DNA of 64,000 bases, taken from assembly GCF_001431405.1 (NCBI RefSeq), contig NZ_LDJL01000004.1:310001-374000 (forward strand), written 5' to 3'. Source of the DNA: Pseudoxanthomonas dokdonensis. Its GTDB lineage: Bacteria > Pseudomonadota > Gammaproteobacteria > Xanthomonadales > Xanthomonadaceae. Positions 1 to 64,000 of the stretch are shown one piece after another (positions within the stretch are counted from its first letter, which is position 1; every line of letters starts with the position of its first letter). The notes beneath the pieces are model-generated. The model worked only from the letters and a program-made list of their open reading frames with translations. It was not told the origin of the DNA and ran no database searches. The position numbers and the translations under genes are program-made.

Positions 1-145
1 CCAGGCCGGCGGCGTCGTCCTTGGCGCTGTTGATGCGCAGGCCGGACGAAAGACGCTGGATGGTGGTGGCCAATGAAGCGCCGCTGGTGCTCAGGTTGCG
101 CTGAGCGTTGAGTGACATCGTGTTGGTGTTGATTACCTGTGCCAT
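1..145 (-). CDS. fliC: Flagellin, N-terminal part (cut by window start)
   Basis: Encodes the first 48 residues of flagellin, the subunit of the flagellar filament exported by the flagellar type III apparatus. The visible N-terminus ([18 protein letters not shown], then [16 protein letters not shown]) is the classic D0/D1 signature used for export and filament packing. The ATG follows a good ribosome site (AGAGGAGA) by a few bases. A sigma-28 promoter match lies about 90 bp upstream, as expected for a late flagellar gene. The rest of the gene is outside the window, so allele type and length cannot be judged. Confidence 0.94.
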
Positions 146-235
146 GGGTCGTCTCCTCTTGTTTAGGTCCCGGCGGATGGACGGAGGTGCTGCCGGATTT
201 TTGTGGTTGGCTAGTCGCCCCCGTTGGTGATAGGG

Positions 236-262
236 ATAACGGCGGTCGCCGGAAAACCTTTA
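236..262 (-). promoter_or_regulatory. Sigma-28 (FliA) promoter for flagellin
   Basis: Read on the minus strand, TAAAGGTT (262-255) is followed after exactly 11 bases by GCCGTTAT (243-236). The FliA consensus is TAAAGTTT-N11-GCCGATAA, so only three positions differ and the spacing is ideal. It points at the flagellin gene and would give a leader of roughly 85 nt. Sequence match is direct; activity is inferred. Confidence 0.82.
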
Positions 263-467
263 GCGATGGATCGAAGAAAATTTGCATCGGCGGCGGACAC
301 GGGCATCGGCAGACCGCCGCGATTGGCCTGTATCCATCGCTGCCGGGTGCGGCACGGCAAGCCGTGCGCGAGCTGGCGACAAGTCCGCTGCGGCGGGGCT
401 CGCGGCGCGTGTTGTCATCGAAGCCGGACGTCGCCGGTCAATACGTCGACGGCGACGATCCGCAGAT

Positions 468-500
468 AAAAAAAAGACCCGCCATGTCGCCATGACGGGT
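468..500 (-). terminator. Intrinsic terminator of the 542-1216 gene
   Basis: On the minus strand a 10-bp stem (ACCCGTCATG / CATGGCGGGT, one G-T pair) with a GCGA loop is followed after one base by a run of eight T. It lies about 40 bp after the stop codon of the gene at 542-1216 and separates it from flagellin transcription. Confidence 0.85.
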
Positions 501-541
501 TGCTTGTGCGCTGTCGCCGGTGACGGCGTATGCAGCGCTGG

Positions 542-1216
542 TTACGGTGTGGCGCGGGTAGCCACGTTGGCCGGCGATACCGGCGAGGGCAGGCTGATGT
601 CGGGGTAGGCCGATTGCAGCAGCGACAGGCCGGGCAGGCGGTATTCGCAGCCAACCAGCACCAGATCCTGCAGGCCCGGTTGGTCGCTCTGGTACACCAC
701 CAGCGCATGTTGTTCGTCCAGTGCCGCGGCCAACGGCGCATCCGCCGAGGCCTGCAGGTGCTTCTCGAGCTCGGCGGTGACGGCTGGCATGTCGCCGGCA
801 ATCGCCAGCAGCACCCGGTCGTCGGTGATCACCACGGTGTCGCTGCGGCTGCCCCAGGCGCTGACCGCGTCGCGCAGGCGATAGCTGTCCATCATCGGTG
901 TGGCGTACTGGCGCTGGGCCTGGATGAAATCGGCTGGCCGCTCTTCACGCAGGCGGCCGAGCAGGCCGGGCATGTCGGTGAGATCGGTGCGGCACGACAG
1001 CGCTTCCAGCAGCGAATCGCGCGCCAGCGCCGGTGCCATGCCAGCGTCCTGGGCACTGGCGGCCATCAATGCTGGCTGCATGTCCAGGGCCGGGGCACCC
1101 GCTGCGGTCTGCGCCGCCAGCGGTCCGGCCAGCAGGCACAGGCTGCCGATGCCAACGCGCAGGCACCAGGCCAGCGGCGATGTTCGAACCGGGGATTTGC
1201 GCTGCGGTGTTGCCAA
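542..1216 (-). CDS. Putative secreted protein of unknown function
   Basis: A 224-residue protein read from a TTG codon; no nearby ATG gives a sensible start, so the start is uncertain. Residues ~15-36 form a hydrophobic stretch after basic residues, ending LAGPLAAQ, which looks like a Sec signal peptide. The mature part is Ala/Leu-rich with short alternating segments (SDTVVITDDRVLLAIAGD) and two Cys (SCRTD, VGCEY) that could pair in the periplasm. I do not recognise a family. It is transcribed alone toward flagellin and ends at an intrinsic terminator, which supports its being a real gene. Confidence 0.6.
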   Translation of the reverse strand: MATPQRKSPVRTSPLAWCLRVGIGSLCLLAGPLAAQTAAGAPALDMQPALMAASAQDAGMAPALARDSLLEALSCRTDLTDMPGLLGRLREERPADFIQAQRQYATPMMDSYRLRDAVSAWGSRSDTVVITDDRVLLAIAGDMPAVTAELEKHLQASADAPLAAALDEQHALVVYQSDQPGLQDLVLVGCEYRLPGLSLLQSAYPDISLPSPVSPANVATRATP

Positions 1217-1271
1217 TGCCTTGTTCCAGGTCTGGGCCGGCGGACGCCTCCCTTGTGCCGGTTACTGCTGG

Positions 1272-1898
1272 CTAGTCCAGATAGGCCTGGACCAGCGCAT
1301 TCAGGTGCCGTCTTTCCTGATCACGCAAAAAAGGGGCAACAAGGGTCATCGCCTGCACGATCCCGTCGCGGATCGCCGCGGATTCGTCGTTTTCGCCCCG
1401 GGCGGCGGCGTGATTGAGCCAGAAGGTCGAGATCATGACCAGATTGCTGGCGGTGGCGGCGCGCTCGGCTGCCGAAGCCTGCATGGCGCCGGTCTGCTGC
1501 AGGCCGTCCAGCAACTGGCGGGCGCTGGCATCGCTGCGTTTCAGCAGGCGCGCGAAGCGTAGCCGCAGCCGCCGGTTGCGGCTGAGGATTTCGACCAGAT
1601 CCCGATGCAGGAAACGGTATTCACAGATGCATTCGAATACCAGGTGCAGTTGCAGCCACAGATCTTCCAGACCGGCCGGCTGCTCATCGGGCAGCGCCAG
1701 CGCCGCGTCCATGCGCGCCTCGTAGTCGGCGTACAGGTGCTCGATGATGTCGTCCTTGCTGCGGAAGTGGTAGTACAGATTGCCGGGACTGATCTCCAGT
1801 TCGTCGGCGATGTGGTTGGTGCTGACGTGGGGCTCGCCGCGGCTGTTGAACAGGGCCAGAGAGCCGTCAAGGATGCGCTGGCGGGTGTCGCGTGGCAC
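1272..1898 (-). CDS. TetR/AcrR-family transcriptional regulator
   Basis: A 208-residue repressor-type protein with a TetR DNA-binding domain in residues ~5-50 (TRQRILDGSLALFNSRG, then ISPGNLYYHFRSKDD, the typical recognition-helix segment). The remaining helical part would bind a ligand and dimerise. Start is a GTG three bases after the stop of the acyl-CoA-binding protein gene, so the two are probably translationally coupled. The pairing suggests that the ligand could be an acyl-CoA or fatty acid, but that is inference from context. No clear operator was found. Confidence 0.85.
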   Translation of the reverse strand: MPRDTRQRILDGSLALFNSRGEPHVSTNHIADELEISPGNLYYHFRSKDDIIEHLYADYEARMDAALALPDEQPAGLEDLWLQLHLVFECICEYRFLHRDLVEILSRNRRLRLRFARLLKRSDASARQLLDGLQQTGAMQASAAERAATASNLVMISTFWLNHAAARGENDESAAIRDGIVQAMTLVAPFLRDQERRHLNALVQAYLD

Positions 1899-1901
1899 CG
1901 C

Positions 1902-2159
1902 TCAGTCGGACAACTGCCGGACCAGCTCGATGTAGCCCCGCATGGCCTCGTCGGCCGGCATGCCTTTCAGTTTGCCCCAGGCTTCATGCTTGGCTGTGCC
2001 GACAAAATCGAAAAAACCGGGCTTGTTGCCGCTGACATCGCCTTCGGTCGCCTGCTTGTACAGCGCGTACAGGCGCAGCAGGGTGTTGTTGTCGGGCCGG
2101 TGCGGCAGGCCCTGCACGTCGCTGGATGCCTGTTCGAAATCGCGTTGCAGTTCGCTCAT
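1902..2159 (-). CDS. Acyl-CoA-binding protein
   Basis: An 85-residue protein of the ACBP family, the usual length for free-standing members. It binds long-chain acyl-CoA esters in the cytoplasm and buffers or delivers them. Visible family features are LLRLYALYKQATEGDVSG, followed by KPGFFDFVGTAKHEAWGKLKGM, which holds the Tyr, Lys and Trp positions that contact the CoA part. A strong ribosome site (GGGAGGG) precedes the ATG. It is the first gene of a two-gene unit with the TetR regulator. Bacterial ACBPs are scattered, and the role here, probably linked to fatty acid or PHA metabolism, is inferred. Confidence 0.9.
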   Translation of the reverse strand: MSELQRDFEQASSDVQGLPHRPDNNTLLRLYALYKQATEGDVSGNKPGFFDFVGTAKHEAWGKLKGMPADEAMRGYIELVRQLSD

Positions 2160-2287
2160 TGGATAACCCTCCCTGGGCTGTGTCGCATGACACCACTGCT
2201 ATCGGCGAGGGTCAACCGCGTGGCTGGCTGTTGCAGGACAGCATGATCGGCGGCGCGTCGCGCCATCCTGTTGCCGCCGCGGATCGG

Positions 2288-3244
2288 CTACATGGTCTGG
2301 CACTGGCGCCAGCGCACGCGTCGTTCACTGCCTGCCGGCGGATTGAGTTGCACGCGCACCGTGCTCAGTGCCGGATACAGCTCCAGTTGCTGGCAGATAC
2401 GTGGCCACACCGTGTCTTCGGGTTGTGCGGACAGATCGACCGACAGGGTCATCCGGGTCAGCCAGCTGGCGCGGGCAATGCCGTCGATGCGGTTGATGGC
2501 GCGCAACACATCGGCGCGCTGGCTCTCCAGCTGCTGTTCGCTGGGTTCGCCAGCGTCAGTGTCCGTGGCAGCGACCACAGTCGCGGCGGGCGCAGCAGCG
2601 GCCGTGGCCGTGGCCGGAGCGGCGGGCTCGATGGGCGCCGGCGCATCGGTCTGGCGCAGTCGCTGCATGCCGACGCTGACCAGCGCGCCCAGCGCCAGTG
2701 CGGCCAACCAGGCAATGGCGCTGTGGCGGATGGCGCGCTGGCGCGCGCCGGCCAGCAGTTCGCGGGCCGTGTCCAGCGGCAACAACGGCTTGATTTCCCG
2801 CCACAAGCGATTGCCGTGCAGCAGTTCGATACGCTGGCCGAGCACGGCCTCGCGACCGGATTTCTGGACATGGCCGTCGGTGACCAGGATGGCGCCGTTG
2901 ACGCCGGTCAGACGCACGCTGGCGGCCAGGTCCTCGACCGAGCTGCTGCCGATGCGATAGGCCGATCCATGCTTGCATGACAGCAGCCAGCGCTGGTTGC
3001 CCTGGGTCAGCACGAAACTGGCCTTGGGCATGCGTGATTCATCGGCCGCCGATGGCGCCTGCTTGAGGCCGCGCTTTTCCATCGCCGCCAGCACCAGTTG
3101 CGAGAACTCGCGCCAACGCATGCTGGACATCGCCAGCAGGCCGGCGTGCTGCTCGTCGCGGCGGCGACGGAACAGCCAGAAATACAGCGTGGCCACGCTT
3201 CCGAAAACAAGGGCAGCTGCTAAACCGGGTAACCAGACGGGCAT
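2288..3244 (-). CDS. Membrane-anchored Mrr-like protein with degenerate nuclease site
   Basis: Read as 318 residues from the ATG at 3244 (MPVWLPG), which puts a hydrophobic helix (residues ~5-26) at the start; a longer frame upstream lacks gene-like character. Residues ~43-152 resemble the Mrr/type IV restriction endonuclease fold: WREFSQLVLAAMEKRGL, then LLSCKHG in place of the usual VQCK strand, then NGAILVTDG and IELLHGNRLW. The Asp of the family motif GVDL is missing (KASFVL here) and Gln of QCK is Ser, so cleavage is doubtful. A second membrane helix (~174-194), a Pro/Ala/Thr-rich linker and a small C-terminal domain follow. Role unknown. Confidence 0.7.
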   Translation of the reverse strand: MPVWLPGLAAALVFGSVATLYFWLFRRRRDEQHAGLLAMSSMRWREFSQLVLAAMEKRGLKQAPSAADESRMPKASFVLTQGNQRWLLSCKHGSAYRIGSSSVEDLAASVRLTGVNGAILVTDGHVQKSGREAVLGQRIELLHGNRLWREIKPLLPLDTARELLAGARQRAIRHSAIAWLAALALGALVSVGMQRLRQTDAPAPIEPAAPATATAAAAPAATVVAATDTDAGEPSEQQLESQRADVLRAINRIDGIARASWLTRMTLSVDLSAQPEDTVWPRICQQLELYPALSTVRVQLNPPAGSERRVRWRQCQTM

Positions 3245-3360
3245 GGAGTCGAACGAATCGCCAGTGAAGGGAAAAAATAGCAAAGGTCGTGGCCGCAACG
3301 CGTGATCAACGTGGCGTCTGCATACAGGTATGCAATTGGCATCGGAGCGCTGGCGACAAT

Positions 3361-3425
3361 AAAAAGCCCGCCAGTCCGAAGTCGTAAGGGGAGGGGAGCA
3401 TACGTACTTCGGTGGACTGGCGGGC
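3361..3425 (-). terminator. Terminator-like long inverted repeat after phasin gene
   Basis: Perfect 12-bp arms GCCCGCCAGTCC (3366-3377) and GGACTGGCGGGC (3414-3425), extended inward by GAAGT/ACTTC, enclose a purine-rich loop. On the minus strand the hairpin is followed by TTTTTAT, so it can end phasin transcription. The long loop is unusual for a simple terminator. Confidence 0.72.
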
Positions 3426-3514
3426 ACTTCGATTGTTGCTCGTTTGCTTGCTGTCGTGCAACAAATCAGCGGGCTTTGGAACACCTGCGATAGGTGCTGT
3501 TCATCTGTGTGGCG

Positions 3515-4171
3515 TCATTGCCCCGGCGACCGGCCACGACCGCGCGGGGCGCCGCTGGCCGGCTTCCTTGCCGCCACTTTCTTGACGCTCTTGCGGGCCG
3601 GTGAGTTGGCCGGTTTGGCGGTGGCGGTCTTGACCGTTGCCCGCTTGACCGCACTGCGTGGCGCCTTGCGGGCGGCCGCTGCCGGCGTCGCCGTGGCCCG
3701 GCGCGCACGACCGCTGGTCGTTGTCGCGGACGCGCGCACCGGGTTGAGCTCGCGCAACTGGGCATTGAGTTCGTCGACCCGTTCAATCAGCGAGGCCATG
3801 TCTTCACGGCCGGGTACATCCAGTCGCCGCAGTGCCTGCTGCACGCGTTGCTCGAATACCTTTTCCAGCCGTCCCCAGGTATCGCTGGCCCGGTCACGGG
3901 CCTGGCCGACGCTGGCCTCCACCGCCTCGCGCACTGCCTCGACTTTCTGCTGGGTGGTGCGGCGGGTGCTCTGCTCGAGCTCGGCGCCCTCACGGGCCAG
4001 CGTCTCGAACAATTTGCTGCCTTCGGCCTGCGCACGGGCGAAGGCGCCGACGCCGGCCAGCCAGACCTGTTGCGCCGATTCACCGAGGCTGCGGGAAAGA
4101 TGCTCGGCCTGTTGCTGGAAGTTTTCGCTGTCGCTGGATGCCGGCTTGCGGGGTTTCTTCACGGTAGCCAT
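3515..4171 (-). CDS. Phasin-family PHA granule protein with basic tail
   Basis: A 218-residue protein of the PhaF/PhaI phasin type, which coats polyhydroxyalkanoate granules. Residues ~15-125 are a long amphipathic helix with family features (SAQQVWLAGVGAFARAQAEGSKLFETLAREG). Residues ~150-218 form an Ala/Lys/Pro/Arg-rich histone-H1-like tail that in PhaF binds DNA and helps to share granules between daughter cells. A strong ribosome site (AAGGAGA) precedes the ATG. Two other PHA-linked genes follow at 4329 and 5077, supporting the assignment. Which PHA synthase it serves cannot be seen here. Confidence 0.88.
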   Translation of the reverse strand: MATVKKPRKPASSDSENFQQQAEHLSRSLGESAQQVWLAGVGAFARAQAEGSKLFETLAREGAELEQSTRRTTQQKVEAVREAVEASVGQARDRASDTWGRLEKVFEQRVQQALRRLDVPGREDMASLIERVDELNAQLRELNPVRASATTTSGRARRATATPAAAARKAPRSAVKRATVKTATAKPANSPARKSVKKVAARKPASGAPRGRGRSPGQ

Positions 4172-4328
4172 AAGTCTCCTTGGTGGATGTCACCACACCA
4201 CCATCGGATTTTGTTCTAGAGCTTTCACACCACCCGTGCATCGCTGGCGACCGCAGCCAGGTGCGCATCCGCAAGCACGCGGCCGGTCGCGGCTTGTCGC
4301 TGGCATCCGGGATCGCCATCATCGGGCC

Positions 4329-5045
4329 ATGGTCGCCCATTCCCCCATTGCCCGGCGCGTCGGCAGGCGGCTGGACTGGCATCGGCAGCTGCAGGATCCC
4401 GATTGCCATCCGCTCAACCAGTCGGCGTGGCTACCGCAACTGCGCCAGTGGCAGGCGCAGCGATTGCGGCACAGCCATGCCAGCTTGCTGGATGACCCCG
4501 CGCAGCGCGCCGCGCTGATGTTCTTCCTCAGCGATGTCTACGGCGCCCAGGATTTCAGCCGCCGCGATGCCGACATCGCCAAAGTCATCCCGATGATGCA
4601 GCGGCTGCTGCCGGCGATCGTGCTGCAGGTGGTCAGTGATGGCCTGGAACTGGCGGCGGTCACCCAGGCACTGGATCTGCAGATGGCCGCGGCACTACGC
4701 CGGTTGGCGCCGCGTCGCAGGCGGCTGGATGCGGCGTTGTATACGCAGGCTTATCGTGATGTCGGTCACTGGCGTCTGCGCGAGCGCCAGATAGATCTGA
4801 TCGAGCGCCTCGGCAAGGGCTTGGCCAGGGCGGTGCGGATGCCGGGCGTGTCGATGTTGTTGCGCTTGTCGAGGGGACCGGCCAAGGCCGCCGGCGTGCA
4901 GGCGCTGCAGGGGTTCCTCGAGCGCGGATTTGCCGCCTTCTCGGCGCTGGACGACAGCGAGGGCTTTGTTGCCGGGATCGTGGCCGGCGAGCGCGAACTC
5001 AGCCAGCGCCTGTTTGACGGCGATCCGCGGCCATTCGATGATTAG
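4329..5045 (+). CDS. FFLEELY-motif-like protein of PHA-granule neighbourhoods
   Basis: Taken as 238 residues from the ATG at 4329; the same frame stays open far upstream but there runs antisense to the phasin gene. The segment MFFLSDVYGAQDFSRRDADI matches the motif after which the 'FFLEELY motif' family is named, from memory. The rest is mostly helical and Arg/Leu-rich, without signal peptide or membrane helix. It is divergent from phasin and convergent with a PHA-system protein, a context that supports a granule-associated or regulatory role. No enzymatic motif is visible. Function is not established. Confidence 0.72.
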   Translation: MVAHSPIARRVGRRLDWHRQLQDPDCHPLNQSAWLPQLRQWQAQRLRHSHASLLDDPAQRAALMFFLSDVYGAQDFSRRDADIAKVIPMMQRLLPAIVLQVVSDGLELAAVTQALDLQMAAALRRLAPRRRRLDAALYTQAYRDVGHWRLRERQIDLIERLGKGLARAVRMPGVSMLLRLSRGPAKAAGVQALQGFLERGFAAFSALDDSEGFVAGIVAGERELSQRLFDGDPRPFDD

Positions 5046-5076
5046 CAGCGCTGGCCGCGACCGCCTCGTGCGTGCG

Positions 5077-5352
5077 TCAGACGAATTTTTCGTCCAGCAC
5101 CCGGCGGATTTCCGATTCAATCGGGCTCTTCATCGCCGACAGCAGGAAGCCCAGGTTGGCGGTCACGTGCAGTTGGTTGGGTTGCAGTTCGATGCAGCCA
5201 TCAACGCCAGACCGCTTGAAGTTGAGCACGTCGCCATCCCACTGGCAGCTGACGTCGAAGCGCTCGGACAATTTGCGCGCCACTTCGTCCACCGCCTCGC
5301 GGGCCTGCTGCGGGGACTTGCTGTGCGGGTGCTGGATATCGATGCTGGCCAT
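5077..5352 (-). CDS. Polyhydroxyalkanoic acid system family protein
   Basis: A 91-residue protein starting MASIDIQHPHSKSPQQAR, with a strong ribosome site (AGGAGGAGA) before this ATG. It matches the small family often found with PHA genes: an N-terminal helix (REAVDEVARKLSERF), central CQWDGDVLNFKRSGVDG, then a beta-rich part (IELQPNQLHVTANLGFLLS) and a final helix ending VLDEKFV. The fold resembles dodecin-like or START-like small proteins, but no activity is known to me. Neighbouring phasin and FFLEELY-like genes support the assignment. Confidence 0.85.
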   Translation of the reverse strand: MASIDIQHPHSKSPQQAREAVDEVARKLSERFDVSCQWDGDVLNFKRSGVDGCIELQPNQLHVTANLGFLLSAMKSPIESEIRRVLDEKFV

Positions 5353-5461
5353 GAAACTCTCCTCCTGAATCAGTGTATTGTGCGTAACCCGAGGCCAACG
5401 GCATAGCGGCGCATCCGCCCTGCCGGCCGCCACCAGCCACCGCCCGTGAGTTTGCCGCCGG

Positions 5462-6259
5462 ATGAACAAGCTGCGATTGCATTTTCCCAACCGCGCCATG
5501 GCCGATCATCCCCTGGACATGGGGGCGCATCGGATCGTACGCGAGGCATCCGGCAATGTGGGCGTCGGCGAGCACCTGCAGGGTGCACTGCTGGCGCGCA
5601 TCTGCGTCGACCGCCGTGGCCGCTGGCTGCAGGTTGCCAACGGCCTGCGCGGCGTCCACGTCAACGGCCGGCCGATCAAGCGGATGGCGATGCTGCGCGC
5701 TGGCGATGCCGTTTATGTCGATGGTGTCGAGCTGCTGCTGCAGGCGCCGGTGGCCGACCCGCAACGGCTGGACCAGACCCTGCAGCGGCCGATTGATGGC
5801 GACCCGCGAATCGTCCTGCGCGGCGTCGGCGGGCCCTACCATGGCCGCTGTTTTCCATTGCAGCAGCCGTGTCTGATCGGCAGCGGCCGTGGCGCCAGCA
5901 TCCATATCGATGATGTCGGCGATCGCCATGCCCAGATCGAACTGCATGGCGGACAGGCGGTGCTGCGTGACTTCAGCGGGTCCGGCAACGTGCTGGTCAA
6001 CGGCATCGCCACCGGCGACAGCGTGCTGAACCCCGGTGACCAGGTGGTGTTCGGCAGTCAGCACCGTTTCGTGCTGGAAGTGCCGTGGGGCAGTGGTCCC
6101 ATCGACTTGCCGGCGGATACCGGGGACGACGTGGCGGCCGCCCAGGCCCAGCCGACGCTGCCGCCACGGCGGTCGGCGCTGCGCTGGCCGTGGCTGTTGC
6201 TGGCCGCGGCAGCGCTGGCAGCGGCGCTCAGCGCGCTGCTGCTTTTCGGCGCTGGCTGA
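5462..6259 (+). CDS. FHA-domain protein with C-terminal membrane helix
   Basis: A 265-residue protein. The second half carries a forkhead-associated domain, a phosphothreonine-peptide-binding fold: PCLIGSGRGASIHIDD (strand and GR turn), DRHAQIEL (the SxxH-like site, here DRH) and GNVLVNG before the last strands. An earlier part (~residues 20-100: VDRRGRWLQVANGLRGVHVNGRPI) resembles a second, degenerate FHA-like copy. A final hydrophobic segment (~240-262) would anchor it with the FHA part in the cytoplasm. No strong ribosome site precedes the ATG. The 3' end overlaps that of msrQ by 32 bp, so the two converge. The kinase or partner is unknown. Confidence 0.8.
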   Translation: MNKLRLHFPNRAMADHPLDMGAHRIVREASGNVGVGEHLQGALLARICVDRRGRWLQVANGLRGVHVNGRPIKRMAMLRAGDAVYVDGVELLLQAPVADPQRLDQTLQRPIDGDPRIVLRGVGGPYHGRCFPLQQPCLIGSGRGASIHIDDVGDRHAQIELHGGQAVLRDFSGSGNVLVNGIATGDSVLNPGDQVVFGSQHRFVLEVPWGSGPIDLPADTGDDVAAAQAQPTLPPRRSALRWPWLLLAAAALAAALSALLLFGAG

Positions 6260-6857
6260 GCTTCTTCCACAACCGCCAGCCCAGCAGCACGGCCAGGATG
6301 CTGGCATACAGCAGCGGTTCGCGGATGTCGGATTTGACCAGCCACCAGAAGTGCAGCACCGCCAGTACGCCGATCGCATAGACCAGCTTGTGCAGCTTGC
6401 CCCAGTTGCGGCCCAGCCGGCGGATCCAGCCGGTGGTCGAGGTGACCGCCAGCGGTACCAGCAGCAGCCAGGCGGTGAAGCCGACGGTGATGTACGGGCG
6501 TTTAACGATTTCCTCGAATATCTGCGTCCAGTAGCCACGTAGGTCGAGCAGCAGGTAGGCGCCCAGATGGACGCTGGCATAGAAGAACGCGTACAGGCCG
6601 ATCATGCGCCGGAAGCGGATAAATACCGGTTTGCCGGTCAGCTGCCGCAGCGGGGTGATGGCCAGTGCCAGCATCAGCATGCGCAGCGCCCACAAGCCGG
6701 TGCGATGTTCGATTTCGGCGACCGGGTCGGCACCGAGGGCGTCGCTGCCGGTCTGCCATACGTCATAGAACTGCCAGGCCAGGATGGCGATCGGGGTCAG
6801 GGCCAGCGCATGCACCAGCACCTTGGCGGCGATCACGCCGTTGGAAGTACGCGCCAT
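6228..6857 (-). CDS. msrQ: MsrQ, heme membrane subunit of periplasmic methionine sulfoxide reductase
   Basis: A 209-residue integral membrane protein (formerly YedZ) that passes electrons from the quinone pool or flavin reductase to MsrP. About six membrane helices can be placed. Heme-ligand His candidates lie in FFYASVHLGAYLLLDL, LHKLVYAIGVLAVLHFWW, and the region ITPLRQLTGKPVFIRFRRMIGLYAF is typical of the family. It lies 59 bp after msrP, as in the msrPQ operon of other proteobacteria. The 3' end overlaps the convergent FHA gene. Family length is usual. Confidence 0.95.
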   Translation of the reverse strand: MARTSNGVIAAKVLVHALALTPIAILAWQFYDVWQTGSDALGADPVAEIEHRTGLWALRMLMLALAITPLRQLTGKPVFIRFRRMIGLYAFFYASVHLGAYLLLDLRGYWTQIFEEIVKRPYITVGFTAWLLLVPLAVTSTTGWIRRLGRNWGKLHKLVYAIGVLAVLHFWWLVKSDIREPLLYASILAVLLGWRLWKKLSQRRKAAAR

Positions 6858-6916
6858 GGGTCAGTGCCCCGCCGCGGCGACATGACGCCGCCAGGCGTCG
6901 AGGGGGCGCGACTTCA

Positions 6917-7885
6917 TCAGAACCATTTCTTCAGATCCATCCCGGCATACATCGAGGCGACCTGCTCGCCGTAGCCATTGAACGGCAGCGTCGGGATGCG
7001 TTCGGCAAACAGCTTGCTGGCATTGCCAGCAATGCGGCGCTCGGTTTTCTGGCTCCAGCGCGGATGGTCCACGGCCGGATTGACGTTGGAAAAGAAGCCG
7101 TACTCGGACGGCTGCAGATCGTGCCAGGCGGTCTCCGGCATGCGTTCGACAAACTTGATTTCGACAATCGACTTGATGCTCTTGAAGCCGTACTTCCACG
7201 GCACCACCAGCCGCAAAGGCGCACCGTTCTGCTGCGGCAACGGCTTGCCGTACATGCCGGTGGCGAGCAGGGTCAGCGGGTTCATCGCCTCATCCATGCG
7301 CAGGCCTTCACGGTAGGGCCAGTTGATCGAGCGGTAGCGGATGCCGGGCATCTGTACCGGGTCGGCTAGGGTGGTGAAGGCAACATACTTGGCCTTGGAG
7401 GTCGGCGCGAAGCGCTTGAGCACCTGCGCCAGCGGCACGCCCTGCCACGGAATCACCATCGACCAGCCCTCGACGCAGCGCAGCCGGTAGATGCGCTCTT
7501 CGCTGGCCAGCCCCTTCAGCAGGTCATCCAGCGACAGCGTGCCAGGCTTTTCGCATTCACCGCTGACGGCCACGTTCCAGGGGCTGGTGCGCAGGGTCTT
7601 GGCGGCATTGCCGGGGTCGGCCTTGCCAGTGCCGAACTCGTAGAAGTTGTTGTAGCTGGTGGCATCGGCCTGGCGGGTCAGTTCTTCGTTGGTCTTGAAG
7701 CCGGCGCGGGCCTGGGCCGGGGTGACCGTTACCTTGGGCGCCGGTGGCGGCTCGGCCTCGGCGCAGCCGGCCAGGGTCAGCGCCGGCGCCAGCGCCATCG
7801 CGCTGATCAGGTCGCGGCGCTGCCGGTAGACGGCCTCATCAGTGATATCGGTCGAGCGGATATTGAGTAAGTCGCGAAGTGCCAT
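6917..7885 (-). CDS. msrP: MsrP, periplasmic methionine sulfoxide reductase catalytic subunit
   Basis: A 322-residue molybdopterin enzyme that reduces Met-sulfoxide in periplasmic proteins. I chose the ATG at 7885 because AGGAG sits eight bases upstream; a TTG two codons earlier is less likely. The N-terminus has a Tat-like signal (QRRDLI, then a hydrophobic stretch ending LAGCAE). Cys137 in RLRCVEGWS is the expected Mo-cofactor ligand. Other sulfite-oxidase-fold segments are YNNFYEFGTGKADP, PWQGVPLAQVLKRF and LRLVVPWKYGFKSIKSIVEI. It is cotranscribed with msrQ. Confidence 0.95.
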   Translation of the reverse strand: MALRDLLNIRSTDITDEAVYRQRRDLISAMALAPALTLAGCAEAEPPPAPKVTVTPAQARAGFKTNEELTRQADATSYNNFYEFGTGKADPGNAAKTLRTSPWNVAVSGECEKPGTLSLDDLLKGLASEERIYRLRCVEGWSMVIPWQGVPLAQVLKRFAPTSKAKYVAFTTLADPVQMPGIRYRSINWPYREGLRMDEAMNPLTLLATGMYGKPLPQQNGAPLRLVVPWKYGFKSIKSIVEIKFVERMPETAWHDLQPSEYGFFSNVNPAVDHPRWSQKTERRIAGNASKLFAERIPTLPFNGYGEQVASMYAGMDLKKWF

Positions 7886-8108
7886 GGCCAAACTCCTGTG
7901 CGGTGCAACCCGGGTCGTCTAGAAGAGACGGCGAACGGCGCCAATGGTTCGGTGCCGGCTCAGTTGCGGTTCAAGATGGCAGCGTCCGTGCCGGAAACCC
8001 AATGTTAGCCGATGGTGGTTGGCGGGCCGACTCACAAATAAGACGGTGATGGTTGCCCCCGCAACTGTTGCGCTGCGGCATACTACGGTTTCCCCTCACA
8101 GGTGCTCT

Positions 8109-9194
8109 ATGACGCGCGCGTACAACTTCAGTGCCGGCCCCGCCACCTTGCCGGAAGCCGTGCTGCGGCAGGCCCAGGCGGAATTGCTCGAATGGAACGG
8201 CGTTGGCGCGTCGATCGTCGAAATCAGCCACCGCAGTGCCGAGTTCATCGAAGTGGCCGCCCAGGCCGAATCCGACCTGCGCACGCTGCTGGCCATCCCG
8301 GACGATTACGCGGTGATGTTCCTGGCCGGCGGCGCCACCACCCAGCAGGCGCTGCTGGCGCTCAACTTCGCCGCCCCTGGCCAGATAGCCGACTACATCG
8401 TCAGCGGCCACTGGGGCCAGACCGCGATCAAGCAGGTGCGCCACTACGTCACCGCCAATGTCGCCGCCAGCAGCGAAGCCGGCGGCTTCACCGATCTGCC
8501 GGCCCGCGAACACTGGCGGCTGAGCGAGGGTGCGGCCTACGTCCACATCACCGCCAACGAGACCATCCATGGCGTCGAGTTCCGCAACACCCCTGATACC
8601 GGCGAGGTGCCGTTGTTCGCCGATTTCAGCTCCAGCATCGCTTCCGAGCCGGTGGACGTTTCGCGCTATGGCCTGATCTATGCCGGTGCGCAGAAGAACC
8701 TCGGTCCGGTCGGGGTGTCGGTGGTCATCGTCCGCCGTGATCTGCTGCAACGCGAAGGCCAGCCGCGCGCCGACATCTTCGACTACCGTTCGCACGTCGC
8801 CCGCGACTCGATGCTCAACACCCCGCCAACCTGGAACTGGTACCTGGCCGGGCTGGTGTTCAAGTGGATGCTGGCCGAAGGCGGGGTCGAGGAGTTCGCC
8901 CGCCGCAACGCGGCCAAATCGGCGCTGGTCTACCAGGCCATCGATGACTCCGGCGGCTTTTATCGTAATGAGGTCGCAGCCGCGGCGCGTTCGCGGATGA
9001 ACATCCCGTTCTTCCTGGCGGACGACACGCTGACCGCGCGTTTCGTCAGCCAGTCGCGAGAAGCCGGGCTGCTGGCGCTGAAAGGCCACAAGGCGGTCGG
9101 CGGCATTCGTGCCTCGCTGTACAACGCGATGCCGGTGGCCGGCGCGCAGGCCCTGGTCGATTTCATGCGTGATTTCCAGCAGCGCCATGGCTGA
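8109..9194 (+). CDS. serC: Phosphoserine aminotransferase
   Basis: A 361-residue PLP enzyme of the serine pathway (3-phosphohydroxypyruvate to phosphoserine), also active in pyridoxine synthesis. The start [19 protein letters not shown] is the family N-terminus, so the long open stretch upstream is not coding. The PLP lysine is in [16 protein letters not shown]; other family segments are [11 protein letters not shown] near the cofactor phosphate and [17 protein letters not shown] at the C-terminus. Length is standard. It begins the serC-pheA-aroA unit, with 45 bp to pheA. Confidence 0.97.
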
Positions 9195-9239
9195 GCAGCA
9201 GATGGCCGAGCAACAGGAAGAACAGCGAGAGAATTCGTA

Positions 9240-10460
9240 ATGGCAGCAAAACAGAAGAACAAAACCGTCGCCAAGCCCGTCGCCAAGACCGGGAAGGGCA
9301 AGCCCGCCAAGGCCAGGCCCGCCAAGGCCAAGCCCGGCAAGGCGGCCGGCAAGGCCAAGTCCGTGCCGGCCACTGTGCCGACCCCGGTGCTGGCCGATGT
9401 ACGCAGCAAGATCGACGGCATCGACCGCCAGATCCAGAGCCTGATTGCCGAGCGCGCCGCGTTCGCCCATCAGGTCGGCAAGGCCAAGGGCAAGCTGGCC
9501 GCGGCGGTGGACTACTACCGCCCCGAGCGCGAGGCACAGGTGTTGCGGATGGTGGTCGACCGCAATCAGGGCCCGCTCAGCGATGAAGTGCTGGTGCATG
9601 TGTTCCGCGAAATCATGTCGGCCTGCCTGGCCCAGCAGGAGCCGCTGAAGATCGGCTTCCTCGGCCCGGAAGGCACCTTCAGCCAGCAGGCGGTGCTCAA
9701 GCACTTCGGCCGCTCGGCGCATGGCCTGCCGCTGGGCAGCATCGAGGAAGTGTTCCAGGAAGTGGAAAGCGGCAACGCCGATTTTGGCGTGGTGCCGGTG
9801 GAGAACTCGGGGCAGGGCACCATCCAGGTCACCCTCGACATGTTCCTGACCTCCAACCTCAAGATCTGCGGTGAAGTCGAACTGCGGGTGCACCAGTATC
9901 TGCTGTCGCGCAGCGGCCGCATCGAGGATATCGAACGCATCTATTCGCACCCGCAGTCGTTCGCGCAGACTTCGTCGTGGCTGCGTGCCAACCTGCCGAA
10001 GGTGGAAAAGATCCCGGTCTCCAGCAACGCCGAAGGCGCCCGCCGCGCACGCAACGCCGACGACGCCGCCAGCATCGGTGGCGAAAGCGCCGGCCATGTC
10101 TATGGCTTGAAGAAAGTCGTCACCAGCCCGATCCAGGACGATGCCGACAACACCACCCGCTTCCTGGTCATCGGTCGCAGCATCTTCCCCAGTTCCGGCC
10201 ATGACCGTACCTCGGTGCTGGTATTCATCCATGACAAGCCGGGTGCGTTGTTCGATGTGCTCAGCCCGTTTGCCCGCCACGGCATCAGCATGAACCGGAT
10301 CGAGTCGCGGCCGTCGCACCACGCCAAGTGGGAGTACGGCTTCTTCATCGATCTGGCCGGCCATATTGACGACCCCGGCATGAAGGAAGCGCTGGCCGAA
10401 CTGAAGGCGCATTCGGCCCAGATCAAGGTGCTGGGCTCGTATCCGGTAGCGGTGCCATGA
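9240..10460 (+). CDS. pheA: Bifunctional chorismate mutase / prephenate dehydratase with basic N-terminal extension
   Basis: A 406-residue P-protein that converts chorismate to prephenate and on to phenylpyruvate. Order: residues 1-48, a Lys/Ala/Pro-rich extension with PAKA-type repeats; ~50-135, an AroQ-type mutase (VRSKIDGIDRQIQSLIAER, and VDYYRPEREAQVL); ~140-315, the dehydratase (IGFLGPEGTFSQQA, VPVENSGQGTI, DDADNTTRFLVIG); ~320-400, an ACT regulatory domain (ESRPSHHAKWEYGFFID), so phenylalanine feedback is expected. The usual family start corresponds to residue ~48, so the tail is extra. A ribosome site (GAGAGAA) precedes the ATG at 9240. It overlaps aroA by four bases. Confidence 0.96.
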   Translation: MAAKQKNKTVAKPVAKTGKGKPAKARPAKAKPGKAAGKAKSVPATVPTPVLADVRSKIDGIDRQIQSLIAERAAFAHQVGKAKGKLAAAVDYYRPEREAQVLRMVVDRNQGPLSDEVLVHVFREIMSACLAQQEPLKIGFLGPEGTFSQQAVLKHFGRSAHGLPLGSIEEVFQEVESGNADFGVVPVENSGQGTIQVTLDMFLTSNLKICGEVELRVHQYLLSRSGRIEDIERIYSHPQSFAQTSSWLRANLPKVEKIPVSSNAEGARRARNADDAASIGGESAGHVYGLKKVVTSPIQDDADNTTRFLVIGRSIFPSSGHDRTSVLVFIHDKPGALFDVLSPFARHGISMNRIESRPSHHAKWEYGFFIDLAGHIDDPGMKEALAELKAHSAQIKVLGSYPVAVP

Positions 10461-11764
10461 GCCAACAAGACTGGATTGCCTCGACCGGCCAGCCATTGCG
10501 CGGCAGCCTGACCATCCCCGGCGACAAATCGGTTTCGCACCGCGCGATCATGCTGGCGGCGCTGGCCGATGGCGTGTCGCGGATTGATGGCTTCCTGGAA
10601 GGCGAGGATACCCGTGCCACCGCGGCGATTTTTGCCCGGATGGGCGTGCGCATCGACACCCCGTCGGCATCGCAACGCATTGTCCATGGTGTTGGCGTCG
10701 ATGGCCTGCGGGCCCCCGACGGCGTGCTTGATTGCGGCAATGCCGGCACTGGCATGCGACTGCTGTCCGGGTTGATGGCGGCGCAGGCGTTCGACAGCAC
10801 CCTGGTCGGTGACGAATCGCTGAGCAAGCGGCCGATGCGCAGGGTCACCGCGCCGCTGCAGCAGATGGGTGCGCGCATCGACACCCGCGAAGGCGGCTTG
10901 CCGCCGCTGCGGGTGCACGGCGGCCAGAGCCTGCACGGCATTGATTACACGCTGGAAGTCGCCAGTGCCCAGGTCAAGTCGGCGGTGCTGCTGGCCGGCC
11001 TCTACGCGCAGGGCGAAACCACGGTGCGCGAACCCCATCCGACCCGTGATTACACCGAACGGATGCTGGCCGCATTCGGCGCGGACATCGAATTCTCGCC
11101 TGGACATGCGTGCCTGCGCGGCGGACAACGGCTGCGCGCCACCGACATCGCGGTGCCAGCGGATTTTTCATCGGCGGCGTTTTTCCTGGTCGCCGCCAGC
11201 ATCGTGCCCGGTTCCGAATTGCGTCTGCAGGCGGTTGGACTGAATCCGCGTCGCACCGGCCTGTTGCAGGCGTTGCGCTTGATGGGTGCCGATATCCGCG
11301 AGGAAAACCGCGCCGAACACGGCGGCGAGACGGTCGCCGATCTGCTGGTCCGGCATGCCCCCTTGCATGGCATCGAGGTGCCGGTGGAACTGGTGCCGGA
11401 CATGATTGACGAGTTCCCGGCGCTGTTCGTCGCCGCGGCCTGCGCGCTGGGTCCGACCCGGGTCAGCGGGGCGGCGGAGTTGCGGGTCAAGGAATCGGAT
11501 CGCCTGGCCAGCATGGCCACTGGCCTGCGCGCGCTGGGCCTGCAGATTGATGAGACACCGGACGGGGCGACCATCCATCCAGGACCTTTGCGCGGCGGCA
11601 GTGTGCAAAGCCATGGCGATCACCGCATCGCGATGGCATTCGCGATTGCCGGCCAATGCAGCCAGGGCGAGGTCAGGATTGCTGACATCGCCAACGTCGC
11701 TACCTCGTTCCCCGGCTTTGATGACCTGGCCCGTGCCAGCGGTTTCGCCCTGCGCGACGCCTGA
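10457..11764 (+). CDS. aroA: 3-phosphoshikimate 1-carboxyvinyltransferase (EPSP synthase)
   Basis: A 435-residue enzyme of the shikimate pathway joining phosphoenolpyruvate to shikimate-3-phosphate. Family segments are GDKSVSHRAIMLAALADG near the N-terminus, LDCGNAGTGMRLLSGL, PTRDYTERMLAAFG and, near the end, LRVKESDRLASMATGLRALG and HGDHRIAMAFAI. The ATG overlaps the pheA stop (ATGA), which indicates translational coupling. Sequence around GNAGTGMRL, with Ala after GN, fits class-type discussion only loosely; I do not assign a glyphosate class. Confidence 0.97.
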   Translation: MSQQDWIASTGQPLRGSLTIPGDKSVSHRAIMLAALADGVSRIDGFLEGEDTRATAAIFARMGVRIDTPSASQRIVHGVGVDGLRAPDGVLDCGNAGTGMRLLSGLMAAQAFDSTLVGDESLSKRPMRRVTAPLQQMGARIDTREGGLPPLRVHGGQSLHGIDYTLEVASAQVKSAVLLAGLYAQGETTVREPHPTRDYTERMLAAFGADIEFSPGHACLRGGQRLRATDIAVPADFSSAAFFLVAASIVPGSELRLQAVGLNPRRTGLLQALRLMGADIREENRAEHGGETVADLLVRHAPLHGIEVPVELVPDMIDEFPALFVAAACALGPTRVSGAAELRVKESDRLASMATGLRALGLQIDETPDGATIHPGPLRGGSVQSHGDHRIAMAFAIAGQCSQGEVRIADIANVATSFPGFDDLARASGFALRDA

Positions 11765-11810
11765 TCGATCCCGCGGCTTGCGGCTGCACTCCGCCGCTGC
11801 GGCAGGCAGA

Positions 11811-11840
11811 CAAAAGCGGGAGCGTCGATGACGCTCCCGC
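11811..11840 (-). terminator. Intrinsic terminator for the first TonB gene
   Basis: Perfect 11-bp stem GCGGGAGCGTC / GACGCTCCCGC with a three-base loop. On the minus strand it is followed by TTTTG. It lies between the convergent aroA and tonB-like genes and could also slow plus-strand transcription, although that side has no T run. Confidence 0.82.
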
Positions 11841-11868
11841 AGCGGGTAGACGGTCGAGTAGCACCGCC

Positions 11869-11912
11869 GTTACACGAAGTTAGTTACACGAGGTTACACG
11901 AGGTTACACGAG
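11869..11912. repeat. Four copies of a GTTACACGA repeat at a gene 3' end
   Basis: GTTACACGA occurs at 11869, 11883, 11893 and 11903; the last three are spaced exactly 10 bp. On the minus strand each copy reads TCGTGTAAC, echoing the stop-codon context ATGTAAC of the neighbouring TonB gene (stop at 11921-11923). It looks like local slippage duplication just after the stop. Confidence 0.85.
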
Positions 11913-11920
11913 CGTCGCCG

Positions 11921-12466
11921 TTACATCGGCTTGAATTCGACCGGCACCTGGACCAGGCTGGCAACGCGCTTGCCGTTGGCCTGGGCCGGCTCGAAGCGCC
12001 AATGACGCACGGCATTGACAGCGGCACGATCCAGATCGCGGTTGCCACTGCGCTTGACGATATCGACATCAGCAGGCACGCCATAAGCGCTGACGTTGGC
12101 CCGTACCAGCACAGTACCACCGATGCCCGAACGCAACGCCGCCGCCGGATATTTCGGTTGCGCATTGCTGGCCAACGGTCGCGCAGCGCGTGCCGGCGGC
12201 GGTGAAGCAGGCGTGCGGCGTGTCACCGGCTTGTCGGCCACCGGCGCTGGCGTGGTCGCCACGGGCGCCGGTTGCGTGGCAGGCAGCGGAGTGCTGGTGT
12301 CGACCAGGGTCGGGCTGGCCGGCTGCACTCGTCCCAGCCACCAGGCGCCGGCGGCGATGACCAGCAGCGCCAGCAGCAACCATGCGACCGGGGAAACACG
12401 CCGCGGCGCCTGCAGTGGTTCCTGCGCGTGCTCGGGCGTCGTGTCTTGGTAGTGGACTGTACTCAT
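11921..12466 (-). CDS. TonB-family energy-transducer protein, copy 1
   Basis: A 181-residue protein with TonB layout: cytoplasmic N-terminus, one membrane helix (~28-46, PVAWLLLALLVIAAGAWWLG), a Pro/Ala/Thr-rich periplasmic linker (~50-105) and a TonB C-terminal domain (~105-180: KYPAAALRSGIGGTVLVRANV, then NRDLDRAAVNAVRHWRFEPA). Such proteins pass the ExbBD proton-motive signal to outer-membrane receptors. No exbB/exbD or receptor lies nearby, so the partner is unknown. A strong ribosome site (AAGGAG) precedes the ATG. The next gene upstream encodes a paralogue with the same layout. Confidence 0.88.
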   Translation of the reverse strand: MSTVHYQDTTPEHAQEPLQAPRRVSPVAWLLLALLVIAAGAWWLGRVQPASPTLVDTSTPLPATQPAPVATTPAPVADKPVTRRTPASPPPARAARPLASNAQPKYPAAALRSGIGGTVLVRANVSAYGVPADVDIVKRSGNRDLDRAAVNAVRHWRFEPAQANGKRVASLVQVPVEFKPM

Positions 12467-12561
12467 CGCCTGACTCCTTCAACGTTGGGACGCTGACAGT
12501 CATAGCGTCGTCAATGTTGCCGACAGGTGAGTCGCCAGTGAAGCCCGCGTATTGGGTTCAG

Positions 12562-12588
12562 GCTTGTGCAGGCCATGCATGCACAAGC
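12562..12588. repeat. 9-bp inverted repeat between the two TonB genes
   Basis: GCTTGTGCA (12562-12570) and TGCACAAGC (12580-12588) are perfect inverted arms around a 9-base spacer. There is no adjacent T run on either strand. It lies just after the stop of TonB copy 2, so it may be an RNA-stabilising hairpin or a weak terminator. Confidence 0.6.
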
Positions 12589-12596
12589 GGCGATGC

Positions 12597-13256
12597 CTAT
12601 TTCAGGGTGAAATCGACCGGAACCGTGACGCTGCCGGGGATCGGCTGGCCATCGCGCTGGCCGGGATTGAACTTCCAGCGTTTGACCGCCGATACCGCGG
12701 CGCGGTCCAGCGCCCGCGAACCGCTGCGTTGTTCGACCCGCACCTTGGTCGGGTTGCCCTCGGCATCAACATCCACGCGCAGCAGCACGGTGCCGCTGTC
12801 GCCGCGACGAATCGCCGACGCCGGATATTCCGGTGCCGGACTGAAACCGGCACGGGGTTGCGGGCTTTCGCCACTGGCCAGGGGCACGCCGCTGGCGACC
12901 GGTGCCACCGGCGGCTCGACGATGGTCGGCGGCGGCGCGCTGGGGGCGGGCGCGGCGACCGGTTCCTGGACCAGTTGCGGACGCTCGGCTGGCGCCACGT
13001 CGGCCGGCTTTTCCATGCCGCTGGCGCCGCCACGGGTCGACATCGGTTCGGGCAGGGCATCGACCAGGCTGCCAGCATCCCTGGCCACCGGTTCGGGTTT
13101 GTAGAAACCCTTGTCGCGTCCCAGCCACCACACCAGCACGAACAACAGCAGGCCTGCGGCAAACGCGATCCCGGCAATCCGCAAGGCGCGGCGGGGCAGG
13201 CGGAACACGAACTCGGACTGCGATGACGAGGGTTGCGGCGAACGGCTGGCGGACAT
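12597..13256 (-). CDS. TonB-family energy-transducer protein, copy 2
   Basis: A 219-residue paralogue of the neighbouring TonB protein. I chose the ATG at 13256 (MSASRSPQPSSSQSEF), since a much longer open frame upstream runs antisense to serS. One membrane helix lies at ~28-47 (AGIAFAAGLLLFVLVWWLG), followed by a long Pro/Ala/Val/Glu linker and the TonB C-terminal domain (EYPASAIRRGDSGTVLLRVDV, then SRALDRAAVSAVKRWKFNPG). The two C-terminal domains share the same motif order, indicating tandem duplication with linker divergence. Possible roles are receptor energising or cell-envelope signalling. Confidence 0.87.
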   Translation of the reverse strand: MSASRSPQPSSSQSEFVFRLPRRALRIAGIAFAAGLLLFVLVWWLGRDKGFYKPEPVARDAGSLVDALPEPMSTRGGASGMEKPADVAPAERPQLVQEPVAAPAPSAPPPTIVEPPVAPVASGVPLASGESPQPRAGFSPAPEYPASAIRRGDSGTVLLRVDVDAEGNPTKVRVEQRSGSRALDRAAVSAVKRWKFNPGQRDGQPIPGSVTVPVDFTLK

Positions 13257-13338
13257 GACAGAGACCTTGCGGAGTGGGGTGATTCTGTCACATCGAGGGT
13301 TAATCGTTGCAGGCAGCGGCGGCGATAAAAGGCGATAA

Positions 13339-14652
<1,314 letters not shown>

Positions 14653-14667
14653 GTGCGCCCCGGGTAG

Positions 14668-14691
14668 AGCGGGGCTTGCCCCGCTGATTTT
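14668..14691 (+). terminator. Intrinsic terminator of serS
   Basis: Stem AGCGGGG / CCCCGCT with loop CTTG, followed by GATTTT, starts 16 bp after the serS stop. It separates serS from the convergent azoreductase gene. Confidence 0.83.
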
Positions 14692-14727
14692 CCAGGCAGC
14701 TCCAGCAGTGAAGACTCACCGCTTGCC

Positions 14728-15297
14728 TCACGCCGCCTTGCGCAACGGTGCCGGGATGCTGGCCAGCGCCGCGGCAATCGCGTCGGTGCGGTGCTGCGGC
14801 GAATAGGCAATGCCTTCGGCCCGCACGAAATGGATATCGGTGATGCCCAGGAAGCCGAAAACCTGGCGCAGGAATGGCTCCTGGAAATCGGTCGGCGCGT
14901 TGCTGTGGATACCGCCGCGGGCGCTGGCGATGATCACGGTCTTGCCACCGGCCAGGCCTTCCGGCCCGTTCTCGGTGTAGCGGAAGGTCTTGCCGGCCAC
15001 CGCGATCCGGTCGATCCAGGCCTTCAGCGTCGACGGTACCGAAAAGTTGTACATCGGCGCGCCGATCACCAGCACGTCGGCCTGCTGGAACTGCGCCAGC
15101 GTGCGCGCGGCCTCGTCGGCATCGGCGCCGGCCAGTGACTTGCCGGTAAGATGGGGCAGCGGCTCGCTGTCCAGGTCACGATGGATGACTTCCAGGCCGG
15201 GCACCGTGTCGGCCCAACGCGCTACGATGGCCGCACTGAGCTCACGGCTGACGGATTGGGCGCCGAGGGCGCTGCTGTCGATGTGCAGGAGTTTCAT
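14728..15297 (-). CDS. azoR: FMN-dependent NADH-azoreductase
   Basis: A 189-residue flavodoxin-like enzyme (quinone/azo reductase using FMN and NADH). I chose the ATG at 15297 (MKLLHIDSSALGAQSVSREL), the family N-terminus with the FMN-phosphate loop. Other family segments are APMYNFSVPSTLKAWIDRI, GKTFRYTENGPEGLAGGKTVI and SARGGIHS near the flavin. AzoR proteins usually counter quinone and electrophile stress. A LysR regulator is divergent, with an inverted repeat between them, a common arrangement for inducible azoR genes. Confidence 0.95.
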   Translation of the reverse strand: MKLLHIDSSALGAQSVSRELSAAIVARWADTVPGLEVIHRDLDSEPLPHLTGKSLAGADADEAARTLAQFQQADVLVIGAPMYNFSVPSTLKAWIDRIAVAGKTFRYTENGPEGLAGGKTVIIASARGGIHSNAPTDFQEPFLRQVFGFLGITDIHFVRAEGIAYSPQHRTDAIAAALASIPAPLRKAA

Positions 15298-15339
15298 GTC
15301 TTGGTCTTCGTTCCAGTGCGGCCGTGCCGCGTTGGATGA

Positions 15340-15353
15340 AACGATAGATCGTT
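15340..15353. promoter_or_regulatory. Dyad between azoR and lysR-type gene, candidate operator
   Basis: AACGAT-AG-ATCGTT is a perfect 6-bp dyad 43 bp upstream of the azoR start and 60 bp upstream of the LysR gene start. LysR proteins usually bind such dyads in the shared divergent promoter. Binding by the neighbouring regulator is inferred. Confidence 0.6.
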
Positions 15354-15412
15354 GCCTTGTTGGGATAAAGGTGGTCAAATGTCACTGATTGTTCTGTCTG
15401 TGGTGCCAATCC

Positions 15413-16393
15413 ATGCATGATCTCAATGACCTTTATTACTTCGCGGTGGTCGTCGACCACGGTGGTTTCGCTGCCGCCGAACGCGCGCTGGGCATCCCAA
15501 AGTCGCGCCTGAGCCGGCGCATCAGTCAGCTCGAAACCGACCTCGGCGTGCGCCTGTTGCAGCGTTCGACCCGCCGCTTCGCGGTCACCGATGTCGGCAT
15601 GAGCGTGCATCGCCACGCGCAGACCATGCTGGCCGAGGCCCAGGCCGCGCGCGAAGTAGTGGATCGGCTCAGCGCCGAGCCGCGCGGCATCGTCCGGGTC
15701 AGCGTGCCGGTGGCGGTGGCGCAGATGCAGCTGCCGAAAATCCTGCCCAAGTTCCTCGACAAATACCCGCAGGTGCGCCTGCAACTGCACGTCAACAACC
15801 GCCGCGTTGACATCATCAACGAGGGCTATGACATCGCCCTGCGGGTGCGCGCCAAGCTCGATGACGATGGCAGCCTGGTGATGCGCAGCTTCGGCCAGAT
15901 CCAGGAACTGCTGGTCGCCAGCCCCAAATACCTCAACCGCGCCGGCCGCCCGACCGACCCCGGCCAGCTGGCCGACCACGTCACCCTCAGCATCAGCGAG
16001 GACGAGGCCCGCCAGCGCTGGGAACTGCATGGTCCGGGCGGCGAGGTACGCCGTGTCGACCTGCAACCACGCCTGGCCGGTTTCGATTTCCCGCTGCTGC
16101 AATCGATGGCCAAGGACGGGTTTGGCATCACCCTGTTGCCGGAAACCGTCTGCGCCGAGGCCGTGCGCAACGGCGAGCTGGAAGTGGTGCTGCCCGAATG
16201 GAGCCTGCCGCAGGGCATCTGCCACGCGGTGTTCGCGTCCCGGCGCGGCCTGCTGCCGGCGGTGCGGGTGTTCATCGACTTCCTGGCCGAACACCTGCCA
16301 CAGCAGATCGAAGCCTCGCGCTTGGACTGCGGCGGCAAATGCGCCGAACAGGCCGAAGCCGCCATCCAGTCCGCCATCGCCAAGGCCCGCTGA
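15413..16393 (+). CDS. LysR-family transcriptional regulator
   Basis: A 326-residue LysR regulator, start chosen at the ATG giving MHDLNDLYYFAVVVDHGGF, the usual N-terminus. The winged helix-turn-helix occupies residues ~1-60 (FAAAERALGIPKSRLSRRISQLE), and the periplasmic-binding-like effector domain runs from ~90 to ~300 (VRVSVPVAVAQMQLPKILPKF). The subgroup resembles CrgA/AaeR-type regulators. The divergent azoR gene is the likely target. The C-terminal tail (~305-326) is Ala/Lys-rich with two Cys (LDCGGKCAEQ), longer than usual. Confidence 0.92.
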   Translation: MHDLNDLYYFAVVVDHGGFAAAERALGIPKSRLSRRISQLETDLGVRLLQRSTRRFAVTDVGMSVHRHAQTMLAEAQAAREVVDRLSAEPRGIVRVSVPVAVAQMQLPKILPKFLDKYPQVRLQLHVNNRRVDIINEGYDIALRVRAKLDDDGSLVMRSFGQIQELLVASPKYLNRAGRPTDPGQLADHVTLSISEDEARQRWELHGPGGEVRRVDLQPRLAGFDFPLLQSMAKDGFGITLLPETVCAEAVRNGELEVVLPEWSLPQGICHAVFASRRGLLPAVRVFIDFLAEHLPQQIEASRLDCGGKCAEQAEAAIQSAIAKAR

Positions 16394-16522
16394 GCAATTT
16401 GCCCCGGTTCATGCGAAAATGCGCCGCGCCGTCGCCGCAGCAAGTAGTGACGGATCCCGCAGACCGCAGCGAACATCAGCGTAGCTGATGATCAAACCGG
16501 CGCGGAACAATGAAGCAGTAAC

Positions 16523-16561
16523 GGAAAGATGGCCGAGCAATTCAAGGCACCGGTCTTGAAA
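16523..16561 (+). pseudogene. Decayed 5' half of a tRNA-Ser gene
   Basis: Positions 16523-16561 align with the first 39 bases of the intact tRNA-Ser at 16579 with five mismatches (34 of 39 identical). The copy runs through the acceptor 5' strand, D arm and 5' anticodon stem, and similarity stops in the anticodon loop (TTGAAA). No 3' half follows; only 17 bases separate it from the true gene. It is a fragment, not a functional tRNA. Confidence 0.82.
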
Positions 16562-16578
16562 TTTGATGTAGGTACAAC

Positions 16579-16666
16579 GGAAGGATGGCCGAGCGGTTTA
16601 AGGCACTGGTCTTGAAAACCAGCGATGGGCAACCATCCGTGGGTTCGAATCCCACTCCTTCCGCCA
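16579..16666 (+). tRNA. tRNA-Ser(UGA)
   Basis: An 88-nt serine tRNA with encoded CCA. The acceptor stem pairs GGAAGGA (16579-16585) with TCCTTCC (16656-16662), then discriminator G and CCA. The anticodon arm is CTGGT-CTTGAAA-ACCAG with anticodon TGA, reading UCA/UCG-type codons. A long variable arm (CGATGGGCAACCATCCG) and the T arm with GGTTCGAATCC are present, as required for a class II tRNA. Confidence 0.97.
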
Positions 16667-16861
16667 ATAAAAACAAACAGTTGCTGGGGTATGGGGTCCA
16701 GCTTTGCTGGAGCACGCTGTCGGGGTAATCCCAGATTTGCATGCTCAAGGCGTGGCTTCGCAGGCGGACGTCGTAAGCCCATAGTAAGCGCTTGTTGCAA
16801 GCTATGAGATAGGGACTTCGTATAAGGCAAACTGCCTTCAGGGGACTTACAGAAGCGTCAG

Positions 16862-19800
16862 ATGGCGGTCAGCAATGAACTTCTAAAGCCGGAATCGGAG
16901 GATGCCTTCGAAGCCATGTGCCACCAGCTTTATCGGCGCATATGGGAAGACGTCGGGTGCGCCAGAGTCGGCAGATCGGGCCAAGCCCAATTCGGCGTAG
17001 ACATCATAGGCACTTATCGCCAGATGCAGATCGGACTTCAGTGTAAGCACTACAACAAGAAGTCCTTCACGCTAAAGACAGTTGCGGACGATATCCATAA
17101 GGCTGAGGCTGCTGGCCTAGCGCTCGGGCATCTAAAATTCGCGACAACGGCTCCCAACGATTCGAAGGTCGTAAGAGAGGTGTTCGAGCTGAGTGAGAAG
17201 CGCCGTGCAGATGGTCGCTTCACTGTCTCGGTGGATTTTTGGGGTGACATCTGTTGTCACCTTCAAATGCATCCAGAAGTTGGCCGGGCGTTCATTACGA
17301 ACTTTCCGGGTGGTGCCCTCGTTACGATTAAAGAGACGGCTGCAGAAACGCTCGAGATCGTGCGTGAAATGCATGCATCGAGCGGAAATTCGCACGAAGA
17401 AGTCATCTCGCTAATCAAAACCGAGTTCGCGCTGAGTCGAGCGCTACCCGTTCCGGACGCCAAAGGTGATGAGGCAGACCCTGCGGTTGTGGCTACACTG
17501 GATTTCGTGCGGGACCGCCTCCGTGAAGGAAGAACGAAGGATGCAAGGAAACTCCTCAGCAAGCTGGGAGAACCTTCGAAGTTTAAAGACCAATTTTCAA
17601 AATTTCGCTGGCACACCAACTTGGCCTCCATTGAACTTGAGGAGGGAAACACGGCGGAGGCCGCTGAAGGCTACCTCCGTGCATTTGAGTTGGCCAAAGA
17701 TAATGAAAAGGCGCTTTCCAATCGGGCACATGCGCTGCTCCTTAAAAGGGACTATGCGGCGGCGCTTGAGGCTTGCAATAACGGTCTGGAGATATTTCCC
17801 GACAGTCATTACTTGTGGTCGCTCTGGCTGCATGCGCAGCACGCGCTTGGAAATGAGAGTCCTGAAGCTGGCGTTCCCGATGGTGTCCGTGATTCACCCG
17901 ATCTGCTTTTTTCCCGCGCGAGGCTGGCTAGCAAGCGGGGGGATTTTGCAGGTGCGCTAGAGTTGCTACGCCTATGTTTAGACACGGATGGTGGATCGTT
18001 TGAGGCAAAGCGCGCCCTCCTTGTAGAGGCGCTCTCGTGGGCCACGCAAGAATCAGTGCATGCGGGGCATTCGCACTTGAGTTCCGAGCAGCGTAGTGGT
18101 CTGAATGAGGCGATTGATCGCTTAGAGCCATTAGAGCAGACACTTTCCTCTATCCAGTCGGAATCTACGTCGCTGGAAATGACCAGCAACGTTGCTATTG
18201 CGCTCTGGCTGTTGGGACAAGATAAGCGCGCGCAGTCGATAGCTGCGATCTTCCTGTCCAGGCATCCGCTTTCAGAAGGCTTGTTGCGGATTCGCCTATC
18301 ACAGCTCGATGAAGACGGTGATATAGCTGCAATCCATAGCTTGACCGATGAGCGATTGGTCCAGTTGACTATGCCAGTGCTGGCAATCCTTGCTGAGGTT
18401 TCAGCCAGAACGGGGAATTGCACGTGGCACGAGTCTATCCAAGCCTGTGTCGAAAAGGTTGAGGCTGACGAGAAGAGACTGCGCGACCTTCGGGTTCTGT
18501 CGTTTCAGGCTGTGTGGTCATCGGGGGAGCGAGATAAGGCTCTGGCGTCCCTAAACGAATACTTGGGGGCTCAGCCAGACCATGTGATGGCGAGAGTTAT
18601 GCTTAGCCAATTCCTGGTTAGGAAGGAGCTGAAGGATGAGGCGGTATCCCAAGCCGTGGCGTGTGTGCGTCAGGTTGAAAGCGATGGGTCGCCGTTCGAA
18701 TTGTTGCAGGTTGCGGACCAGCTATACCGGCTCGATAAGCATGGTATGGCCGGAGCTCTTTATGAGCGACTGGTTGTATATCCGGGCGCGGATGAGCTTA
18801 CGATCCGACTGCTCATTTGTTTGATTGAGACTGACCAACGCCGCAAGGCGAAATCCATACTTGAAAAAATGCCGCCTGCGGATAGACAGGTACCTGCGGT
18901 TCGCCGTATTGAGTGCAATCTTGCGAGGCGCATGGCCGACTGGCCGCGACTGCGCGAACTGCTGGCGGTAGAGAATGAGCGCGTTCCTGATGCTGCAGAT
19001 ATCGGGGTCGCTTTTGCGGGGGCGCTCTACAGGGTCAATGACCACAGTGCTCTGCGTGCGTATCTAGAAAGTGATCCGCGGTTTTCTTCTGCGAAGCCGG
19101 AGGACGAGTTTGAATTTGCAAAGCATCAAGCGGGAGTGGGCCTTTATTCGCTCGCAGTTCGGCGTCTGTATCGTGTTTATCGCGAAAATTCCGACAGTAC
19201 CAAGGTTGCGGGCTATTATCTCAGTCAACTGCTATTGGCTCCAGTAGCTCCTGAGCTGGCGACTCCACTGCAAGTAGCTCCGGGCGTGGCTGTGCTATTG
19301 CGTGACGAGTCGGATGCTTGGTGGGTTGCAATTGATGAGGGAAGGGTGCCTTCAGGTAGTTGGCCCGAGTTGGTGTCACCAGACTCGAGAATGGCTCAAC
19401 AAATAATTGGTCGGAAGCGCGGCGAAAGGCTTTTGCTCGATCGTGGAGTGATTAGGCAAGAAGTCGAGATCGCAGAGTTTAAGTCTATTTTTGCGTTCGC
19501 GGCGGATAAGGCGCATGAGCGAATTCAGGCCTCGGTCTCGCCTGAAGGGCCTTTGTGGAGCTTCAAGGCCTATAAGGAGGACGGTGAGTTAAACCTTGAC
19601 GCGATAGCGAATACTGCTCGCGGGCGTCGTGAGGCGATTGACTGGGCATTCGCTAGCTATCGAGAACATCGATTCCCCATATGTTGTCTGGCTGGATTGA
19701 TAGGGACTGACATCGTCACTCTTGTCTTAGATTGGCCGTACACCGAAGCAAGCTTCTTTGTCGGTATCGGCACGCATGAAGAACGTGACGCTGCAATTTC

Positions 19801-20725
19801 GCTGCTCGAGGCCGGCCAGAGGCGATTCGTCCTTGACCTTGTGGCAATAGTCGAGTTAACACGACATGGCCTCTTTGAGGATGTTGTTAGGCTGATCGGG
19901 CAGCCGCTTATCCCTCAAAGTGCACGAGATGATCTTGTCAACATAATTCAGCTAGCTGACAAGCAACAACCTGTGGCCACAGTAGGCGAGCAGGGTGGCC
20001 GCCTGAGTGTTACTGAGATTACGTCGACATTCCATAAGCAGCGAAATGTTTTGCTGCATTCAATTCTTGCAAATATCGATAGCTGCGAGGTGTGTCCGAC
20101 AGTTGGGCCGGAAGTTATAAGTGAAGAACTTCATAAGGCTTCGCAATTGCTAGACGCGCAAACTATCGATGCGATTTATTTGTGCATCGAGCGAGATGCG
20201 GTTTTAGTGACAGAAGATGGAGGGCTGCGTCTTTTTGCGCCTGCGTTAGGGTTGAAGAGCACAATATGTTTGCAGCCTATTTTTCTGGTTGCATGTGGAC
20301 GAGGGATGCTGGCAAAGGGGAAGTACGCCAAGGTTGTTGCCGAAAAAATCCAGCGAAATCATGATTTCGTCAGCGTTAGGGCGGAGGACCTTTTGCTTCT
20401 GGCCAACCAGGATGTATCTAAGGTCTCGGGTGATGCCCGCGCGGCACTGGAGACATTTAGACGGCCGTCAATTGACTTCATTTCGGCGGTTAAAGTGGCA
20501 GCCGAATTCCTGCGGGCGGCCATGACCACATTGCCGCCGGGCATTGTTGGGGATTACAGCAAGCTCGTCTACGATGTTCTCGTAAGCGACAGGCCAGATT
20601 CAGAGGGTGCGGTCAAAGACGCTCTTGCTGTTCTGCTGCAAAGGTGTTTTGGCAGAAATGGACGTCGATTGAATTCGCGTGATCGGCGTAGGTTTGGAGG
20701 CCTTCTAGAAAGAAGGGCCAAGTAG
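16862..20725 (+). CDS. Nuclease-TPR-GreAB-C-like-PIN multidomain protein, putative conflict/defence system
   Basis: A 1287-residue protein. Residues ~10-135 look like a PD-(D/E)xK nuclease: Glu17 in EDAFEAMCHQLY, Asp47 in FGVDIIG, and Gln60-Cys61-Lys62 in IGLQCKHY. Residues ~205-790 are degenerate TPR-type helical repeats (NLASIELEEGNTAEAAEGYLRAF is clearest). Residues ~805-880 resemble the GreA/GreB C-terminal domain (SPDSRMAQQIIGRKRGERL, 839-857). Residues ~985-1150 look like a PIN RNase: Asp992 in FVLDLVAIVELTRHG and Asp1119 in LVTEDGGLRLF. The tail is Arg-rich. No signal peptide or membrane helix. GC is visibly low. From memory, this order matches predicted 'TPR-GreAB-C-PIN' conflict systems. 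Function is inference; the reading frame is intact. Confidence 0.85.
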   Translation: MAVSNELLKPESEDAFEAMCHQLYRRIWEDVGCARVGRSGQAQFGVDIIGTYRQMQIGLQCKHYNKKSFTLKTVADDIHKAEAAGLALGHLKFATTAPNDSKVVREVFELSEKRRADGRFTVSVDFWGDICCHLQMHPEVGRAFITNFPGGALVTIKETAAETLEIVREMHASSGNSHEEVISLIKTEFALSRALPVPDAKGDEADPAVVATLDFVRDRLREGRTKDARKLLSKLGEPSKFKDQFSKFRWHTNLASIELEEGNTAEAAEGYLRAFELAKDNEKALSNRAHALLLKRDYAAALEACNNGLEIFPDSHYLWSLWLHAQHALGNESPEAGVPDGVRDSPDLLFSRARLASKRGDFAGALELLRLCLDTDGGSFEAKRALLVEALSWATQESVHAGHSHLSSEQRSGLNEAIDRLEPLEQTLSSIQSESTSLEMTSNVAIALWLLGQDKRAQSIAAIFLSRHPLSEGLLRIRLSQLDEDGDIAAIHSLTDERLVQLTMPVLAILAEVSARTGNCTWHESIQACVEKVEADEKRLRDLRVLSFQAVWSSGERDKALASLNEYLGAQPDHVMARVMLSQFLVRKELKDEAVSQAVACVRQVESDGSPFELLQVADQLYRLDKHGMAGALYERLVVYPGADELTIRLLICLIETDQRRKAKSILEKMPPADRQVPAVRRIECNLARRMADWPRLRELLAVENERVPDAADIGVAFAGALYRVNDHSALRAYLESDPRFSSAKPEDEFEFAKHQAGVGLYSLAVRRLYRVYRENSDSTKVAGYYLSQLLLAPVAPELATPLQVAPGVAVLLRDESDAWWVAIDEGRVPSGSWPELVSPDSRMAQQIIGRKRGERLLLDRGVIRQEVEIAEFKSIFAFAADKAHERIQASVSPEGPLWSFKAYKEDGELNLDAIANTARGRREAIDWAFASYREHRFPICCLAGLIGTDIVTLVLDWPYTEASFFVGIGTHEERDAAISLLEAGQRRFVLDLVAIVELTRHGLFEDVVRLIGQPLIPQSARDDLVNIIQLADKQQPVATVGEQGGRLSVTEITSTFHKQRNVLLHSILANIDSCEVCPTVGPEVISEELHKASQLLDAQTIDAIYLCIERDAVLVTEDGGLRLFAPALGLKSTICLQPIFLVACGRGMLAKGKYAKVVAEKIQRNHDFVSVRAEDLLLLANQDVSKVSGDARAALETFRRPSIDFISAVKVAAEFLRAAMTTLPPGIVGDYSKLVYDVLVSDRPDSEGAVKDALAVLLQRCFGRNGRRLNSRDRRRFGGLLERRAK

Positions 20726-20993
20726 GACGCAGGCCACGCTAGCGGCCATTGGGCGTTTAGCGCAGGCTCGCCGGTACCCCTGTGGCGACCAAGTTGTGCG
20801 TGCGCTCCCAGCGGCGCCCTACCGCGTTACGGTGCCGGTCCAACGGCAATGACAAGTGAATCGCCCCGGGTTCACTAGACATCTCCAAGTCGTACATTAC
20901 GACAATCACGGAGGTGTGTAAGAGTGGCAAGCGGGCTTCGTCTTTACGGCAACTCGTTCGATCAGGTACTGCTGTCACAGCGCACTCCACCCC
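20726..20993. other. Unassigned 268-bp stretch after the accessory gene
   Basis: No convincing gene. A 77-codon minus-strand frame (20757-20990) has no ribosome site or family match. The segment around 20857-20876 (GTGAATCGCCCCGGGTTCAC) is nearly palindromic and resembles, from memory, ends of some IS3-family elements, so a mobile-element remnant is possible. No second copy of the tRNA-Ser 3' end was seen here. Confidence 0.4.
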
Positions 20994-21215
20994 TCAAGCC
21001 GTCCGCCGCATCATTCCCTGGAACAGGCGCCATTTGCCGTCGCCGCCTTCGACATTGATGGCGTAGCCGAGCCCCTGCTGCTCGCGTTGCTGGGCGAGTT
21101 TGACGGCGTAGCTCAGCGCCGCGCCAGGGGTGGGGAAGTGCAACGGTGCCGATTCGTTGATGGACAACTGGTACGTCCCATCCGCGGCGGGGAGATGGGG
21201 CAGGTCGAAGGTCAT
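20994..21215 (-). CDS. Small conserved-looking protein of unknown function
   Basis: A 73-residue cytoplasmic protein, read from the ATG at 21215; a GTG one codon earlier is also possible. A GAGGGAA sequence lies about 12 bases upstream. The composition is balanced for a high-GC genome, with DGTYQLSINESAPLHF, a helix (PGAALSYAVKLAQQREQQG) and a closing strand pair (YAINVEGGDGKWRLFQGMM). This alternation looks like a real small alpha/beta fold. No family is recognised with certainty. It lies divergent from the response-regulator gene. Confidence 0.62.
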   Translation of the reverse strand: MTFDLPHLPAADGTYQLSINESAPLHFPTPGAALSYAVKLAQQREQQGLGYAINVEGGDGKWRLFQGMMRRTA

Positions 21216-21418
21216 CACTGGGCGTCGTTCCCTCTTGCCATCGTTGGCTCACCCTACCCAGCGGGGCGTGAGGCTTCCGTGCAAAGGCGGGCCGGCGCCG
21301 CCACCACGGTGTGCTGCGGACACGCCGTTCAGCGGCGATCTAGACAAAATGTTAGTTGCGGGGTCGAGGGCCCCGGAATACGCTGGCGGGCGAGCATCCG
21401 CTCGGGGAACAGGCAGGT

Positions 21419-22066
21419 ATGACAATCAAGGTTTTCCTGGTCGACGATCATGCATTGGTTCGCGCCGGCATGAAGATGATCCTGGCCAAGGAAATGGATA
21501 TCGAGGTGGTTGGCGAAGCCGACAGCGGCGAGGAAGCACTGCCGCTGATCCGCCAGCTACGGCCGGACGTGGTGCTGTGTGACCTGCATCTGCCTGGCTA
21601 CAGCGGGCTGGAAGTGACTGAACGCATCGTCCACGGCGGCAACGAATGCCGGGTCATCATCGTGTCAGTGCTGGAAGATGGCCCGTTGCCCAAGCGTCTG
21701 CTGGAAGCCGGTGCTTCCGGCTACATCGGCAAGGCCGGAGACGCCGAAGAACTGGTCCGTGCGGTGCGCGACGTGGCCCGCGGCAAGCGCTATCTGGGCG
21801 CCAACGTGGCGCAGAACCTGGCGCTGTCGAGCATGGGCGGCGAGGGCTCACCATTCGATGCGCTGTCGCCGCGTGAGCTGGAAGTGGCGATGCTGATGGT
21901 GCAGGGACTGCGCCAGGACGATATCGCCAAACGACTGAGCCTGAGCGCCAAGACGGTCAGCACCCACAAGACCCGCCTGTTCGACAAGACCGGTGTCAAC
22001 GACACGATTGCATTGGCGCGGCTGGCGGCGCAGTACGGGCTGCTGGACCCGTTCCGTTCGTTGTAG
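21419..22066 (+). CDS. gacA: GacA/UvrY-like response regulator
   Basis: A 215-residue NarL-type response regulator. The receiver domain (~1-120) has the acidic pair Asp9-Asp10, phospho-acceptor Asp55 in VVLCDLHLPGYSG, and Lys in GASGYIGKAG. The LuxR-type helix-turn-helix lies at ~147-195 (LSPRELEVAMLMVQGL, then AKRLSLSAKTVSTHKTRLF). Spacing and the AKTVSTHK recognition helix resemble GacA/UvrY, which activates CsrA-antagonist small RNAs together with a GacS/BarA kinase. I chose the ATG at 21419; the frame is open upstream. In most GacA operons uvrC follows, but here rne converges instead, so the symbol is tentative. Confidence 0.82.
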   Translation: MTIKVFLVDDHALVRAGMKMILAKEMDIEVVGEADSGEEALPLIRQLRPDVVLCDLHLPGYSGLEVTERIVHGGNECRVIIVSVLEDGPLPKRLLEAGASGYIGKAGDAEELVRAVRDVARGKRYLGANVAQNLALSSMGGEGSPFDALSPRELEVAMLMVQGLRQDDIAKRLSLSAKTVSTHKTRLFDKTGVNDTIALARLAAQYGLLDPFRSL

Positions 22067-22100
22067 ATCCCACCCGGTCCAGCCGGAGAGCACCGCACAA

Positions 22101-22127
22101 AAACAAAACGGCCGCATTGCGGCCGTT
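22101..22127 (-). terminator. Intrinsic terminator of rne
   Basis: Stem AACGGCCGC / GCGGCCGTT with a short loop (22107-22127). On the minus strand it is followed by TTTTGTTTTTG. It lies 24 bp after the rne stop. On the plus strand it may also terminate gacA, with a weaker T-rich tail (TTCTGCTT). Confidence 0.85.
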
Positions 22128-22150
22128 CTGCTTGGTGGACGCGGGGTGCG

Positions 22151-25100
22151 TCAGCGCTCGCTGTTGCCTTCAAGCGGGGGCTTGGCGGCCTGCACGGGCT
22201 GGCTGGCATCGACCTCGTCTTCCGATTCGGCGTCAGCATCAACCTCGATGACCGGTTGCGGCTTGGGCATGACCGGCTCGAACAGGCTGCGGGTCACCGA
22301 GGCCGGGGTGTCGACATCGGCGACGAAGAACAGCGAACCGGTGGTGCCGCGCGCCGCCGCCGGAGTCGCCGGAGCTGCCGGAGCTGCCGGAGCTGCCGGA
22401 GCTGCCGGAGCTGCCGGAGCCGGAACAGCCGGAGCAGCCGGAGCAGCCGGAGCAGGAGCCTCCGCAGCAGCAGCCGGAGCCGCCTGCGGGGCCACGACGT
22501 CAGGCACGACCGCCGCCTGACCGGTGGTCGACGCTGCGTCCTGCATGTCGGCCAACGCCGCCTGTTGCACCGGCGCGACTTCACTCACCGCAGCCGCGGT
22601 GGCGGTTTCGACCACCGGGGCAATCGCTGCCGCTTCGGATTGCACGCTGTCGGCAATCTGCTGCTTCTGCGACGGTGACAACGAGGCCTCAACCGGTTTC
22701 GCCACGACCGCGACCGAAGCCACTGCCGCTGCTGCGGCAGCCATCGGCTTGTCGTTGGCGGGGGCGGCATCCTGGCGTTGCGTGGCAGCCGCTTGCGCCG
22801 GTGCTGCTTCGGCGGGCTGCACGGGCTGTGCCTGCTCCTGCTTGTCAGCGGACAGCTTGCGTTCGCCGTGCTGCGCGGTCTCGGCGTTGTCCGCACGCGG
22901 TGCACGCGGGCGGGGATTGCGCGGCGGGTTGCCGGTGTTGGCGTTCACCGCCTCGTCGTCGAAATCGAACTCGGGCTGGGAACGGCTGACCGCCACCTTG
23001 TTTTCATCTTCCGGCAGGTCGTTGTCGCTATCGTTGTCATTCTCGCCATTGCCGCTGTTCTCGGCGTTGCCGCGACGACGACGACGGCCACCGCGACGAC
23101 CGCGACGGCGGCGACCGGTACCTTCGCCGCTGCCGTTATCGGCGTTGTTGCCTTCCTGGGCCTCATCACCGGCAGCGGTCGCGGCCTTGGCCGTTTCCTG
23201 GCTTTCGGTGGCGGCGATCGGTGCGGTTTTTTCTTCCTGGCCGGGGGCGACGACCGCAGCGGCGGCGGTTGCCAACGCAGCCGTGGTTTCGACGGCGCTG
23301 GTTTCATCCAGCTTGGCCTCGTTCTGGCGCGGCTGGCGGCCGGGCTGCGGCGCTTTCTGGCTGGTTGCGTCGGCGTTGCGCGGCTGACGCGGCGGCTTGG
23401 CGGCCTTGGCCTGGCCCTGCTTGGGCTCGTTGCGCGGCGGCTTCTGCTGGGCGGCGTTGGCGTTCTGGCTGTCGGCCTGCTTGCTGCCGCGCTCATCGCG
23501 ACGGCCTTCGGGCTTGCCGGCATTGCCGCCACGTGTCTTGTTGCGATCGCCACGATCGTTGCGTTCACCGCGCTCGTTGCGACCGTCGCGACGGCCATTG
23601 CCGCCGCGGTCAGAGCGCTCGTTGCGATTGCGCGCATCCTGCTGGCCGCGCTGGTTAGCCGATTGCGGAGCCGGGCTTTCGGCGCCGCCAAGCAGACGCT
23701 TGAACCAACCGATGACGCCACCGCTGACTGGAGCGGCGATCGGCGCAGCCGCGACCGGTGCTGGTGCTGGCGCTGGCGCGACTTCGCGCGGTTCGCGCAG
23801 CGGGGCAGGCGAGGAGTGCTTGACCTGGGTCACTGCCGGTGCCGGCGGGATGTTGAGCTGGGCCTTGGTCAGCGCGTGCACCGGCAACTTGCGCGGCGTG
23901 CCACGCTGGTAGCTGGGGCGGCTGGATTCTTCGCCCAGTTCGTTCTCGCGGACGCGGGTGACTTCGTAGTGCGGCGTGTGCAGGGCTTCATCGGCGACGA
24001 TGACGATGGGCGCTTCATGGCGCTTTTCGATTTCACGCAGCGCGCCGCGCTTCTCGTTGAGCAGGAAGTTGGCGATCTCCACCGGCGCCTGTACCAGCAC
24101 CTGTCCGGTGTTTTCCTTCATCGCGTGTTCTTCGGCGACGCGGATGATCGACAGCGACAGCGACTCGACGCTGCGCATGCGGCCATGGCCATCGCAGCGC
24201 GGGCAGACGATCTGGCTGGATTCGCCCAGCGACGGACGCAGCCGCTGGCGGCTCATTTCCATCAGGCCGAAGCGCGAGATGCGGCCCAGCTGCACGCGCG
24301 CGCGGTCGTACTTGAGCGCGTTCTGCAGGCGGTTCTCGACTTCGCGCTGGTGCTTGTTGGAGGACATGTCGATGAAGTCGATGACCACCAGGCCGCCCAG
24401 GTCACGCAGGCGCAGCTGGCGGGCAACCTCGTCGGCGGCTTCCAGGTTGGTGTGGAAGGCGGTCTCTTCGATGTCGCCACCCTTGGTCGCGCGTGCCGAG
24501 TTGACGTCGATCGCGGTCAGCGCTTCGGTCTGGTCGACGACAATCGAGCCGCCGGACGGCAGACGCACGTTGCGTTCGTAGGCGCCTTCGATCTGCGATT
24601 CGATCTGGAAGCGGTTGAACAGCGGGATGTCGTCTTTGTAATGCTTGAGCTTGCGCAGGTTGTGCGGCATCACCTGTTCCATGAACTCGCGGGCGGTTTC
24701 ATGGAGTTCTTCGGTATCGACCAGGATTTCACCGACGTCCGAGCGCAGGTAGTCGCGCAGGGCACGCACGATCAGGCGGGATTCCTGGTACAGCAGGAAC
24801 GGTGCCGGCTTGACCAGCGCCGCTTCGGCAATCGCCTTCCAGACCTGCAGCAGGTAATCCAGATCCCATTGCAGCTCTTCGGCATCGCGGCCGACGCCGG
24901 CGGTGCGGATGATGACGCCCATGTCATCGGGAATGGTCAGTGCGTCCATGGCCTGCTTGAGGGCAGCACGATCGTCGCCTTCGATGCGCCGCGATACGCC
25001 ACCGGCGGTGGGCGAATTGGGCATCAGCACCATGTAGCGGCCGGCCAGCGAGATGAACGTGGTCAGCGCCGCGCCCTTGTTGCCGCGTTCGTCCTTGTCG

Positions 25101-25408
25101 ACTTGGACCACCACTTCCTGGCCTTCGCGCAACAGCTCGCGCAGGCCGGCCTTGTTGTGGTCGACCCCGGCCTGGTAATAGTCGCGGGAGATTTCCTTCA
25201 GCGGCAGGAAGCCGTGGCGTTCGGCACCGTATTCAACGAATGCCGCTTCGAGCGATGGTTCAAGGCGGGTAATCCGGCCCTTGTAGATGTTGGACTTCTT
25301 CTGTTCCTTTGACGGCTGTTCGATATCGATGTCGTACAGGTTCTGACCGTCAACAATGGCTACGCGCAGTTCTTCTTCCTGCGTCGCATTGATCAACATG
25401 CGTTTCAT
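22151..25408 (-). CDS. rne: Ribonuclease E
   Basis: A 1085-residue endoribonuclease that starts mRNA decay and processes rRNA and tRNA at the inner membrane. Residues 1-~510 are the catalytic half: S1 domain ([22 protein letters not shown]), DNase-I-like part with Asp301 ([10 protein letters not shown]) and Asp344 (VVIDFIDM), and the zinc link Cys402-x-x-Cys405 (CPRCDGHG). Residues ~510-1085 are a disordered scaffold, with an Arg/Asn/Gly-rich RNA-binding part (~590-660), Arg-rich [15 protein letters not shown] (~770), and Ala/Pro repeats (~985-1020). Start [10 protein letters not shown] follows AGGAA. A long leader upstream suggests autoregulation as in other gammaproteobacteria. Confidence 0.97.
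22360..22455. repeat. Tandem CCGGAGCTG repeat inside rne
   Basis: A near-perfect 9-bp tandem array followed by CCGGAGCAG variants. On the coding strand it encodes an Ala-Ala-Pro repeat near the RNase E C-terminus. Its copy number is likely to vary between strains, and the length is in frame, so changes would only alter the linker. Confidence 0.9.
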
Positions 25409-25852
25409 GTTTGCGTTCCTCGCGCGCTTCTACCGCGCGGAACGCCATGGCGTTTCGCCTCTGGCACCACTCCCTCGTGAGAGGCAGCTCCACGTAAGAG
25501 CTGTTTTGCCCCTGCGCAAGCGCAGCAGGCCAGTTGGTTGTCCAGCGCTGCAACACCACGGCAGGCCGCGGGAGCGCTTGTTACAAATTAAAATGCTACG
25601 GGCCGGTGGCCGCGTCCGTTGCCGGATGCGCCACGCGGGACATGTTCAGCTCCAGCGTCTGACACACTGGGCGGTATCCGGGCCTGCCGGTTAGCCGCTA
25701 ACATGGCCGCCCCTGAGGCGGTGGTCGCGCACTGCACCGGAATCGCGGAAAGCTGGGCTTCTGGCCCACAACCCCGTTAAAGCGGGTTGTATAACTCCCA
25801 GCGAAATCAAACCCTTATCTCGCTCGGCGAGTGTATCAGAATAAAGTGACAC
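25409..25852. other. rne-rluC divergent intergenic region and rne leader
   Basis: No gene seen in 444 bp. It must hold the promoters of rne (minus) and rluC (plus). On the minus strand a TTTAAT (-10-like, 25592-25587) would give a leader near 180 nt, containing inverted segments such as CTCCCTCGTGAGAGG and GGCGAAACGCC before the ribosome site. The -35 is not clear. RNase E leaders in enteric bacteria fold and mediate autoregulation; similar function here is inference. Confidence 0.5.
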
Positions 25853-26818
25853 ATGACTGCCCCCAAAGCACCGCCCGCCGGTAACAAAACCGCTGTCCGC
25901 ATGGTCGTCGTTCCCGAGGACCGGGCCGGCCAGCGGCTGGACAATTTCCTGCTCGGCCAGCTCAAGGGCGCGCCGCGCAGCCTGGTCTACAAGCTGGTCC
26001 GCAGTGGCCAGGTGCGGGTCAACGGCGGCCGGGCCAAGGCCGAGCGCAAGCTGGAGGGCGGCGAGGAGGTGCGTATCCCGCCGGTCAGTCTCCATGAAGA
26101 GGGAGACAAGACCCCGCCGCCGCAGGCCTTCCTCGAGCGGATGGAGGCGGCCATCGTGTTCGAGGATGCGCGCCTGCTGGTGCTGAACAAGCCTTCAGGC
26201 GTGGCCAGCCACGGCGGCAGCGGCATCAGCCATGGCGCCATCGAGACCATGCGCGTGCTGCGCCCGAACCAGAACCTGGAACTGGTCCATCGGCTGGACC
26301 GGGATACCTCGGGCCTGCTGATCATGGCCAAGAAGCGCTCGGCGCTGACCGAACTGCAGGCGTTGATGCGCGAGGAGGGTGGCATCCAGAAGCGCTACCT
26401 GACCCTGCTGGCCGGACGCATGCCGGACGGGGTGATGACGGTGGACGCGCCGCTGCACGTGGGCTTGCGCCAGGGCGGCGAACGCCACGTACAGGTCAAC
26501 GCCATCGGCAAAGCCTCGCTCAGCCATTTCCAGGTGCTGGAGCGGCGCGGCGGGCATTCCTATTGCGAAGTGCGGATCGAGACCGGTCGCACCCATCAGA
26601 TTCGCGTGCACGCCCAGCACATCGGTCATCCGGTGGCGGGGGACGACAAATATGGTGACCCCGCGGTCAACAAGCGCCTGCGCGAACAGGCCGGGCTCAA
26701 GCGCCTGTTCCTGCATGCGGCATCACTGGAATTCGCCCTCGACGGCGGCAAGTCACCGTACCTGCTCAACGCGCCGCTGGCCGAGGAACTGGGCGCGGCG
26801 CTGAACCGGCTGGGCTGA
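25853..26818 (+). CDS. rluC: 23S rRNA pseudouridine synthase RluC
   Basis: A 321-residue RluA-family enzyme; RluC modifies U955, U2504 and U2580 (E. coli numbering) of 23S rRNA. An S4 RNA-binding domain lies at ~15-90 (AGQRLDNFLLGQLKG, then SGQVRVNGGRAKAERKL). The catalytic domain carries Asp149 in HRLDRDTSGLLI, with YLTLLAGRMP, and the C-terminal IETGRTHQIRVHAQHIGHPVAGDDKYG. The S4 domain and the adjacent rne gene, as in E. coli and Xanthomonas, support RluC over RluD. Confidence 0.95.
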   Translation: MTAPKAPPAGNKTAVRMVVVPEDRAGQRLDNFLLGQLKGAPRSLVYKLVRSGQVRVNGGRAKAERKLEGGEEVRIPPVSLHEEGDKTPPPQAFLERMEAAIVFEDARLLVLNKPSGVASHGGSGISHGAIETMRVLRPNQNLELVHRLDRDTSGLLIMAKKRSALTELQALMREEGGIQKRYLTLLAGRMPDGVMTVDAPLHVGLRQGGERHVQVNAIGKASLSHFQVLERRGGHSYCEVRIETGRTHQIRVHAQHIGHPVAGDDKYGDPAVNKRLREQAGLKRLFLHAASLEFALDGGKSPYLLNAPLAEELGAALNRLG

Positions 26819-26845
26819 GCGCCACCAACTCCGACGCGGCAACGA

Positions 26846-27316
26846 TCAGCTGGAAGAGCGTCCGGCGTCCAGCGCGAAGCACTCGTCCGGGCGTGGCTGC
26901 GGCGGGGTGAACGTCACCGGCACCTGGATGGTCTGCGGGACCGCCTGGCCATTGCGGGTGGCGGCCTTGAACTGCCAGCCCTTGACCGCTTCCATGGCGG
27001 CCTGATCCAGGGTTTCGCTGCCGCTGCCGGCAACGCGGGCGACATGGGTCGGCTTGCCTTCACTGCCAACGGTCACCGACAACGTCGTGGTGCCGCCAAC
27101 GCCGTCACAGGCCAGGCGTAACGGATACACCGGCGGTGGCGTATCCAGCGCGGCCAGTTCGGTCGGCGCGGCCACCGGCTCGGCCGGCGGTGCCGGTTCG
27201 CCACAGGCGGCCAGCGCCGCCGTCGCGGCAATCAGGCCCAACCACGCCAGCCGGCTACCGGTCACGGTCGCGGCGCCTGCGTGGTTTGTTGATGTTGCAA
27301 TGGATAGGGTGTCCAT
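26846..27316 (-). CDS. Lipoprotein with TonB-C-like domain
   Basis: A 156-residue protein from the ATG at 27316, which has GGAGA at good spacing; a longer start at 27352 overlaps the upstream stop (ATGA) but lacks a ribosome site. The N-terminus is hydrophobic and ends LAACGE, a lipobox. A Pro/Ala linker leads to a domain with TonB-C style repeats (PLRLACDGVGGTTTLSVTVGSEGKPTH, then SETLDQAAMEAVKGWQFKAA). It lacks the membrane helix and cytoplasmic part of true TonB. It follows phhB on the same strand. A role in the envelope is likely, but unknown. Confidence 0.78.
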   Translation of the reverse strand: MDTLSIATSTNHAGAATVTGSRLAWLGLIAATAALAACGEPAPPAEPVAAPTELAALDTPPPVYPLRLACDGVGGTTTLSVTVGSEGKPTHVARVAGSGSETLDQAAMEAVKGWQFKAATRNGQAVPQTIQVPVTFTPPQPRPDECFALDAGRSSS

Positions 27317-27348
27317 GAGATCTCCATGTTGCCTGTCGACGCGTCGGC

Positions 27349-27693
27349 TCATTCGCTGATCAGCGCCTGGGCCTTTGCCGCGCAGATGAAGTCGTTCTCG
27401 CTCAAGCCGCCAACATCGTGGGTGGAATAGCGCACCACCACCCGGTTGTAGTGGACGCCGAGATCAGGATGGTGATCCTGAGCGTGGGCCATGTATGCCA
27501 GCGCGTTGACGAAGGCCATGGTCAGGTAATAGTTATCGAAATGAAAGGTCTTGCAGAGTGCATGGCCGTTCTCGGCCAGTTCCCAGCCGGGCACCTGCGG
27601 CAGCAATTCGCCGATGCGGGCCTGTCCCAGCCGGTGTTCGTGGCCACTTACCGGCAGGCAACGGGCCTGTACCAGTGGAATGAGGTCGTTCAT
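27349..27693 (-). CDS. phhB: Pterin-4a-carbinolamine dehydratase
   Basis: A 114-residue PCD/DCoH-family enzyme that regenerates tetrahydrobiopterin-type cofactor after phenylalanine hydroxylation. The family signature [33 protein letters not shown] contains the active-site His pair (DHHP) and the Trp-containing [10 protein letters not shown] precedes it. GGAG lies before the ATG at 27693. The partner phenylalanine hydroxylase (phhA) is not in the window. The lipoprotein gene follows at once. Confidence 0.93.
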
Positions 27694-27778
27694 GGTGGTC
27701 TCCTGCAGCGCGGGTCGGGGGATATCCTGCGTTGCCAGCAAATGCGCATCAGTACATCCAGAACGCTAGAATACCCGC

Positions 27779-28375
27779 ATGATCCAGATATCCGACAGCG
27801 CCCAGCAGCATTTTCGCAAACTGATCGAACGTGAGGCATTGCCCGGCCTGGGTGTGCGCCTGAGTGCGGTCGACGCCGGCACCGCGCGCGCCGATGCGCG
27901 CCTGGAGTTCGCCGAACCGGCGGATCTGGCCGGTGACGAATGGGCGGTGGACTGCGAAGGCTTCACCATCTATGTCGATGCCAACAGCGTGGCCTGGCTG
28001 GATGGCGCCGAAATCGACTACGTCAGCCAGGGCACCGGCAGCCAGCTGACGATCAAGGCACCCAAAATCAAAGGCCAGGCGCCAGCCGAATCGGCCTCGC
28101 TGGTCGAACGCGTGCGCTGGGTGGTCAGTAACGAAATCAATCCACAGCTGGCCCAGCACAAAGGCCAGGTGTCGGTGCAGGAGGTGACCTCCGACGGCGT
28201 CGTGCTGCTGCGTTTCGGCGGCGGCTGCCACGGTTGCGGCATGGCCGACGTGACCTTGAAGCAGGGCATCGAAAAGACCCTGCTGTCGCGGGTACCGGGA
28301 GTGACGGCGGTGCGTGACGCCACCGACCACGACACCGGCCAGGCGCCTTACATCCCACGCGATACCGCCGCCTGA
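27779..28375 (+). CDS. nfuA: Fe/S biogenesis protein NfuA
   Basis: A 198-residue carrier that delivers 4Fe-4S clusters to target enzymes, important under oxidative stress and iron limitation. Residues 1-~95 are a degenerate A-type scaffold domain ([18 protein letters not shown]), lacking its cluster Cys as usual in NfuA. Residues ~105-185 are the Nfu domain with Cys150-x-x-Cys153 ([23 protein letters not shown]), which binds the cluster across a dimer. Length and two-domain order are standard. Confidence 0.97.
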
Positions 28376-28388
28376 CGCCTCGCCTCCG

Positions 28389-30074
28389 GTGACGACCGCC
28401 ACCGAGATCATCCGCGAACTGTTGCCGCGCCGGCCTGCGCCCATGCTGGAGCGGCAGACCGGCCTGTCCTACGGCTGGGGCCTGTGGTTGCGGGCGCTGC
28501 CGCAGCGACTGGGTCCGATTACCCGCGAGCGTGCCAATGCCGTGGTCGGCGAGCTGGCGATGCGGCCACCGCGGCCAGCAGGGACCATCCTCCCGGCGCT
28601 GAGTACCTGGCAGGCATGGCGCTCGTTGCTGCACCAGGGCTGGGAACCGCCGCTGCGCGAGGAGCGTGGCCTGCGCTGGTTTGCCGGCAGCGTCAGCGGG
28701 CTGGTGCACGTGCTGTTCGTACTGTTCCTGATCCTGTTCGCTGCGGTGCGACTGCCGCCGCCTGCGCGCGATGCCGGTGACAGCAGCCGCGTACAGGTGC
28801 AGTACGTCGGCAACGGCACCCCGGAATACACCGGCGGTGGCGGCGAACCGGCCCCGCCGACCGCGACCGCCGCCGTGCCACAGCCCCGGCAGAACCCGCC
28901 GGCACCGGCCCAGGCAGCGCTGGCGAGCGCACCGGTGGCGCCGCCGACCATCACCACCCCCGAGTTGGCATCGCCGCCGCCGGTGACGGTGCCCGAGGCG
29001 GCATTGAACGTGCCCGAACGCGCCGTGCCCGAGCCTTCCACGCCACCGGCCCGGCAGGTATTGCAGGTCACCGAAGTACCGCAGCCAACCCGGGAATTCG
29101 TGCTGACCGCGCCGCAGCCAGCCGGCGAGGTGACCGCGCCGGAGATCCAGCCGCGCGCGCTGGCGGTGCCCGAACGCAGCATTGAAGTGCTGCAGGCGCC
29201 GCAGCTGGCGACACCGACGCCGGCCACCGCGATTGCCAGTCCGACACTGGCGCGTCCGTTGCCCGAGGTGAGGCAGCGCGAGATCAGCGCGCCATTGCCG
29301 GCGGTGCCACGGGTGGACGTGCAGACGCCGAGCGTACAGGCGCCGACCTTGCCGTCGCCCGAGTTGAGCGTACGCGAGGCAAGCATTCCCACCCCGGCTG
29401 CGCCACCCGCGCAAACCGAACCGAGCGCGCCACCGGCGCCAACACCCACCCCGGCCGCGCCTGCGCCGGCCGTCACATCGACGTCGCCGGCCAGCAGCAC
29501 TGCCAGTCGACCGCCAGCCAGCGTGCCGAGCGACAACCGTGCGGCCGGACCGGCCAGGCGCGCCAATGACGGTGGCTGGAGCACCCCACGGCGTGGTGAT
29601 GACTGGGGTGCCGCGGATCGCAACCAGGCCGGTGACAGTGGTGCCAACGCCGGCAAGACCGCCGGGCTGTTCAATGCCGACGGCAGCGTGCGCTTGCCCG
29701 GGCAGGCCAGCAGCCAGGGCGATGAGCCGGGTGACCGCGGTGCGCCGGGTGGCGCCAACGATCAGTGGACGCTGGAACGCATCGAGCAGTCCGGTACCTG
29801 GCTGAAGCGGCCACCGTCGGATTACCAGCCGACCCTGTTCGATAAATACTGGGCGCCGAACGATTCGATTCTGGCCGAATGGGTACGCCGCGGGATCAAG
29901 AAACTGGAGATACCGATCCCCGGCACCAGCAAGAAGATTTCCTGCGATATTTCGCTGCTGCAACTGGGCGGTGGATGCGGCATCAGCGATCCCAACCTCA
30001 ACGAACAACCCGCGCAGGCGCGCCCGCCGCCGGAAATACCGACCAAGCGCACGCCGATTCCGACTGATTCTTAG
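28389..30074 (+). CDS. Pro/Ala-rich single-pass membrane protein of unknown function
   Basis: Taken as 561 residues from a GTG 14 bp after nfuA; the frame is open earlier inside nfuA, and an ATG at 28443 is another option, so the start is uncertain. After ~95 helical residues there is one membrane helix (GLVHVLFVLFLILFAAVRL), then ~300 residues of Pro/Ala/Glu/Val repeats with the recurring pattern VPE(R/A)A. A folded C-terminal part follows (YQPTLFDKYWAPNDSILAEWVRRGIKKLEIPIPG) with two Cys (KKISCDISLLQLGGGCG). The long linker and terminal domain resemble TonB/TolA-like envelope-spanning proteins. Function is unknown. Confidence 0.75.
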   Translation: MTTATEIIRELLPRRPAPMLERQTGLSYGWGLWLRALPQRLGPITRERANAVVGELAMRPPRPAGTILPALSTWQAWRSLLHQGWEPPLREERGLRWFAGSVSGLVHVLFVLFLILFAAVRLPPPARDAGDSSRVQVQYVGNGTPEYTGGGGEPAPPTATAAVPQPRQNPPAPAQAALASAPVAPPTITTPELASPPPVTVPEAALNVPERAVPEPSTPPARQVLQVTEVPQPTREFVLTAPQPAGEVTAPEIQPRALAVPERSIEVLQAPQLATPTPATAIASPTLARPLPEVRQREISAPLPAVPRVDVQTPSVQAPTLPSPELSVREASIPTPAAPPAQTEPSAPPAPTPTPAAPAPAVTSTSPASSTASRPPASVPSDNRAAGPARRANDGGWSTPRRGDDWGAADRNQAGDSGANAGKTAGLFNADGSVRLPGQASSQGDEPGDRGAPGGANDQWTLERIEQSGTWLKRPPSDYQPTLFDKYWAPNDSILAEWVRRGIKKLEIPIPGTSKKISCDISLLQLGGGCGISDPNLNEQPAQARPPPEIPTKRTPIPTDS

Positions 30075-30260
30075 CGCTTTTCGTTGCGATCACGCCCGGC
30101 CTGCCGGGCTGCTGCTGCAGCCGACATGCAGGGTTATTGCCCGGGTGGAATGGAGCCTGCACCACTTCGCTCAGGGCTGATCCCATCGCTTGATGCCGGT
30201 CATGCCGGGCGGCGCGAGCGCAGTCCGGTGGTTGCTGCCTCGCTTCGCGAGAGAAGGCAA

Positions 30261-30290
30261 AAAAAACGGAGCCGTCAGGCTCCGTTTTTC
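30261..30290. terminator. Bidirectional intrinsic terminator
   Basis: Stem AACGGAGCC / GGCTCCGTT with GTCA loop (30265-30286), flanked by A run on the left and T run on the right. It can end the plus-strand membrane-protein gene and the minus-strand cytochrome pair, which converge here. Confidence 0.88.
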
Positions 30291-30316
30291 TTCACATGGA
30301 CGTGCAGGACTGGCGG

Positions 30317-30772
30317 TCAGTGCACGCCGTGCAGATCGCGCAGTTCGGTTTCGCGGGAGCCGAAGTAGGCGGCCAGGTCGGAAATGTCCTGGTCGCTCAG
30401 GTTGGCGGCCTGCGGCGACATCAGCGCATGCTGGCGGTCGCCGCCACGATAGGCCTGCAGCGCATGGGCCAGGTAGTCGGCGTACTGGCCACCCAGCTGC
30501 GGGTAGGTCGAATCAATCGGGGCCTTGCCTTCGGCACCGTGGCAGTCGACGCAGCTCTGGCCGGTGGCCGCGCCCTTGGCACTGGCCAGTTTCTCGCCGT
30601 TGGCGATGCTGCCGGCAGGCAGGCCGGCCGATGAACTGGAGCCGTGTTCACCGCTGGCGTGGCCGGGATTCTCGGCGGCGGTCTCGGTGGTTTCCACTTT
30701 GGAACATGCCACCAGGGCGAGGGCAGCGAACAGGGCGATGGCTAGACGCTGGGCGTGCTTGGCGTTGGGCAT
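30317..30772 (-). CDS. Monoheme c-type cytochrome, probable lipoprotein
   Basis: A 151-residue protein, start at MPNAKHAQRL. A hydrophobic segment ends in LVACSK, a lipobox, so it is probably anchored to a periplasmic membrane face. The heme is bound at CVDCHG, with a distal Met in QHALMSPQA as likely sixth ligand. IDSTYPQLGGQYADYLAHALQAYRGG is typical of cytochrome c4/c5-type proteins. It lies seven bases after a similar cytochrome gene, so the two are cotranscribed and likely relay electrons to a terminal oxidase. Confidence 0.9.
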   Translation of the reverse strand: MPNAKHAQRLAIALFAALALVACSKVETTETAAENPGHASGEHGSSSSAGLPAGSIANGEKLASAKGAATGQSCVDCHGAEGKAPIDSTYPQLGGQYADYLAHALQAYRGGDRQHALMSPQAANLSDQDISDLAAYFGSRETELRDLHGVH

Positions 30773-30779
30773 GAGTGGA

Positions 30780-31163
30780 TTACTTGACGGTTGAAAGGAA
30801 GGCGGCGATGTCGGCGATGTCCTGCTCAGAGAAGCTCTGGGCCTGCGCCTGCATGGTCGGGTGCTTGCGGTTGCCGTTCTTGTACTCGAGCAGCGCATGG
30901 GTCAGGTAGTCGGCCGACTGGCCACCGATGCGCGGCACGTGGAAGTTGGGATAGGCGTTCTTGTAACCGGTGACGCCGTGGCAACCCTGGCAGGTATAGG
31001 TCAGGGTCTTGCCGGTTTCCGGATTGCCGACGATGGCAGCAGCGGTGGCGGTCGGAGCGGGCTGCGCTGCGGGCGCGGCGGCGGTTTCCTGGGCGGTGGA
31101 GGCGGCGATCGGGGCGAAGGCGGCCAAAGCAAGGCAAGCGGCGAGCGGAAGCGGTCGCATCAT
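30780..31163 (-). CDS. Monoheme c-type cytochrome (c4-like)
   Basis: A 127-residue periplasmic cytochrome, start at MMRPLPLAA with a Sec signal peptide ending IAASTAQ. Heme attachment at CQGCHG, distal Met in HPTMQAQA, and PRIGGQSADYLTHALLEYKNGNR matches the same positions in the downstream cytochrome, so the two are probably duplicates that together resemble the two halves of a diheme cytochrome c4. Its gene is first in the pair. Confidence 0.9.
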   Translation of the reverse strand: MMRPLPLAACLALAAFAPIAASTAQETAAAPAAQPAPTATAAAIVGNPETGKTLTYTCQGCHGVTGYKNAYPNFHVPRIGGQSADYLTHALLEYKNGNRKHPTMQAQAQSFSEQDIADIAAFLSTVK

Positions 31164-31392
31164 GTCGTAATCCGGAACTCTCTGAAGGCGCGCACCACGT
31201 CCAACCGTGGCGCTTGGCTGCGGCAAGTATAGCGACGCATTCACGGAGCCGCCATCCTCGTTCATGTTGGGTGCGACGCCGACGACGGCGGACGCGGCGG
31301 GTCGTCATCCGGAGGCCGGCACATTGCCGTCGTCACCATGGGTCTATTCCCAAGGTCATCATGACCTTCGGCGCATGGCGGCCCGGACCGGG

Positions 31393-31401
31393 TGATATAC
31401 T
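31393..31401 (+). promoter_or_regulatory. Extended -10 promoter candidate for the RND operon
   Basis: TGATATACT (TGN plus TATACT) lies 41 bp upstream of the adaptor start. It is preceded by a short GC dyad CCCGG-A-CCGGG that could be an operator. No clear -35 is seen, as is common for extended -10 promoters. Confidence 0.45.
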
Positions 31402-31441
31402 TTGATACAACACCTAAACAACCAACCCACGGACCCCACCC

Positions 31442-32575
31442 ATGTCGCACCCGCGCATATCCACAGGACGTTTGATTCTGCGTAGTTCCACCGTGCCCCT
31501 GCTGCTGGCGGTATTGCTGGCTGCCGGCTGCAAGGGCGGTGGCCCGGCCGAAGAAGCCAATGCCAAGGCTCCCGATGCGGTCGAAGCCGTGCCGGTGGAA
31601 GCCGTGGCCGCCACCCATCGCCCGGTCGCCGCCAGCTACACCGGCACCGCGGCACTGGAGCCGCTGGCCGAGTCGCAGGTCGTCGCCAAGACCTCCGGCG
31701 TTGCGCTGGCGGTGCTGGTCGAGGAAGGGCAGGTGGTCAAGGCCGGGCAGACGCTGGTACGGCTGGATCCGGACCGCCCGCGACTGACCGTGGCCCAGGC
31801 CGAAGCGCAGATGCGCAAGCTGGAAAACAATTACCAGCGTGCGCAGAAGCTGGTCGGCCAGCAGATGATCAGCGCCAATGACGTCGACGAGATCAAATTC
31901 AACCTCGAGAACGCGCGTGCGCAGTATCGTCTGGCAACGCTGGAACTGTCGTACACCAATGTGGTCGCGCCGATCTCAGGCGTGGTCGCCTCGCGCTCGA
32001 TCAAGACCGGCAATTTCGTCCAGATCAACACGCCGATTTTCCGCATCGTCGACAACTCGCGGCTGGAGGCGACCCTCAATGTGCCCGAGCGCGAGCTGGC
32101 CACGTTGAAGGAAGGCCAGCCGGTCGCACTGCGGGTCGATGCGTTGCCGGGCAAGACGTTCGACGGCGTGGTTGATCGCATTGCCCCGGTGGTCGATGCC
32201 GGCAGCGGTACCTTCCGCGTCATCTGTGCGTTTGATGGTGGCCAGGCGGCGGCATTGCAGCCGGGCATGTTCGGCCGCATCAGCATCGATTATGACAAGC
32301 GCGCCGATGCTTTGGTGGTACCGCGTATCGCCTTGCTGGATGACGGCGACCCGGCGGTGTTCGTGGTCCGCAAGGGCAAGGCCGTGCGGGTGCCGGTCAA
32401 GGTCGGCTACGCCGACGGCGAATGGCTGGAAATCCGCGAAGGCCTCAAACCGGGCGAACGGGTAGTGACCGCCGGCAAGGTGGCGCTGCGCGACGGTACC
32501 GACGTGCAGGTCATCGGTGACCCCGAACCGAAGGCCGTGGCCAAGGCCGCGGACGACAAGAAAGGCAAGAAATAA
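31442..32575 (+). CDS. RND efflux periplasmic adaptor (membrane fusion) lipoprotein
   Basis: A 377-residue adaptor of the HlyD/MFP family. The N-terminus has a lipoprotein signal ending LLAAGCKGG. Then come the lipoyl/barrel-sandwich half motifs (LEPLAESQVVAKTSGVALAVLVEEG), an alpha-helical hairpin (AEAQMRKLENNYQRAQKLV), the second lipoyl half (NVVAPISGVVASRSIKTGNFV), a beta-barrel domain and a membrane-proximal domain. It links the inner-membrane pump to an outer-membrane channel, which is not encoded here. Its stop overlaps the next start (TAATG), so it is coupled to the pump genes. Confidence 0.94.
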   Translation: MSHPRISTGRLILRSSTVPLLLAVLLAAGCKGGGPAEEANAKAPDAVEAVPVEAVAATHRPVAASYTGTAALEPLAESQVVAKTSGVALAVLVEEGQVVKAGQTLVRLDPDRPRLTVAQAEAQMRKLENNYQRAQKLVGQQMISANDVDEIKFNLENARAQYRLATLELSYTNVVAPISGVVASRSIKTGNFVQINTPIFRIVDNSRLEATLNVPERELATLKEGQPVALRVDALPGKTFDGVVDRIAPVVDAGSGTFRVICAFDGGQAAALQPGMFGRISIDYDKRADALVVPRIALLDDGDPAVFVVRKGKAVRVPVKVGYADGEWLEIREGLKPGERVVTAGKVALRDGTDVQVIGDPEPKAVAKAADDKKGKK

Positions 32576-35500
32576 TGAGCGCGCCTGAAGGGGGTTCCGG
32601 CAAGAAATCAGGCGCGGCGACATTGATGGGCGGGGGGCTGGTGGAGTTTTCGACCCGCCGGCGGGTGACCATCGCCATGATCACCGTGACCATGCTGCTG
32701 TTCGGCTTCATCGCCCTGGGCAGCCTGAAGGTCAACCTGCTGCCCGATCTCAGCTATCCCACGCTGACCGTGCGCACCGAGTACACCGGCGCGGCGCCAG
32801 CGGAAATCGAAACCCTGATTTCCGAACCGGTGGAAGAAGCCGTCGGCGTGGTCAAGAACCTGCGCAAGCTGAAGTCGGTATCACGTACCGGCCAGAGCGA
32901 CGTGGTGCTCGAGTTTGCTTGGGGCACCGACATGGACCAGGCCAGCCTGGAAGTGCGCGACAAGATGGAAGTGCTGTCGCTGCCGCTGGAGGCCAAGGCG
33001 CCGGTGCTGCTGCGCTTCAATCCGTCGACCCAGCCGATCATCCGGTTGGCGCTGTCCAGCAAGGGCAAGCCGGCCAGTGATGCCGACGCGATCCGCGAGC
33101 TGACCGGACTGCGCCGCTACGCTGATGATGATCTGAAGAAGAAGCTGGAGCCGGTTGAAGGCGTGGCCGCGGTCAAGGTCGGCGGTGGCCTGGAAGACGA
33201 AATCCAGGTCGACATCGATCAGCAGAAACTGGCCCAGCTGCACTTGCCGATCGAAAACATCATCAATCGCCTGCAGCAGGAGAACATCAATATTTCCGGC
33301 GGCCGGCTGGAGGAAGGTTCACAACGTTACCTGGTCCGCACGGTCAACCAGTTCGCCGACCTGGACGAAATCCGCAACATGCTGGTGACCACCCAGAGCA
33401 GCGGCGGCAATGATGCCGCCAGTGCCGCGGCGCAGGTGGCCGCGCTGGCGGCGTCCAGTGGTGACGCAGCGACAATGGCCGCCGCGGCCGCCGCGCAGAG
33501 TGCGTCTTCGGGGTCATCAACGGCGATTGCCGGCGGCATGCCGGTGCGGCTGAAAGACGTGGCCGACGTACGCCAGGGTTACAAGGAACGCGAGGCGATC
33601 ATCCGCCTCGGCGGCAAGGAAGCGGTGGAGCTGGCGATCTACAAGGAAGGCGATGCCAATACCGTGTCCACCGCGGCTGCGTTGAAGGCCGCGCTGGAGA
33701 AGATCAAGACCCAGATTCCGCCGGACGTGGAGGTGACCACGATCGAGGACCAGTCGGTCTTCATCGAACACGCCATCAGCGACGTCAAGAAGGACGCGAT
33801 CATCGGTGGCCTGCTGGCAATCCTGATCATTTTCCTGTTCCTGCGCGATGGCTGGAGCACCTTCGTCATCAGCCTGTCGCTGCCGGTCTCGATCATCACC
33901 ACGTTCTTCTTCATGGGCCAGATGGACCTGAGCTTGAACGTGATGTCGCTGGGCGGTCTGGCATTGGCCACCGGCCTGGTGGTGGACGATTCGATCGTGG
34001 TGCTGGAAAGCATCGCCAAGGCGCGCGAGCGCGGGCTGGGCATCCTGCAGGCGGCGATCGTCGGTACCCGCGAAGTAAGCATGGCGGTGGTGGCATCGAC
34101 GCTGACCACGATCGCGGTGTTCCTGCCGCTGGTCTTCGTCGAGGGCATCGCGGGCCAGTTGTTCCGCGACCAGGCATTGACGGTGGCCATCGCCATCGCC
34201 ATCTCGCTGGTGGTGGCAATGACGCTGATCCCGATGCTGAGTTCGCTGAAAGGTCGCCCGCCGCTGGCATTCCCCGATGAACCGGCGCATCCGCAATGGC
34301 GTCCCGACGCCAAGCCACTGAAGCCCATCGCCGCGACCGGTCGTGGTGTCGGCATGGCCACCCGCGGTACCTTCTTCGGCCTGTCATGGCTGGTGGTGAA
34401 AGTCTGGCGTGGACTGGTGGCGGTCATCGGCCCGGTCATGCGCAAAGCCAGTGACCTGGCGATGGCGCCGTATGGCCGTGCCGAGCGTGGCTATCTGAAG
34501 CTGTTGCCTGCCTCGCTCAAGCGGCCGTGGCTGGTGCTGGGATTTGCTGGCGCTGCATTCGTGGCGACGGTACTGGTGGTACCGCTGCTGGGTGCGGACC
34601 TGATTCCGCAGCTGGCCCAGGATCGCTTCGAGATGACGGTCAAGCTGCCGCCGGGCACGCCGTTGAGCGAAACCGATGATGTCGTTCGCAGGCTGCAACA
34701 GGTGCATGGCAAGGACGAAGGCATCCATGCCTTGTACGGCGTCAGTGGCAGCGGCACCCGGCTCGATGCCAGCCCGACCGAAAGCGGCGAGAACATTGGC
34801 AAATTGACCGTGGTCATGGCCGGGGGTGGCAGCGACGAACTGGAAGCCAGCGAGACCGAGCGCCTGCGCGGCACGATGAAGGAATTCCCGGCGGCGCAGG
34901 TCGACTTCAGCCGGCCGGAGCTGTTCAGTTTCTCGACGCCGCTGGAAGTGGAACTGCGTGGACAGGATCTGGCGACCATCGAACAGGCTGGACGCAAACT
35001 GGCGGCGATGCTGCGCAAGAACCCGCACTACGCCGACGTCAAATCGACGGTGGAAGAGGGATTCCCGGAAATCCAGATCCGCTTCGATCAGGAACGGGCC
35101 AGCGCACTCGGCCTGACCACGCGGCAGATTGCCGATGTGGTGGTCAACAAGGTGAGGGGTGACGTGGCGACCCGTTACAGCTTCCGCGACCGCAAGATCG
35201 ACGTGCTGGTGCGCGCCCGTGAAAATGACCGCGACAGCATCGAGAGCATCCGCAACCTGATCATCAATCCGGGCAATGCGCGGCCGGTAACGCTGGAAGC
35301 CGTTGCCAATATCGTCGCCACCACCGGTCCCAGCGAGATCCATCGCACCGACCAGGTGCGGGTGGCAGTGGTGTCGGCCAACCTGCGCGACATCGATCTG
35401 GGCAGCGCGGTGCGCGAAGTCGAGGACATGGTCAGCAAGGATCCGCTGGCCGCTGGCGTAGGCATGCACATCGGCGGCCAGGGCGAGGAATTGAAGGATT

Positions 35501-36114
35501 CAGTCAAGTCTTTGCTGTTCGCTTTCGGCCTGGCGATCTTCCTGGTCTATCTGGTGATGGCTTCGCAGTTCGAGTCGTTGCTGCATCCGTTCGTCATCCT
35601 GTTCACCATCCCGCTGGCCCTGGTCGGCGCGGTGCTGGCGCTGCTGCTGACCAACTCACCGGTTTCGGTGGTGGTGTTCATCGGCCTGATCCTGCTGGTC
35701 GGGCTGGTGACCAAGAACGCCATCATCCTGATCGACAAGGTCAACCAGCTGCGCGAAGCCGGGGTGGCGAAGCGGGAGGCACTGATTGAGGGCGCACGCT
35801 CACGCCTGCGTCCGATCATCATGACCACCTTGTGCACGCTGTTCGGCTTCCTGCCGCTGGCGGTGGCAATGGGCGAGGGCGCGGAAGTGCGCTCACCGAT
35901 GGCCATCACCGTGATTGGCGGCCTGCTGGTGTCGACCCTGCTGACGCTGGTGGTGATTCCGGTGGTGTATGACCTGCTGGATCGTCGACCGGACGAGCAC
36001 TATCGCGAGCGTGCGCGGCGCGTGCTGGCCGATGAGGCCGAGCTGGTTGACGAGGAGGATGCTTACGACAACCGCGCGCCTGGTCACACCGGCACACCGG
36101 GCATGGAGCATTGA
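32575..36114 (+). CDS. RND efflux pump permease, first of a pair
   Basis: A 1179-residue inner-membrane transporter with two sets of six helices and two large periplasmic loops. Family segments are FSTRRRVTIAMITVTMLLFGF, LNVMSLGGLALATGLVVDDSIVVLE (proton-relay Asp pair in helix 4), and GLVTKNAIILIDKVN near helix 10. It is longer than the usual ~1040 residues. An insert of ~45 Ala/Ser/Gly residues (~275-320, DAASAAAQVAALAASS) sits in the first periplasmic domain, and another insert follows helix 6. Substrates are not readable from sequence. It pairs with the following permease, like MdtB/MdtC. Confidence 0.93.
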   Translation: MSAPEGGSGKKSGAATLMGGGLVEFSTRRRVTIAMITVTMLLFGFIALGSLKVNLLPDLSYPTLTVRTEYTGAAPAEIETLISEPVEEAVGVVKNLRKLKSVSRTGQSDVVLEFAWGTDMDQASLEVRDKMEVLSLPLEAKAPVLLRFNPSTQPIIRLALSSKGKPASDADAIRELTGLRRYADDDLKKKLEPVEGVAAVKVGGGLEDEIQVDIDQQKLAQLHLPIENIINRLQQENINISGGRLEEGSQRYLVRTVNQFADLDEIRNMLVTTQSSGGNDAASAAAQVAALAASSGDAATMAAAAAAQSASSGSSTAIAGGMPVRLKDVADVRQGYKEREAIIRLGGKEAVELAIYKEGDANTVSTAAALKAALEKIKTQIPPDVEVTTIEDQSVFIEHAISDVKKDAIIGGLLAILIIFLFLRDGWSTFVISLSLPVSIITTFFFMGQMDLSLNVMSLGGLALATGLVVDDSIVVLESIAKARERGLGILQAAIVGTREVSMAVVASTLTTIAVFLPLVFVEGIAGQLFRDQALTVAIAIAISLVVAMTLIPMLSSLKGRPPLAFPDEPAHPQWRPDAKPLKPIAATGRGVGMATRGTFFGLSWLVVKVWRGLVAVIGPVMRKASDLAMAPYGRAERGYLKLLPASLKRPWLVLGFAGAAFVATVLVVPLLGADLIPQLAQDRFEMTVKLPPGTPLSETDDVVRRLQQVHGKDEGIHALYGVSGSGTRLDASPTESGENIGKLTVVMAGGGSDELEASETERLRGTMKEFPAAQVDFSRPELFSFSTPLEVELRGQDLATIEQAGRKLAAMLRKNPHYADVKSTVEEGFPEIQIRFDQERASALGLTTRQIADVVVNKVRGDVATRYSFRDRKIDVLVRARENDRDSIESIRNLIINPGNARPVTLEAVANIVATTGPSEIHRTDQVRVAVVSANLRDIDLGSAVREVEDMVSKDPLAAGVGMHIGGQGEELKDSVKSLLFAFGLAIFLVYLVMASQFESLLHPFVILFTIPLALVGAVLALLLTNSPVSVVVFIGLILLVGLVTKNAIILIDKVNQLREAGVAKREALIEGARSRLRPIIMTTLCTLFGFLPLAVAMGEGAEVRSPMAITVIGGLLVSTLLTLVVIPVVYDLLDRRPDEHYRERARRVLADEAELVDEEDAYDNRAPGHTGTPGMEH

Positions 36115-36115
36115 C

Positions 36116-39100
36116 ATGAGCGTTGCCCAGTTCAGCATCAAGCGCCCGGTCACCACCATCATGTTCTTCGTGTCGCTGGTGGTGATTGGCGCGATTGCCT
36201 CGTTGCGGTTGCCGCTGGAGGCGTTCCCCGATGTTTCGTTCCCGGTGATCTTCGTCAATCTGCCCTACCAGGGATCGACGCCCGAGGAAGTGGAACGCAC
36301 GGTATTGCGGCCGACCGAAGAGGCCTTGGCCACGATGCCCGGGGTCAAGAACATGCAGGGTACCGCCAGTGCCGACGGTGCCAATGTGGTGCTGTTCTTT
36401 TCAGACTGGGAGCGCAATGTCTCGATTGCCGCGTCGGAGGCACGCGAGAAGATCGACGCCATCCGCGACCAGCTGCCGGATGAGATACGGCGGGTATTCG
36501 TCGGCAACTTCAGCTCAAGCGACCAGCCGGTGTTGCGTATCCGCCTGGCCAGCAACAGCACCAACCTGGCGAAATCCTATGAGCTGATCGACCGGGAGAT
36601 GAAGCGAAGGCTGGAGCGCATCGCCGGCGTGGCCAAGGTCGAAGTGTCGGGCGCGACACCCAATGAGGTCGAGATCGCGTTGGATTCGGACCGGTTGGTC
36701 GCGCATGACATCAGCCTCAACACGCTGACCGAGCGGCTGCAATCGCTGAACTTTTCGGTATCCGCCGGCGAAATCACCGATGCCGGGCAGAAGCTGCGCG
36801 TGCAGCCGCTGGGTGAGATCACCGATCTGCAGCAGTTCCGCTCACTGGTCATCGACCAGAAGGGGACGCGACTGTCGGACATCGCCGAGATCCGGCTCAA
36901 ACCAGCACGCATGCAGTTCGCCCGGCGTCTGGATGGCGTGCCGGCGGTCGGACTGGACGTATTCAAGGAACGCAGCGCCAACCTGGTCGAGGTAGCCAGG
37001 AGCACCTTGCAGGAAGTCGAGAATATCCAGAAAGAGCCGGCGCTGAAGGGTATCCAGGTCAAGATCATCGAGAACCAGGGCAAAAGCGTCACCAGCTCCC
37101 TGCTGGAACTGGCCGAGGCAGGCGCGATTGGCTTGCTGCTGTCGGTGATCGTGCTGTTCTTCTTCCTGCGCCACTGGGCGTCGACGCTGATGGTGTCATT
37201 GGCGATTCCGATCTGCTTCGTGATGACCCTGGGCTTCATGTATTTTGCCGGCGTCACTCTCAATATCCTGTCGATGATGGGTCTTCTGCTGGCGGTCGGC
37301 ATGCTGGTCGACAACGCGGTGGTGGTGGTGGAAAGCATCTACCAGGAGCGCGAGCGCAACCCGGGCAATCCGCGACTGGCGTCGATACTGGGCACCAAGC
37401 ACGTCGCCATTGCGCTATCGGCCGGCACCTTGTGCCATTGCATCGTGTTCATCCCCAACCTGTTTGGCGAGCGCAACGTGCTGGCGATCTATCTGTCGCA
37501 GATCGCGGTGACGATCTCGGTATCGTTGCTGGCGTCATGGCTGGTGGCCATCAGCCTGATTCCGATGCTGTCGGCGCGGCTGCGCACGCCTCCGGGCATC
37601 GACCGTGGCGATACCTTCATCCGCCGCCTGCAGACCCGCTACGCCAGATTGTTGCGCTGGACGCTGGAACACCGCGGTCTGAGCGTGATGGGCATTCTGC
37701 TGATCATCGCCTGCAGTATCTTCCCGGTCATGCATACCAAACAGAACATGTTTGGTGGCGGCAGTGGCAATGAAACCGGGATCAACTACCAGTGGAATGG
37801 CAGCTACAGCCTGGAACAGATGTCGGACGAAGTCCTGCGGGTGGAGGACTATCTGAACGCCAATCGCAAGCGCTTCCAGATCGCGCAGATCTATTCGTAC
37901 TTCAGTGAGGAGGAAGGAGGCGCCGGTACCCGCGTGACCTTCAATGACAGCTACGAAGGCAGTACCAAAGAGCTGGAAGACGCGATCAGCAAGGACATGC
38001 CGAAATCGGCGCGTGCCCGCGTCACGGTCGGTTTCGGCGGTGGCGGCGGTGGCGGTGGTGCGCCAAAGACGGTGTCGGTGCGGCTGGTCGGTGATTCCAC
38101 CCAGACGTTGAACGATCTGGCCAAGGACATCCTGCCCGGGCTTTCCAAGCGCAAGGAACTGCGCGACGTACACATCGATGTCGGCGATCGCGGCAGCGAG
38201 TTGCAGATACGGGTGGACCGGGCGCGCGCGGCCGCATTCGGTTTCAATTCGCAGGAAGTGTCCCAGTTTGTCGGCCTGGCCCTGCGTGGTGCGCAGCTGC
38301 GCGACTTCAGGCGAGGTGACACCGAGGTACCGGTCTGGGCGCGTTTTGAAGGAGCCGAGGAGTATTCGGAAAAAGACCTGCAATCGATGACCGTGCGCAC
38401 CGCCGATGGCCGCAGTGTGCCGCTGTTGTCGATGGTCAATGTCAGTGTCGTGCCTGCGGCGACCCAGGTCAGTCGCATCAACCGGCAGACGGCACTGGAG
38501 ATTGAAGCCACGCCTGACGGCAAGACCACCATGCCCGAGGCACGCAAGGCGATGGAGGACGCTTTGAAAGCGGTCTCCTATCCAGCCGGGTATGGTTACA
38601 CCTTCGATTCGATCGAGTTCTTCGACGAAGCGGAGATGTTCTCGCAGATGATCTTCAACCTGATGATCGCGCTGGTGATGGTATACGTGGTGATGGCGGC
38701 GGTGTTCGAGTCGCTGCTGTTCCCGTCGGCGATCATGAGCGGCGTGCTGTTCTCGATATTCGGGGTGTTCTGGCTGTTCTGGCTGACCGGCACCGAGTTC
38801 AACATCATGGCGTTCATCGGCATTCTGGTGCTGATGGGAGTGGTGGTGAACAACGGCATCGTGATGATCGAACACATCAACAACCTGCGCCGGCGCGGCA
38901 TGTCACGTACCGATGCGCTGGTGGAGGGCAGTCGTGAACGATTGCGGCCGATCATGATGACGATGGGTACGGCGATCCTGGCGATGGTGCCGATTGCACT
39001 TTCGACTGGTGGCGACAACGATGAGATCTCGTATTACCCGATGGCGCGCGCGATTGCCGGTGGACTGGCGTTCTCGACCGTAGTCAGCCTGCTGTTCCTG

Positions 39101-39220
39101 CCGACCATCTACGCCATGCTGGATGATCTGCGGGGCACCACCTCACGGCTGATAGCGCGGGCACGCGGCAAGCGTGGGCAGGGCGAAGCCATCGCTTCGG
39201 CCCGATCCATCGCCCGCTGA
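36116..39220 (+). CDS. RND efflux pump permease, second of a pair
   Basis: A 1034-residue RND transporter, start MSVAQFSIKRPVTTIMFFV one base after the previous stop. It has the usual 12 helices; LLAVGMLVDNAVVVVESIYQ carries the Asp proton-relay region and MGVVVNNGIVMIEHINNLRRRG the matching C-half segment. The porter domain has a run of eight Gly followed by APKTVSVRLVG, an unusual flexible loop. With the adaptor and first permease it likely forms a heterotrimeric-type drug or envelope-compound exporter. The operon ends at an intrinsic terminator. Confidence 0.93.
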   Translation: MSVAQFSIKRPVTTIMFFVSLVVIGAIASLRLPLEAFPDVSFPVIFVNLPYQGSTPEEVERTVLRPTEEALATMPGVKNMQGTASADGANVVLFFSDWERNVSIAASEAREKIDAIRDQLPDEIRRVFVGNFSSSDQPVLRIRLASNSTNLAKSYELIDREMKRRLERIAGVAKVEVSGATPNEVEIALDSDRLVAHDISLNTLTERLQSLNFSVSAGEITDAGQKLRVQPLGEITDLQQFRSLVIDQKGTRLSDIAEIRLKPARMQFARRLDGVPAVGLDVFKERSANLVEVARSTLQEVENIQKEPALKGIQVKIIENQGKSVTSSLLELAEAGAIGLLLSVIVLFFFLRHWASTLMVSLAIPICFVMTLGFMYFAGVTLNILSMMGLLLAVGMLVDNAVVVVESIYQERERNPGNPRLASILGTKHVAIALSAGTLCHCIVFIPNLFGERNVLAIYLSQIAVTISVSLLASWLVAISLIPMLSARLRTPPGIDRGDTFIRRLQTRYARLLRWTLEHRGLSVMGILLIIACSIFPVMHTKQNMFGGGSGNETGINYQWNGSYSLEQMSDEVLRVEDYLNANRKRFQIAQIYSYFSEEEGGAGTRVTFNDSYEGSTKELEDAISKDMPKSARARVTVGFGGGGGGGGAPKTVSVRLVGDSTQTLNDLAKDILPGLSKRKELRDVHIDVGDRGSELQIRVDRARAAAFGFNSQEVSQFVGLALRGAQLRDFRRGDTEVPVWARFEGAEEYSEKDLQSMTVRTADGRSVPLLSMVNVSVVPAATQVSRINRQTALEIEATPDGKTTMPEARKAMEDALKAVSYPAGYGYTFDSIEFFDEAEMFSQMIFNLMIALVMVYVVMAAVFESLLFPSAIMSGVLFSIFGVFWLFWLTGTEFNIMAFIGILVLMGVVVNNGIVMIEHINNLRRRGMSRTDALVEGSRERLRPIMMTMGTAILAMVPIALSTGGDNDEISYYPMARAIAGGLAFSTVVSLLFLPTIYAMLDDLRGTTSRLIARARGKRGQGEAIASARSIAR

Positions 39221-39245
39221 GCGCGGATCAAATGCCGGAAAGCAG

Positions 39246-39276
39246 AAAGGGCCGGATGATTCCGGCCCTTTCTTTT
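39246..39276 (+). terminator. Intrinsic terminator of the RND operon
   Basis: Perfect 11-bp stem AAAGGGCCGGA / TCCGGCCCTTT with TGAT loop, followed by CTTTT on the plus strand. It also has A residues on the left side, so it may serve the convergent TraB-type gene. Confidence 0.87.
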
Positions 39277-39300
39277 CACGCGCCACGCACTATTTCGTAA

Positions 39301-40533
39301 TCAGCCGAACAGCTTGCCCAGCATGCGCAGGCCGCCGGTCCAGACGCCAATGGCCGTGCCGAGGCTGGTCAGGAAGAAGTTGAGCAGGATGCGCGCGACC
39401 CGATTGGTCCACCAGCCTTTCACGCTTTGCACGTCCTGGCGCAGAGCCATGAAGTCGGCATACGTCGGCTTGCGCAGGCTGGCTTCAACCAGCCCGCTGA
39501 CCGTGCCGGAGGCGAGTGCCGGGTGCAATGGCGTCAACGGCGAGGAGATGAATGCCGCCAGGATGCTCAACGGATGGCCACCGGCCAGCGCACAGCCCAG
39601 CGCCCCCAGTCCACCGGTCGCGAGCACCCATTGCACGATGAGATCCGAGCCGACGTCGACACCGCCGCGATAGAAGCCCCAGGCAAAGCCACCGACCACG
39701 AATGCGGTCAGGGCGATGGTGAACCATGGCAGGCCGCGTTTCTCGGGGATGTATTCGAGATCGGCAAGCTGCCGGGCCGGGTCCGATATGTCTTCGCGCA
39801 GATGCCGGGCCAGGCCCTGCAGGTGGCCGGCGCCAACCACCGCCAGTACCTCGCGCGGGCCATCGCCGTGGCTGTCCCGCGCAACCTGGCGCAGGCGGGT
39901 CGCCATGTATTGATCGCGCTCGGCGATGATGGTTTCGTACAGTGCAGGGCTCTGCGCGGCGAATTCGCCAAAGCTGGATTCCAGCATATCGCCCTGCTTG
40001 AGCTTTTCGATTTCGTCGTCGGCGACTTCTTCGTCATCCAGCATCGCCATCATGATGCCGGCGCTGATCTTGGCACGACCCCACCAGCTCAGCCGCTTCA
40101 ACGCGCGCTTGAAAGTCAGGCCGACCTCGCGATCGATCAGGTGCACCGGCAGGCCCATTGCCTGCGCATCCAGCGCGCCGGCCTTCAGTTCGGCGCCGGG
40201 TTCGACGTCCAGTTGCTCGGCCAGTCGGCGCTGATAGGCAGCCAATGCCAGGTTGGCGGCGAACAGATGGGTCTTGCCTTCGCGCAACACCTTGACGATA
40301 TCCAGTTTGGCCAGCGCATCGGGATCGGTCAGCGACTGCATGCGGCCTGCATCCAGTTCCACCGCGACGCTGTCGTACTGGCCGCTGGCTACCGCGGCCT
40401 TGACCGCCTCGACACTGGCTTTGGAAACATGCGCGGTACCGAGGAGGGTGAAACGGACGCCGTCACGCTCGATGACCTCATGCGGTTGTTGCAGCCAGTC
40501 GACAGCAGGGGGTTGGGTAACGATGTCGGTCAT
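39301..40533 (-). CDS. TraB-domain membrane protein
   Basis: A 410-residue protein of the TraB/PrgY family, start chosen at MTDIVTQPPAVDW with GGAA at fair spacing. Residues ~25-240 form the TraB domain with the conserved GTAHVSKASVEAV motif, DSVAVELDAGR and VVGAGHLQGLARHL, whose Gly-His pairs and acidic residues suggest a Tiki/EreA-like metal-dependent hydrolase. Residues ~265-410 hold several membrane helices. Related pheromone-shutdown proteins inactivate or degrade peptides, but the role in gammaproteobacteria is not established. Confidence 0.85.
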   Translation of the reverse strand: MTDIVTQPPAVDWLQQPHEVIERDGVRFTLLGTAHVSKASVEAVKAAVASGQYDSVAVELDAGRMQSLTDPDALAKLDIVKVLREGKTHLFAANLALAAYQRRLAEQLDVEPGAELKAGALDAQAMGLPVHLIDREVGLTFKRALKRLSWWGRAKISAGIMMAMLDDEEVADDEIEKLKQGDMLESSFGEFAAQSPALYETIIAERDQYMATRLRQVARDSHGDGPREVLAVVGAGHLQGLARHLREDISDPARQLADLEYIPEKRGLPWFTIALTAFVVGGFAWGFYRGGVDVGSDLIVQWVLATGGLGALGCALAGGHPLSILAAFISSPLTPLHPALASGTVSGLVEASLRKPTYADFMALRQDVQSVKGWWTNRVARILLNFFLTSLGTAIGVWTGGLRMLGKLFG

Positions 40534-40625
40534 CAGGGTTCCGGTAGCTAAAACGCGAGTCAATCAGACAATATTGGGCCGTGGCGCGGACATACAAGCC
40601 AGCATCGGCCATGCGGTGGATGGAG

Positions 40626-41147
40626 TCAGACCGGCGAGCCGTCGCCGTCGCCCAGCGGGCGTTGCATCTGCACCGTGTCCAGCCAGCGCCCGTGCTTGCG
40701 GCCCAGGCCCTTGAAGATGCCGACGGTGATAAAGCCGAGGCGCTCGTGCAGGGCCACCGAGGCGCCGTTGCCAGGTTCGCCGATGACCGCCACCATCTGC
40801 CGGTAACCCTTGGCGGTGCAGGCATCGATCAGGTGTTGCAGCAATGCCTTGCCGATGCCGCGGCCCTTGAACTGCGGCGCGATGTAGACCGTATCCTCGA
40901 CCGTCCAGCGATAGCCGGCGCGGCTGCGGTAACTGCTGGCGTAGGCATAGCCGGCGAACTGGCCGGCCACCTCGGCGACCACGTAGGGATAACCGGCAGC
41001 GGTGATCTCGCGCAGGCGCTGTGCCATTTCCGCTTCATCGGGTACGTCGTATTCGTAGGTGGCGACGTGGTCGCGGACTTCGATGGCATAGAGTCCGGTG
41101 ATGGCCGCCATGTCGGCCATCGTGGCGTCACGGATGATCAGGTCCAA
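40626..41147 (-). CDS. GNAT acetyltransferase, phosphinothricin acetyltransferase-like
   Basis: A 173-residue N-acetyltransferase of the Pat/MddA subgroup. The fold runs IRDATMADMAAITGLYAIEV, then YVVAEVAGQFAGYAYASSYRSRAGY, then the acetyl-CoA loop QFKGRGIGKALLQHLI and ALHERLGFITVGIFKGLGRKHGRWLD. Subgroup members acetylate the amino group of phosphinothricin or of methionine sulfoximine/sulfone, but native substrates are often unknown. It lies nine bases after aguB on the same strand, so it is probably cotranscribed. Confidence 0.88.
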   Translation of the reverse strand: MDLIIRDATMADMAAITGLYAIEVRDHVATYEYDVPDEAEMAQRLREITAAGYPYVVAEVAGQFAGYAYASSYRSRAGYRWTVEDTVYIAPQFKGRGIGKALLQHLIDACTAKGYRQMVAVIGEPGNGASVALHERLGFITVGIFKGLGRKHGRWLDTVQMQRPLGDGDGSPV

Positions 41148-41156
41148 GCGCAGGTC

Positions 41157-42056
41157 TCAGTCGATGTAGCGTTTCAGAAGGTCGCCATAAGCGTCGATGC
41201 GCCGGTCGCGCAGGAACGGCCAGATCCGGCGCACGTCTTCGCTGCGCGCCATGTCGATCTCGACGCTGAGGATTTCTGCTTCGCCACCGGCTTCGGCGAG
41301 GAACTCGCCCTGCGGTCCCAGCACGTGGCTGTTGCCCCAGAAGCGGATGCCGGAGGCGCCCATCGGTGAAGGTTCATGGCCGACGCGATTGCAGCTGAGT
41401 ACCGGCAGGCCATTGGCCACGGCATGGCCACGGTGACTGAGGATCCACGCATCGCGCTGGCGGTTCTGCTCGGCCTGGTCATCGTCCGGGTCCCAGCCAA
41501 TCGCGGTCGGGTACAGCAACAGGTCGGCGCCGGCCAGCGCCATCAGCCGTGCGGCTTCCGGATACCACTGGTCCCAGCACACCAGCACGCCCAGTCGGCC
41601 CACGGAAGTGTCGATGGGAGTGAAGCCGATGTCGCCGGGGGTGAAATAGAATTTTTCGTAGAAGCCCGGATCGTCCGGAATATGCATCTTGCGATACTTG
41701 CCGGCGATGCTGCCATCGGCCTCGAATACCACGGCGGTGTTGTGGTAAAGCCCCGCCGCGCGGCGCTCGAACAGCGAGCTGACCAGCACCACGCCATGCT
41801 GCCTGGCCAATGCCGACAGTCGCTGCGTGCTTGGCCCCGGTATCGGTTCGGCCAGATCGAATTCGGCGACGCTTTCATGCTGGCAGAAGTACTGGCCGTT
41901 ATGCAGTTCCTGCAGCAGGACCAGTTTGGCGCCGCGTTTGGCTGCTTCGGCAACGCGCGATTCGATGATGCTCAGGTTGGCGTCGGCGTCACCGTGGTTG
42001 TTTTCCTGGATGAGGGCAACGGGCAGGGTGGTTTTGCGGCTCATGATCGTCGGCAT
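41157..42056 (-). CDS. aguB: N-carbamoylputrescine amidase
   Basis: A 299-residue nitrilase-family enzyme converting N-carbamoylputrescine to putrescine, CO2 and ammonia. The catalytic triad is visible: Glu in LLQELHN, Lys in YRKMHIPDD, Cys in LVCWDQWYPEAARL. The surrounding segments HNGQYFCQ and FYFTPGDIGF are typical of AguB rather than other amidases. A second possible ATG at 42044 (MSRKTT) would shorten it by four residues. The agmatine deiminase gene lies 2.5 kb upstream on the same strand, supporting the assignment. Confidence 0.95.
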   Translation of the reverse strand: MPTIMSRKTTLPVALIQENNHGDADANLSIIESRVAEAAKRGAKLVLLQELHNGQYFCQHESVAEFDLAEPIPGPSTQRLSALARQHGVVLVSSLFERRAAGLYHNTAVVFEADGSIAGKYRKMHIPDDPGFYEKFYFTPGDIGFTPIDTSVGRLGVLVCWDQWYPEAARLMALAGADLLLYPTAIGWDPDDDQAEQNRQRDAWILSHRGHAVANGLPVLSCNRVGHEPSPMGASGIRFWGNSHVLGPQGEFLAEAGGEAEILSVEIDMARSEDVRRIWPFLRDRRIDAYGDLLKRYID

Positions 42057-42131
42057 TCGGGGCGTTAGCAGAGAATGCGCATGGTAACGCGGATCCTCGC
42101 GGCGACGGTTGGCAGAGGGTGAACGCAGGCG

Positions 42132-43430
42132 TCAACGCGGGATGGCCTGCTGGCGTTCGCGGCGCTGCTGGGCGCGTCCCAGCCAACCACCGGTCAATGC
42201 CCAGACCAGAGCGATGGCGCTGCCGATCAGCATCGCCAGTGCCGGATGTTCGGCGACTACATCCAGCAGCCGTTTGATCCAGCCGCTGAGCGCATCGGCG
42301 CCACGGTAGACGACCGTGTCGATGAAATTCTTGGCTTTGTATTTGGCTTCCGGGTCAACCACGGTGTACAGCATTTCGCGGCCCGGGCGGGCGAAGGCGT
42401 ACTCACCGGCGCGGCGCGCCACCATCACCACCGCCAGCACCGCGAAGGTCGGGGCCAGTGCCAGCCAGAGGAAACCCAGCATCGCCACCAGCGGCACGCT
42501 GACCAGCAGCAGGCCAACGCCGAAACGACGTGCGACGCGGCCGGTGATGAACAACTGGGCCAGTATCGACAGACTTTGCACCACCGTGTCGATGGTGCCG
42601 AATACCTGCGTCTGGCGGGTGCGGTCAGGGAAGGTATCGGCAACCAGCCGCGCCTGCTCGAAATACAGGAACGTGGTCACGCTGGCCAGCAGTACCACGA
42701 ACAACGCAATCCCCATCAGGTACGGCGAGCGCAGGACCGCGCTGGCGCCGGCAAACGGATTGCCGCCAAGCGGCCGCGATCGAGGCAGGCTGGCATCCTG
42801 CGGCAGCGGACAGCGGTCCCGCCAGTGCTGCAGCCAGATGGCCGCCGCTGCACTGCCAGCCAGCAGCAGCGCCGAAAGCAGCATCAGGCCGGCATGGCCA
42901 ATCGGGGCGACCAGCAGCGTGCCCAGCAGCGGCCCGACCAGCCCACCCAGGCTGGCGCCGCCGGCCATCAATGCGAACAGGCGCCTGGCCTGCGAGGCGG
43001 CGAAAAGATCCGCCAGCACGCTCCATGCCAGCGATATCGACAGCAGGTTGAACACCGAGAGCCAGATGTAGAAGACGCGCGCCAGCCAGACATCGTCCGG
43101 TCGCTGCTGGAAGGCGACGACGAACAGCAGCAGATTGAAGACGAAGAAGCCGTAGGTCCACGGCAGGATCCGGCGTCGCGACACCTTGCCGGCCAGCCAG
43201 CCGAACAACGGCAGCGTTACCAGGGTGGCGACGAAGGTGCCGGTGAACAGCCATTGCAGTTGCTCCACGCCACCGGCAACTCCCATCGTCTCGCGTACCG
43301 GCCGCAGCATGAAGTAGCCGGCGAACAGCAGGAAGAACATCAACATGCCGGCCAGCACCGGGGCTGTCTCTCCGGCTTCCAGGTCGAACGTGCGCGCCAG
43401 CCATCCGGCGCGGTGCGGGGCAGGGGCCAT
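42132..43430 (-). CDS. MFS-like transporter related to NTP/NDP translocases
   Basis: A 432-residue membrane protein with about 12 helices, start at MAPAPHRAGWL preceded by GAGG. The segment GMLMFFLLFAGYFMLRPVRE, early in the protein, resembles the start of TLC-type ATP/ADP exchangers and related MFS proteins (COG3202-like, from memory). Other features are LAWSVLADLFAASQARRLFALMAGGASLGGLVGPLLG. It is doubtful that a free-living bacterium imports ATP, so the substrate is open. It sits between aldo/keto reductase and aguB genes on the same strand; a link to polyamine or nucleotide transport is only a guess. Confidence 0.78.
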   Translation of the reverse strand: MAPAPHRAGWLARTFDLEAGETAPVLAGMLMFFLLFAGYFMLRPVRETMGVAGGVEQLQWLFTGTFVATLVTLPLFGWLAGKVSRRRILPWTYGFFVFNLLLFVVAFQQRPDDVWLARVFYIWLSVFNLLSISLAWSVLADLFAASQARRLFALMAGGASLGGLVGPLLGTLLVAPIGHAGLMLLSALLLAGSAAAAIWLQHWRDRCPLPQDASLPRSRPLGGNPFAGASAVLRSPYLMGIALFVVLLASVTTFLYFEQARLVADTFPDRTRQTQVFGTIDTVVQSLSILAQLFITGRVARRFGVGLLLVSVPLVAMLGFLWLALAPTFAVLAVVMVARRAGEYAFARPGREMLYTVVDPEAKYKAKNFIDTVVYRGADALSGWIKRLLDVVAEHPALAMLIGSAIALVWALTGGWLGRAQQRRERQQAIPR

Positions 43431-43437
43431 GCCAGCC

Positions 43438-44409
43438 TCAGGCAAGCAGCGCAATCAACGACTGTCGCTGCGCCTGGGTCAAATCCGCCCCCAGTCCGGC
43501 CCGCAGGTTGTCGCGCTGGTGGCGTAGCTTGCTGGTTGCCGGTATCACCACGGTTACCGCGGGATGGCTGAGCGCGAACTTCAGCAGCGCCTGCGCCCAG
43601 GAGTCGATGCCGGCCTCGGCGGCCCAGCCGGGCAGCGGCATGTCCTTGACCCGGGCAAACACTTTGCCGTCGTCAAAGGCGCGATTGATGATCACGGCGA
43701 TGCCAAGATCCTGTGCCAATGGCAGCACTTCGCGCTCGGCACCGCGGGCGCTGACCGAATAGTTGATCTGCACGAAGTCCGGCTTGTGTTCGCGCATGAC
43801 CCGCGCCAGTTCCGGCTGCGCGCCTTCGACGTAATGGGTCATGCCAACATAGCGGGTTCTGCCTTGATCCTTGAGTTCGCGTGCCACCGCCAGCTGGGTG
43901 TTCAGATCGCCCAGGTTATGGACCTGCAACAGTGCTACCTGGTCGGTGCGCAAGTCGCGCAGGCTCTGCGCAAACTGGGCCAGGCCGGCTTCGCGGCCGT
44001 TGACGCCCGACAGTTTGGTGGCCAGCCACATCCGTGCGGTCAGTGCCTGCTCGGCCAGCAGCGCGCCCAGCACCGGCTCGGCACCGCCGTAGGTCGGTGC
44101 GGTGTCGATGACCGTCGCCCCGGCCGCCGCGAATGCCCGCAGCACGTCGCGCAATGGATCGCGTTCGGCGGCCGAATCGCCGACCTGGAAACTGCCTGAA
44201 GTCCCCATGCCAATGACCGGCAGGCGTTCACCGCTGGAGGGGATGACGCGGGTTTTCAGCTGGCCTGCCGGCTCGCTTGCGGCGTTGGACTGGGAAGGTC
44301 CCGGTCGGGTTTGGCCGGATTCGGCATGGGCGGCGTCACGGCAGGCCGCCAGGCCCAGACCGGCGGCGGCCAAGGCACTGGATGCCAGGAACTTGCGGCG
44401 AGTGACCAC
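43438..44409 (-). CDS. Exported aldo/keto reductase
   Basis: A 323-residue protein from a GTG at 44409 with GGGAG upstream; the ATG-started frame from 44511 has no such site. The N-terminus TRRKFLASSALAAAGLGLAA is a twin-arginine signal and ends with a possible lipobox (LAAC), so the enzyme folds in the cytoplasm with its cofactor and is exported. The aldo/keto reductase tetrad is visible: Asp and Tyr in VIDTAPTYGGAE, Lys in LATKLSG, His in LLQVHNLG. The substrate is unknown. It is seven bases from the transporter gene. Confidence 0.88.
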   Translation of the reverse strand: MVTRRKFLASSALAAAGLGLAACRDAAHAESGQTRPGPSQSNAASEPAGQLKTRVIPSSGERLPVIGMGTSGSFQVGDSAAERDPLRDVLRAFAAAGATVIDTAPTYGGAEPVLGALLAEQALTARMWLATKLSGVNGREAGLAQFAQSLRDLRTDQVALLQVHNLGDLNTQLAVARELKDQGRTRYVGMTHYVEGAQPELARVMREHKPDFVQINYSVSARGAEREVLPLAQDLGIAVIINRAFDDGKVFARVKDMPLPGWAAEAGIDSWAQALLKFALSHPAVTVVIPATSKLRHQRDNLRAGLGADLTQAQRQSLIALLA

Positions 44410-44549
44410 GGCAGACTCCCTATCGGAACACAGCTGCCGGTTATCGCCGATGCCGGCGTCGAAAGTGTGAATAAATTGTATTTTGAATCTGCTTTGTAGT
44501 CGTGTGGCCAAGTCGCCGGCAATCTATTGCCGGCACCGTCCTGCCGAGT

Positions 44550-45593
44550 TCAGGCCAGCAGGCCCTGCGGCAGCTGCATGGTGATGCAGTGCAGGCTGCC
44601 GTTCTGCCAGATCAGCGAGCGACAGGGCACCTGCACGATTTCGCGATCCGGGTAGGCCCGGGCCAGTACTGCGGCGGCGGCATCGTCGGCAGCATCGCCA
44701 TAGGCCGGGATCAGCACTGCGCCATTGATGATCAGGTAGTTGGCGTAGGAGGCGGCAAGCCGGCGGCCTTCATCGATGACCGGCTTGGCCCATGGCAGCG
44801 GATACAAGGTGTATGGCTGGTCATCGCGGGTGCGCAGCGCGGCAATGTCGTCGGCCATGGCGGCGAGCTCGGCGTAATGCGCGTCCTGCGGATCGTCGCA
44901 GGCCTGGAACACGATCGCGTCGCCCGGGGCGAAGCGGGCCAGGGTGTCGATATGGGCGTCGGTGTCGTCGCCTTCCAGATAGCCATGGTCCAGCCACAGT
45001 ACCCGGTCCTGCTTCAGCCACGCCGCCAGCCGCGTGCTCAGCTGCTCGCGACTGGCCTCGGGGTGACGTTCGTGCAGGCAACGCCAGGTGGTCAGCAAGG
45101 TACCCGCGCCATCGGTCTCAATTGCGCCGCCTTCCAGTGCGAAATCAATGGTTTGCGCGAAATAATTATGAAACAGCTTCATGCTGGACAATTCACCGAC
45201 CAGGCGGTCGTCGCGGCTGGCCTCGAACTTGCCGCCCCAGCCGGTGAAGCGGAAATCCAGCAGCTTGAAGCGCGCTTCGCCGTCGCGACCGGCCAGGGTG
45301 ATCGGGCCGGAGTCGCGCAGCCAGGTGTCGTCATATTCGACCGACGCGACAAACCGCACCCGCTGCATGTCGACCCGGTTGGAACGCAACCGCGCCTCGG
45401 CATAGATCTGCAGATCGTCATCGGCGGCGCAGATCACCACCGGCTGGAAACGGGTAATTGCCGCCACCAGCGCCACGTACGTGTCTTCCACCTCGGCCAG
45501 CCGGGGACCCCAGTCGGTATCGGCATGGGGCCAGGCAATCAGCACCGCGGATTGTGGTTCCCACTCGGCGGGAAAACGGAAAGCGTCAGTCAT
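44550..45593 (-). CDS. aguA: Agmatine deiminase
   Basis: A 347-residue peptidylarginine-deiminase-fold enzyme that converts agmatine to N-carbamoylputrescine and ammonia, the step before AguB. Start is the ATG at 45593 (MTDAFRFPAEWEPQSAVLIAWPHADTDW). Motifs: YDDTWLRDSGPI, ALEGGAIETDGAGTLLTT, LDHGYLEGDDTDAHIDTLARF with the catalytic His and Asp, and the nucleophile Cys336 in GSLHCITMQLP near the C-terminus. The aguA and aguB genes are separated by a transporter and a reductase here. Confidence 0.96.
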   Translation of the reverse strand: MTDAFRFPAEWEPQSAVLIAWPHADTDWGPRLAEVEDTYVALVAAITRFQPVVICAADDDLQIYAEARLRSNRVDMQRVRFVASVEYDDTWLRDSGPITLAGRDGEARFKLLDFRFTGWGGKFEASRDDRLVGELSSMKLFHNYFAQTIDFALEGGAIETDGAGTLLTTWRCLHERHPEASREQLSTRLAAWLKQDRVLWLDHGYLEGDDTDAHIDTLARFAPGDAIVFQACDDPQDAHYAELAAMADDIAALRTRDDQPYTLYPLPWAKPVIDEGRRLAASYANYLIINGAVLIPAYGDAADDAAAAVLARAYPDREIVQVPCRSLIWQNGSLHCITMQLPQGLLA

Positions 45594-45618
45594 GGCTACT
45601 CGGCAGCGGTAAGGAGGA

Positions 45619-45945
45619 TCAGCGGATCGGAGGTTTAGGACCGATTTCGTCGGCCCCTGCCTGGTTGACGACCACGTCGATGACGCGGTTCTTCTCAAAA
45701 TAAACGGTGAAGCCCGGATACACCCAGCGGTTGATGGTCGGCCACTGCTGGCGCTGGCCGCCGCGTGGCTCCAGTCGTTGCTGTGGCTCGCCGAAACGGG
45801 CCTGGACATCGGCCGCGGTCTGGCCGCGGACGGGGGCTGGCTGGGCCGCCGTTTCCTTGACCCGGTCAACCAGCAGCGTTTCCGCGCTGGCAGCGGCCGA
45901 ACAACCGAGCAGCGCTATTGCGACCCATTTCGTGCATGCGTTCAT
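45619..45945 (-). CDS. Small exported protein of unknown function
   Basis: A 108-residue protein from the ATG at 45945, preceded by AAAGGGGG. A Sec signal peptide ends at SAAASAE. The mature part has a charged helix (TAADVQARFGEPQQRLEP) and a strand region (NRWVYPGFTVYFEKNRVIDVVVNQ). The VQARFGEPQ... YFEKNRVIDVVV pattern recalls small SmpA/OmlA-like envelope domains, but similarity is weak. It lies 25 bp upstream of aguA on the same strand. Confidence 0.75.
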   Translation of the reverse strand: MNACTKWVAIALLGCSAAASAETLLVDRVKETAAQPAPVRGQTAADVQARFGEPQQRLEPRGGQRQQWPTINRWVYPGFTVYFEKNRVIDVVVNQAGADEIGPKPPIR

Positions 45946-46088
45946 CACAACCCCCTTTGAGAAAGCGCTTGTTATAACAAAAGCGCCGGGAGGCCGGTGA
46001 GCACGCGGTCGGCAAAGCGCGCACCCGGTCGCTCGCTCTGGCCAGGGAAATCGCCGGGCCTGACCGTTGTTGACCGCCACGGATCAAC

Positions 46089-46109
46089 AAAAAACCGCCT
46101 TTCGGCGGC
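46089..46109 (-). terminator. Intrinsic terminator of rpmJ
   Basis: On the minus strand GCCGCC-GAAA-GGCGGT forms a hairpin with a GAAA tetraloop, followed by TTTTTT. It lies about 30 bp after the rpmJ stop. The plus strand also shows CTTTT after the stem. Confidence 0.88.
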
Positions 46110-46139
46110 TTTTCGCGTGTCCAGGACTGGTGGCGCTTA

Positions 46140-46265
46140 TCAGCGCTGGCGAGCCTTGAAACGGGGGTTGGACTTGCAGATCACGAAGACCTTACCGCGG
46201 CGGCGGACCACCTTGCAGTCGCGGTGACGGGCCTTCGCCGACTTCAGGGAGGACAGGACCTTCAT
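46140..46265 (-). CDS. rpmJ: Ribosomal protein L36, zinc-free type
   Basis: A 41-residue protein starting [16 protein letters not shown] and ending NPRFKARQR. It is L36 of the large subunit, but the longer form that lacks the CxxC...C...H zinc site: only two Cys (DCKVV, VICKS) remain, and the [20 protein letters not shown] pattern matches the YkgO-type. In many bacteria this paralogue replaces zinc L36 under zinc limitation under Zur control; in Xanthomonads it may be the only copy. No Zur-like site was seen upstream. It is followed by a good terminator. Confidence 0.93.
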
Positions 46266-46456
46266 GACATAAACCTCGGCGTGACGTTAATTAAATAGGA
46301 GTGGAGCGCACTAAGCCCGCTATTGTAGCCGGGTTTTCCCAGCCATATCAAGTGGTTGTCAGGTGCGCCGGTGCATTTCGCCGGCCGGGGCTCGCGGAAC
46401 GCGCTGGGCCAGACCGCGGCAGGCCGGCATAATGCCGTAAAAACACAGGATTCAAG

Positions 46457-47134
46457 ATGAACGACAGCATCCCGGTTCTCACCATCGACGGGCCTTCCGG
46501 TGCCGGCAAAGGCACCATCAGCCGACTGGCGGCCAGCCGGCTGGGCTGGCATTACCTTGATTCCGGGGCGCTGTACCGGGCGGTGGGCGTGGCCGCCAGC
46601 TGGGCCGACCTGGATGTGTCCGACCCGGCGGCACTGGTCCGCTGCACCTTCGACACCGACATCGGTTTCCGTGAAACCGGGCAGGGGCTGCGGGTCATCG
46701 TCGACGGGGTCGACGCCACCGACGAACTGCGCCTGGAAACCACCGGCGCACTGGCCTCGGCGATTGCCGCCATCCCCGAGGTGCGCTCGGCGCTGAAGGA
46801 GCGGCAACGCGCGTTCCGGCAGGCGCCAGGGCTGGTGGCCGACGGCCGTGACATGGGCACGGTCATCTTCCCGGACGCCCCATTCAAGGTGTTCCTGACC
46901 GCCAGCGCCGAGGAACGCGCCGACAGGCGCTATAAGCAGTTGAAAGACAAAGGGGTTTCGGTCACAATAGACGGTCTGCTACGCGAGATTCTGGCTCGCG
47001 ACGCCCGTGATGCCCAGCGCACGGTGGCGCCATTGCGGCCGGCACCCGATGCCGTCCTCATCGATTCCACCGGTCTGAGCATCGACCAGGTCGTCGCGCA
47101 GGTGTTGGCTTTATTGCCATCGCCTGCGGCCTGA
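46457..47134 (+). CDS. cmk: Cytidylate kinase
   Basis: A 225-residue kinase phosphorylating CMP and dCMP with ATP. The P-loop is [15 protein letters not shown] (residues ~11-25). [44 protein letters not shown] and [10 protein letters not shown] are family segments; the nucleotide-binding DGRDMG and lid region look complete. Gene order cmk-rpsA-ihfB is conserved in gammaproteobacteria. Confidence 0.97.
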
Positions 47135-47163
47135 ACACCGTCGGTTTCCCGCCGGCAGACAGT

Positions 47164-47200
47164 CCCGCGACATCGCAATGGTGCGATGCCCGCGGTTTTT
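47164..47200 (+). terminator. Hairpin with T run between cmk and rpsA
   Basis: CATCGCA-ATGG-TGCGATG forms the upper stem, with an outer CCGCG/CGCGG stem below a small internal loop, followed by TTTTTC. It lies ~30 bp after the cmk stop and 104 bp before rpsA, so it works as terminator for cmk or as attenuator in the rpsA leader. Confidence 0.72.
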
Positions 47201-47303
47201 CTTCCATCAACCAACACACGGCGCTTCGGTGCCGAAGGGGTGGACAGGGGAGACGCCAACGCTGGCGTACACCTGTCCGTGTGTCCAACCGAGTAAATCA
47301 ACA

Positions 47304-48983
47304 ATGACCGAATCATTTGCAGAACTGTTTGAACAGAGCCAGACCCATCTGGCCAAGCTGAAGCCCGGCGCCATCGTCATCGGCACCGTTGTGGAAGTCC
47401 GCAACGATGTGGTGGTGATCAACGCCGGCCTGAAGTCCGAAGGCATCGTGCCGATCGAACAGTTCCGTAACGACGCCGGCGAAATCGACGTGGGCGTGGG
47501 CGACGAAGTGAAAGTCGCGCTCGACTCGCTCGAGAATGGCTTTGGCGAAACCGTCCTCTCGCGCGAGAAAGCCAAGCGCGCCATGGTGTGGGACGAGCTG
47601 GAAGAAGCCCTCGAGAAGAACGAAACCATCACCGGCCGCATCAGCGGCAAGGTCAAGGGTGGCTTCACCGTCGACATCAAGGACGTCCGCGCATTCCTGC
47701 CGGGCTCGCTGGTCGACGTGCGTCCGGTGCGCGACCCGGGCTACCTGGAAGGCAAGGAGCTGGAGTTCAAGCTCATCAAGCTGGATCGCAAGCGCAACAA
47801 TGTCGTCGTCTCCCGCCGTGCGGTGGTCGAGAGCGAGCATTCGGAAGAGCGCGAACAGCTGATGGACAAGCTGCAGGAAGGCGTGGTGCTGAAGGGTGTG
47901 GTCAAGAACCTCACCGACTACGGCGCATTCGTGGATCTGGGCGGCATCGATGGCTTGCTGCACATCACCGACATGGCCTGGAAGCGCGTGCGCCATCCGT
48001 CCGAAGTGGTTGAAGTTGGCCAGGAACTGGATGTCCGCGTGCTCAAGTACGACCGCGAGCGCAACCGCGTCAGCCTCGGCCTGAAGCAGCTGGGCGAAGA
48101 TCCATGGGACAACATCGCCCGTCGCTACCCGGCCAACAGCCGCGTGTTCGGCAAGGTCTCCAACGTCACCGATTACGGCGCGTTCGTCGAAATCGAACCC
48201 GGCGTCGAAGGCCTGGTCCACGTCTCCGAAATGGATTGGACCAACAAGAACGTCAACCCGTCCAAGGTCGTGCAGGTCGGTGACGATGTCGAAGTGATGG
48301 TGCTGGACGTGGATGAAGAACGTCGCCGCATCTCGCTGGGCATGAAGCAGGTTGCCGCCAATCCGTGGGAAACCTTCGCTGCCATCCACAAGAAGAACGA
48401 CAAGGTGTCCGGCCAGATCAAGTCGATCACCGATTTCGGCATCTTCATCGGTCTGGACGGCGGCATCGACGGCCTGATCCACCTGTCCGACATCAGCTGG
48501 AACACCACCGGCGAAGACGTGGTCCGCAACTTCAAGAAGGGCGACACCCTGGAAGCCGTGGTCCTGGCCGTTGACCCGGAACGCGAACGCATCAGCCTGG
48601 GCGTCAAGCAGCTGGAGCAGGATCCGTTTGGCCAGTACATGGCCGCCAACCCGAAGGGTTCCAAGGTCGAGGGCGTGGTCAAGGAAGTGGACGCCAAGGG
48701 CGCGACCATTGAACTGGCCGACGGCGTCGAAGGCTACGTGATGGCCCGCGACGTTGCCGCCGAGCGCGTCGATGACGCCAGTCAGCACCTGAAGGTCGGC
48801 GACAAGATCGAAGCCAAGTTCATGGGCATGGACCGCAAGGGCCGTACCCTGCAGCTGTCGATCAAGGCCAAGGACGATGCCGAGATGCGTGAAGTGCTGG
48901 AGGAATACCAGTCGGCGTCCGGCGGTACCACCCAGTTGGGCGCGCTGCTGCGTGCACAGCTGGATGGTAACAAGTCCGAATAA
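47304..48983 (+). CDS. rpsA: 30S ribosomal protein S1
   Basis: A 559-residue protein of six S1 RNA-binding domains that unfolds mRNA and guides it to the 30S subunit. Start is the ATG giving [19 protein letters not shown]1 units are visible as [75 protein letters not shown] and [19 protein letters not shown]. No Shine-Dalgarno is seen before the ATG (GTAAATCAACA), as known for rpsA in E. coli, where S1 represses its own translation. Confidence 0.98.
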
Positions 48984-49061
48984 GCCTGTTTGCAACATCT
49001 TCCCAGCCGGCCCGGGTTTCCCCGGGCCGGTCATGGGTGACCCCGACCGACTCCCTAGACG

Positions 49062-49367
49062 ATGACCAAATCCGAACTCATCGAAATCCTGACCCGACGC
49101 CAGCCGCACCTGAAGGCTGAAGACGTGGACCTGGCGGTCAAGGCATTGCTGGAAATGATGGGTGGCGCACTGGCCCGGGGAGACCGCATCGAGGTCCGTG
49201 GCTTCGGCAGCTTTTCACTGCATTACCGGCCACCGCGCCTGGGACGCAATCCCAAGACCGGCGAGTCGGTGGCATTGCCGGCCAAGCACGTGCCGCATTT
49301 CAAACCCGGCAAGGAACTGCGCGAGCGCGTCAGCGACGTGACCCCAGTCGAAGAAAGCAACGAATAA
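49062..49367 (+). CDS. ihfB: Integration host factor beta subunit
   Basis: A 101-residue DNA-bending protein of the HU/IHF family. The start [17 protein letters not shown] and the arm [22 protein letters not shown] with the DNA-intercalating Pro are typical; [13 protein letters not shown] is the C-terminal helix. It pairs with IhfA, encoded elsewhere. It lies downstream of rpsA, as is conserved, with 78 bp between. Confidence 0.97.
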
Positions 49368-49445
49368 CTTTCCACTCACGGCGTTCGCGCCTGGGTGCGT
49401 CCGGTTCTGGGCTAAGCTATGCAGCAATCTGCAGGAGCCCGCATC

Positions 49446-49736
49446 ATGAATTCTCTCCGCCTTGTCATTGCCCTGCTGGTGTTGGCAGTAGGCATCGTCA
49501 TCGGCGTGCTCAACACGCAGCCGATTCAGCTCAACCTGCTGTTTTCCACCCTGCAGACATCCTCCGGGGTGGCCATCATCGTGTCGCTGCTGCTGGGGGT
49601 GATCATTGGTGGATTGCTGACGATGATCACGCTGGTGATGCCGATGTACGCCCGCCTGCGTAAGGCCACCCGGGCACCCGGCTACGCCGCCGGCTCGAAG
49701 CCGTCATCACCCCCCCCATCGCAACCAGGACACTGA
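49446..49736 (+). CDS. lapA: LapA, lipopolysaccharide assembly protein A
   Basis: A 96-residue inner-membrane protein (formerly YciS) with two helices, LVIALLVLAVGIVIGVLN and SGVAIIVSLLLGVIIGGLL, and a Pro/Ser-rich tail. It acts with LapB in the control of LpxC and LPS balance. The ATG at 49446 gives the normal start. It is four bases before lapB, hence an operon. Confidence 0.92.
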   Translation: MNSLRLVIALLVLAVGIVIGVLNTQPIQLNLLFSTLQTSSGVAIIVSLLLGVIIGGLLTMITLVMPMYARLRKATRAPGYAAGSKPSSPPPSQPGH

Positions 49737-49739
49737 AGC

Positions 49740-50918
49740 ATGGAATTTCTCAACGAGTGGTTCTGGTTCTTCCTGTTCCTGCCACTGGCGGCGCTGAGTG
49801 GCTGGGTAATCGGCCGTCGCGGCGGCCAACGGCATGGCGACAACCAGGTCAGCCGGCTGTCATCGACCTATTTCCGCGGCCTCAACTATCTGCTCAACGA
49901 GCAGCCGGACAAGGCCATCGAACTGTTCCTGCATATTGCCGAGCTGGACAAGGAAACCTTCGAGACCCAGGTGGCGCTCGGTCATCTGTTCCGTCGCCGT
50001 GGCGAAGTCGACCGCGCCATCCGCCTGCACCAGGGGCTGGTGCAGCGCAATGACCTGAGCGACCAGCAGAAAGTCCAGGCGCTGTTGGCGCTGGGCGAGG
50101 ACTACATGAAATCCGGTCTGCTCGACCGTGCCGAAACGGTGTTCAGCGACCTGGCCCAGATTGATCAGCGCGCACCACAGGCGCTCAAACATCTGATCGG
50201 CATCTACCAGGCCGAGCGCGACTGGGCCAAGGCGATCGACAATGCCAGCCGCTTCGAGGAAGTCACCGGCGAGCCGATGGGGAAGATGATCGCCCAGTTC
50301 GAATGCGAACTGGCCGAGCGTTACCGCACCGCCAACGACATCGCTGCCGCGCGCGCGGCACTGGCCAGGGCCTACCAGGCCGATGCCGGCTGCGTGCGTG
50401 CGGGCATCATCGAAGGGCGTATCGAGTCGGACGCCGGCCATCACGATGCGGCCATCCGCGCTTACGAGCGGGCCGCGCGCCACGATCCAGACTACCTGCC
50501 GGAAGTGCTGCCCAGCCTGCTCGCCAACTACGAGCTGGCAGGCGACCTGTCTGGCGCGCGTGCGTTCCTGTCGGAGATGTGCGAACACTACCGGGGCATC
50601 GCTCCGGTACTGGCGCTGACCAAACTGGTCGAAGGCCAGGATGGCATCGCCGCCGCCCGCGCCTATCTGGCCCGCCAGTTGAAGGATCGGCCATCGGTGC
50701 GCGGTGAAGCAGCCCTGATCGATCTGACCCTGGCCGAGGGCACCCAGGCCGAGGCGACGCTGCAGGATCTCAAGCACATTACTGATCAGCTGCTGGTGCG
50801 CAACCCCAGCTACCGTTGCACGCGTTGCGGATTTGGCGCGCGCACGCACCATTGGCAGTGCCCCAGCTGCAAGGAGTGGGGCACGGTCAAGCCGCTGCTC
50901 AATTACGCGGTCGTCTGA
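49740..50918 (+). CDS. lapB: LapB, lipopolysaccharide assembly protein B
   Basis: A 392-residue membrane-anchored TPR protein (formerly YciM) that delivers LpxC to FtsH for proteolysis. Residues ~1-24 are a membrane helix (NEWFWFFLFLPLAALSGWVIG); the cytoplasmic part has TPR units (YLLNEQPDKAIELFLHIAEL, and repeats up to ~340) and ends in a rubredoxin-like zinc module (CTRCGFGARTHHWQCPSCKEWGTV). All four Cys are present. It lies between lapA and surface-polysaccharide genes. Confidence 0.97.
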   Translation: MEFLNEWFWFFLFLPLAALSGWVIGRRGGQRHGDNQVSRLSSTYFRGLNYLLNEQPDKAIELFLHIAELDKETFETQVALGHLFRRRGEVDRAIRLHQGLVQRNDLSDQQKVQALLALGEDYMKSGLLDRAETVFSDLAQIDQRAPQALKHLIGIYQAERDWAKAIDNASRFEEVTGEPMGKMIAQFECELAERYRTANDIAAARAALARAYQADAGCVRAGIIEGRIESDAGHHDAAIRAYERAARHDPDYLPEVLPSLLANYELAGDLSGARAFLSEMCEHYRGIAPVLALTKLVEGQDGIAAARAYLARQLKDRPSVRGEAALIDLTLAEGTQAEATLQDLKHITDQLLVRNPSYRCTRCGFGARTHHWQCPSCKEWGTVKPLLNYAVV

Positions 50919-51898
50919 TGCCGGCGACGATTGTCTGGCTGTTGCTGTGTTTCATCGCGACAGCCATCGGGACCTGGCTGTCGATACGCTACGCCCTGCA
51001 TCGCCGCCTGCTGGACCAGCCCGGCGCGCGGCGCAGCCATCAGATCGCGACACCTCGTGGCGGTGGGATTGCCATCGTCGCGACGCTGCTGCTGGCCAGT
51101 CTGTTCCTGCTGTGGAGCGGAACCGGTCCAAGGACCACATTCGCAAGTTTCGCGCTTGGCCTGCTGCTGGTCGCGGGGGTGGGTTGGTGGGACGATCACC
51201 AGCCGCTGTCGCCGCGCCTGCGGTTGGCGGTGCAGGGTGCCGCGGCGGCATTGCTGGCGTGGGGGTTCCACGCCGATGGCGGATCATCCTGGCAGGCGCT
51301 GGTCGCGTTCAGCAGCGTGCTGGTGCTGGTCAATGTCTGGAATTTCATGGATGGCATCAATGGTCTGGCGGTCAGCCAGGCTGGCCTGGTGGCACTGGCG
51401 TTCGTCGGTTTCGCCCCGGATGGCTGGTCGTGGCTGGCGCTGGCACTGGTTGCGGCCTGCTGCGGATTCCTGCCATTCAACTTTCCCCACGCCCGGATTT
51501 TCCTTGGCGACGTGGGCAGCGGCGGGCTCGGATTCGTGCTGGCGGCGTTGCTGGCCAGTACCGCAGCGGCCGACCGGCTGGACTGGTGGCTGCTGTTCCT
51601 GCCGCTGGCAGCCTTTCTTGTAGACGCAGGCTTCACGCTGCTTTGCCGCATCCTGCGGGGGGTGAAATGGTGGGAGCCCCACGTGGAACATGCATACCAG
51701 CGGGCGGCGCAGGCCAATGGACACAGCCGGGTCACCCTTGGATATGGCGCGTTCACACTTTTAGGCTTAACGTTCACTTTACTATCGCGCTGGGCGATAA
51801 TGCCCTACATCCCCTTGCTGGCCCTCGCGCTGCTGGGCGGCGGTGTATTCGGATGGCTGAGACTGCGTAAAGGAGTACGGTGCTTTGGAAAGGAGTAA
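50918..51898 (+). CDS. Glycosyl-1-phosphate transferase, WecA/WbpL-like
   Basis: A 326-residue polytopic protein of the MraY/WecA/WbpL family that transfers a sugar-1-phosphate to undecaprenyl phosphate. RSHQIATPRGGGIAIV and GVGWWDDHQPLSPR carry the acidic Mg pair typical of the family, and NVWNFMDGINGLA and FPHARIFLGDVGSGGLGFVLA are the second acidic motifs. It starts O-antigen or exopolysaccharide assembly. It is followed by a WbpM-like dehydratase and galU, suggesting an O-antigen-type locus start. The start overlaps the lapB stop by one base (TGATG). Confidence 0.92.
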   Translation: MPATIVWLLLCFIATAIGTWLSIRYALHRRLLDQPGARRSHQIATPRGGGIAIVATLLLASLFLLWSGTGPRTTFASFALGLLLVAGVGWWDDHQPLSPRLRLAVQGAAAALLAWGFHADGGSSWQALVAFSSVLVLVNVWNFMDGINGLAVSQAGLVALAFVGFAPDGWSWLALALVAACCGFLPFNFPHARIFLGDVGSGGLGFVLAALLASTAAADRLDWWLLFLPLAAFLVDAGFTLLCRILRGVKWWEPHVEHAYQRAAQANGHSRVTLGYGAFTLLGLTFTLLSRWAIMPYIPLLALALLGGGVFGWLRLRKGVRCFGKE

Positions 51899-51902
51899 GG
51901 GA

Positions 51903-53816
51903 ATGATGTCCTGGCGTGATCGCATAGCCGGTAGCCTGCCCAAGATTCTGGTGGCCACGCACGACCTGTTCATGGTCTGGTTCTGCTGGCAGATGCTGCA
52001 CCGCCTGCGTTATGCCATGCTGCCATCGCCACCTGATTTTCCGTTGTGGTCCAATGAGATAGCCATCGTACTGGCCGCGCAGGGTGTGATCTTCTGGTGG
52101 ATGGGGCTGTACAAGGGTCTGTGGCGTTTCGCCAGCCTGCCTGACCTGTGGAACATCCTCAAAGCTGCCGTTCTGGGCCTGCTGGCAATCCTGGTGGGAC
52201 TGGCTTTCTACAATCGCTTCGAATCGGTGCCGCGTGCGGTGCTGGCGTTCTATCCGTTCGCACTGGTCGGGTGCCTGGGCTTGCCGCGGATGAGCTATCG
52301 CGCGTGGAAGGACAGCCAGATGCACCAGCCACGGGAAGCGGCCTCGCGGATCGTTATCCTGGGTGCCGGCCGCGCCGGTGAATCGCTGGTGCGCGAACTC
52401 AAGCGCACCGGCATGTACAACCCGGTCGCGTTCCTCGACGATGCGCCGAATCTGCAGGGTTCCAGCCTGCAGGGCATTCCGGTGCTGGGTCGGCTGGACA
52501 ATGCGGCCGCTGTGGCGCGCGAAACCGCGGCCAAGATGCTGGTCATCGCCATGCCGTCGCTGGATGCCTCGGCGATGCAGCGGGTGGTTGCGATCTGCGA
52601 AAGCACCGGCGTGCCGTTCCGTATGGTGCCGCGACTGATCAATTCACTGGAAGGGCACACCAGCGTTGGTGACCTCAAGGAAGTGGCGATCGAGGATCTG
52701 CTGGGACGCAAGTCGGTGACCCCCGACTGGAAACTCATCCGCGGCTGGTTGGGCGGCCGCACGGTCATGGTGACCGGCGCCGGTGGCTCGATCGGCTCGG
52801 AGTTGTGCCGACAATGTGCCCGCCACGGTGCCCAGCGCATCGCGCTGCTGGAAATTGACGAACTGGCGCTGATCACCATCCATGCGGATCTGCAACGGGC
52901 CTTCCCGGATCTGGAAATCCTGCCGGTGCTGGGCAATTGCGGCGACCCCGCGGTGGTGGCGCATGCGCTCAAAATCGCCGAGCCCGATGCCGTGTTCCAC
53001 GCGGCGGCCTACAAGCAGGTGCCATTGCTGGAAAGGCATCTGCGCGAAGCGGTCGGCAACAACGTGCTGGCGACCGAAACCGTGGCCCGAGCCTGCCGTG
53101 ATGCATCGGTGTCGACTTTCGTGTTGATTTCCACCGACAAGGCAGTGGATCCGGCCAACGTGCTGGGTGCGACCAAGCGCCTGGCTGAAATGGCCTGCCT
53201 GGCACTCGACCAGGGCATGGCCAGCACCCGCTTCGTCACCGTGCGCTTCGGCAATGTACTGGACTCGGCCGGCAGTGTGGTGCCGCTGTTCCGCGAGCAG
53301 ATCCGCAAAGGTGGGCCGGTGACGGTGACCGATCCGGAAGTCACCCGTTACTTCATGACCATTCCCGAAGCCTGCCAGCTGATCCTGCAGGCAGGTTCCA
53401 GCGCCGCGCATGCATCAATCTATACCCTGGACATGGGCGAACCGGTGCCAATCCGGACCCTCGCCGAACAGATGATCCGCTTGGCGGGCAAGCAGCCCGG
53501 GCGCGACATCGCCATTGTCTATACCGGCCTGCGCCCCGGCGAGAAACTGCATGAGAACCTGTTCCATGCAGAGGAGAACTATCGGCCGACCTCACACTCC
53601 AAGATCATGGAAGCCGAGGCGCGCACGGTATCGCGCGAGTTCATCGAGCTGGCATTGCAGCGGCTGCGCAGGAGTCATGCCCAGTATGATCTGGTCGAAT
53701 TGGAAGAGGTGTTGAAAGTGGCGGTGCCCGAATTCAGCCCCATTCATCAGGAGCACACAGGGGCATCGGATAACATCGTGGCCTTTCCCGCACGCGAATC
53801 CCGAATCCAACGATGA
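51903..53816 (+). CDS. WbpM/CapD-type nucleotide-sugar 4,6-dehydratase
   Basis: A 637-residue membrane enzyme that makes UDP-4-keto-6-deoxy sugars from UDP-GlcNAc. Residues ~20-125 hold four membrane helices. A first Rossmann-like domain follows (RIVILGAGRAGESLV), then the catalytic SDR domain with VTGAGGSIGSEL and ISTDKAVDPANVLGATK. In WbpM-type members the YxxxK tyrosine is Met (NVMGxTK); here it is Leu (NVLGATK). A ribosome site (AAGGAG) precedes two adjacent ATGs. It overlaps galU by four bases. Confidence 0.93.
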   Translation: MMSWRDRIAGSLPKILVATHDLFMVWFCWQMLHRLRYAMLPSPPDFPLWSNEIAIVLAAQGVIFWWMGLYKGLWRFASLPDLWNILKAAVLGLLAILVGLAFYNRFESVPRAVLAFYPFALVGCLGLPRMSYRAWKDSQMHQPREAASRIVILGAGRAGESLVRELKRTGMYNPVAFLDDAPNLQGSSLQGIPVLGRLDNAAAVARETAAKMLVIAMPSLDASAMQRVVAICESTGVPFRMVPRLINSLEGHTSVGDLKEVAIEDLLGRKSVTPDWKLIRGWLGGRTVMVTGAGGSIGSELCRQCARHGAQRIALLEIDELALITIHADLQRAFPDLEILPVLGNCGDPAVVAHALKIAEPDAVFHAAAYKQVPLLERHLREAVGNNVLATETVARACRDASVSTFVLISTDKAVDPANVLGATKRLAEMACLALDQGMASTRFVTVRFGNVLDSAGSVVPLFREQIRKGGPVTVTDPEVTRYFMTIPEACQLILQAGSSAAHASIYTLDMGEPVPIRTLAEQMIRLAGKQPGRDIAIVYTGLRPGEKLHENLFHAEENYRPTSHSKIMEAEARTVSREFIELALQRLRRSHAQYDLVELEEVLKVAVPEFSPIHQEHTGASDNIVAFPARESRIQR

Positions 53817-54712
53817 AGCAGCGCATCCGCAAGGCCGTCTTTCCCGTCGCAGGCCTGGGCACCCGATTCCTGCCCGCCACCAAAACCGTCCCCAAGGAGA
53901 TGTTGCCGATCATTGACCGGCCATTGATCCAGTACGCCGTCGATGAAGCCATCGAGGCCGGTTGCGATACCCTGATCTTCATCACCAATCGCTACAAGCA
54001 CGCGGTAGCGGACTACTTCGACAAAGCCTACGAGCTTGAACAGAAGCTGGAGAAAGCCGGCAAGACTGACCAGCTGGAAAAAATCCGCAACGTTCTGCCG
54101 CCCGGTGTGCGGGCGATTTTCGTGACCCAGGCCGAGGCGCTGGGACTCGGCCATGCCGTGCTGTGCGCCAAATCCATCGTCGGCAATGAGCCGTTTGCCG
54201 TGCTGCTGCCCGATGACCTGATCTGGAACCGTGGCGATGGCGCGCTCAAGCAGATGGCCGATGCCGCCGAGGCGACCGGCGCCAGCATGATTGCGGTGCA
54301 GGACGTACCGCGGGAACAGACCGGCAGTTACGGCATCGTCGCCACTGATGAATTTTCCGGTCGTTCCGGTCGCATCAATGCCATCGTCGAGAAGCCGGCA
54401 CCGGCAGATGCGCCAAGTAATCTGGCGGTGGTTGGCCGTTACATCCTGAATCCGGGAATCTTCGACCTGCTTGAATCGACCACACCGGGATCGGGCGGTG
54501 AAATCCAGTTGACCGACGCCATTGCGGCGCTATTGGCCGACAATCCGGTGCATGCGTACCGCTTCAAGGGTACCCGGTTCGATTGCGGTACCCATATCGG
54601 TCTGATCGAAGCCACCATCCGTTATGCGCTGGACCACGAGAAGCTCAGCGATGCCGCCCGCGACATGATGCAGAATGCCTTGAGCGAGCTCGGAGTCATC
54701 GATCTGAATTGA
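53813..54712 (+). CDS. galU: UTP-glucose-1-phosphate uridylyltransferase
   Basis: A 299-residue enzyme making UDP-glucose for LPS, exopolysaccharide and trehalose-type pathways. FPVAGLGTRFLPATKTVPKEM holds the nucleotide-binding loop; VLLPDDLIW, VEKPAP and FDCGTHIGLIEATIRYAL are family motifs. The start overlaps the dehydratase stop (ATGA). In Xanthomonads galU is needed for EPS and virulence; here it ends the lapAB-polysaccharide run. Confidence 0.97.
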   Translation: MKQRIRKAVFPVAGLGTRFLPATKTVPKEMLPIIDRPLIQYAVDEAIEAGCDTLIFITNRYKHAVADYFDKAYELEQKLEKAGKTDQLEKIRNVLPPGVRAIFVTQAEALGLGHAVLCAKSIVGNEPFAVLLPDDLIWNRGDGALKQMADAAEATGASMIAVQDVPREQTGSYGIVATDEFSGRSGRINAIVEKPAPADAPSNLAVVGRYILNPGIFDLLESTTPGSGGEIQLTDAIAALLADNPVHAYRFKGTRFDCGTHIGLIEATIRYALDHEKLSDAARDMMQNALSELGVIDLN

Positions 54713-54794
54713 GATCGGCCCGGCAATCTGGCCGCTCGCCGCTGATGAAGTCAGATGAGCAGTGGCGCGATGAACCGGCCGTGGCCGGCTCAAC

Positions 54795-54822
54795 CAAAAA
54801 CAATGGCGCCGGTAGGCGCCAT
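54795..54822 (-). terminator. Intrinsic terminator of the psrA-fadB-fadA operon
   Basis: Perfect 8-bp stem ATGGCGCC / GGCGCCAT with loop TACC on the minus strand, followed by TGTTTTTGG. It lies 30 bp after the fadA stop; the plus side has no T run, so galU is not clearly served. Confidence 0.83.
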
Positions 54823-54851
54823 CGTCGTAGTAGGGCTCGTCGGCTTACGCT

Positions 54852-56060
54852 TTACAGCGCTTCGAAGATACCGGCTGCACCCATGCCGGTGCCGATGCAC
54901 ATGGTAACCATGCCGTATTTCTGCTGGCGACGGCGCATGCCGTGCAGGATGGTCGCGGTGCGAATCGCACCCGTAGCGCCCAACGGGTGGCCCAGCGCGA
55001 TGGCGCCGCCCAGCGGGTTGACCTTGGCCGGGTCCAGTTGCGAATCGTGGATGACCGCCAGCGCCTGCGCGGCAAATGCCTCGTTGAGCTCAATCCAGTC
55101 CAGCTGATCCTTGCTCAGGCCGGCCTGCTTGAGTGCCTTCGGGATGGCCGCGATCGGACCAATGCCCATCACTTCCGGGCGCACGCCGGCGACCGAGAAG
55201 CTGACGAAGCGGGCAATAGGGGTCAAGCCGTAGTCCTTGACCGCCTGTCCCGAAGCCAGCAACACCGCACCGGCACCGTCGCTCATCTGCGAGCTGTTGC
55301 CGGCGGTGACGCTGCCGCCAAACTGGCCATTGCGGAACACCGGCCGCAGCTTGGCCAGGCCTTCCATGCTCGAGTCCGGACGCGGGCCTTCATCGTTCTC
55401 AGCCAGGAATTTTTTCAGCTTGACGCTGTCATTGGCCAGGTCGGGCACATGCGAAACAATCTCGTACGGGGTGATTTCGTCCCTGAATTCGCCGGCCTGC
55501 ATTGCCGCGATTGCTTTCTGGTGCGAGGCCAAGGCGAAGGCATCCTGCTGCTCGCGTGAGATCTTCCATTCGCTGGCAACTTTCTCGGCGGTGATGCCCA
55601 TGCCGTAGGCGATGGCGACATTCTCGTCGCGTTCGAACACGCTGGGTGCCAACGCAATCTTGTTGCCCATCATCGGCACCATCGACATCGATTCGGTACC
55701 GCCGGCCAGCATCAGGTCCGAATTGCCGAGGCGGATTTCGTTGGCGGCCAGGGCCACGGCCTGCAGGCCGGAGGAACAGAAGCGGTTGATGGTCTGTGCG
55801 GCGATGGTGTTGGGCAGGCCGGCCAGCAGCACGCCGATGCGCGCCACGTTCATGCCTTGCTCGGCTTCGGGCATGGCGCAGCCGATGATTGCATCGTCGA
55901 TGCGGTTGACGTCCACGCCCGGTGCCTGGGCGATCACCGCCTTCAACACATGCGCCAGCATGTCATCGGGGCGGGTGTTGCGGAACATGCCCTTGGGCGC
56001 CTTGCCAACCGGGGTCCGGGTGGCGGCGACGATATAGGCTTCCTGTACTTGCTTGCTCAT
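54852..56060 (-). CDS. fadA: Acetyl-CoA acyltransferase (3-ketoacyl-CoA thiolase)
   Basis: A 402-residue thiolase, last step of fatty-acid beta-oxidation. Catalytic Cys in NRFCSSGLQAVA, His in GGAIALGHPLGATGA and the second Cys in CIGTGMGAAGIF are in place. The pattern AYIVAATRTPVGKAPKG is closest to the FadI/FadA group that goes with FadN-type multifunctional proteins. It lies 55 bp after the fadB-type gene on the same strand. Confidence 0.93.
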   Translation of the reverse strand: MSKQVQEAYIVAATRTPVGKAPKGMFRNTRPDDMLAHVLKAVIAQAPGVDVNRIDDAIIGCAMPEAEQGMNVARIGVLLAGLPNTIAAQTINRFCSSGLQAVALAANEIRLGNSDLMLAGGTESMSMVPMMGNKIALAPSVFERDENVAIAYGMGITAEKVASEWKISREQQDAFALASHQKAIAAMQAGEFRDEITPYEIVSHVPDLANDSVKLKKFLAENDEGPRPDSSMEGLAKLRPVFRNGQFGGSVTAGNSSQMSDGAGAVLLASGQAVKDYGLTPIARFVSFSVAGVRPEVMGIGPIAAIPKALKQAGLSKDQLDWIELNEAFAAQALAVIHDSQLDPAKVNPLGGAIALGHPLGATGAIRTATILHGMRRRQQKYGMVTMCIGTGMGAAGIFEAL

Positions 56061-56115
56061 TTTGATTCCTCGGAAAGGGGGCGCGACGCCGGCATGAAAA
56101 CCGGCGCCTGGTCGA

Positions 56116-58488
56116 TTAGTTGCGCAGTGGCTTGCCCGTTTTCAGCATGTGGGCGATACGCGCCTGGGTCTTTTCCTGCTGCGCCAACTCGACAAAATGC
56201 CTGCGCTCGAGCTTCAACAGCCATTCTTCGTCGACCACCGAGTTGCGATCCACCTCGCCGCCGCAGACCACGGTGGCGATGCGGGTGGCGATTTCGTAGT
56301 CGTAGGGGCTGATGAAGGCGCCTTCCAGCATATTGACCAGCATCATCTTGAAGGTCGCGATGCCAACGTCGCCGGCGACCCGGATCTGCCGCGCCGGCAT
56401 CGGCGGGCGGTAGCCGCTTTCGGCCATCGCCAGCACCTGCTGCTTGGCCACGTACAGCTGTTCGAAGGCATTGAACACCACCAGATCGGTGTCGCGCAGC
56501 AGGCCCAGCTCCTTGGCCTCGACGGCGGAGGCAGACACCTTGGCCATCGCCACGGTCTCGAAGCTGCGCTTGAGTTCGCTGAAGATGTCGCCGCTGGCAC
56601 CTGCTGCCTGCGACGCGCGCACCGCGATTTCCTTCAAGCCGCCACCAGCCGGCAACAGACCGACGCCGGCTTCGACCAGGCCGATGTAGCTTTCCAGCCC
56701 GGCCACGGTGCGGCTGCTGTGCATCTGGAATTCGCAACCACCGCCCAATGCCAGGCCACGCACCGCGGCCACCACCGGCACCAGCGAATACTTGATGCGC
56801 TGGCTGGTGGCCTGGAAATTGGCCACCATCGCTTCGAACTCGGCAATCTTGCCGGCCTGCAACGCGGCCAGGGCGCCGGCCAGATCGGCACCGGCGGAGA
56901 ACGGCTCCTTCGGCTGCCAGATCACCAGACCCTTGAACTTCTGCTCGGCGATCGATACCGCTTCCTGCAGGCCATCGAGTACGGCGTCGGAGACGGTATT
57001 CATCTTGGTTTTGAAGCTGACCACGGCCACGCCATCACCGTCGGTCCACAGTCGCACGCCGTCGTTTTCATAGACCGTTTCGCCTTGGGCGAAGCTCTCA
57101 CCCAGCAGCGCGTCGGGGAAGCGCTGGCGCTGGTAGACCGGCAGCGAGGAACGCGGCAGCTTGGCATTCTTGGCCGGGCTGTAACTTCCTTCGGCAGCGT
57201 GCACGCCTTCGCGGCCATCGAAGACCCAATCGGGCAGGGGAGCGCTGCTCATGCTCTTGCCGGCGACGATGTCATCGGCAATCCACTGCGCGACCTGCTT
57301 CCAGCCAGCGGCCTGCCAGGTTTCGAACGGACCCAACGACCAGCCGTAGCCCCATCGGATCGCCAGATCGACGTCGCGCGCGGTTTCGGCGATGTCGGAC
57401 AGGTGATAGGCGCTGTAATGGAAAAGATCGCGGAAGACCGCCCACAGGAACTGTGCCTGCGGGTGTTCGCTGGCACGCAGCTGGGCGAATTTTTCCACCG
57501 GGTTGCGGTTCTTCAGGATCTCGATCACTTCCGGCGCCGCGCCGCGGTCGGCCGGACGGTAATCCTGCTTGTCCAGGTCCAGCACCATGATGTCCTTGCC
57601 GACCTTGCGGAACACGCCGGCACCGCTCTTCTGCCCCAGCGCGCCCTTGGCAATCAGAGCCTCCAGCCACTTCGGCGACTTGAAATACGGATGCCAGGGG
57701 TCGTCCGGCAGGGTGTCGGCCATGGTCTTGATGACGTGGGCCATGGTGTCCAGGCCAACCACATCCGAAGTCCGATACGTGGCCGACTTCGGCCGCCCGA
57801 CCAGCGGACCGGTCAACGCATCGACTTCATCGAAGCCCAGGCCCGATTCGGCGGTGTGGTGGGCGGTGGCGAGGATCGAGAACACGCCGATCCGGTTGCC
57901 GATGAAATTGGGGGTGTCGCGGGCGTACACCACGCCCTTGCCCAGGGTGGTGGTGAGGAAAGTTTCCAGCCCTTCCAGCACGGCGCTGTCGGTGGTCTTG
58001 GCCGGGATCAGTTCGGCCAGGTGCATGTAGCGCGGCGGATTGAAGAAGTGGACGCCGCAGAAGCGGTGGCGCAATTGCTCCGGCAACACTTCAGCCAGCT
58101 TGTTGATGCCCAGGCCCGAGGTGTTGGACGCCAGTACCGCATGGTCGGCCACGGCGGGGGCAATCTTCTTGTATAGATCCTGCTTCCAGTCCATCCGTTC
58201 GGCGATGGCCTCGATGATCAGGTCGCAATCCTTCAGCTTGTCCAGGCCGGTCTCGTAGTTGGCCGGGATGATTGCCGCGGCGTAGGACTTGCTGGCCAGC
58301 GGGGCAGGGCTCAGCTTGGCCAGGTTGGCGATCGCCTTCAGTACCACGCCGTCCGGATTGCCTTCTTTGGCGGGCAGGTCGAACAGCACGGTTTCAACGC
58401 CTGCGTTGGTCAGATGCGCGGCAATCTGCGCGCCCATGACGCCGGCGCCAAGCACCGCCGCCTTACGCACCATTAACGTATTGGACAT
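56116..58488 (-). CDS. FadN-type 3-hydroxyacyl-CoA dehydrogenase / enoyl-CoA hydratase
   Basis: A 790-residue bifunctional beta-oxidation enzyme. Domain order is the reverse of E. coli FadB: first the NAD-binding dehydrogenase (KAAVLGAGVMGAQIAAHLTNAG, catalytic HFFNPPRYMHLAELIP), then the crotonase-fold hydratase from ~500 (LVIWQPKEPFSAGADL, and AVRGLALGGGCEFQMHSSR). This order matches FadN of Bacillus and related proteins in Xanthomonads. It lies 17 bp downstream of the psrA-like gene and is probably repressed by it. Confidence 0.94.
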   Translation of the reverse strand: MSNTLMVRKAAVLGAGVMGAQIAAHLTNAGVETVLFDLPAKEGNPDGVVLKAIANLAKLSPAPLASKSYAAAIIPANYETGLDKLKDCDLIIEAIAERMDWKQDLYKKIAPAVADHAVLASNTSGLGINKLAEVLPEQLRHRFCGVHFFNPPRYMHLAELIPAKTTDSAVLEGLETFLTTTLGKGVVYARDTPNFIGNRIGVFSILATAHHTAESGLGFDEVDALTGPLVGRPKSATYRTSDVVGLDTMAHVIKTMADTLPDDPWHPYFKSPKWLEALIAKGALGQKSGAGVFRKVGKDIMVLDLDKQDYRPADRGAAPEVIEILKNRNPVEKFAQLRASEHPQAQFLWAVFRDLFHYSAYHLSDIAETARDVDLAIRWGYGWSLGPFETWQAAGWKQVAQWIADDIVAGKSMSSAPLPDWVFDGREGVHAAEGSYSPAKNAKLPRSSLPVYQRQRFPDALLGESFAQGETVYENDGVRLWTDGDGVAVVSFKTKMNTVSDAVLDGLQEAVSIAEQKFKGLVIWQPKEPFSAGADLAGALAALQAGKIAEFEAMVANFQATSQRIKYSLVPVVAAVRGLALGGGCEFQMHSSRTVAGLESYIGLVEAGVGLLPAGGGLKEIAVRASQAAGASGDIFSELKRSFETVAMAKVSASAVEAKELGLLRDTDLVVFNAFEQLYVAKQQVLAMAESGYRPPMPARQIRVAGDVGIATFKMMLVNMLEGAFISPYDYEIATRIATVVCGGEVDRNSVVDEEWLLKLERRHFVELAQQEKTQARIAHMLKTGKPLRN

Positions 58489-58505
58489 GTCGTAAATCCT
58501 TGTTT

Positions 58506-59144
58506 TCAGGGGTTATTCTTTTGGCTTGCACGCAAGCCGGCCTCGGCAAAACGGATCAGCTCGTGGGCGGCATGCTCACGGTGGACGGACTCGCTGACAT
58601 GGGCGGGGCGCTTGATGACGCCAAAGTCGGCCATGGCATAGGTCAGCGCACCGGAGACGAAATCCAGGCGCCAGTACAGCTCTTCCTTGCTCAGTTCAGG
58701 TACGCACTGGGCAATCGCACGACCAAACTCGCGCATCACGTGACCGTAGTGGTCGGACAGGAACTTGCGCAGGCCGTCGTTCTTCTCGGCGTAGGCGCGG
58801 GCAATCACCCGGACAAAGGCGCCGCCGCCGTGGCGGTTCTGGGCCAGTGCCAGGGCAGGGCGGACGAAGGCCGCCAGAATCGGGGTCAGTTCGCCGGGAT
58901 GCTGGGCCAGCGCCGCCTGCAGCTGCTGCAGGCGATTGGCGGTCATATCGTCCATACGCCGGCGGAACACCTCGTTGATCAGGTTTTCCTTGGAACCGAA
59001 GTGGTAGTTGACCGCGGCGATGTTGACATCGGCATGGGTCGTGACCTGGCGCAGGGAGGTGCCGGCAAAGCCGTATTGGGCGAACAACTCCTCGGCCGCG
59101 CCGAGGATGCGGTCCTTGGTGGAAAACTGCATGGCATGGCCCAT
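58506..59144 (-). CDS. PsrA-like TetR repressor of fatty-acid oxidation
   Basis: A 212-residue TetR-family regulator. Residues ~7-55 hold the DNA-binding domain (TKDRILGAAEELFAQYGF, then VNIAAVNYHFGSKENL). A later ligand domain contains HGGGAFVRVIARAYAEKND, as in PsrA. It is first in an operon with beta-oxidation genes, and a palindrome with the PsrA-type core CAAAC-N4-GTTTG lies 14 bp upstream of its start, so autoregulation relieved by long-chain fatty acids is likely. A shorter start (MQFSTK) is possible. Confidence 0.88.
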   Translation of the reverse strand: MGHAMQFSTKDRILGAAEELFAQYGFAGTSLRQVTTHADVNIAAVNYHFGSKENLINEVFRRRMDDMTANRLQQLQAALAQHPGELTPILAAFVRPALALAQNRHGGGAFVRVIARAYAEKNDGLRKFLSDHYGHVMREFGRAIAQCVPELSKEELYWRLDFVSGALTYAMADFGVIKRPAHVSESVHREHAAHELIRFAEAGLRASQKNNP

Positions 59145-59157
59145 CGCGGAATCTCTT

Positions 59158-59177
59158 AATCAAACGCTTGTTTGATT
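59158..59177. promoter_or_regulatory. PsrA-type operator
   Basis: AATCAAAC-GCTT-GTTTGATT, a perfect 8-bp dyad, 14 bp upstream of the psrA-like gene. Its core CAAAC-N4-GTTTG fits the PsrA consensus of Pseudomonas as recalled ((G/C)AAAC-N2-4-GTTT(G/C)). Binding by the adjacent TetR protein is inferred. Confidence 0.82.
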
Positions 59178-59288
59178 CTGCTTGTTTCCGTCCCGGCCGT
59201 CAATGCTGCCATGCAGCATGGCTTCAGCGGCGGCGCTATTTTCCCGCCTGGCTTTACGTTAGAATCGCACTACGCAATTCAGTCTAAG

Positions 59289-59311
59289 CCCGCGTTTCGA
59301 CGCGGGTTTTT
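59289..59311 (+). terminator. Intrinsic terminator upstream of ndk
   Basis: Stem CCCGCGT / ACGCGGG with a TTCG tetraloop and a TTTTT tail, 47 bp before the ndk ATG. No plus-strand gene ends here. TAGAAT (59260-59265) could be a -10 element for a short transcript ending at this hairpin. Confidence 0.8.
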
Positions 59312-59357
59312 CATGTTAAACTCGGGCCTTAGTGGCTCGCCCAACGGAGAAATCCCC

Positions 59358-59783
59358 ATGGCGCTGGAGCGCACCCTGTCGATCATCAAGCCCGATGCTG
59401 TTGCCAAGAACGTCATCGGCGAAATCTATTCCCGTTTCGAAAAAGCTGGCCTGAAGATCGTCGCCAGCAAGATGAAGCACCTGTCGCGCCGCGAAGCGGA
59501 AGGCTTCTATGCCGTGCATCGCGAGCGTCCGTTCTTCAATGCGCTGGTGGACTTCATGATCTCCGGCCCGGTGGTCATCCAGGTGCTGGAAGGTGAAAAC
59601 GCCATCCTCAAGCACCGTGAGCTGATGGGTGCCACCAATCCCAAGGAAGCCGCCGCCGGTACCATCCGTGCCGACTTTGCCGACAGCATCGATGCCAATG
59701 CGGTGCACGGTTCGGATGCCGCTGATACCGCTGCGCAGGAAATCGCTTATTTCTTCGCCAGCACCGAAGTCTTCTCGCGCTAA
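59358..59783 (+). CDS. ndk: Nucleoside-diphosphate kinase
   Basis: A 141-residue kinase balancing nucleoside triphosphates. Start [21 protein letters not shown] follows GGAG. The phospho-His lies in [20 protein letters not shown], and the C-terminal SDAADTA motif is complete. The ndk-rlmN-pilF-rodZ order is common in gammaproteobacteria. A TAAACT (59317-59322) may be a promoter -10, next to the upstream terminator. Confidence 0.98.
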
Positions 59784-59798
59784 TCCGAGGTTGTCCAC

Positions 59799-60959
59799 GT
59801 GATCGACGTCGTAGCAAAAAAACAGAATCTGCTCGACCTCGATCGCGAGGGCATGGAGCGCTTTTTCGCCGAGACCCTCGGCGAGCAGCGTTACCGCGCC
59901 CATCAGGTGATGAAATGGATCCATCACCGCTATGTCACCAACTTCGATGACATGACCGACCTCGGCAAGGCGCTGCGTGCGAAGTTGCACGAGCGTGCCG
60001 AGGTAGTCGCCTTGAACATCGACTTCGACAAACCGTCGGTCGATGGCACCCACAAGTGGCTGCTCAGCATGGATCGCGGCAGCAACGCGATCGAGACGGT
60101 ATACATCCCCGACAAGTCGCGCGGCACCTTGTGCGTGTCCTCGCAGGTCGGCTGTGCGCTCAATTGCACCTTCTGTTCCACCGCGACCCAGGGCTTCAAC
60201 CGCAACCTGTCGACCGCCGAAATCATTGGCCAGGTCTGGGTGGCGGCGCGTCACCTGGGCAATGTCCCGCACCAGCAGCGCCGGCTGACCAACGTGGTCA
60301 TGATGGGCATGGGCGAGCCGTTGATGAATTTCGACAACGTGGTGCGTGCGATGAACATCATGCGCGACGATCTGGGTTACGGCCTGGCCAGCAAGCGGGT
60401 CACCCTGTCGACGTCCGGGCTGGTGCCGTTCATCGACCGCCTGTCGACTGAAACCGACGTCTCGCTGGCGGTATCGCTGCACGCGGCAAACGACGAACTG
60501 CGCGAGCAGCTGGTGCCGCTCAACAAGAAGTATCCGATTGCCGAGTTGATGGCTTCCTGTGCCCGCTATCTCGCCCACAGCAAGAAGCGCGATTCGGTGA
60601 CTTTCGAATACACGCTGATGAAGGGCATCAACGATCAACCCGAGCACGCACGCCAGCTGGCCCGGCTGATGCGCCAGTTCGACAACACCTGCCAGTCGCG
60701 CGATGCCGGCAAGGTCAATTTGATCCCGTTCAACCCGTTCCCGGGCACCCGCTACGAGCGCAGTTCCGAGGAAGACATCCGTGCTTTCCAGAAGATCCTG
60801 CTCGACAGCAAGGTACTGACCATGGTGCGGCGTACCCGCGGCGACGATATCGATGCCGCCTGCGGCCAGCTGAAAGGGCAGGTGATGGATCGCACCCGGC
60901 GCCAGGCCGAGTTCAAGCGTCAACTGCAGTCGCAAGGCGTCAATGATGCGGCAGCGTGA
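59799..60959 (+). CDS. rlmN: Dual-specificity RNA methyltransferase RlmN
   Basis: A 386-residue radical-SAM enzyme that methylates A2503 of 23S rRNA and A37 of some tRNAs. It starts at a GTG with GAGG upstream. The cluster motif is Cys119-x3-Cys123-x2-Cys126 ([15 protein letters not shown]); the second catalytic Cys is near [31 protein letters not shown] is family-typical. The last codons overlap the pilF start. Confidence 0.97.
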
Positions 60960-61764
60960 GGTCTGGGCCTGGTTGTTGTTGCCCTGCCTGGTGATGACCG
61001 GCTGCAGCCGGCTGACCTTCGTCAAGCCAAAGATGGACCGCAAGGACGGCGAGCAGATCGCGCAGGACTACCACGTGGCCGACAGCCCGGAAGTCCAGAA
61101 GCGGATGAAGACCCAGCAGCGCCTTGGCCTGGCTGCCCAGCGCCTGCGCGCCGGTGATTACGCCATGGCCGAGCGCGAGGCGAAGGAAGTGCTGAAGGTT
61201 GACCCCGGTTCGGTCGATGCGCTGACCATCCTTGGCATCGCCAGCGACCAGCAGGATGACGTGGCCAAGGCCGGTGAATACTACAAGCGCGCCGCCGATC
61301 TGGCTCCGGCCAAGGGCAGTGTGCTCAACAATTACGGCGCCTGGCTGTGCCAGAACCGTGATCCGGCCGAATCGCTGGCCTGGTTCGACCGCGCCTTGAA
61401 GGATCCCGGCTACGCATCGCCGGCATCGGCGCTGGCCAACGCCGGCGACTGCGCGCAGCAGGCCGGGCAGTATCCGCGATCCGAACGTGACCTGCGCCAG
61501 GCACTGGCACTGGAACCAACCAACGCGGTCGCGCTGGAAGCGCTGGCCCGCAATGCCTATCGAGAGCAGCAGTACATGGACGCCCGCGCGTTCGTTGAAC
61601 GGCGGCTGGATGCTGCACCGGCCAACGCAAGCGTGTTAAAACTAGCGGCTGGAATCGAGCAGCAGCTGGGTGACACACGTGCCGCCCAGCGCTATCAGCA
61701 GACTTTGCGGGCGGAGTTCCCCAATGACGCGAGTGATATTTCCAGGGGGAATGCACGGCAATGA
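60943..61764 (+). CDS. pilF: PilF-type pilotin, type IV pilus biogenesis lipoprotein
   Basis: A 273-residue lipoprotein with TPR repeats that helps PilQ secretin assemble in the outer membrane. Signal ends LVMTGCSR (lipobox). TPR units are visible in [27 protein letters not shown], then [18 protein letters not shown] and later repeats to ~260. It sits between rlmN and rodZ, as usual for pilF. The start overlaps the end of rlmN by 17 bases. Confidence 0.94.
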
Positions 61765-62588
61765 CGAATTTGGATTCTATGGATATGCAACAACTGCAGG
61801 GCTGTGGTGATTACCTACGGTCAATGCGTGAAAAAGCAGGCTTGAGTCAGCAGGATGCGGCCACCCGTCTGAAGACGCCACTGCGCATCCTGCAGGCGCT
61901 GGAAGCCGAGCAGTGGCAACAACTCGGCGCCCCGGTTTTCGTCCGTGGGCAATTGCGCAGTTACGCCAGGTTGCTGGGTGCCGACATCAGCGAATATCTG
62001 CATCAGGCCCATCTGGAAGTGGTGCGGCCAGCCGAACTGGTCAGCCACAGCTATACCTCGGGGCTTGACCGCTTCCTTGAGAGCTTCAAGCGCCGGGCGG
62101 TCTACGTGGTGCTGACCGCGGTGCTGGTCATCCCGGTGTGGATGGGCGCGCGTTCCCAGCTCGGTTCTGCCGATACCCAGACCACCGCCTCGCTCGACGT
62201 GGTGCCGGCGACGGCAAGCGCCGAGGTGGCGACAGGTCCGGCACCGGCCAGTCAGCCGCCTGCCCGACGCGCGCCTGCCACCCCTTACGTTGCCTCGATG
62301 GTGCCGATCAGCCGTGCCGACGCACCCGCACTGAGCTTCCACTTCAACGGTGACAGCTGGGTGCAGATCTCCGCTCCTGATGGCAGCCGGGTCGAACAGG
62401 CGCTGATGAAGGCTGGCGACGAGCGCAACTATGCCAAGGGTGAGGTCGGCAACGTGGTGCTGGGCAACGCCACGGCGGTCGAAGTTCAGCAGGCGGGTAG
62501 TACCGTGGACACCACGCCTTACCAGCGCGGAAGTGTGGCGCGCTTTACGGTATCCTCTGACGGTTCGCTCGCGCCGATCAGCAACTGA
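61761..62588 (+). CDS. rodZ: RodZ-like cytoskeletal membrane protein
   Basis: A 275-residue protein that links MreB to the envelope and supports rod shape. Residues ~15-80 are a helix-turn-helix (YLRSMREKAGLSQQDAATRLKTPLRILQALE), with no DNA-binding role known here. A membrane helix lies at ~115-132 (AVYVVLTAVLVIPVWMG), then a Thr/Ala/Pro linker and a C-terminal beta-rich DUF4115-type domain (FHFNGDSWVQISAPDGSRV). It overlaps pilF by four bases. Confidence 0.92.
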   Translation: MTNLDSMDMQQLQGCGDYLRSMREKAGLSQQDAATRLKTPLRILQALEAEQWQQLGAPVFVRGQLRSYARLLGADISEYLHQAHLEVVRPAELVSHSYTSGLDRFLESFKRRAVYVVLTAVLVIPVWMGARSQLGSADTQTTASLDVVPATASAEVATGPAPASQPPARRAPATPYVASMVPISRADAPALSFHFNGDSWVQISAPDGSRVEQALMKAGDERNYAKGEVGNVVLGNATAVEVQQAGSTVDTTPYQRGSVARFTVSSDGSLAPISN

Positions 62589-62645
62589 TCCGCGCGGGCA
62601 TATCCCTCAACACGGCAAGACCCCGCTCGCGGGGCAAGAGTACGC

Positions 62646-63287
62646 ATGGCGATTGATGACCTGCTCGATGAGCACGAACAAAGTGAACGAGTCCGCAGCT
62701 GGCTGCGCAACAATGCGCTGGGGTTGTTGGGCGGGGTAGCGCTGGGACTGGGTGTGATTGTCGGCTGGCAATGGTTCCAGAAACATCGCGCCGAGCAGGA
62801 ACAGCAAAGCTATCAGGCCTACCAGAAGGCCAATGAGCAGATTGGTGCCGGTGACCTGAAGAAGGCCGAAGCGGCGGTAGCGTCGATCGGTGGCAAGGGC
62901 AAGAACGCGGTGTATTCGGAACTGGCCGGCCTGCGTCTGGCCAAGGCCCAGGTCGAGGCCGGCAAGCATGAGGCGGCCATCGCCACCCTGCGTGCGATCA
63001 AGCATGACCCGGCCCTGCAGCCGCTGGTCAACGCCCGCCTGGCACGCCTGTTGATCGATACCGGCAAACCGGCCGAAGCGATCAAGGTAATCGGCCAGGC
63101 CAGTGATCCTTTCAGCCTGGAAATCCTCGGCGATGCGCTGCAGGCCGACGGCAAGCTGGATCAGGCGCGCGACACCTACAGCAAGGCCCTGGTGGGCATG
63201 GACGTGGCGGCACCGCAACGTCGCCTGCTGGAACTGAAACTCGCCGAGGTTGGCGGAACCGTACCCGCCAGCGGAGACAAGGCTTGA
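62646..63287 (+). CDS. yfgM: YfgM-like ancillary SecYEG/BamB-associated protein
   Basis: A 213-residue membrane-anchored TPR protein (MAIDDLLDEHEQSERVRSWLRNN, then a helix LGLLGGVALGLGVIVGWQWF). The periplasmic part has TPR-like repeats (AGKHEAAIATLRAIKHDPA). YfgM works with PpiD at the Sec translocon. ispG and hisS, which usually lie between rodZ and yfgM in E. coli, are absent; only 57 bp separate rodZ from this gene. Confidence 0.93.
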   Translation: MAIDDLLDEHEQSERVRSWLRNNALGLLGGVALGLGVIVGWQWFQKHRAEQEQQSYQAYQKANEQIGAGDLKKAEAAVASIGGKGKNAVYSELAGLRLAKAQVEAGKHEAAIATLRAIKHDPALQPLVNARLARLLIDTGKPAEAIKVIGQASDPFSLEILGDALQADGKLDQARDTYSKALVGMDVAAPQRRLLELKLAEVGGTVPASGDKA

Positions 63288-64000
63288 TGAGTAACTCGAA
63301 CGCATCGCAGCGTGCGCTGCTGGTCGCCACCCTGCTGGTGGCACTGTCCGGTTGCAGCACGGTCAAGGGCTGGTTCGCCGGCAAGGACGCGGAAGCCAAG
63401 AAACTGGCCGAACCGGCCGAGCTGGTCGATTTCACCCCGACCGCAACCGTGACCAAGGTCTGGAAGGCCAACGTCGGCAAGGGCGAAGGCCGGATTGGCC
63501 TGCAACAGGGCCCGGTGGTCGTCGATGGTCGCGTTTACGCGGCGGCGGTCGAGGGTGGCGTCGAGGCGCTTGACCTGCAGACCGGCAAGCAGATCTGGCA
63601 TTACGAGCCGGAGAAGGTCAAGAAACAACCGGAGCTGCGCCTGTCCGGCGGTCCCGGCGCCGGTGACGGTCTGGTCGTGATCGGCACGCTGGACGGCAAG
63701 GTCATCGCCCTGGATGCGGACACCGGCACTGAAAAATGGCGTGCGGAAGTGGCCAACGAAGTCATCACCGCTCCGGCCATCGGCCAGGGGCTGGTGCTGG
63801 TGCGCAGCAACGATGGTCGGGTCAGTGCGTTCGATGCCGCCAACGGCGAGCGCCGCTGGTTCTGGAACCACGATCTGCCCAGCCTGACCGTGCGCGGCAA
63901 CGCGCCGGTTACCCTGGGTCCGGGAGTGGCCTTTGTCGGCAACGATGACGGCACTCTGGTCGCACTCGCACTCAACGACGGCCGCCAGGTCTGGTCGCAG
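63287..64000 (+). CDS. bamB: BamB outer-membrane assembly lipoprotein (cut by window end)
   Basis: First 238 residues of the lipoprotein that helps BamA insert outer-membrane proteins. The signal ends ALSGCST (lipobox). Beta-propeller blades are visible: VYAAAVEGGVEALDLQTGKQIWHYE, then DGLVVIGTLDGKVIALDADTGTEKW and VLVRSNDGRVSAFDAANGERRW. The ATG overlaps the yfgM stop (TGATG). The C-terminal part lies outside the window. Confidence 0.97.
   Translation, partial: MSNSNASQRALLVATLLVALSGCSTVKGWFAGKDAEAKKLAEPAELVDFTPTATVTKVWKANVGKGEGRIGLQQGPVVVDGRVYAAAVEGGVEALDLQTGKQIWHYEPEKVKKQPELRLSGGPGAGDGLVVIGTLDGKVIALDADTGTEKWRAEVANEVITAPAIGQGLVLVRSNDGRVSAFDAANGERRWFWNHDLPSLTVRGNAPVTLGPGVAFVGNDDGTLVALALNDGRQVWSQ

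Follow-up and report, generated by a model that had tools for sequence, protein, structure and literature searches.

The gene at positions 16862..20725 (+ strand) of the window, the whole 64,000-nucleotide stretch of Pseudoxanthomonas dokdonensis contig NZ_LDJL01000004.1 analyzed here, encodes a REase-TPR-GreA/B-C-PIN protein of 1287 aa (P0001). P0001 is a REase-type member of the predicted TPR-GreA/B-C-PIN system, already known in print. In its published description (Kaur et al. 2021, eLife e70394), the TPR-GreA/B-C-PIN core is combined with an N-terminal effector that can be exchanged and may be a REase; the Pfam PIN family PF20698 takes its name from this core. In P0001, the core order is the same, with the TPR array ahead of the GreA/B-C domain, the GreA/B-C domain between TPR and PIN, and a PIN of the PF20698 type on the C-terminal side. 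The variable N-terminal effector is of the REase type named in the list of Kaur et al., and the gene stands alone, as it mostly does in the system. Judged against that description, no fundamental difference was found in P0001, apart from the replacement of a proline in the GreA loop. As the sequence-only reading stated, TPR-GreAB-C-PIN had been predicted as a conflict system, in a paper by Kaur et al. (2021, eLife e70394); the novelty it implied in joining a DNA nuclease to this core does not hold, since the REase combination is listed in the same publication. Among the papers listed in literature searches, no experimental test of the family was found.

The frame is open from the ATG at 16862 to the stop at 20725. 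The unbroken 1287 codons, D47, Q60-C61-K62, the stretch SPDSRMAQQIIGRKRGE (839–855), D992, and D1119 are all present in the translation at the positions that had been read from the letters. The frame is not a chance one, because it is matched over its length in relatives: a homologue in one genus relative matches residues 1–1284 at 47%, and two other loci (L021 and L023) match everything beyond residue 200 along its length, with best segments of 50% and 46%. The assignment of the parts is supported by profile matches, homologue alignments, and AlphaFold/Foldseek, together with conservation of the nuclease residues. For the GreAB-C and REase parts, P0001 itself gives no Pfam match above cut-off, and their assignment rests on homologues and structure. 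The REase, GreA/B-C, and PIN folds are all recovered by AlphaFold/Foldseek, and the four-part architecture proposed at the outset (PD-(D/E)xK, TPR, GreAB-C-like, PIN) is borne out by Pfam, homologues, and these models. The C-terminal region, residues 1151–1287 (20312..20722, +), is almost all-helical in the AlphaFold secondary structure. Promoter and terminator scans give results at about shuffle level.

Residues 1–150 (16862..17311, +) form a PD-(D/E)xK, Mrr-like nuclease domain, in which both the fold and the D...QxK residues (D47, Q60-x-K62) are found. The AlphaFold model of this part has a pLDDT of 79.9, and its top Foldseek matches are restriction endonucleases and Hjc resolvases. D47, Q60, and K62 are present in 17/17 REase-type rows of the alignment, an invariance that is partly by choice because these rows (A5) of the N-terminal alignment were picked as REase-type. 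With Pfam, the full-length protein matches no REase family and residues 1–230 match Mrr_cat below threshold (E 0.0023, 18.5 bits vs. a cut-off of 21); homologues and the model were therefore used. Among the N-terminal rows (n = 32), Mrr_cat occurs in 14 and Mrr_cat_2 in 9 at E ≤ 0.01, as counts that do not identify the matching row. PDB profile searches gave no match, either with the REase-type rows (A5, E ≤ 0.1) or with a second N-terminal type (A10, E ≤ 1). In PADLOC, the match of the full-length protein is weak (E 0.032), and residues 1–230 match the LmuA model at E 7.6e-6. LmuA belongs to Lamassu, and effector nucleases such as LmuA work with separate partner subunits. P0001 has the PD-(D/E)xK fold with D-QxK in common with LmuA/Mrr-like endonucleases, whereas its nuclease is fused to TPR-GreA/B-C-PIN. 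The N-terminus is Mrr-like and a predicted DNase. A helical linker of lower model confidence follows (residues 151–212; 17312..17497, +). The N-terminal domain varies among family members; in those sampled here, the REase N-terminus is inherited together with the core. The Nitrosospira locus L036 has its REase and its core in different frames.

The TPR helical array covers residues about 213–795 (17498..19246, +; edges approximate). It is recognized by Pfam TPR families (TPR_19, E 3.9e-14; TPR_14, E 5.2e-12), and a phmmer search of the PDB with P0001 returns TPR proteins. A likeness to GapS6b (NCBIfam E 0.012, residues 276–331) was rejected as a TPR match.

The GreA/GreB C-terminal-like domain occupies residues about 803–880 (19268..19501, +). 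Foldseek aligns it with GreA/GreB/Gfh1 (prob 1.00, E 0.0067), and hhalign with 14 GreA-type domains of the genus (prob 97.7, E 2e-12, the E being for one comparison); these were drawn from 20 fetched loci and include one paralogue-like 43% match (L115). A PDB profile search gives Gfh1 at 1.5e-4 and GreB at 1.4e-3. PF01272 (GreA_GreB) is found in 18/29 family members at E ≤ 1 (best 1.2e-5), and the P0001 sequence itself has no Pfam match to it. GreA/GreB factors carry an N-terminal coiled-coil finger, and the Ser-Pro loop of the GreA C-terminal domain contacts RNA polymerase. P0001 has the C-terminal domain fold and motif in common with the secondary-channel factors GreA/GreB/Gfh1, but it lacks the finger, has lost the loop proline, and holds the domain inside a large nuclease protein. 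In the AlphaFold model, the two helices immediately ahead of the domain are 15 and 13 residues long, and no GreA N-terminal family is among the Pfam matches of P0001 at E ≤ 1; since P0001 has no GreA-type finger, activity as a GreA factor is not expected. In the loop, S842 is retained and the proline position is Arg843. The proline is present in 14/14 GreA-type domains of the genus versus 10/29 family members, so that a GreA-like docking is not assured.

The PIN RNase domain extends over residues about 986–1150 (19817..20311, +), with PF20698 (PIN-TPR-GreABC) at residues 990–1126 (E 5.5e-17, 62.7 bits vs. a cut-off of 27.8) and in 29/29 aligned family members at E ≤ 1. Foldseek pairs the region with the PIN protein PAE2754 (prob 1.00). 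The predicted catalytic aspartates are kept in homologues, D992 and D1119 in 29/29 members and D47 in 17/17 REase-type rows; position 998 is acidic in 28/29. As third PIN acid, E998 appears better than E1052, which is invariant in nine sequences, is kept in only 20/31 (an alignment that leaves out L030 and L031), and was dropped. The PIN RNases VapC and HARP have the fold and the acidic residues in common with P0001, in which, unlike in them, the PIN is built into a 1287-aa protein. Beside P0001, no antitoxin is recognized among ORFs of at least 100 aa, the usual antitoxin size being smaller.

For the TPR-GreA/B-C-PIN system, a model of docking on RNA polymerase has been proposed (Kaur et al. 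2021, eLife e70394, section 7), and the N-terminal effector has been suggested as a second line (Kaur et al. 2021, eLife e70394). For P0001, the best explanation, which we hold with evenly balanced confidence, is a one-gene, horizontally acquired immune protein that would act as an autoinhibited, phage-triggered dual nuclease; both activities and RNA polymerase as the partner are inferred, as are the abortive outcome, the trigger, and the order in which the steps would occur. The TPR array most likely holds both the N-terminal Mrr-like DNase and the PIN RNase inactive and most likely senses an infection cue, while the GreA/B-C-like domain would dock the protein on RNA polymerase or another partner. 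Upon the trigger, the PIN would cut RNA and the REase DNA, and phage growth would be stopped, probably at the expense of the cell.

A possible but rather doubtful alternative keeps the same family and an abortive role, with the GreA/B-C-like domain as an internal adaptor and the PIN cutting tRNA or rRNA instead of RNA at the polymerase. The poor conservation of the loop proline speaks for an adaptor, and VapC-type PIN toxins cleave tRNA (PMC13092281). The A3 profile also matches RNA-free RNase P (HARP) in the PDB at E 8.4e-4, and HARP is in the Foldseek list too; however, the match spans only a short PIN stretch (~43 profile positions), and the Foldseek order is GreA/GreB, then PAE2754, then HARP. 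A guard of transcription is an unlikely reading: P0001 on RNA polymerase would detect a hijacked or backtracked complex, the PIN cutting nascent RNA and the REase the template DNA, so that phage transcription would destroy both message and gene from one docked position. It is similarly improbable that a single nuclease kills, the REase being the effector and the PIN serving to regulate or as a first line, or with these roles swapped. The variation of the N-terminal domain while the PIN acids are kept would suit such a division, as would the separate REase frame in Nitrosospira; on the other side, D-QxK is invariant in all REase-type rows, and thus both sites look under selection. The autoinhibited dual nuclease remains the preferred reading. 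At stake is whether nucleases are mounted on RNA polymerase as a bacterial weapon against phage; because P0001 unites two mapped active sites and a GreA-like domain in a single gene, the question can be addressed directly by point mutants.

The P0001 gene is accessory. In the genus, the family is found in 2/38 genomes, that of P. dokdonensis included, and is not matched in the other 36. Family matches occur in 7/369 genomes of the class (five over the cut-off) and in 14/398 of the phylum (10 over the cut-off), the own genome included in both. The TPR-GreA/B-C-PIN family is broad but sparse; the loci of the genome scan are a biased sample because the scan relied on a single peptide pattern, taken from where the TPR region begins. 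Relatives occur on plasmids; none was found in phage records, and one viral contig carries a relative of the second N-terminal type.

The neighbors of relatives match many more defence-gene models than random ORFs of the genus. At E ≤ 1e-20, two sets of their neighbor ORFs (78 and 89) match 33 and 55 PADLOC families, respectively, versus two families in 108 random genus ORFs; the figures count families, each with one ORF among the 25 matches listed per scan, and a single reverse transcriptase can match many DRT models. The neighbors come mainly from other genera and the control ORFs from Pseudoxanthomonas (14/20 loci scanned, 108/158 ORFs). The neighbor set is without L030, L031, L037, L043, and L051, near-copies or close kin of kept rows; L040, kept instead of L043, contributed no ORF. 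The family mad3 is found in the neighbors and in the control alike. Annotated defence-type neighbors are present in 4/8 plasmid regions opened: TIR and ThiF/Mov34 adjoin the relative in one, an abortive-infection gene in another, PDDEXK and SIR2 in a third, and Shedu, UvrD/ATP-dependent endonuclease, and ThiF/Mov34 in a fourth. Three others (L013, L015, L019) have no clear defence neighbor, and L014 is an unannotated record. The candidate-defence label given by the sequence-only reading gains from the accessory distribution and from the defence genes near relatives, but not from the own neighbors of P0001 in the window, which look by eye like housekeeping genes. A housekeeping factor for transcription or RNA quality control, with no defence role, could fit those neighbors and a GreA/B-C-like domain joined to a PIN, but is very improbable given the 36 genus genomes with no match, the relatives on plasmids, and their defence-rich neighborhoods.

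P0001 lies in a variable gap whose left edge is a tRNA-Ser(TGA) gene (16579..16666, +), found in 27/27 genus regions fetched (from 27/37 genus relatives). From this tRNA to the right flank, P0001 is the sole long frame, frames inside it aside. In other genus members, the cargo of the gap is mostly metabolic among the matches listed (25 of 45 families; 88/188 picked ORFs covered), and a tRNA-Ser hotspot dedicated to defence was rejected for that reason. As for ends of a mobile element, the right end has no matching repeat, and just upstream of the tRNA a second, partial copy of its 5′ half is seen (16520..16561, +; 88% identical). Such partial tRNA-Ser copies also occur in 4/27 of the fetched genus regions.

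The gene at 16862–20725 on the plus strand is, as the sequence-only reading had it, a single open frame of 1287 codons, and all the residues named in that reading are found in the translation. The product, P0001, is genuine and well formed, and belongs to a defence family that has already been predicted (REase-TPR-GreA/B-C-PIN). The architecture is not new. In Kaur et al. 2021 (PMC8195603), the TPR-GreA/B-C-PIN core is already described, with 13 N-terminal effectors besides EAD10 (REase and HNH included) and with system genes that are mostly standalone; in the model given there, GreA/B-C binds the β′ coiled coil of RNA polymerase (RNAP), PIN cleaves the transcript as it is extruded, and a second line is provided by the N-terminal effector. 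The earlier proposal of a one-gene defence system thus keeps its architecture and loses its novelty, the core, the REase effector, and the docking model all being present in that paper. Among the papers listed in literature searches, no later test of the model appears (spelling variants, preprints, and most subscription journals may escape such a search). DefensePredictor (PMC13092281) validates other PIN systems, and the accessible portions of PMC7159879 and PMC10853773 hold nothing on a REase-TPR-GreA/B-C-PIN protein. P0001 is good test material for the predicted family.

The PIN domain is matched by PF20698 at residues 990–1126 (Pfam, E 5.5e-17), a family found in all 29 aligned members at E <= 1, and several Pfam TPR families match the TPR part. 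For GreA/B-C, the window protein alone gives no Pfam match; PF01272 matches 18 of 29 family members at E <= 1 (best 1.2e-5). With hhalign, the 29-row family alignment against 14 GreA-type domains of the genus gives a probability of 97.7 and an E of 2e-12, the latter being the value for one single comparison. The profile of the C-terminal half finds Gfh1 (1.5e-4) and GreB (1.4e-3) in the PDB; the two top rows (~1.4e-5) are designed proteins aligned to the C-terminal helices. In structure, the AlphaFold model of residues 760–1287 (mean pLDDT 88.2) brings up GreA/GreB/Gfh1 first and the PIN protein PAE2754 next, all with a Foldseek probability of 1.00 and modest E-values (0.0067 and 0.033). The model of residues 1–230 (pLDDT 79.9) finds the small subunit of R.BspD6I (E 1.2e-3), Hjc resolvases, and HindIII. 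Neither search has a match at E <= 0.001.

The predicted catalytic aspartates are conserved in homologs. D992 is kept in 31/31 aligned rows and D1119 in 30/31, the lone gap fitting L040, a relative whose sequence ends at a contig end; in the 29-row alignment of the C-terminal half, both are 29/29 and the position of E998 is acidic in 28/29. D47, Q60, and K62 are each 17/17 in rows chosen beforehand for the REase type. The full 31-row alignment has D47 in 19, Q60 in 20, and K62 in 19, and by N-terminal sequence comprises 19 REase-type rows, eight of a second type, and four truncated or frame-shifted (L022, L028, L036, L038). From these residues, the nuclease sites of P0001 look intact. E1052 was rejected as a fixed PIN acid: it is invariant in nine sequences, yet present in only 20/31 of the larger set.

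In a possible mechanism, the TPRs would keep P0001 autoinhibited, an infection cue would act on it, the nucleases would fire, and growth would arrest. Docking on RNAP is plausible from the fold and weakened by the loop. The Ser-Pro loop of GreA touches RNA polymerase; it is present in 14/14 GreA-type domains of the genus, but is not kept here, being Ser-Arg in P0001, with Pro in 10/29 family members and the preceding Ser in 20/29. Since there is no coiled-coil finger, P0001 should not act as GreA does. A match of the PIN profile to HARP RNase P keeps tRNA as a possible target.

By tblastn, 48 plasmid records match (nine at >= 80% coverage) and phage records contain no relative; the genome collection yields 31 loci and IMG/VR one. 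Two main N-terminal types occur. The first is the Mrr type: among 32 N-terminal rows at E <= 0.01, Mrr_cat is found in 14 and Mrr_cat_2 in nine, counts without row identity that may include rows of the second type. The second (L024, L025, L039, L044, L045, L048, L051, L052, L017, and L018) is a domain of ~330 residues, joined to the same core, in which TDDL and QxK are invariant; it is likely a further PD-(D/E)xK nuclease, judging from these motifs, and its profile has no PDB match at E 1. PNP_UDP_1 occurs in one of the 32 rows, which we infer to be the Nostoc locus L019. A quickly built tree of the core (37 rows from a biased sample, with the long branches L019, L020, and L015/L016 placed unsurely) accounts for the three N-terminal labels with two changes, which is the minimum; within this sample, therefore, core and effector are passed on together. 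In Nitrosospira sp. Nl5 (L036, 7435–8090), the part encoding the REase, QCK motif included, is out of frame with the core, through a split gene, decay, or sequencing error.

The gene starts 195 bases past tRNA-Ser(TGA) (16579–16666, plus strand), and the 2-kb bins that it touches have a GC of 0.54–0.59 versus ~0.65 around. Its distribution is accessory, not core: it is present in 2/38 genus genomes, counting its own, and the other copy lies elsewhere (contig C3 of G029, whereas the tRNA-Ser gap of that genome is on C6). The tRNA-Ser is in 27/27 fetched genus regions, the gene by blastn in 0/27. In the 26 regions with both edges present, the distance from the tRNA-Ser match to the response-regulator match runs from 93 bases (L080), 304 (L075), and 339 (L074) up to 18,357 (L072). 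Of the 45 cargo families, the 25 listed are mostly metabolic, with a few defence-like ones such as AbiTii and MTES_1575; because of this cargo and the variable size, the site is a variable gap and no proven defence hotspot. By eye, the neighbors of the gene in the window include those for a serine-tRNA ligase, a LysR regulator, a response regulator, and an RNase E-like protein. The 5′ half of the tRNA-Ser has a partial duplicate (16520–16561, 88% identical) 56 bases upstream of the part of the intact gene that it matches, and partial copies occur in 4/27 genus regions (L055, L067, L068, and, with two, L070); integration that took place repeatedly in the anticodon arm may have left them as scars. 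Antisense to the tRNA and the partial copy is a 112-residue ORF (16492–16830, minus strand), probably spurious; such frames are often annotated over tRNA genes. On the right side of the gap, ~200 bases around 20981–21230, apparently a small minus-strand ORF by eye, recur at 73%–79% in 16/27 genus regions.

The relatives keep defence company. In two scans of the ORFs that flank 26 relatives to a distance of 5 kb (167 ORFs in 231 kb), 33 and 55 families of PADLOC are matched at E <= 1e-20; among the 25 listed per scan are DRT-type reverse transcriptases, Gabija GajB, type I and II restriction genes, bSEFIR, Qat, Mokosh, Shedu, HerA, SIR2, and Olokun. The control, 108 ORFs at random genus places, matches two families, subtilase (two ORFs) and mad3 (one). 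The contrast is large, with the caveats that families are not proteins and that the control genus differs from that of most neighbors. Annotated defence-type neighbors occur in four of the eight plasmid regions opened; three (L013, L015, L019) have no clear one and L014 is without annotation. Near the rhizobial plasmid relatives L020 and L016, there are pairs of a ThiF-family adenylyltransferase and a Mov34/MPN protein that resemble, by their look, a ubiquitin-like defence pair.
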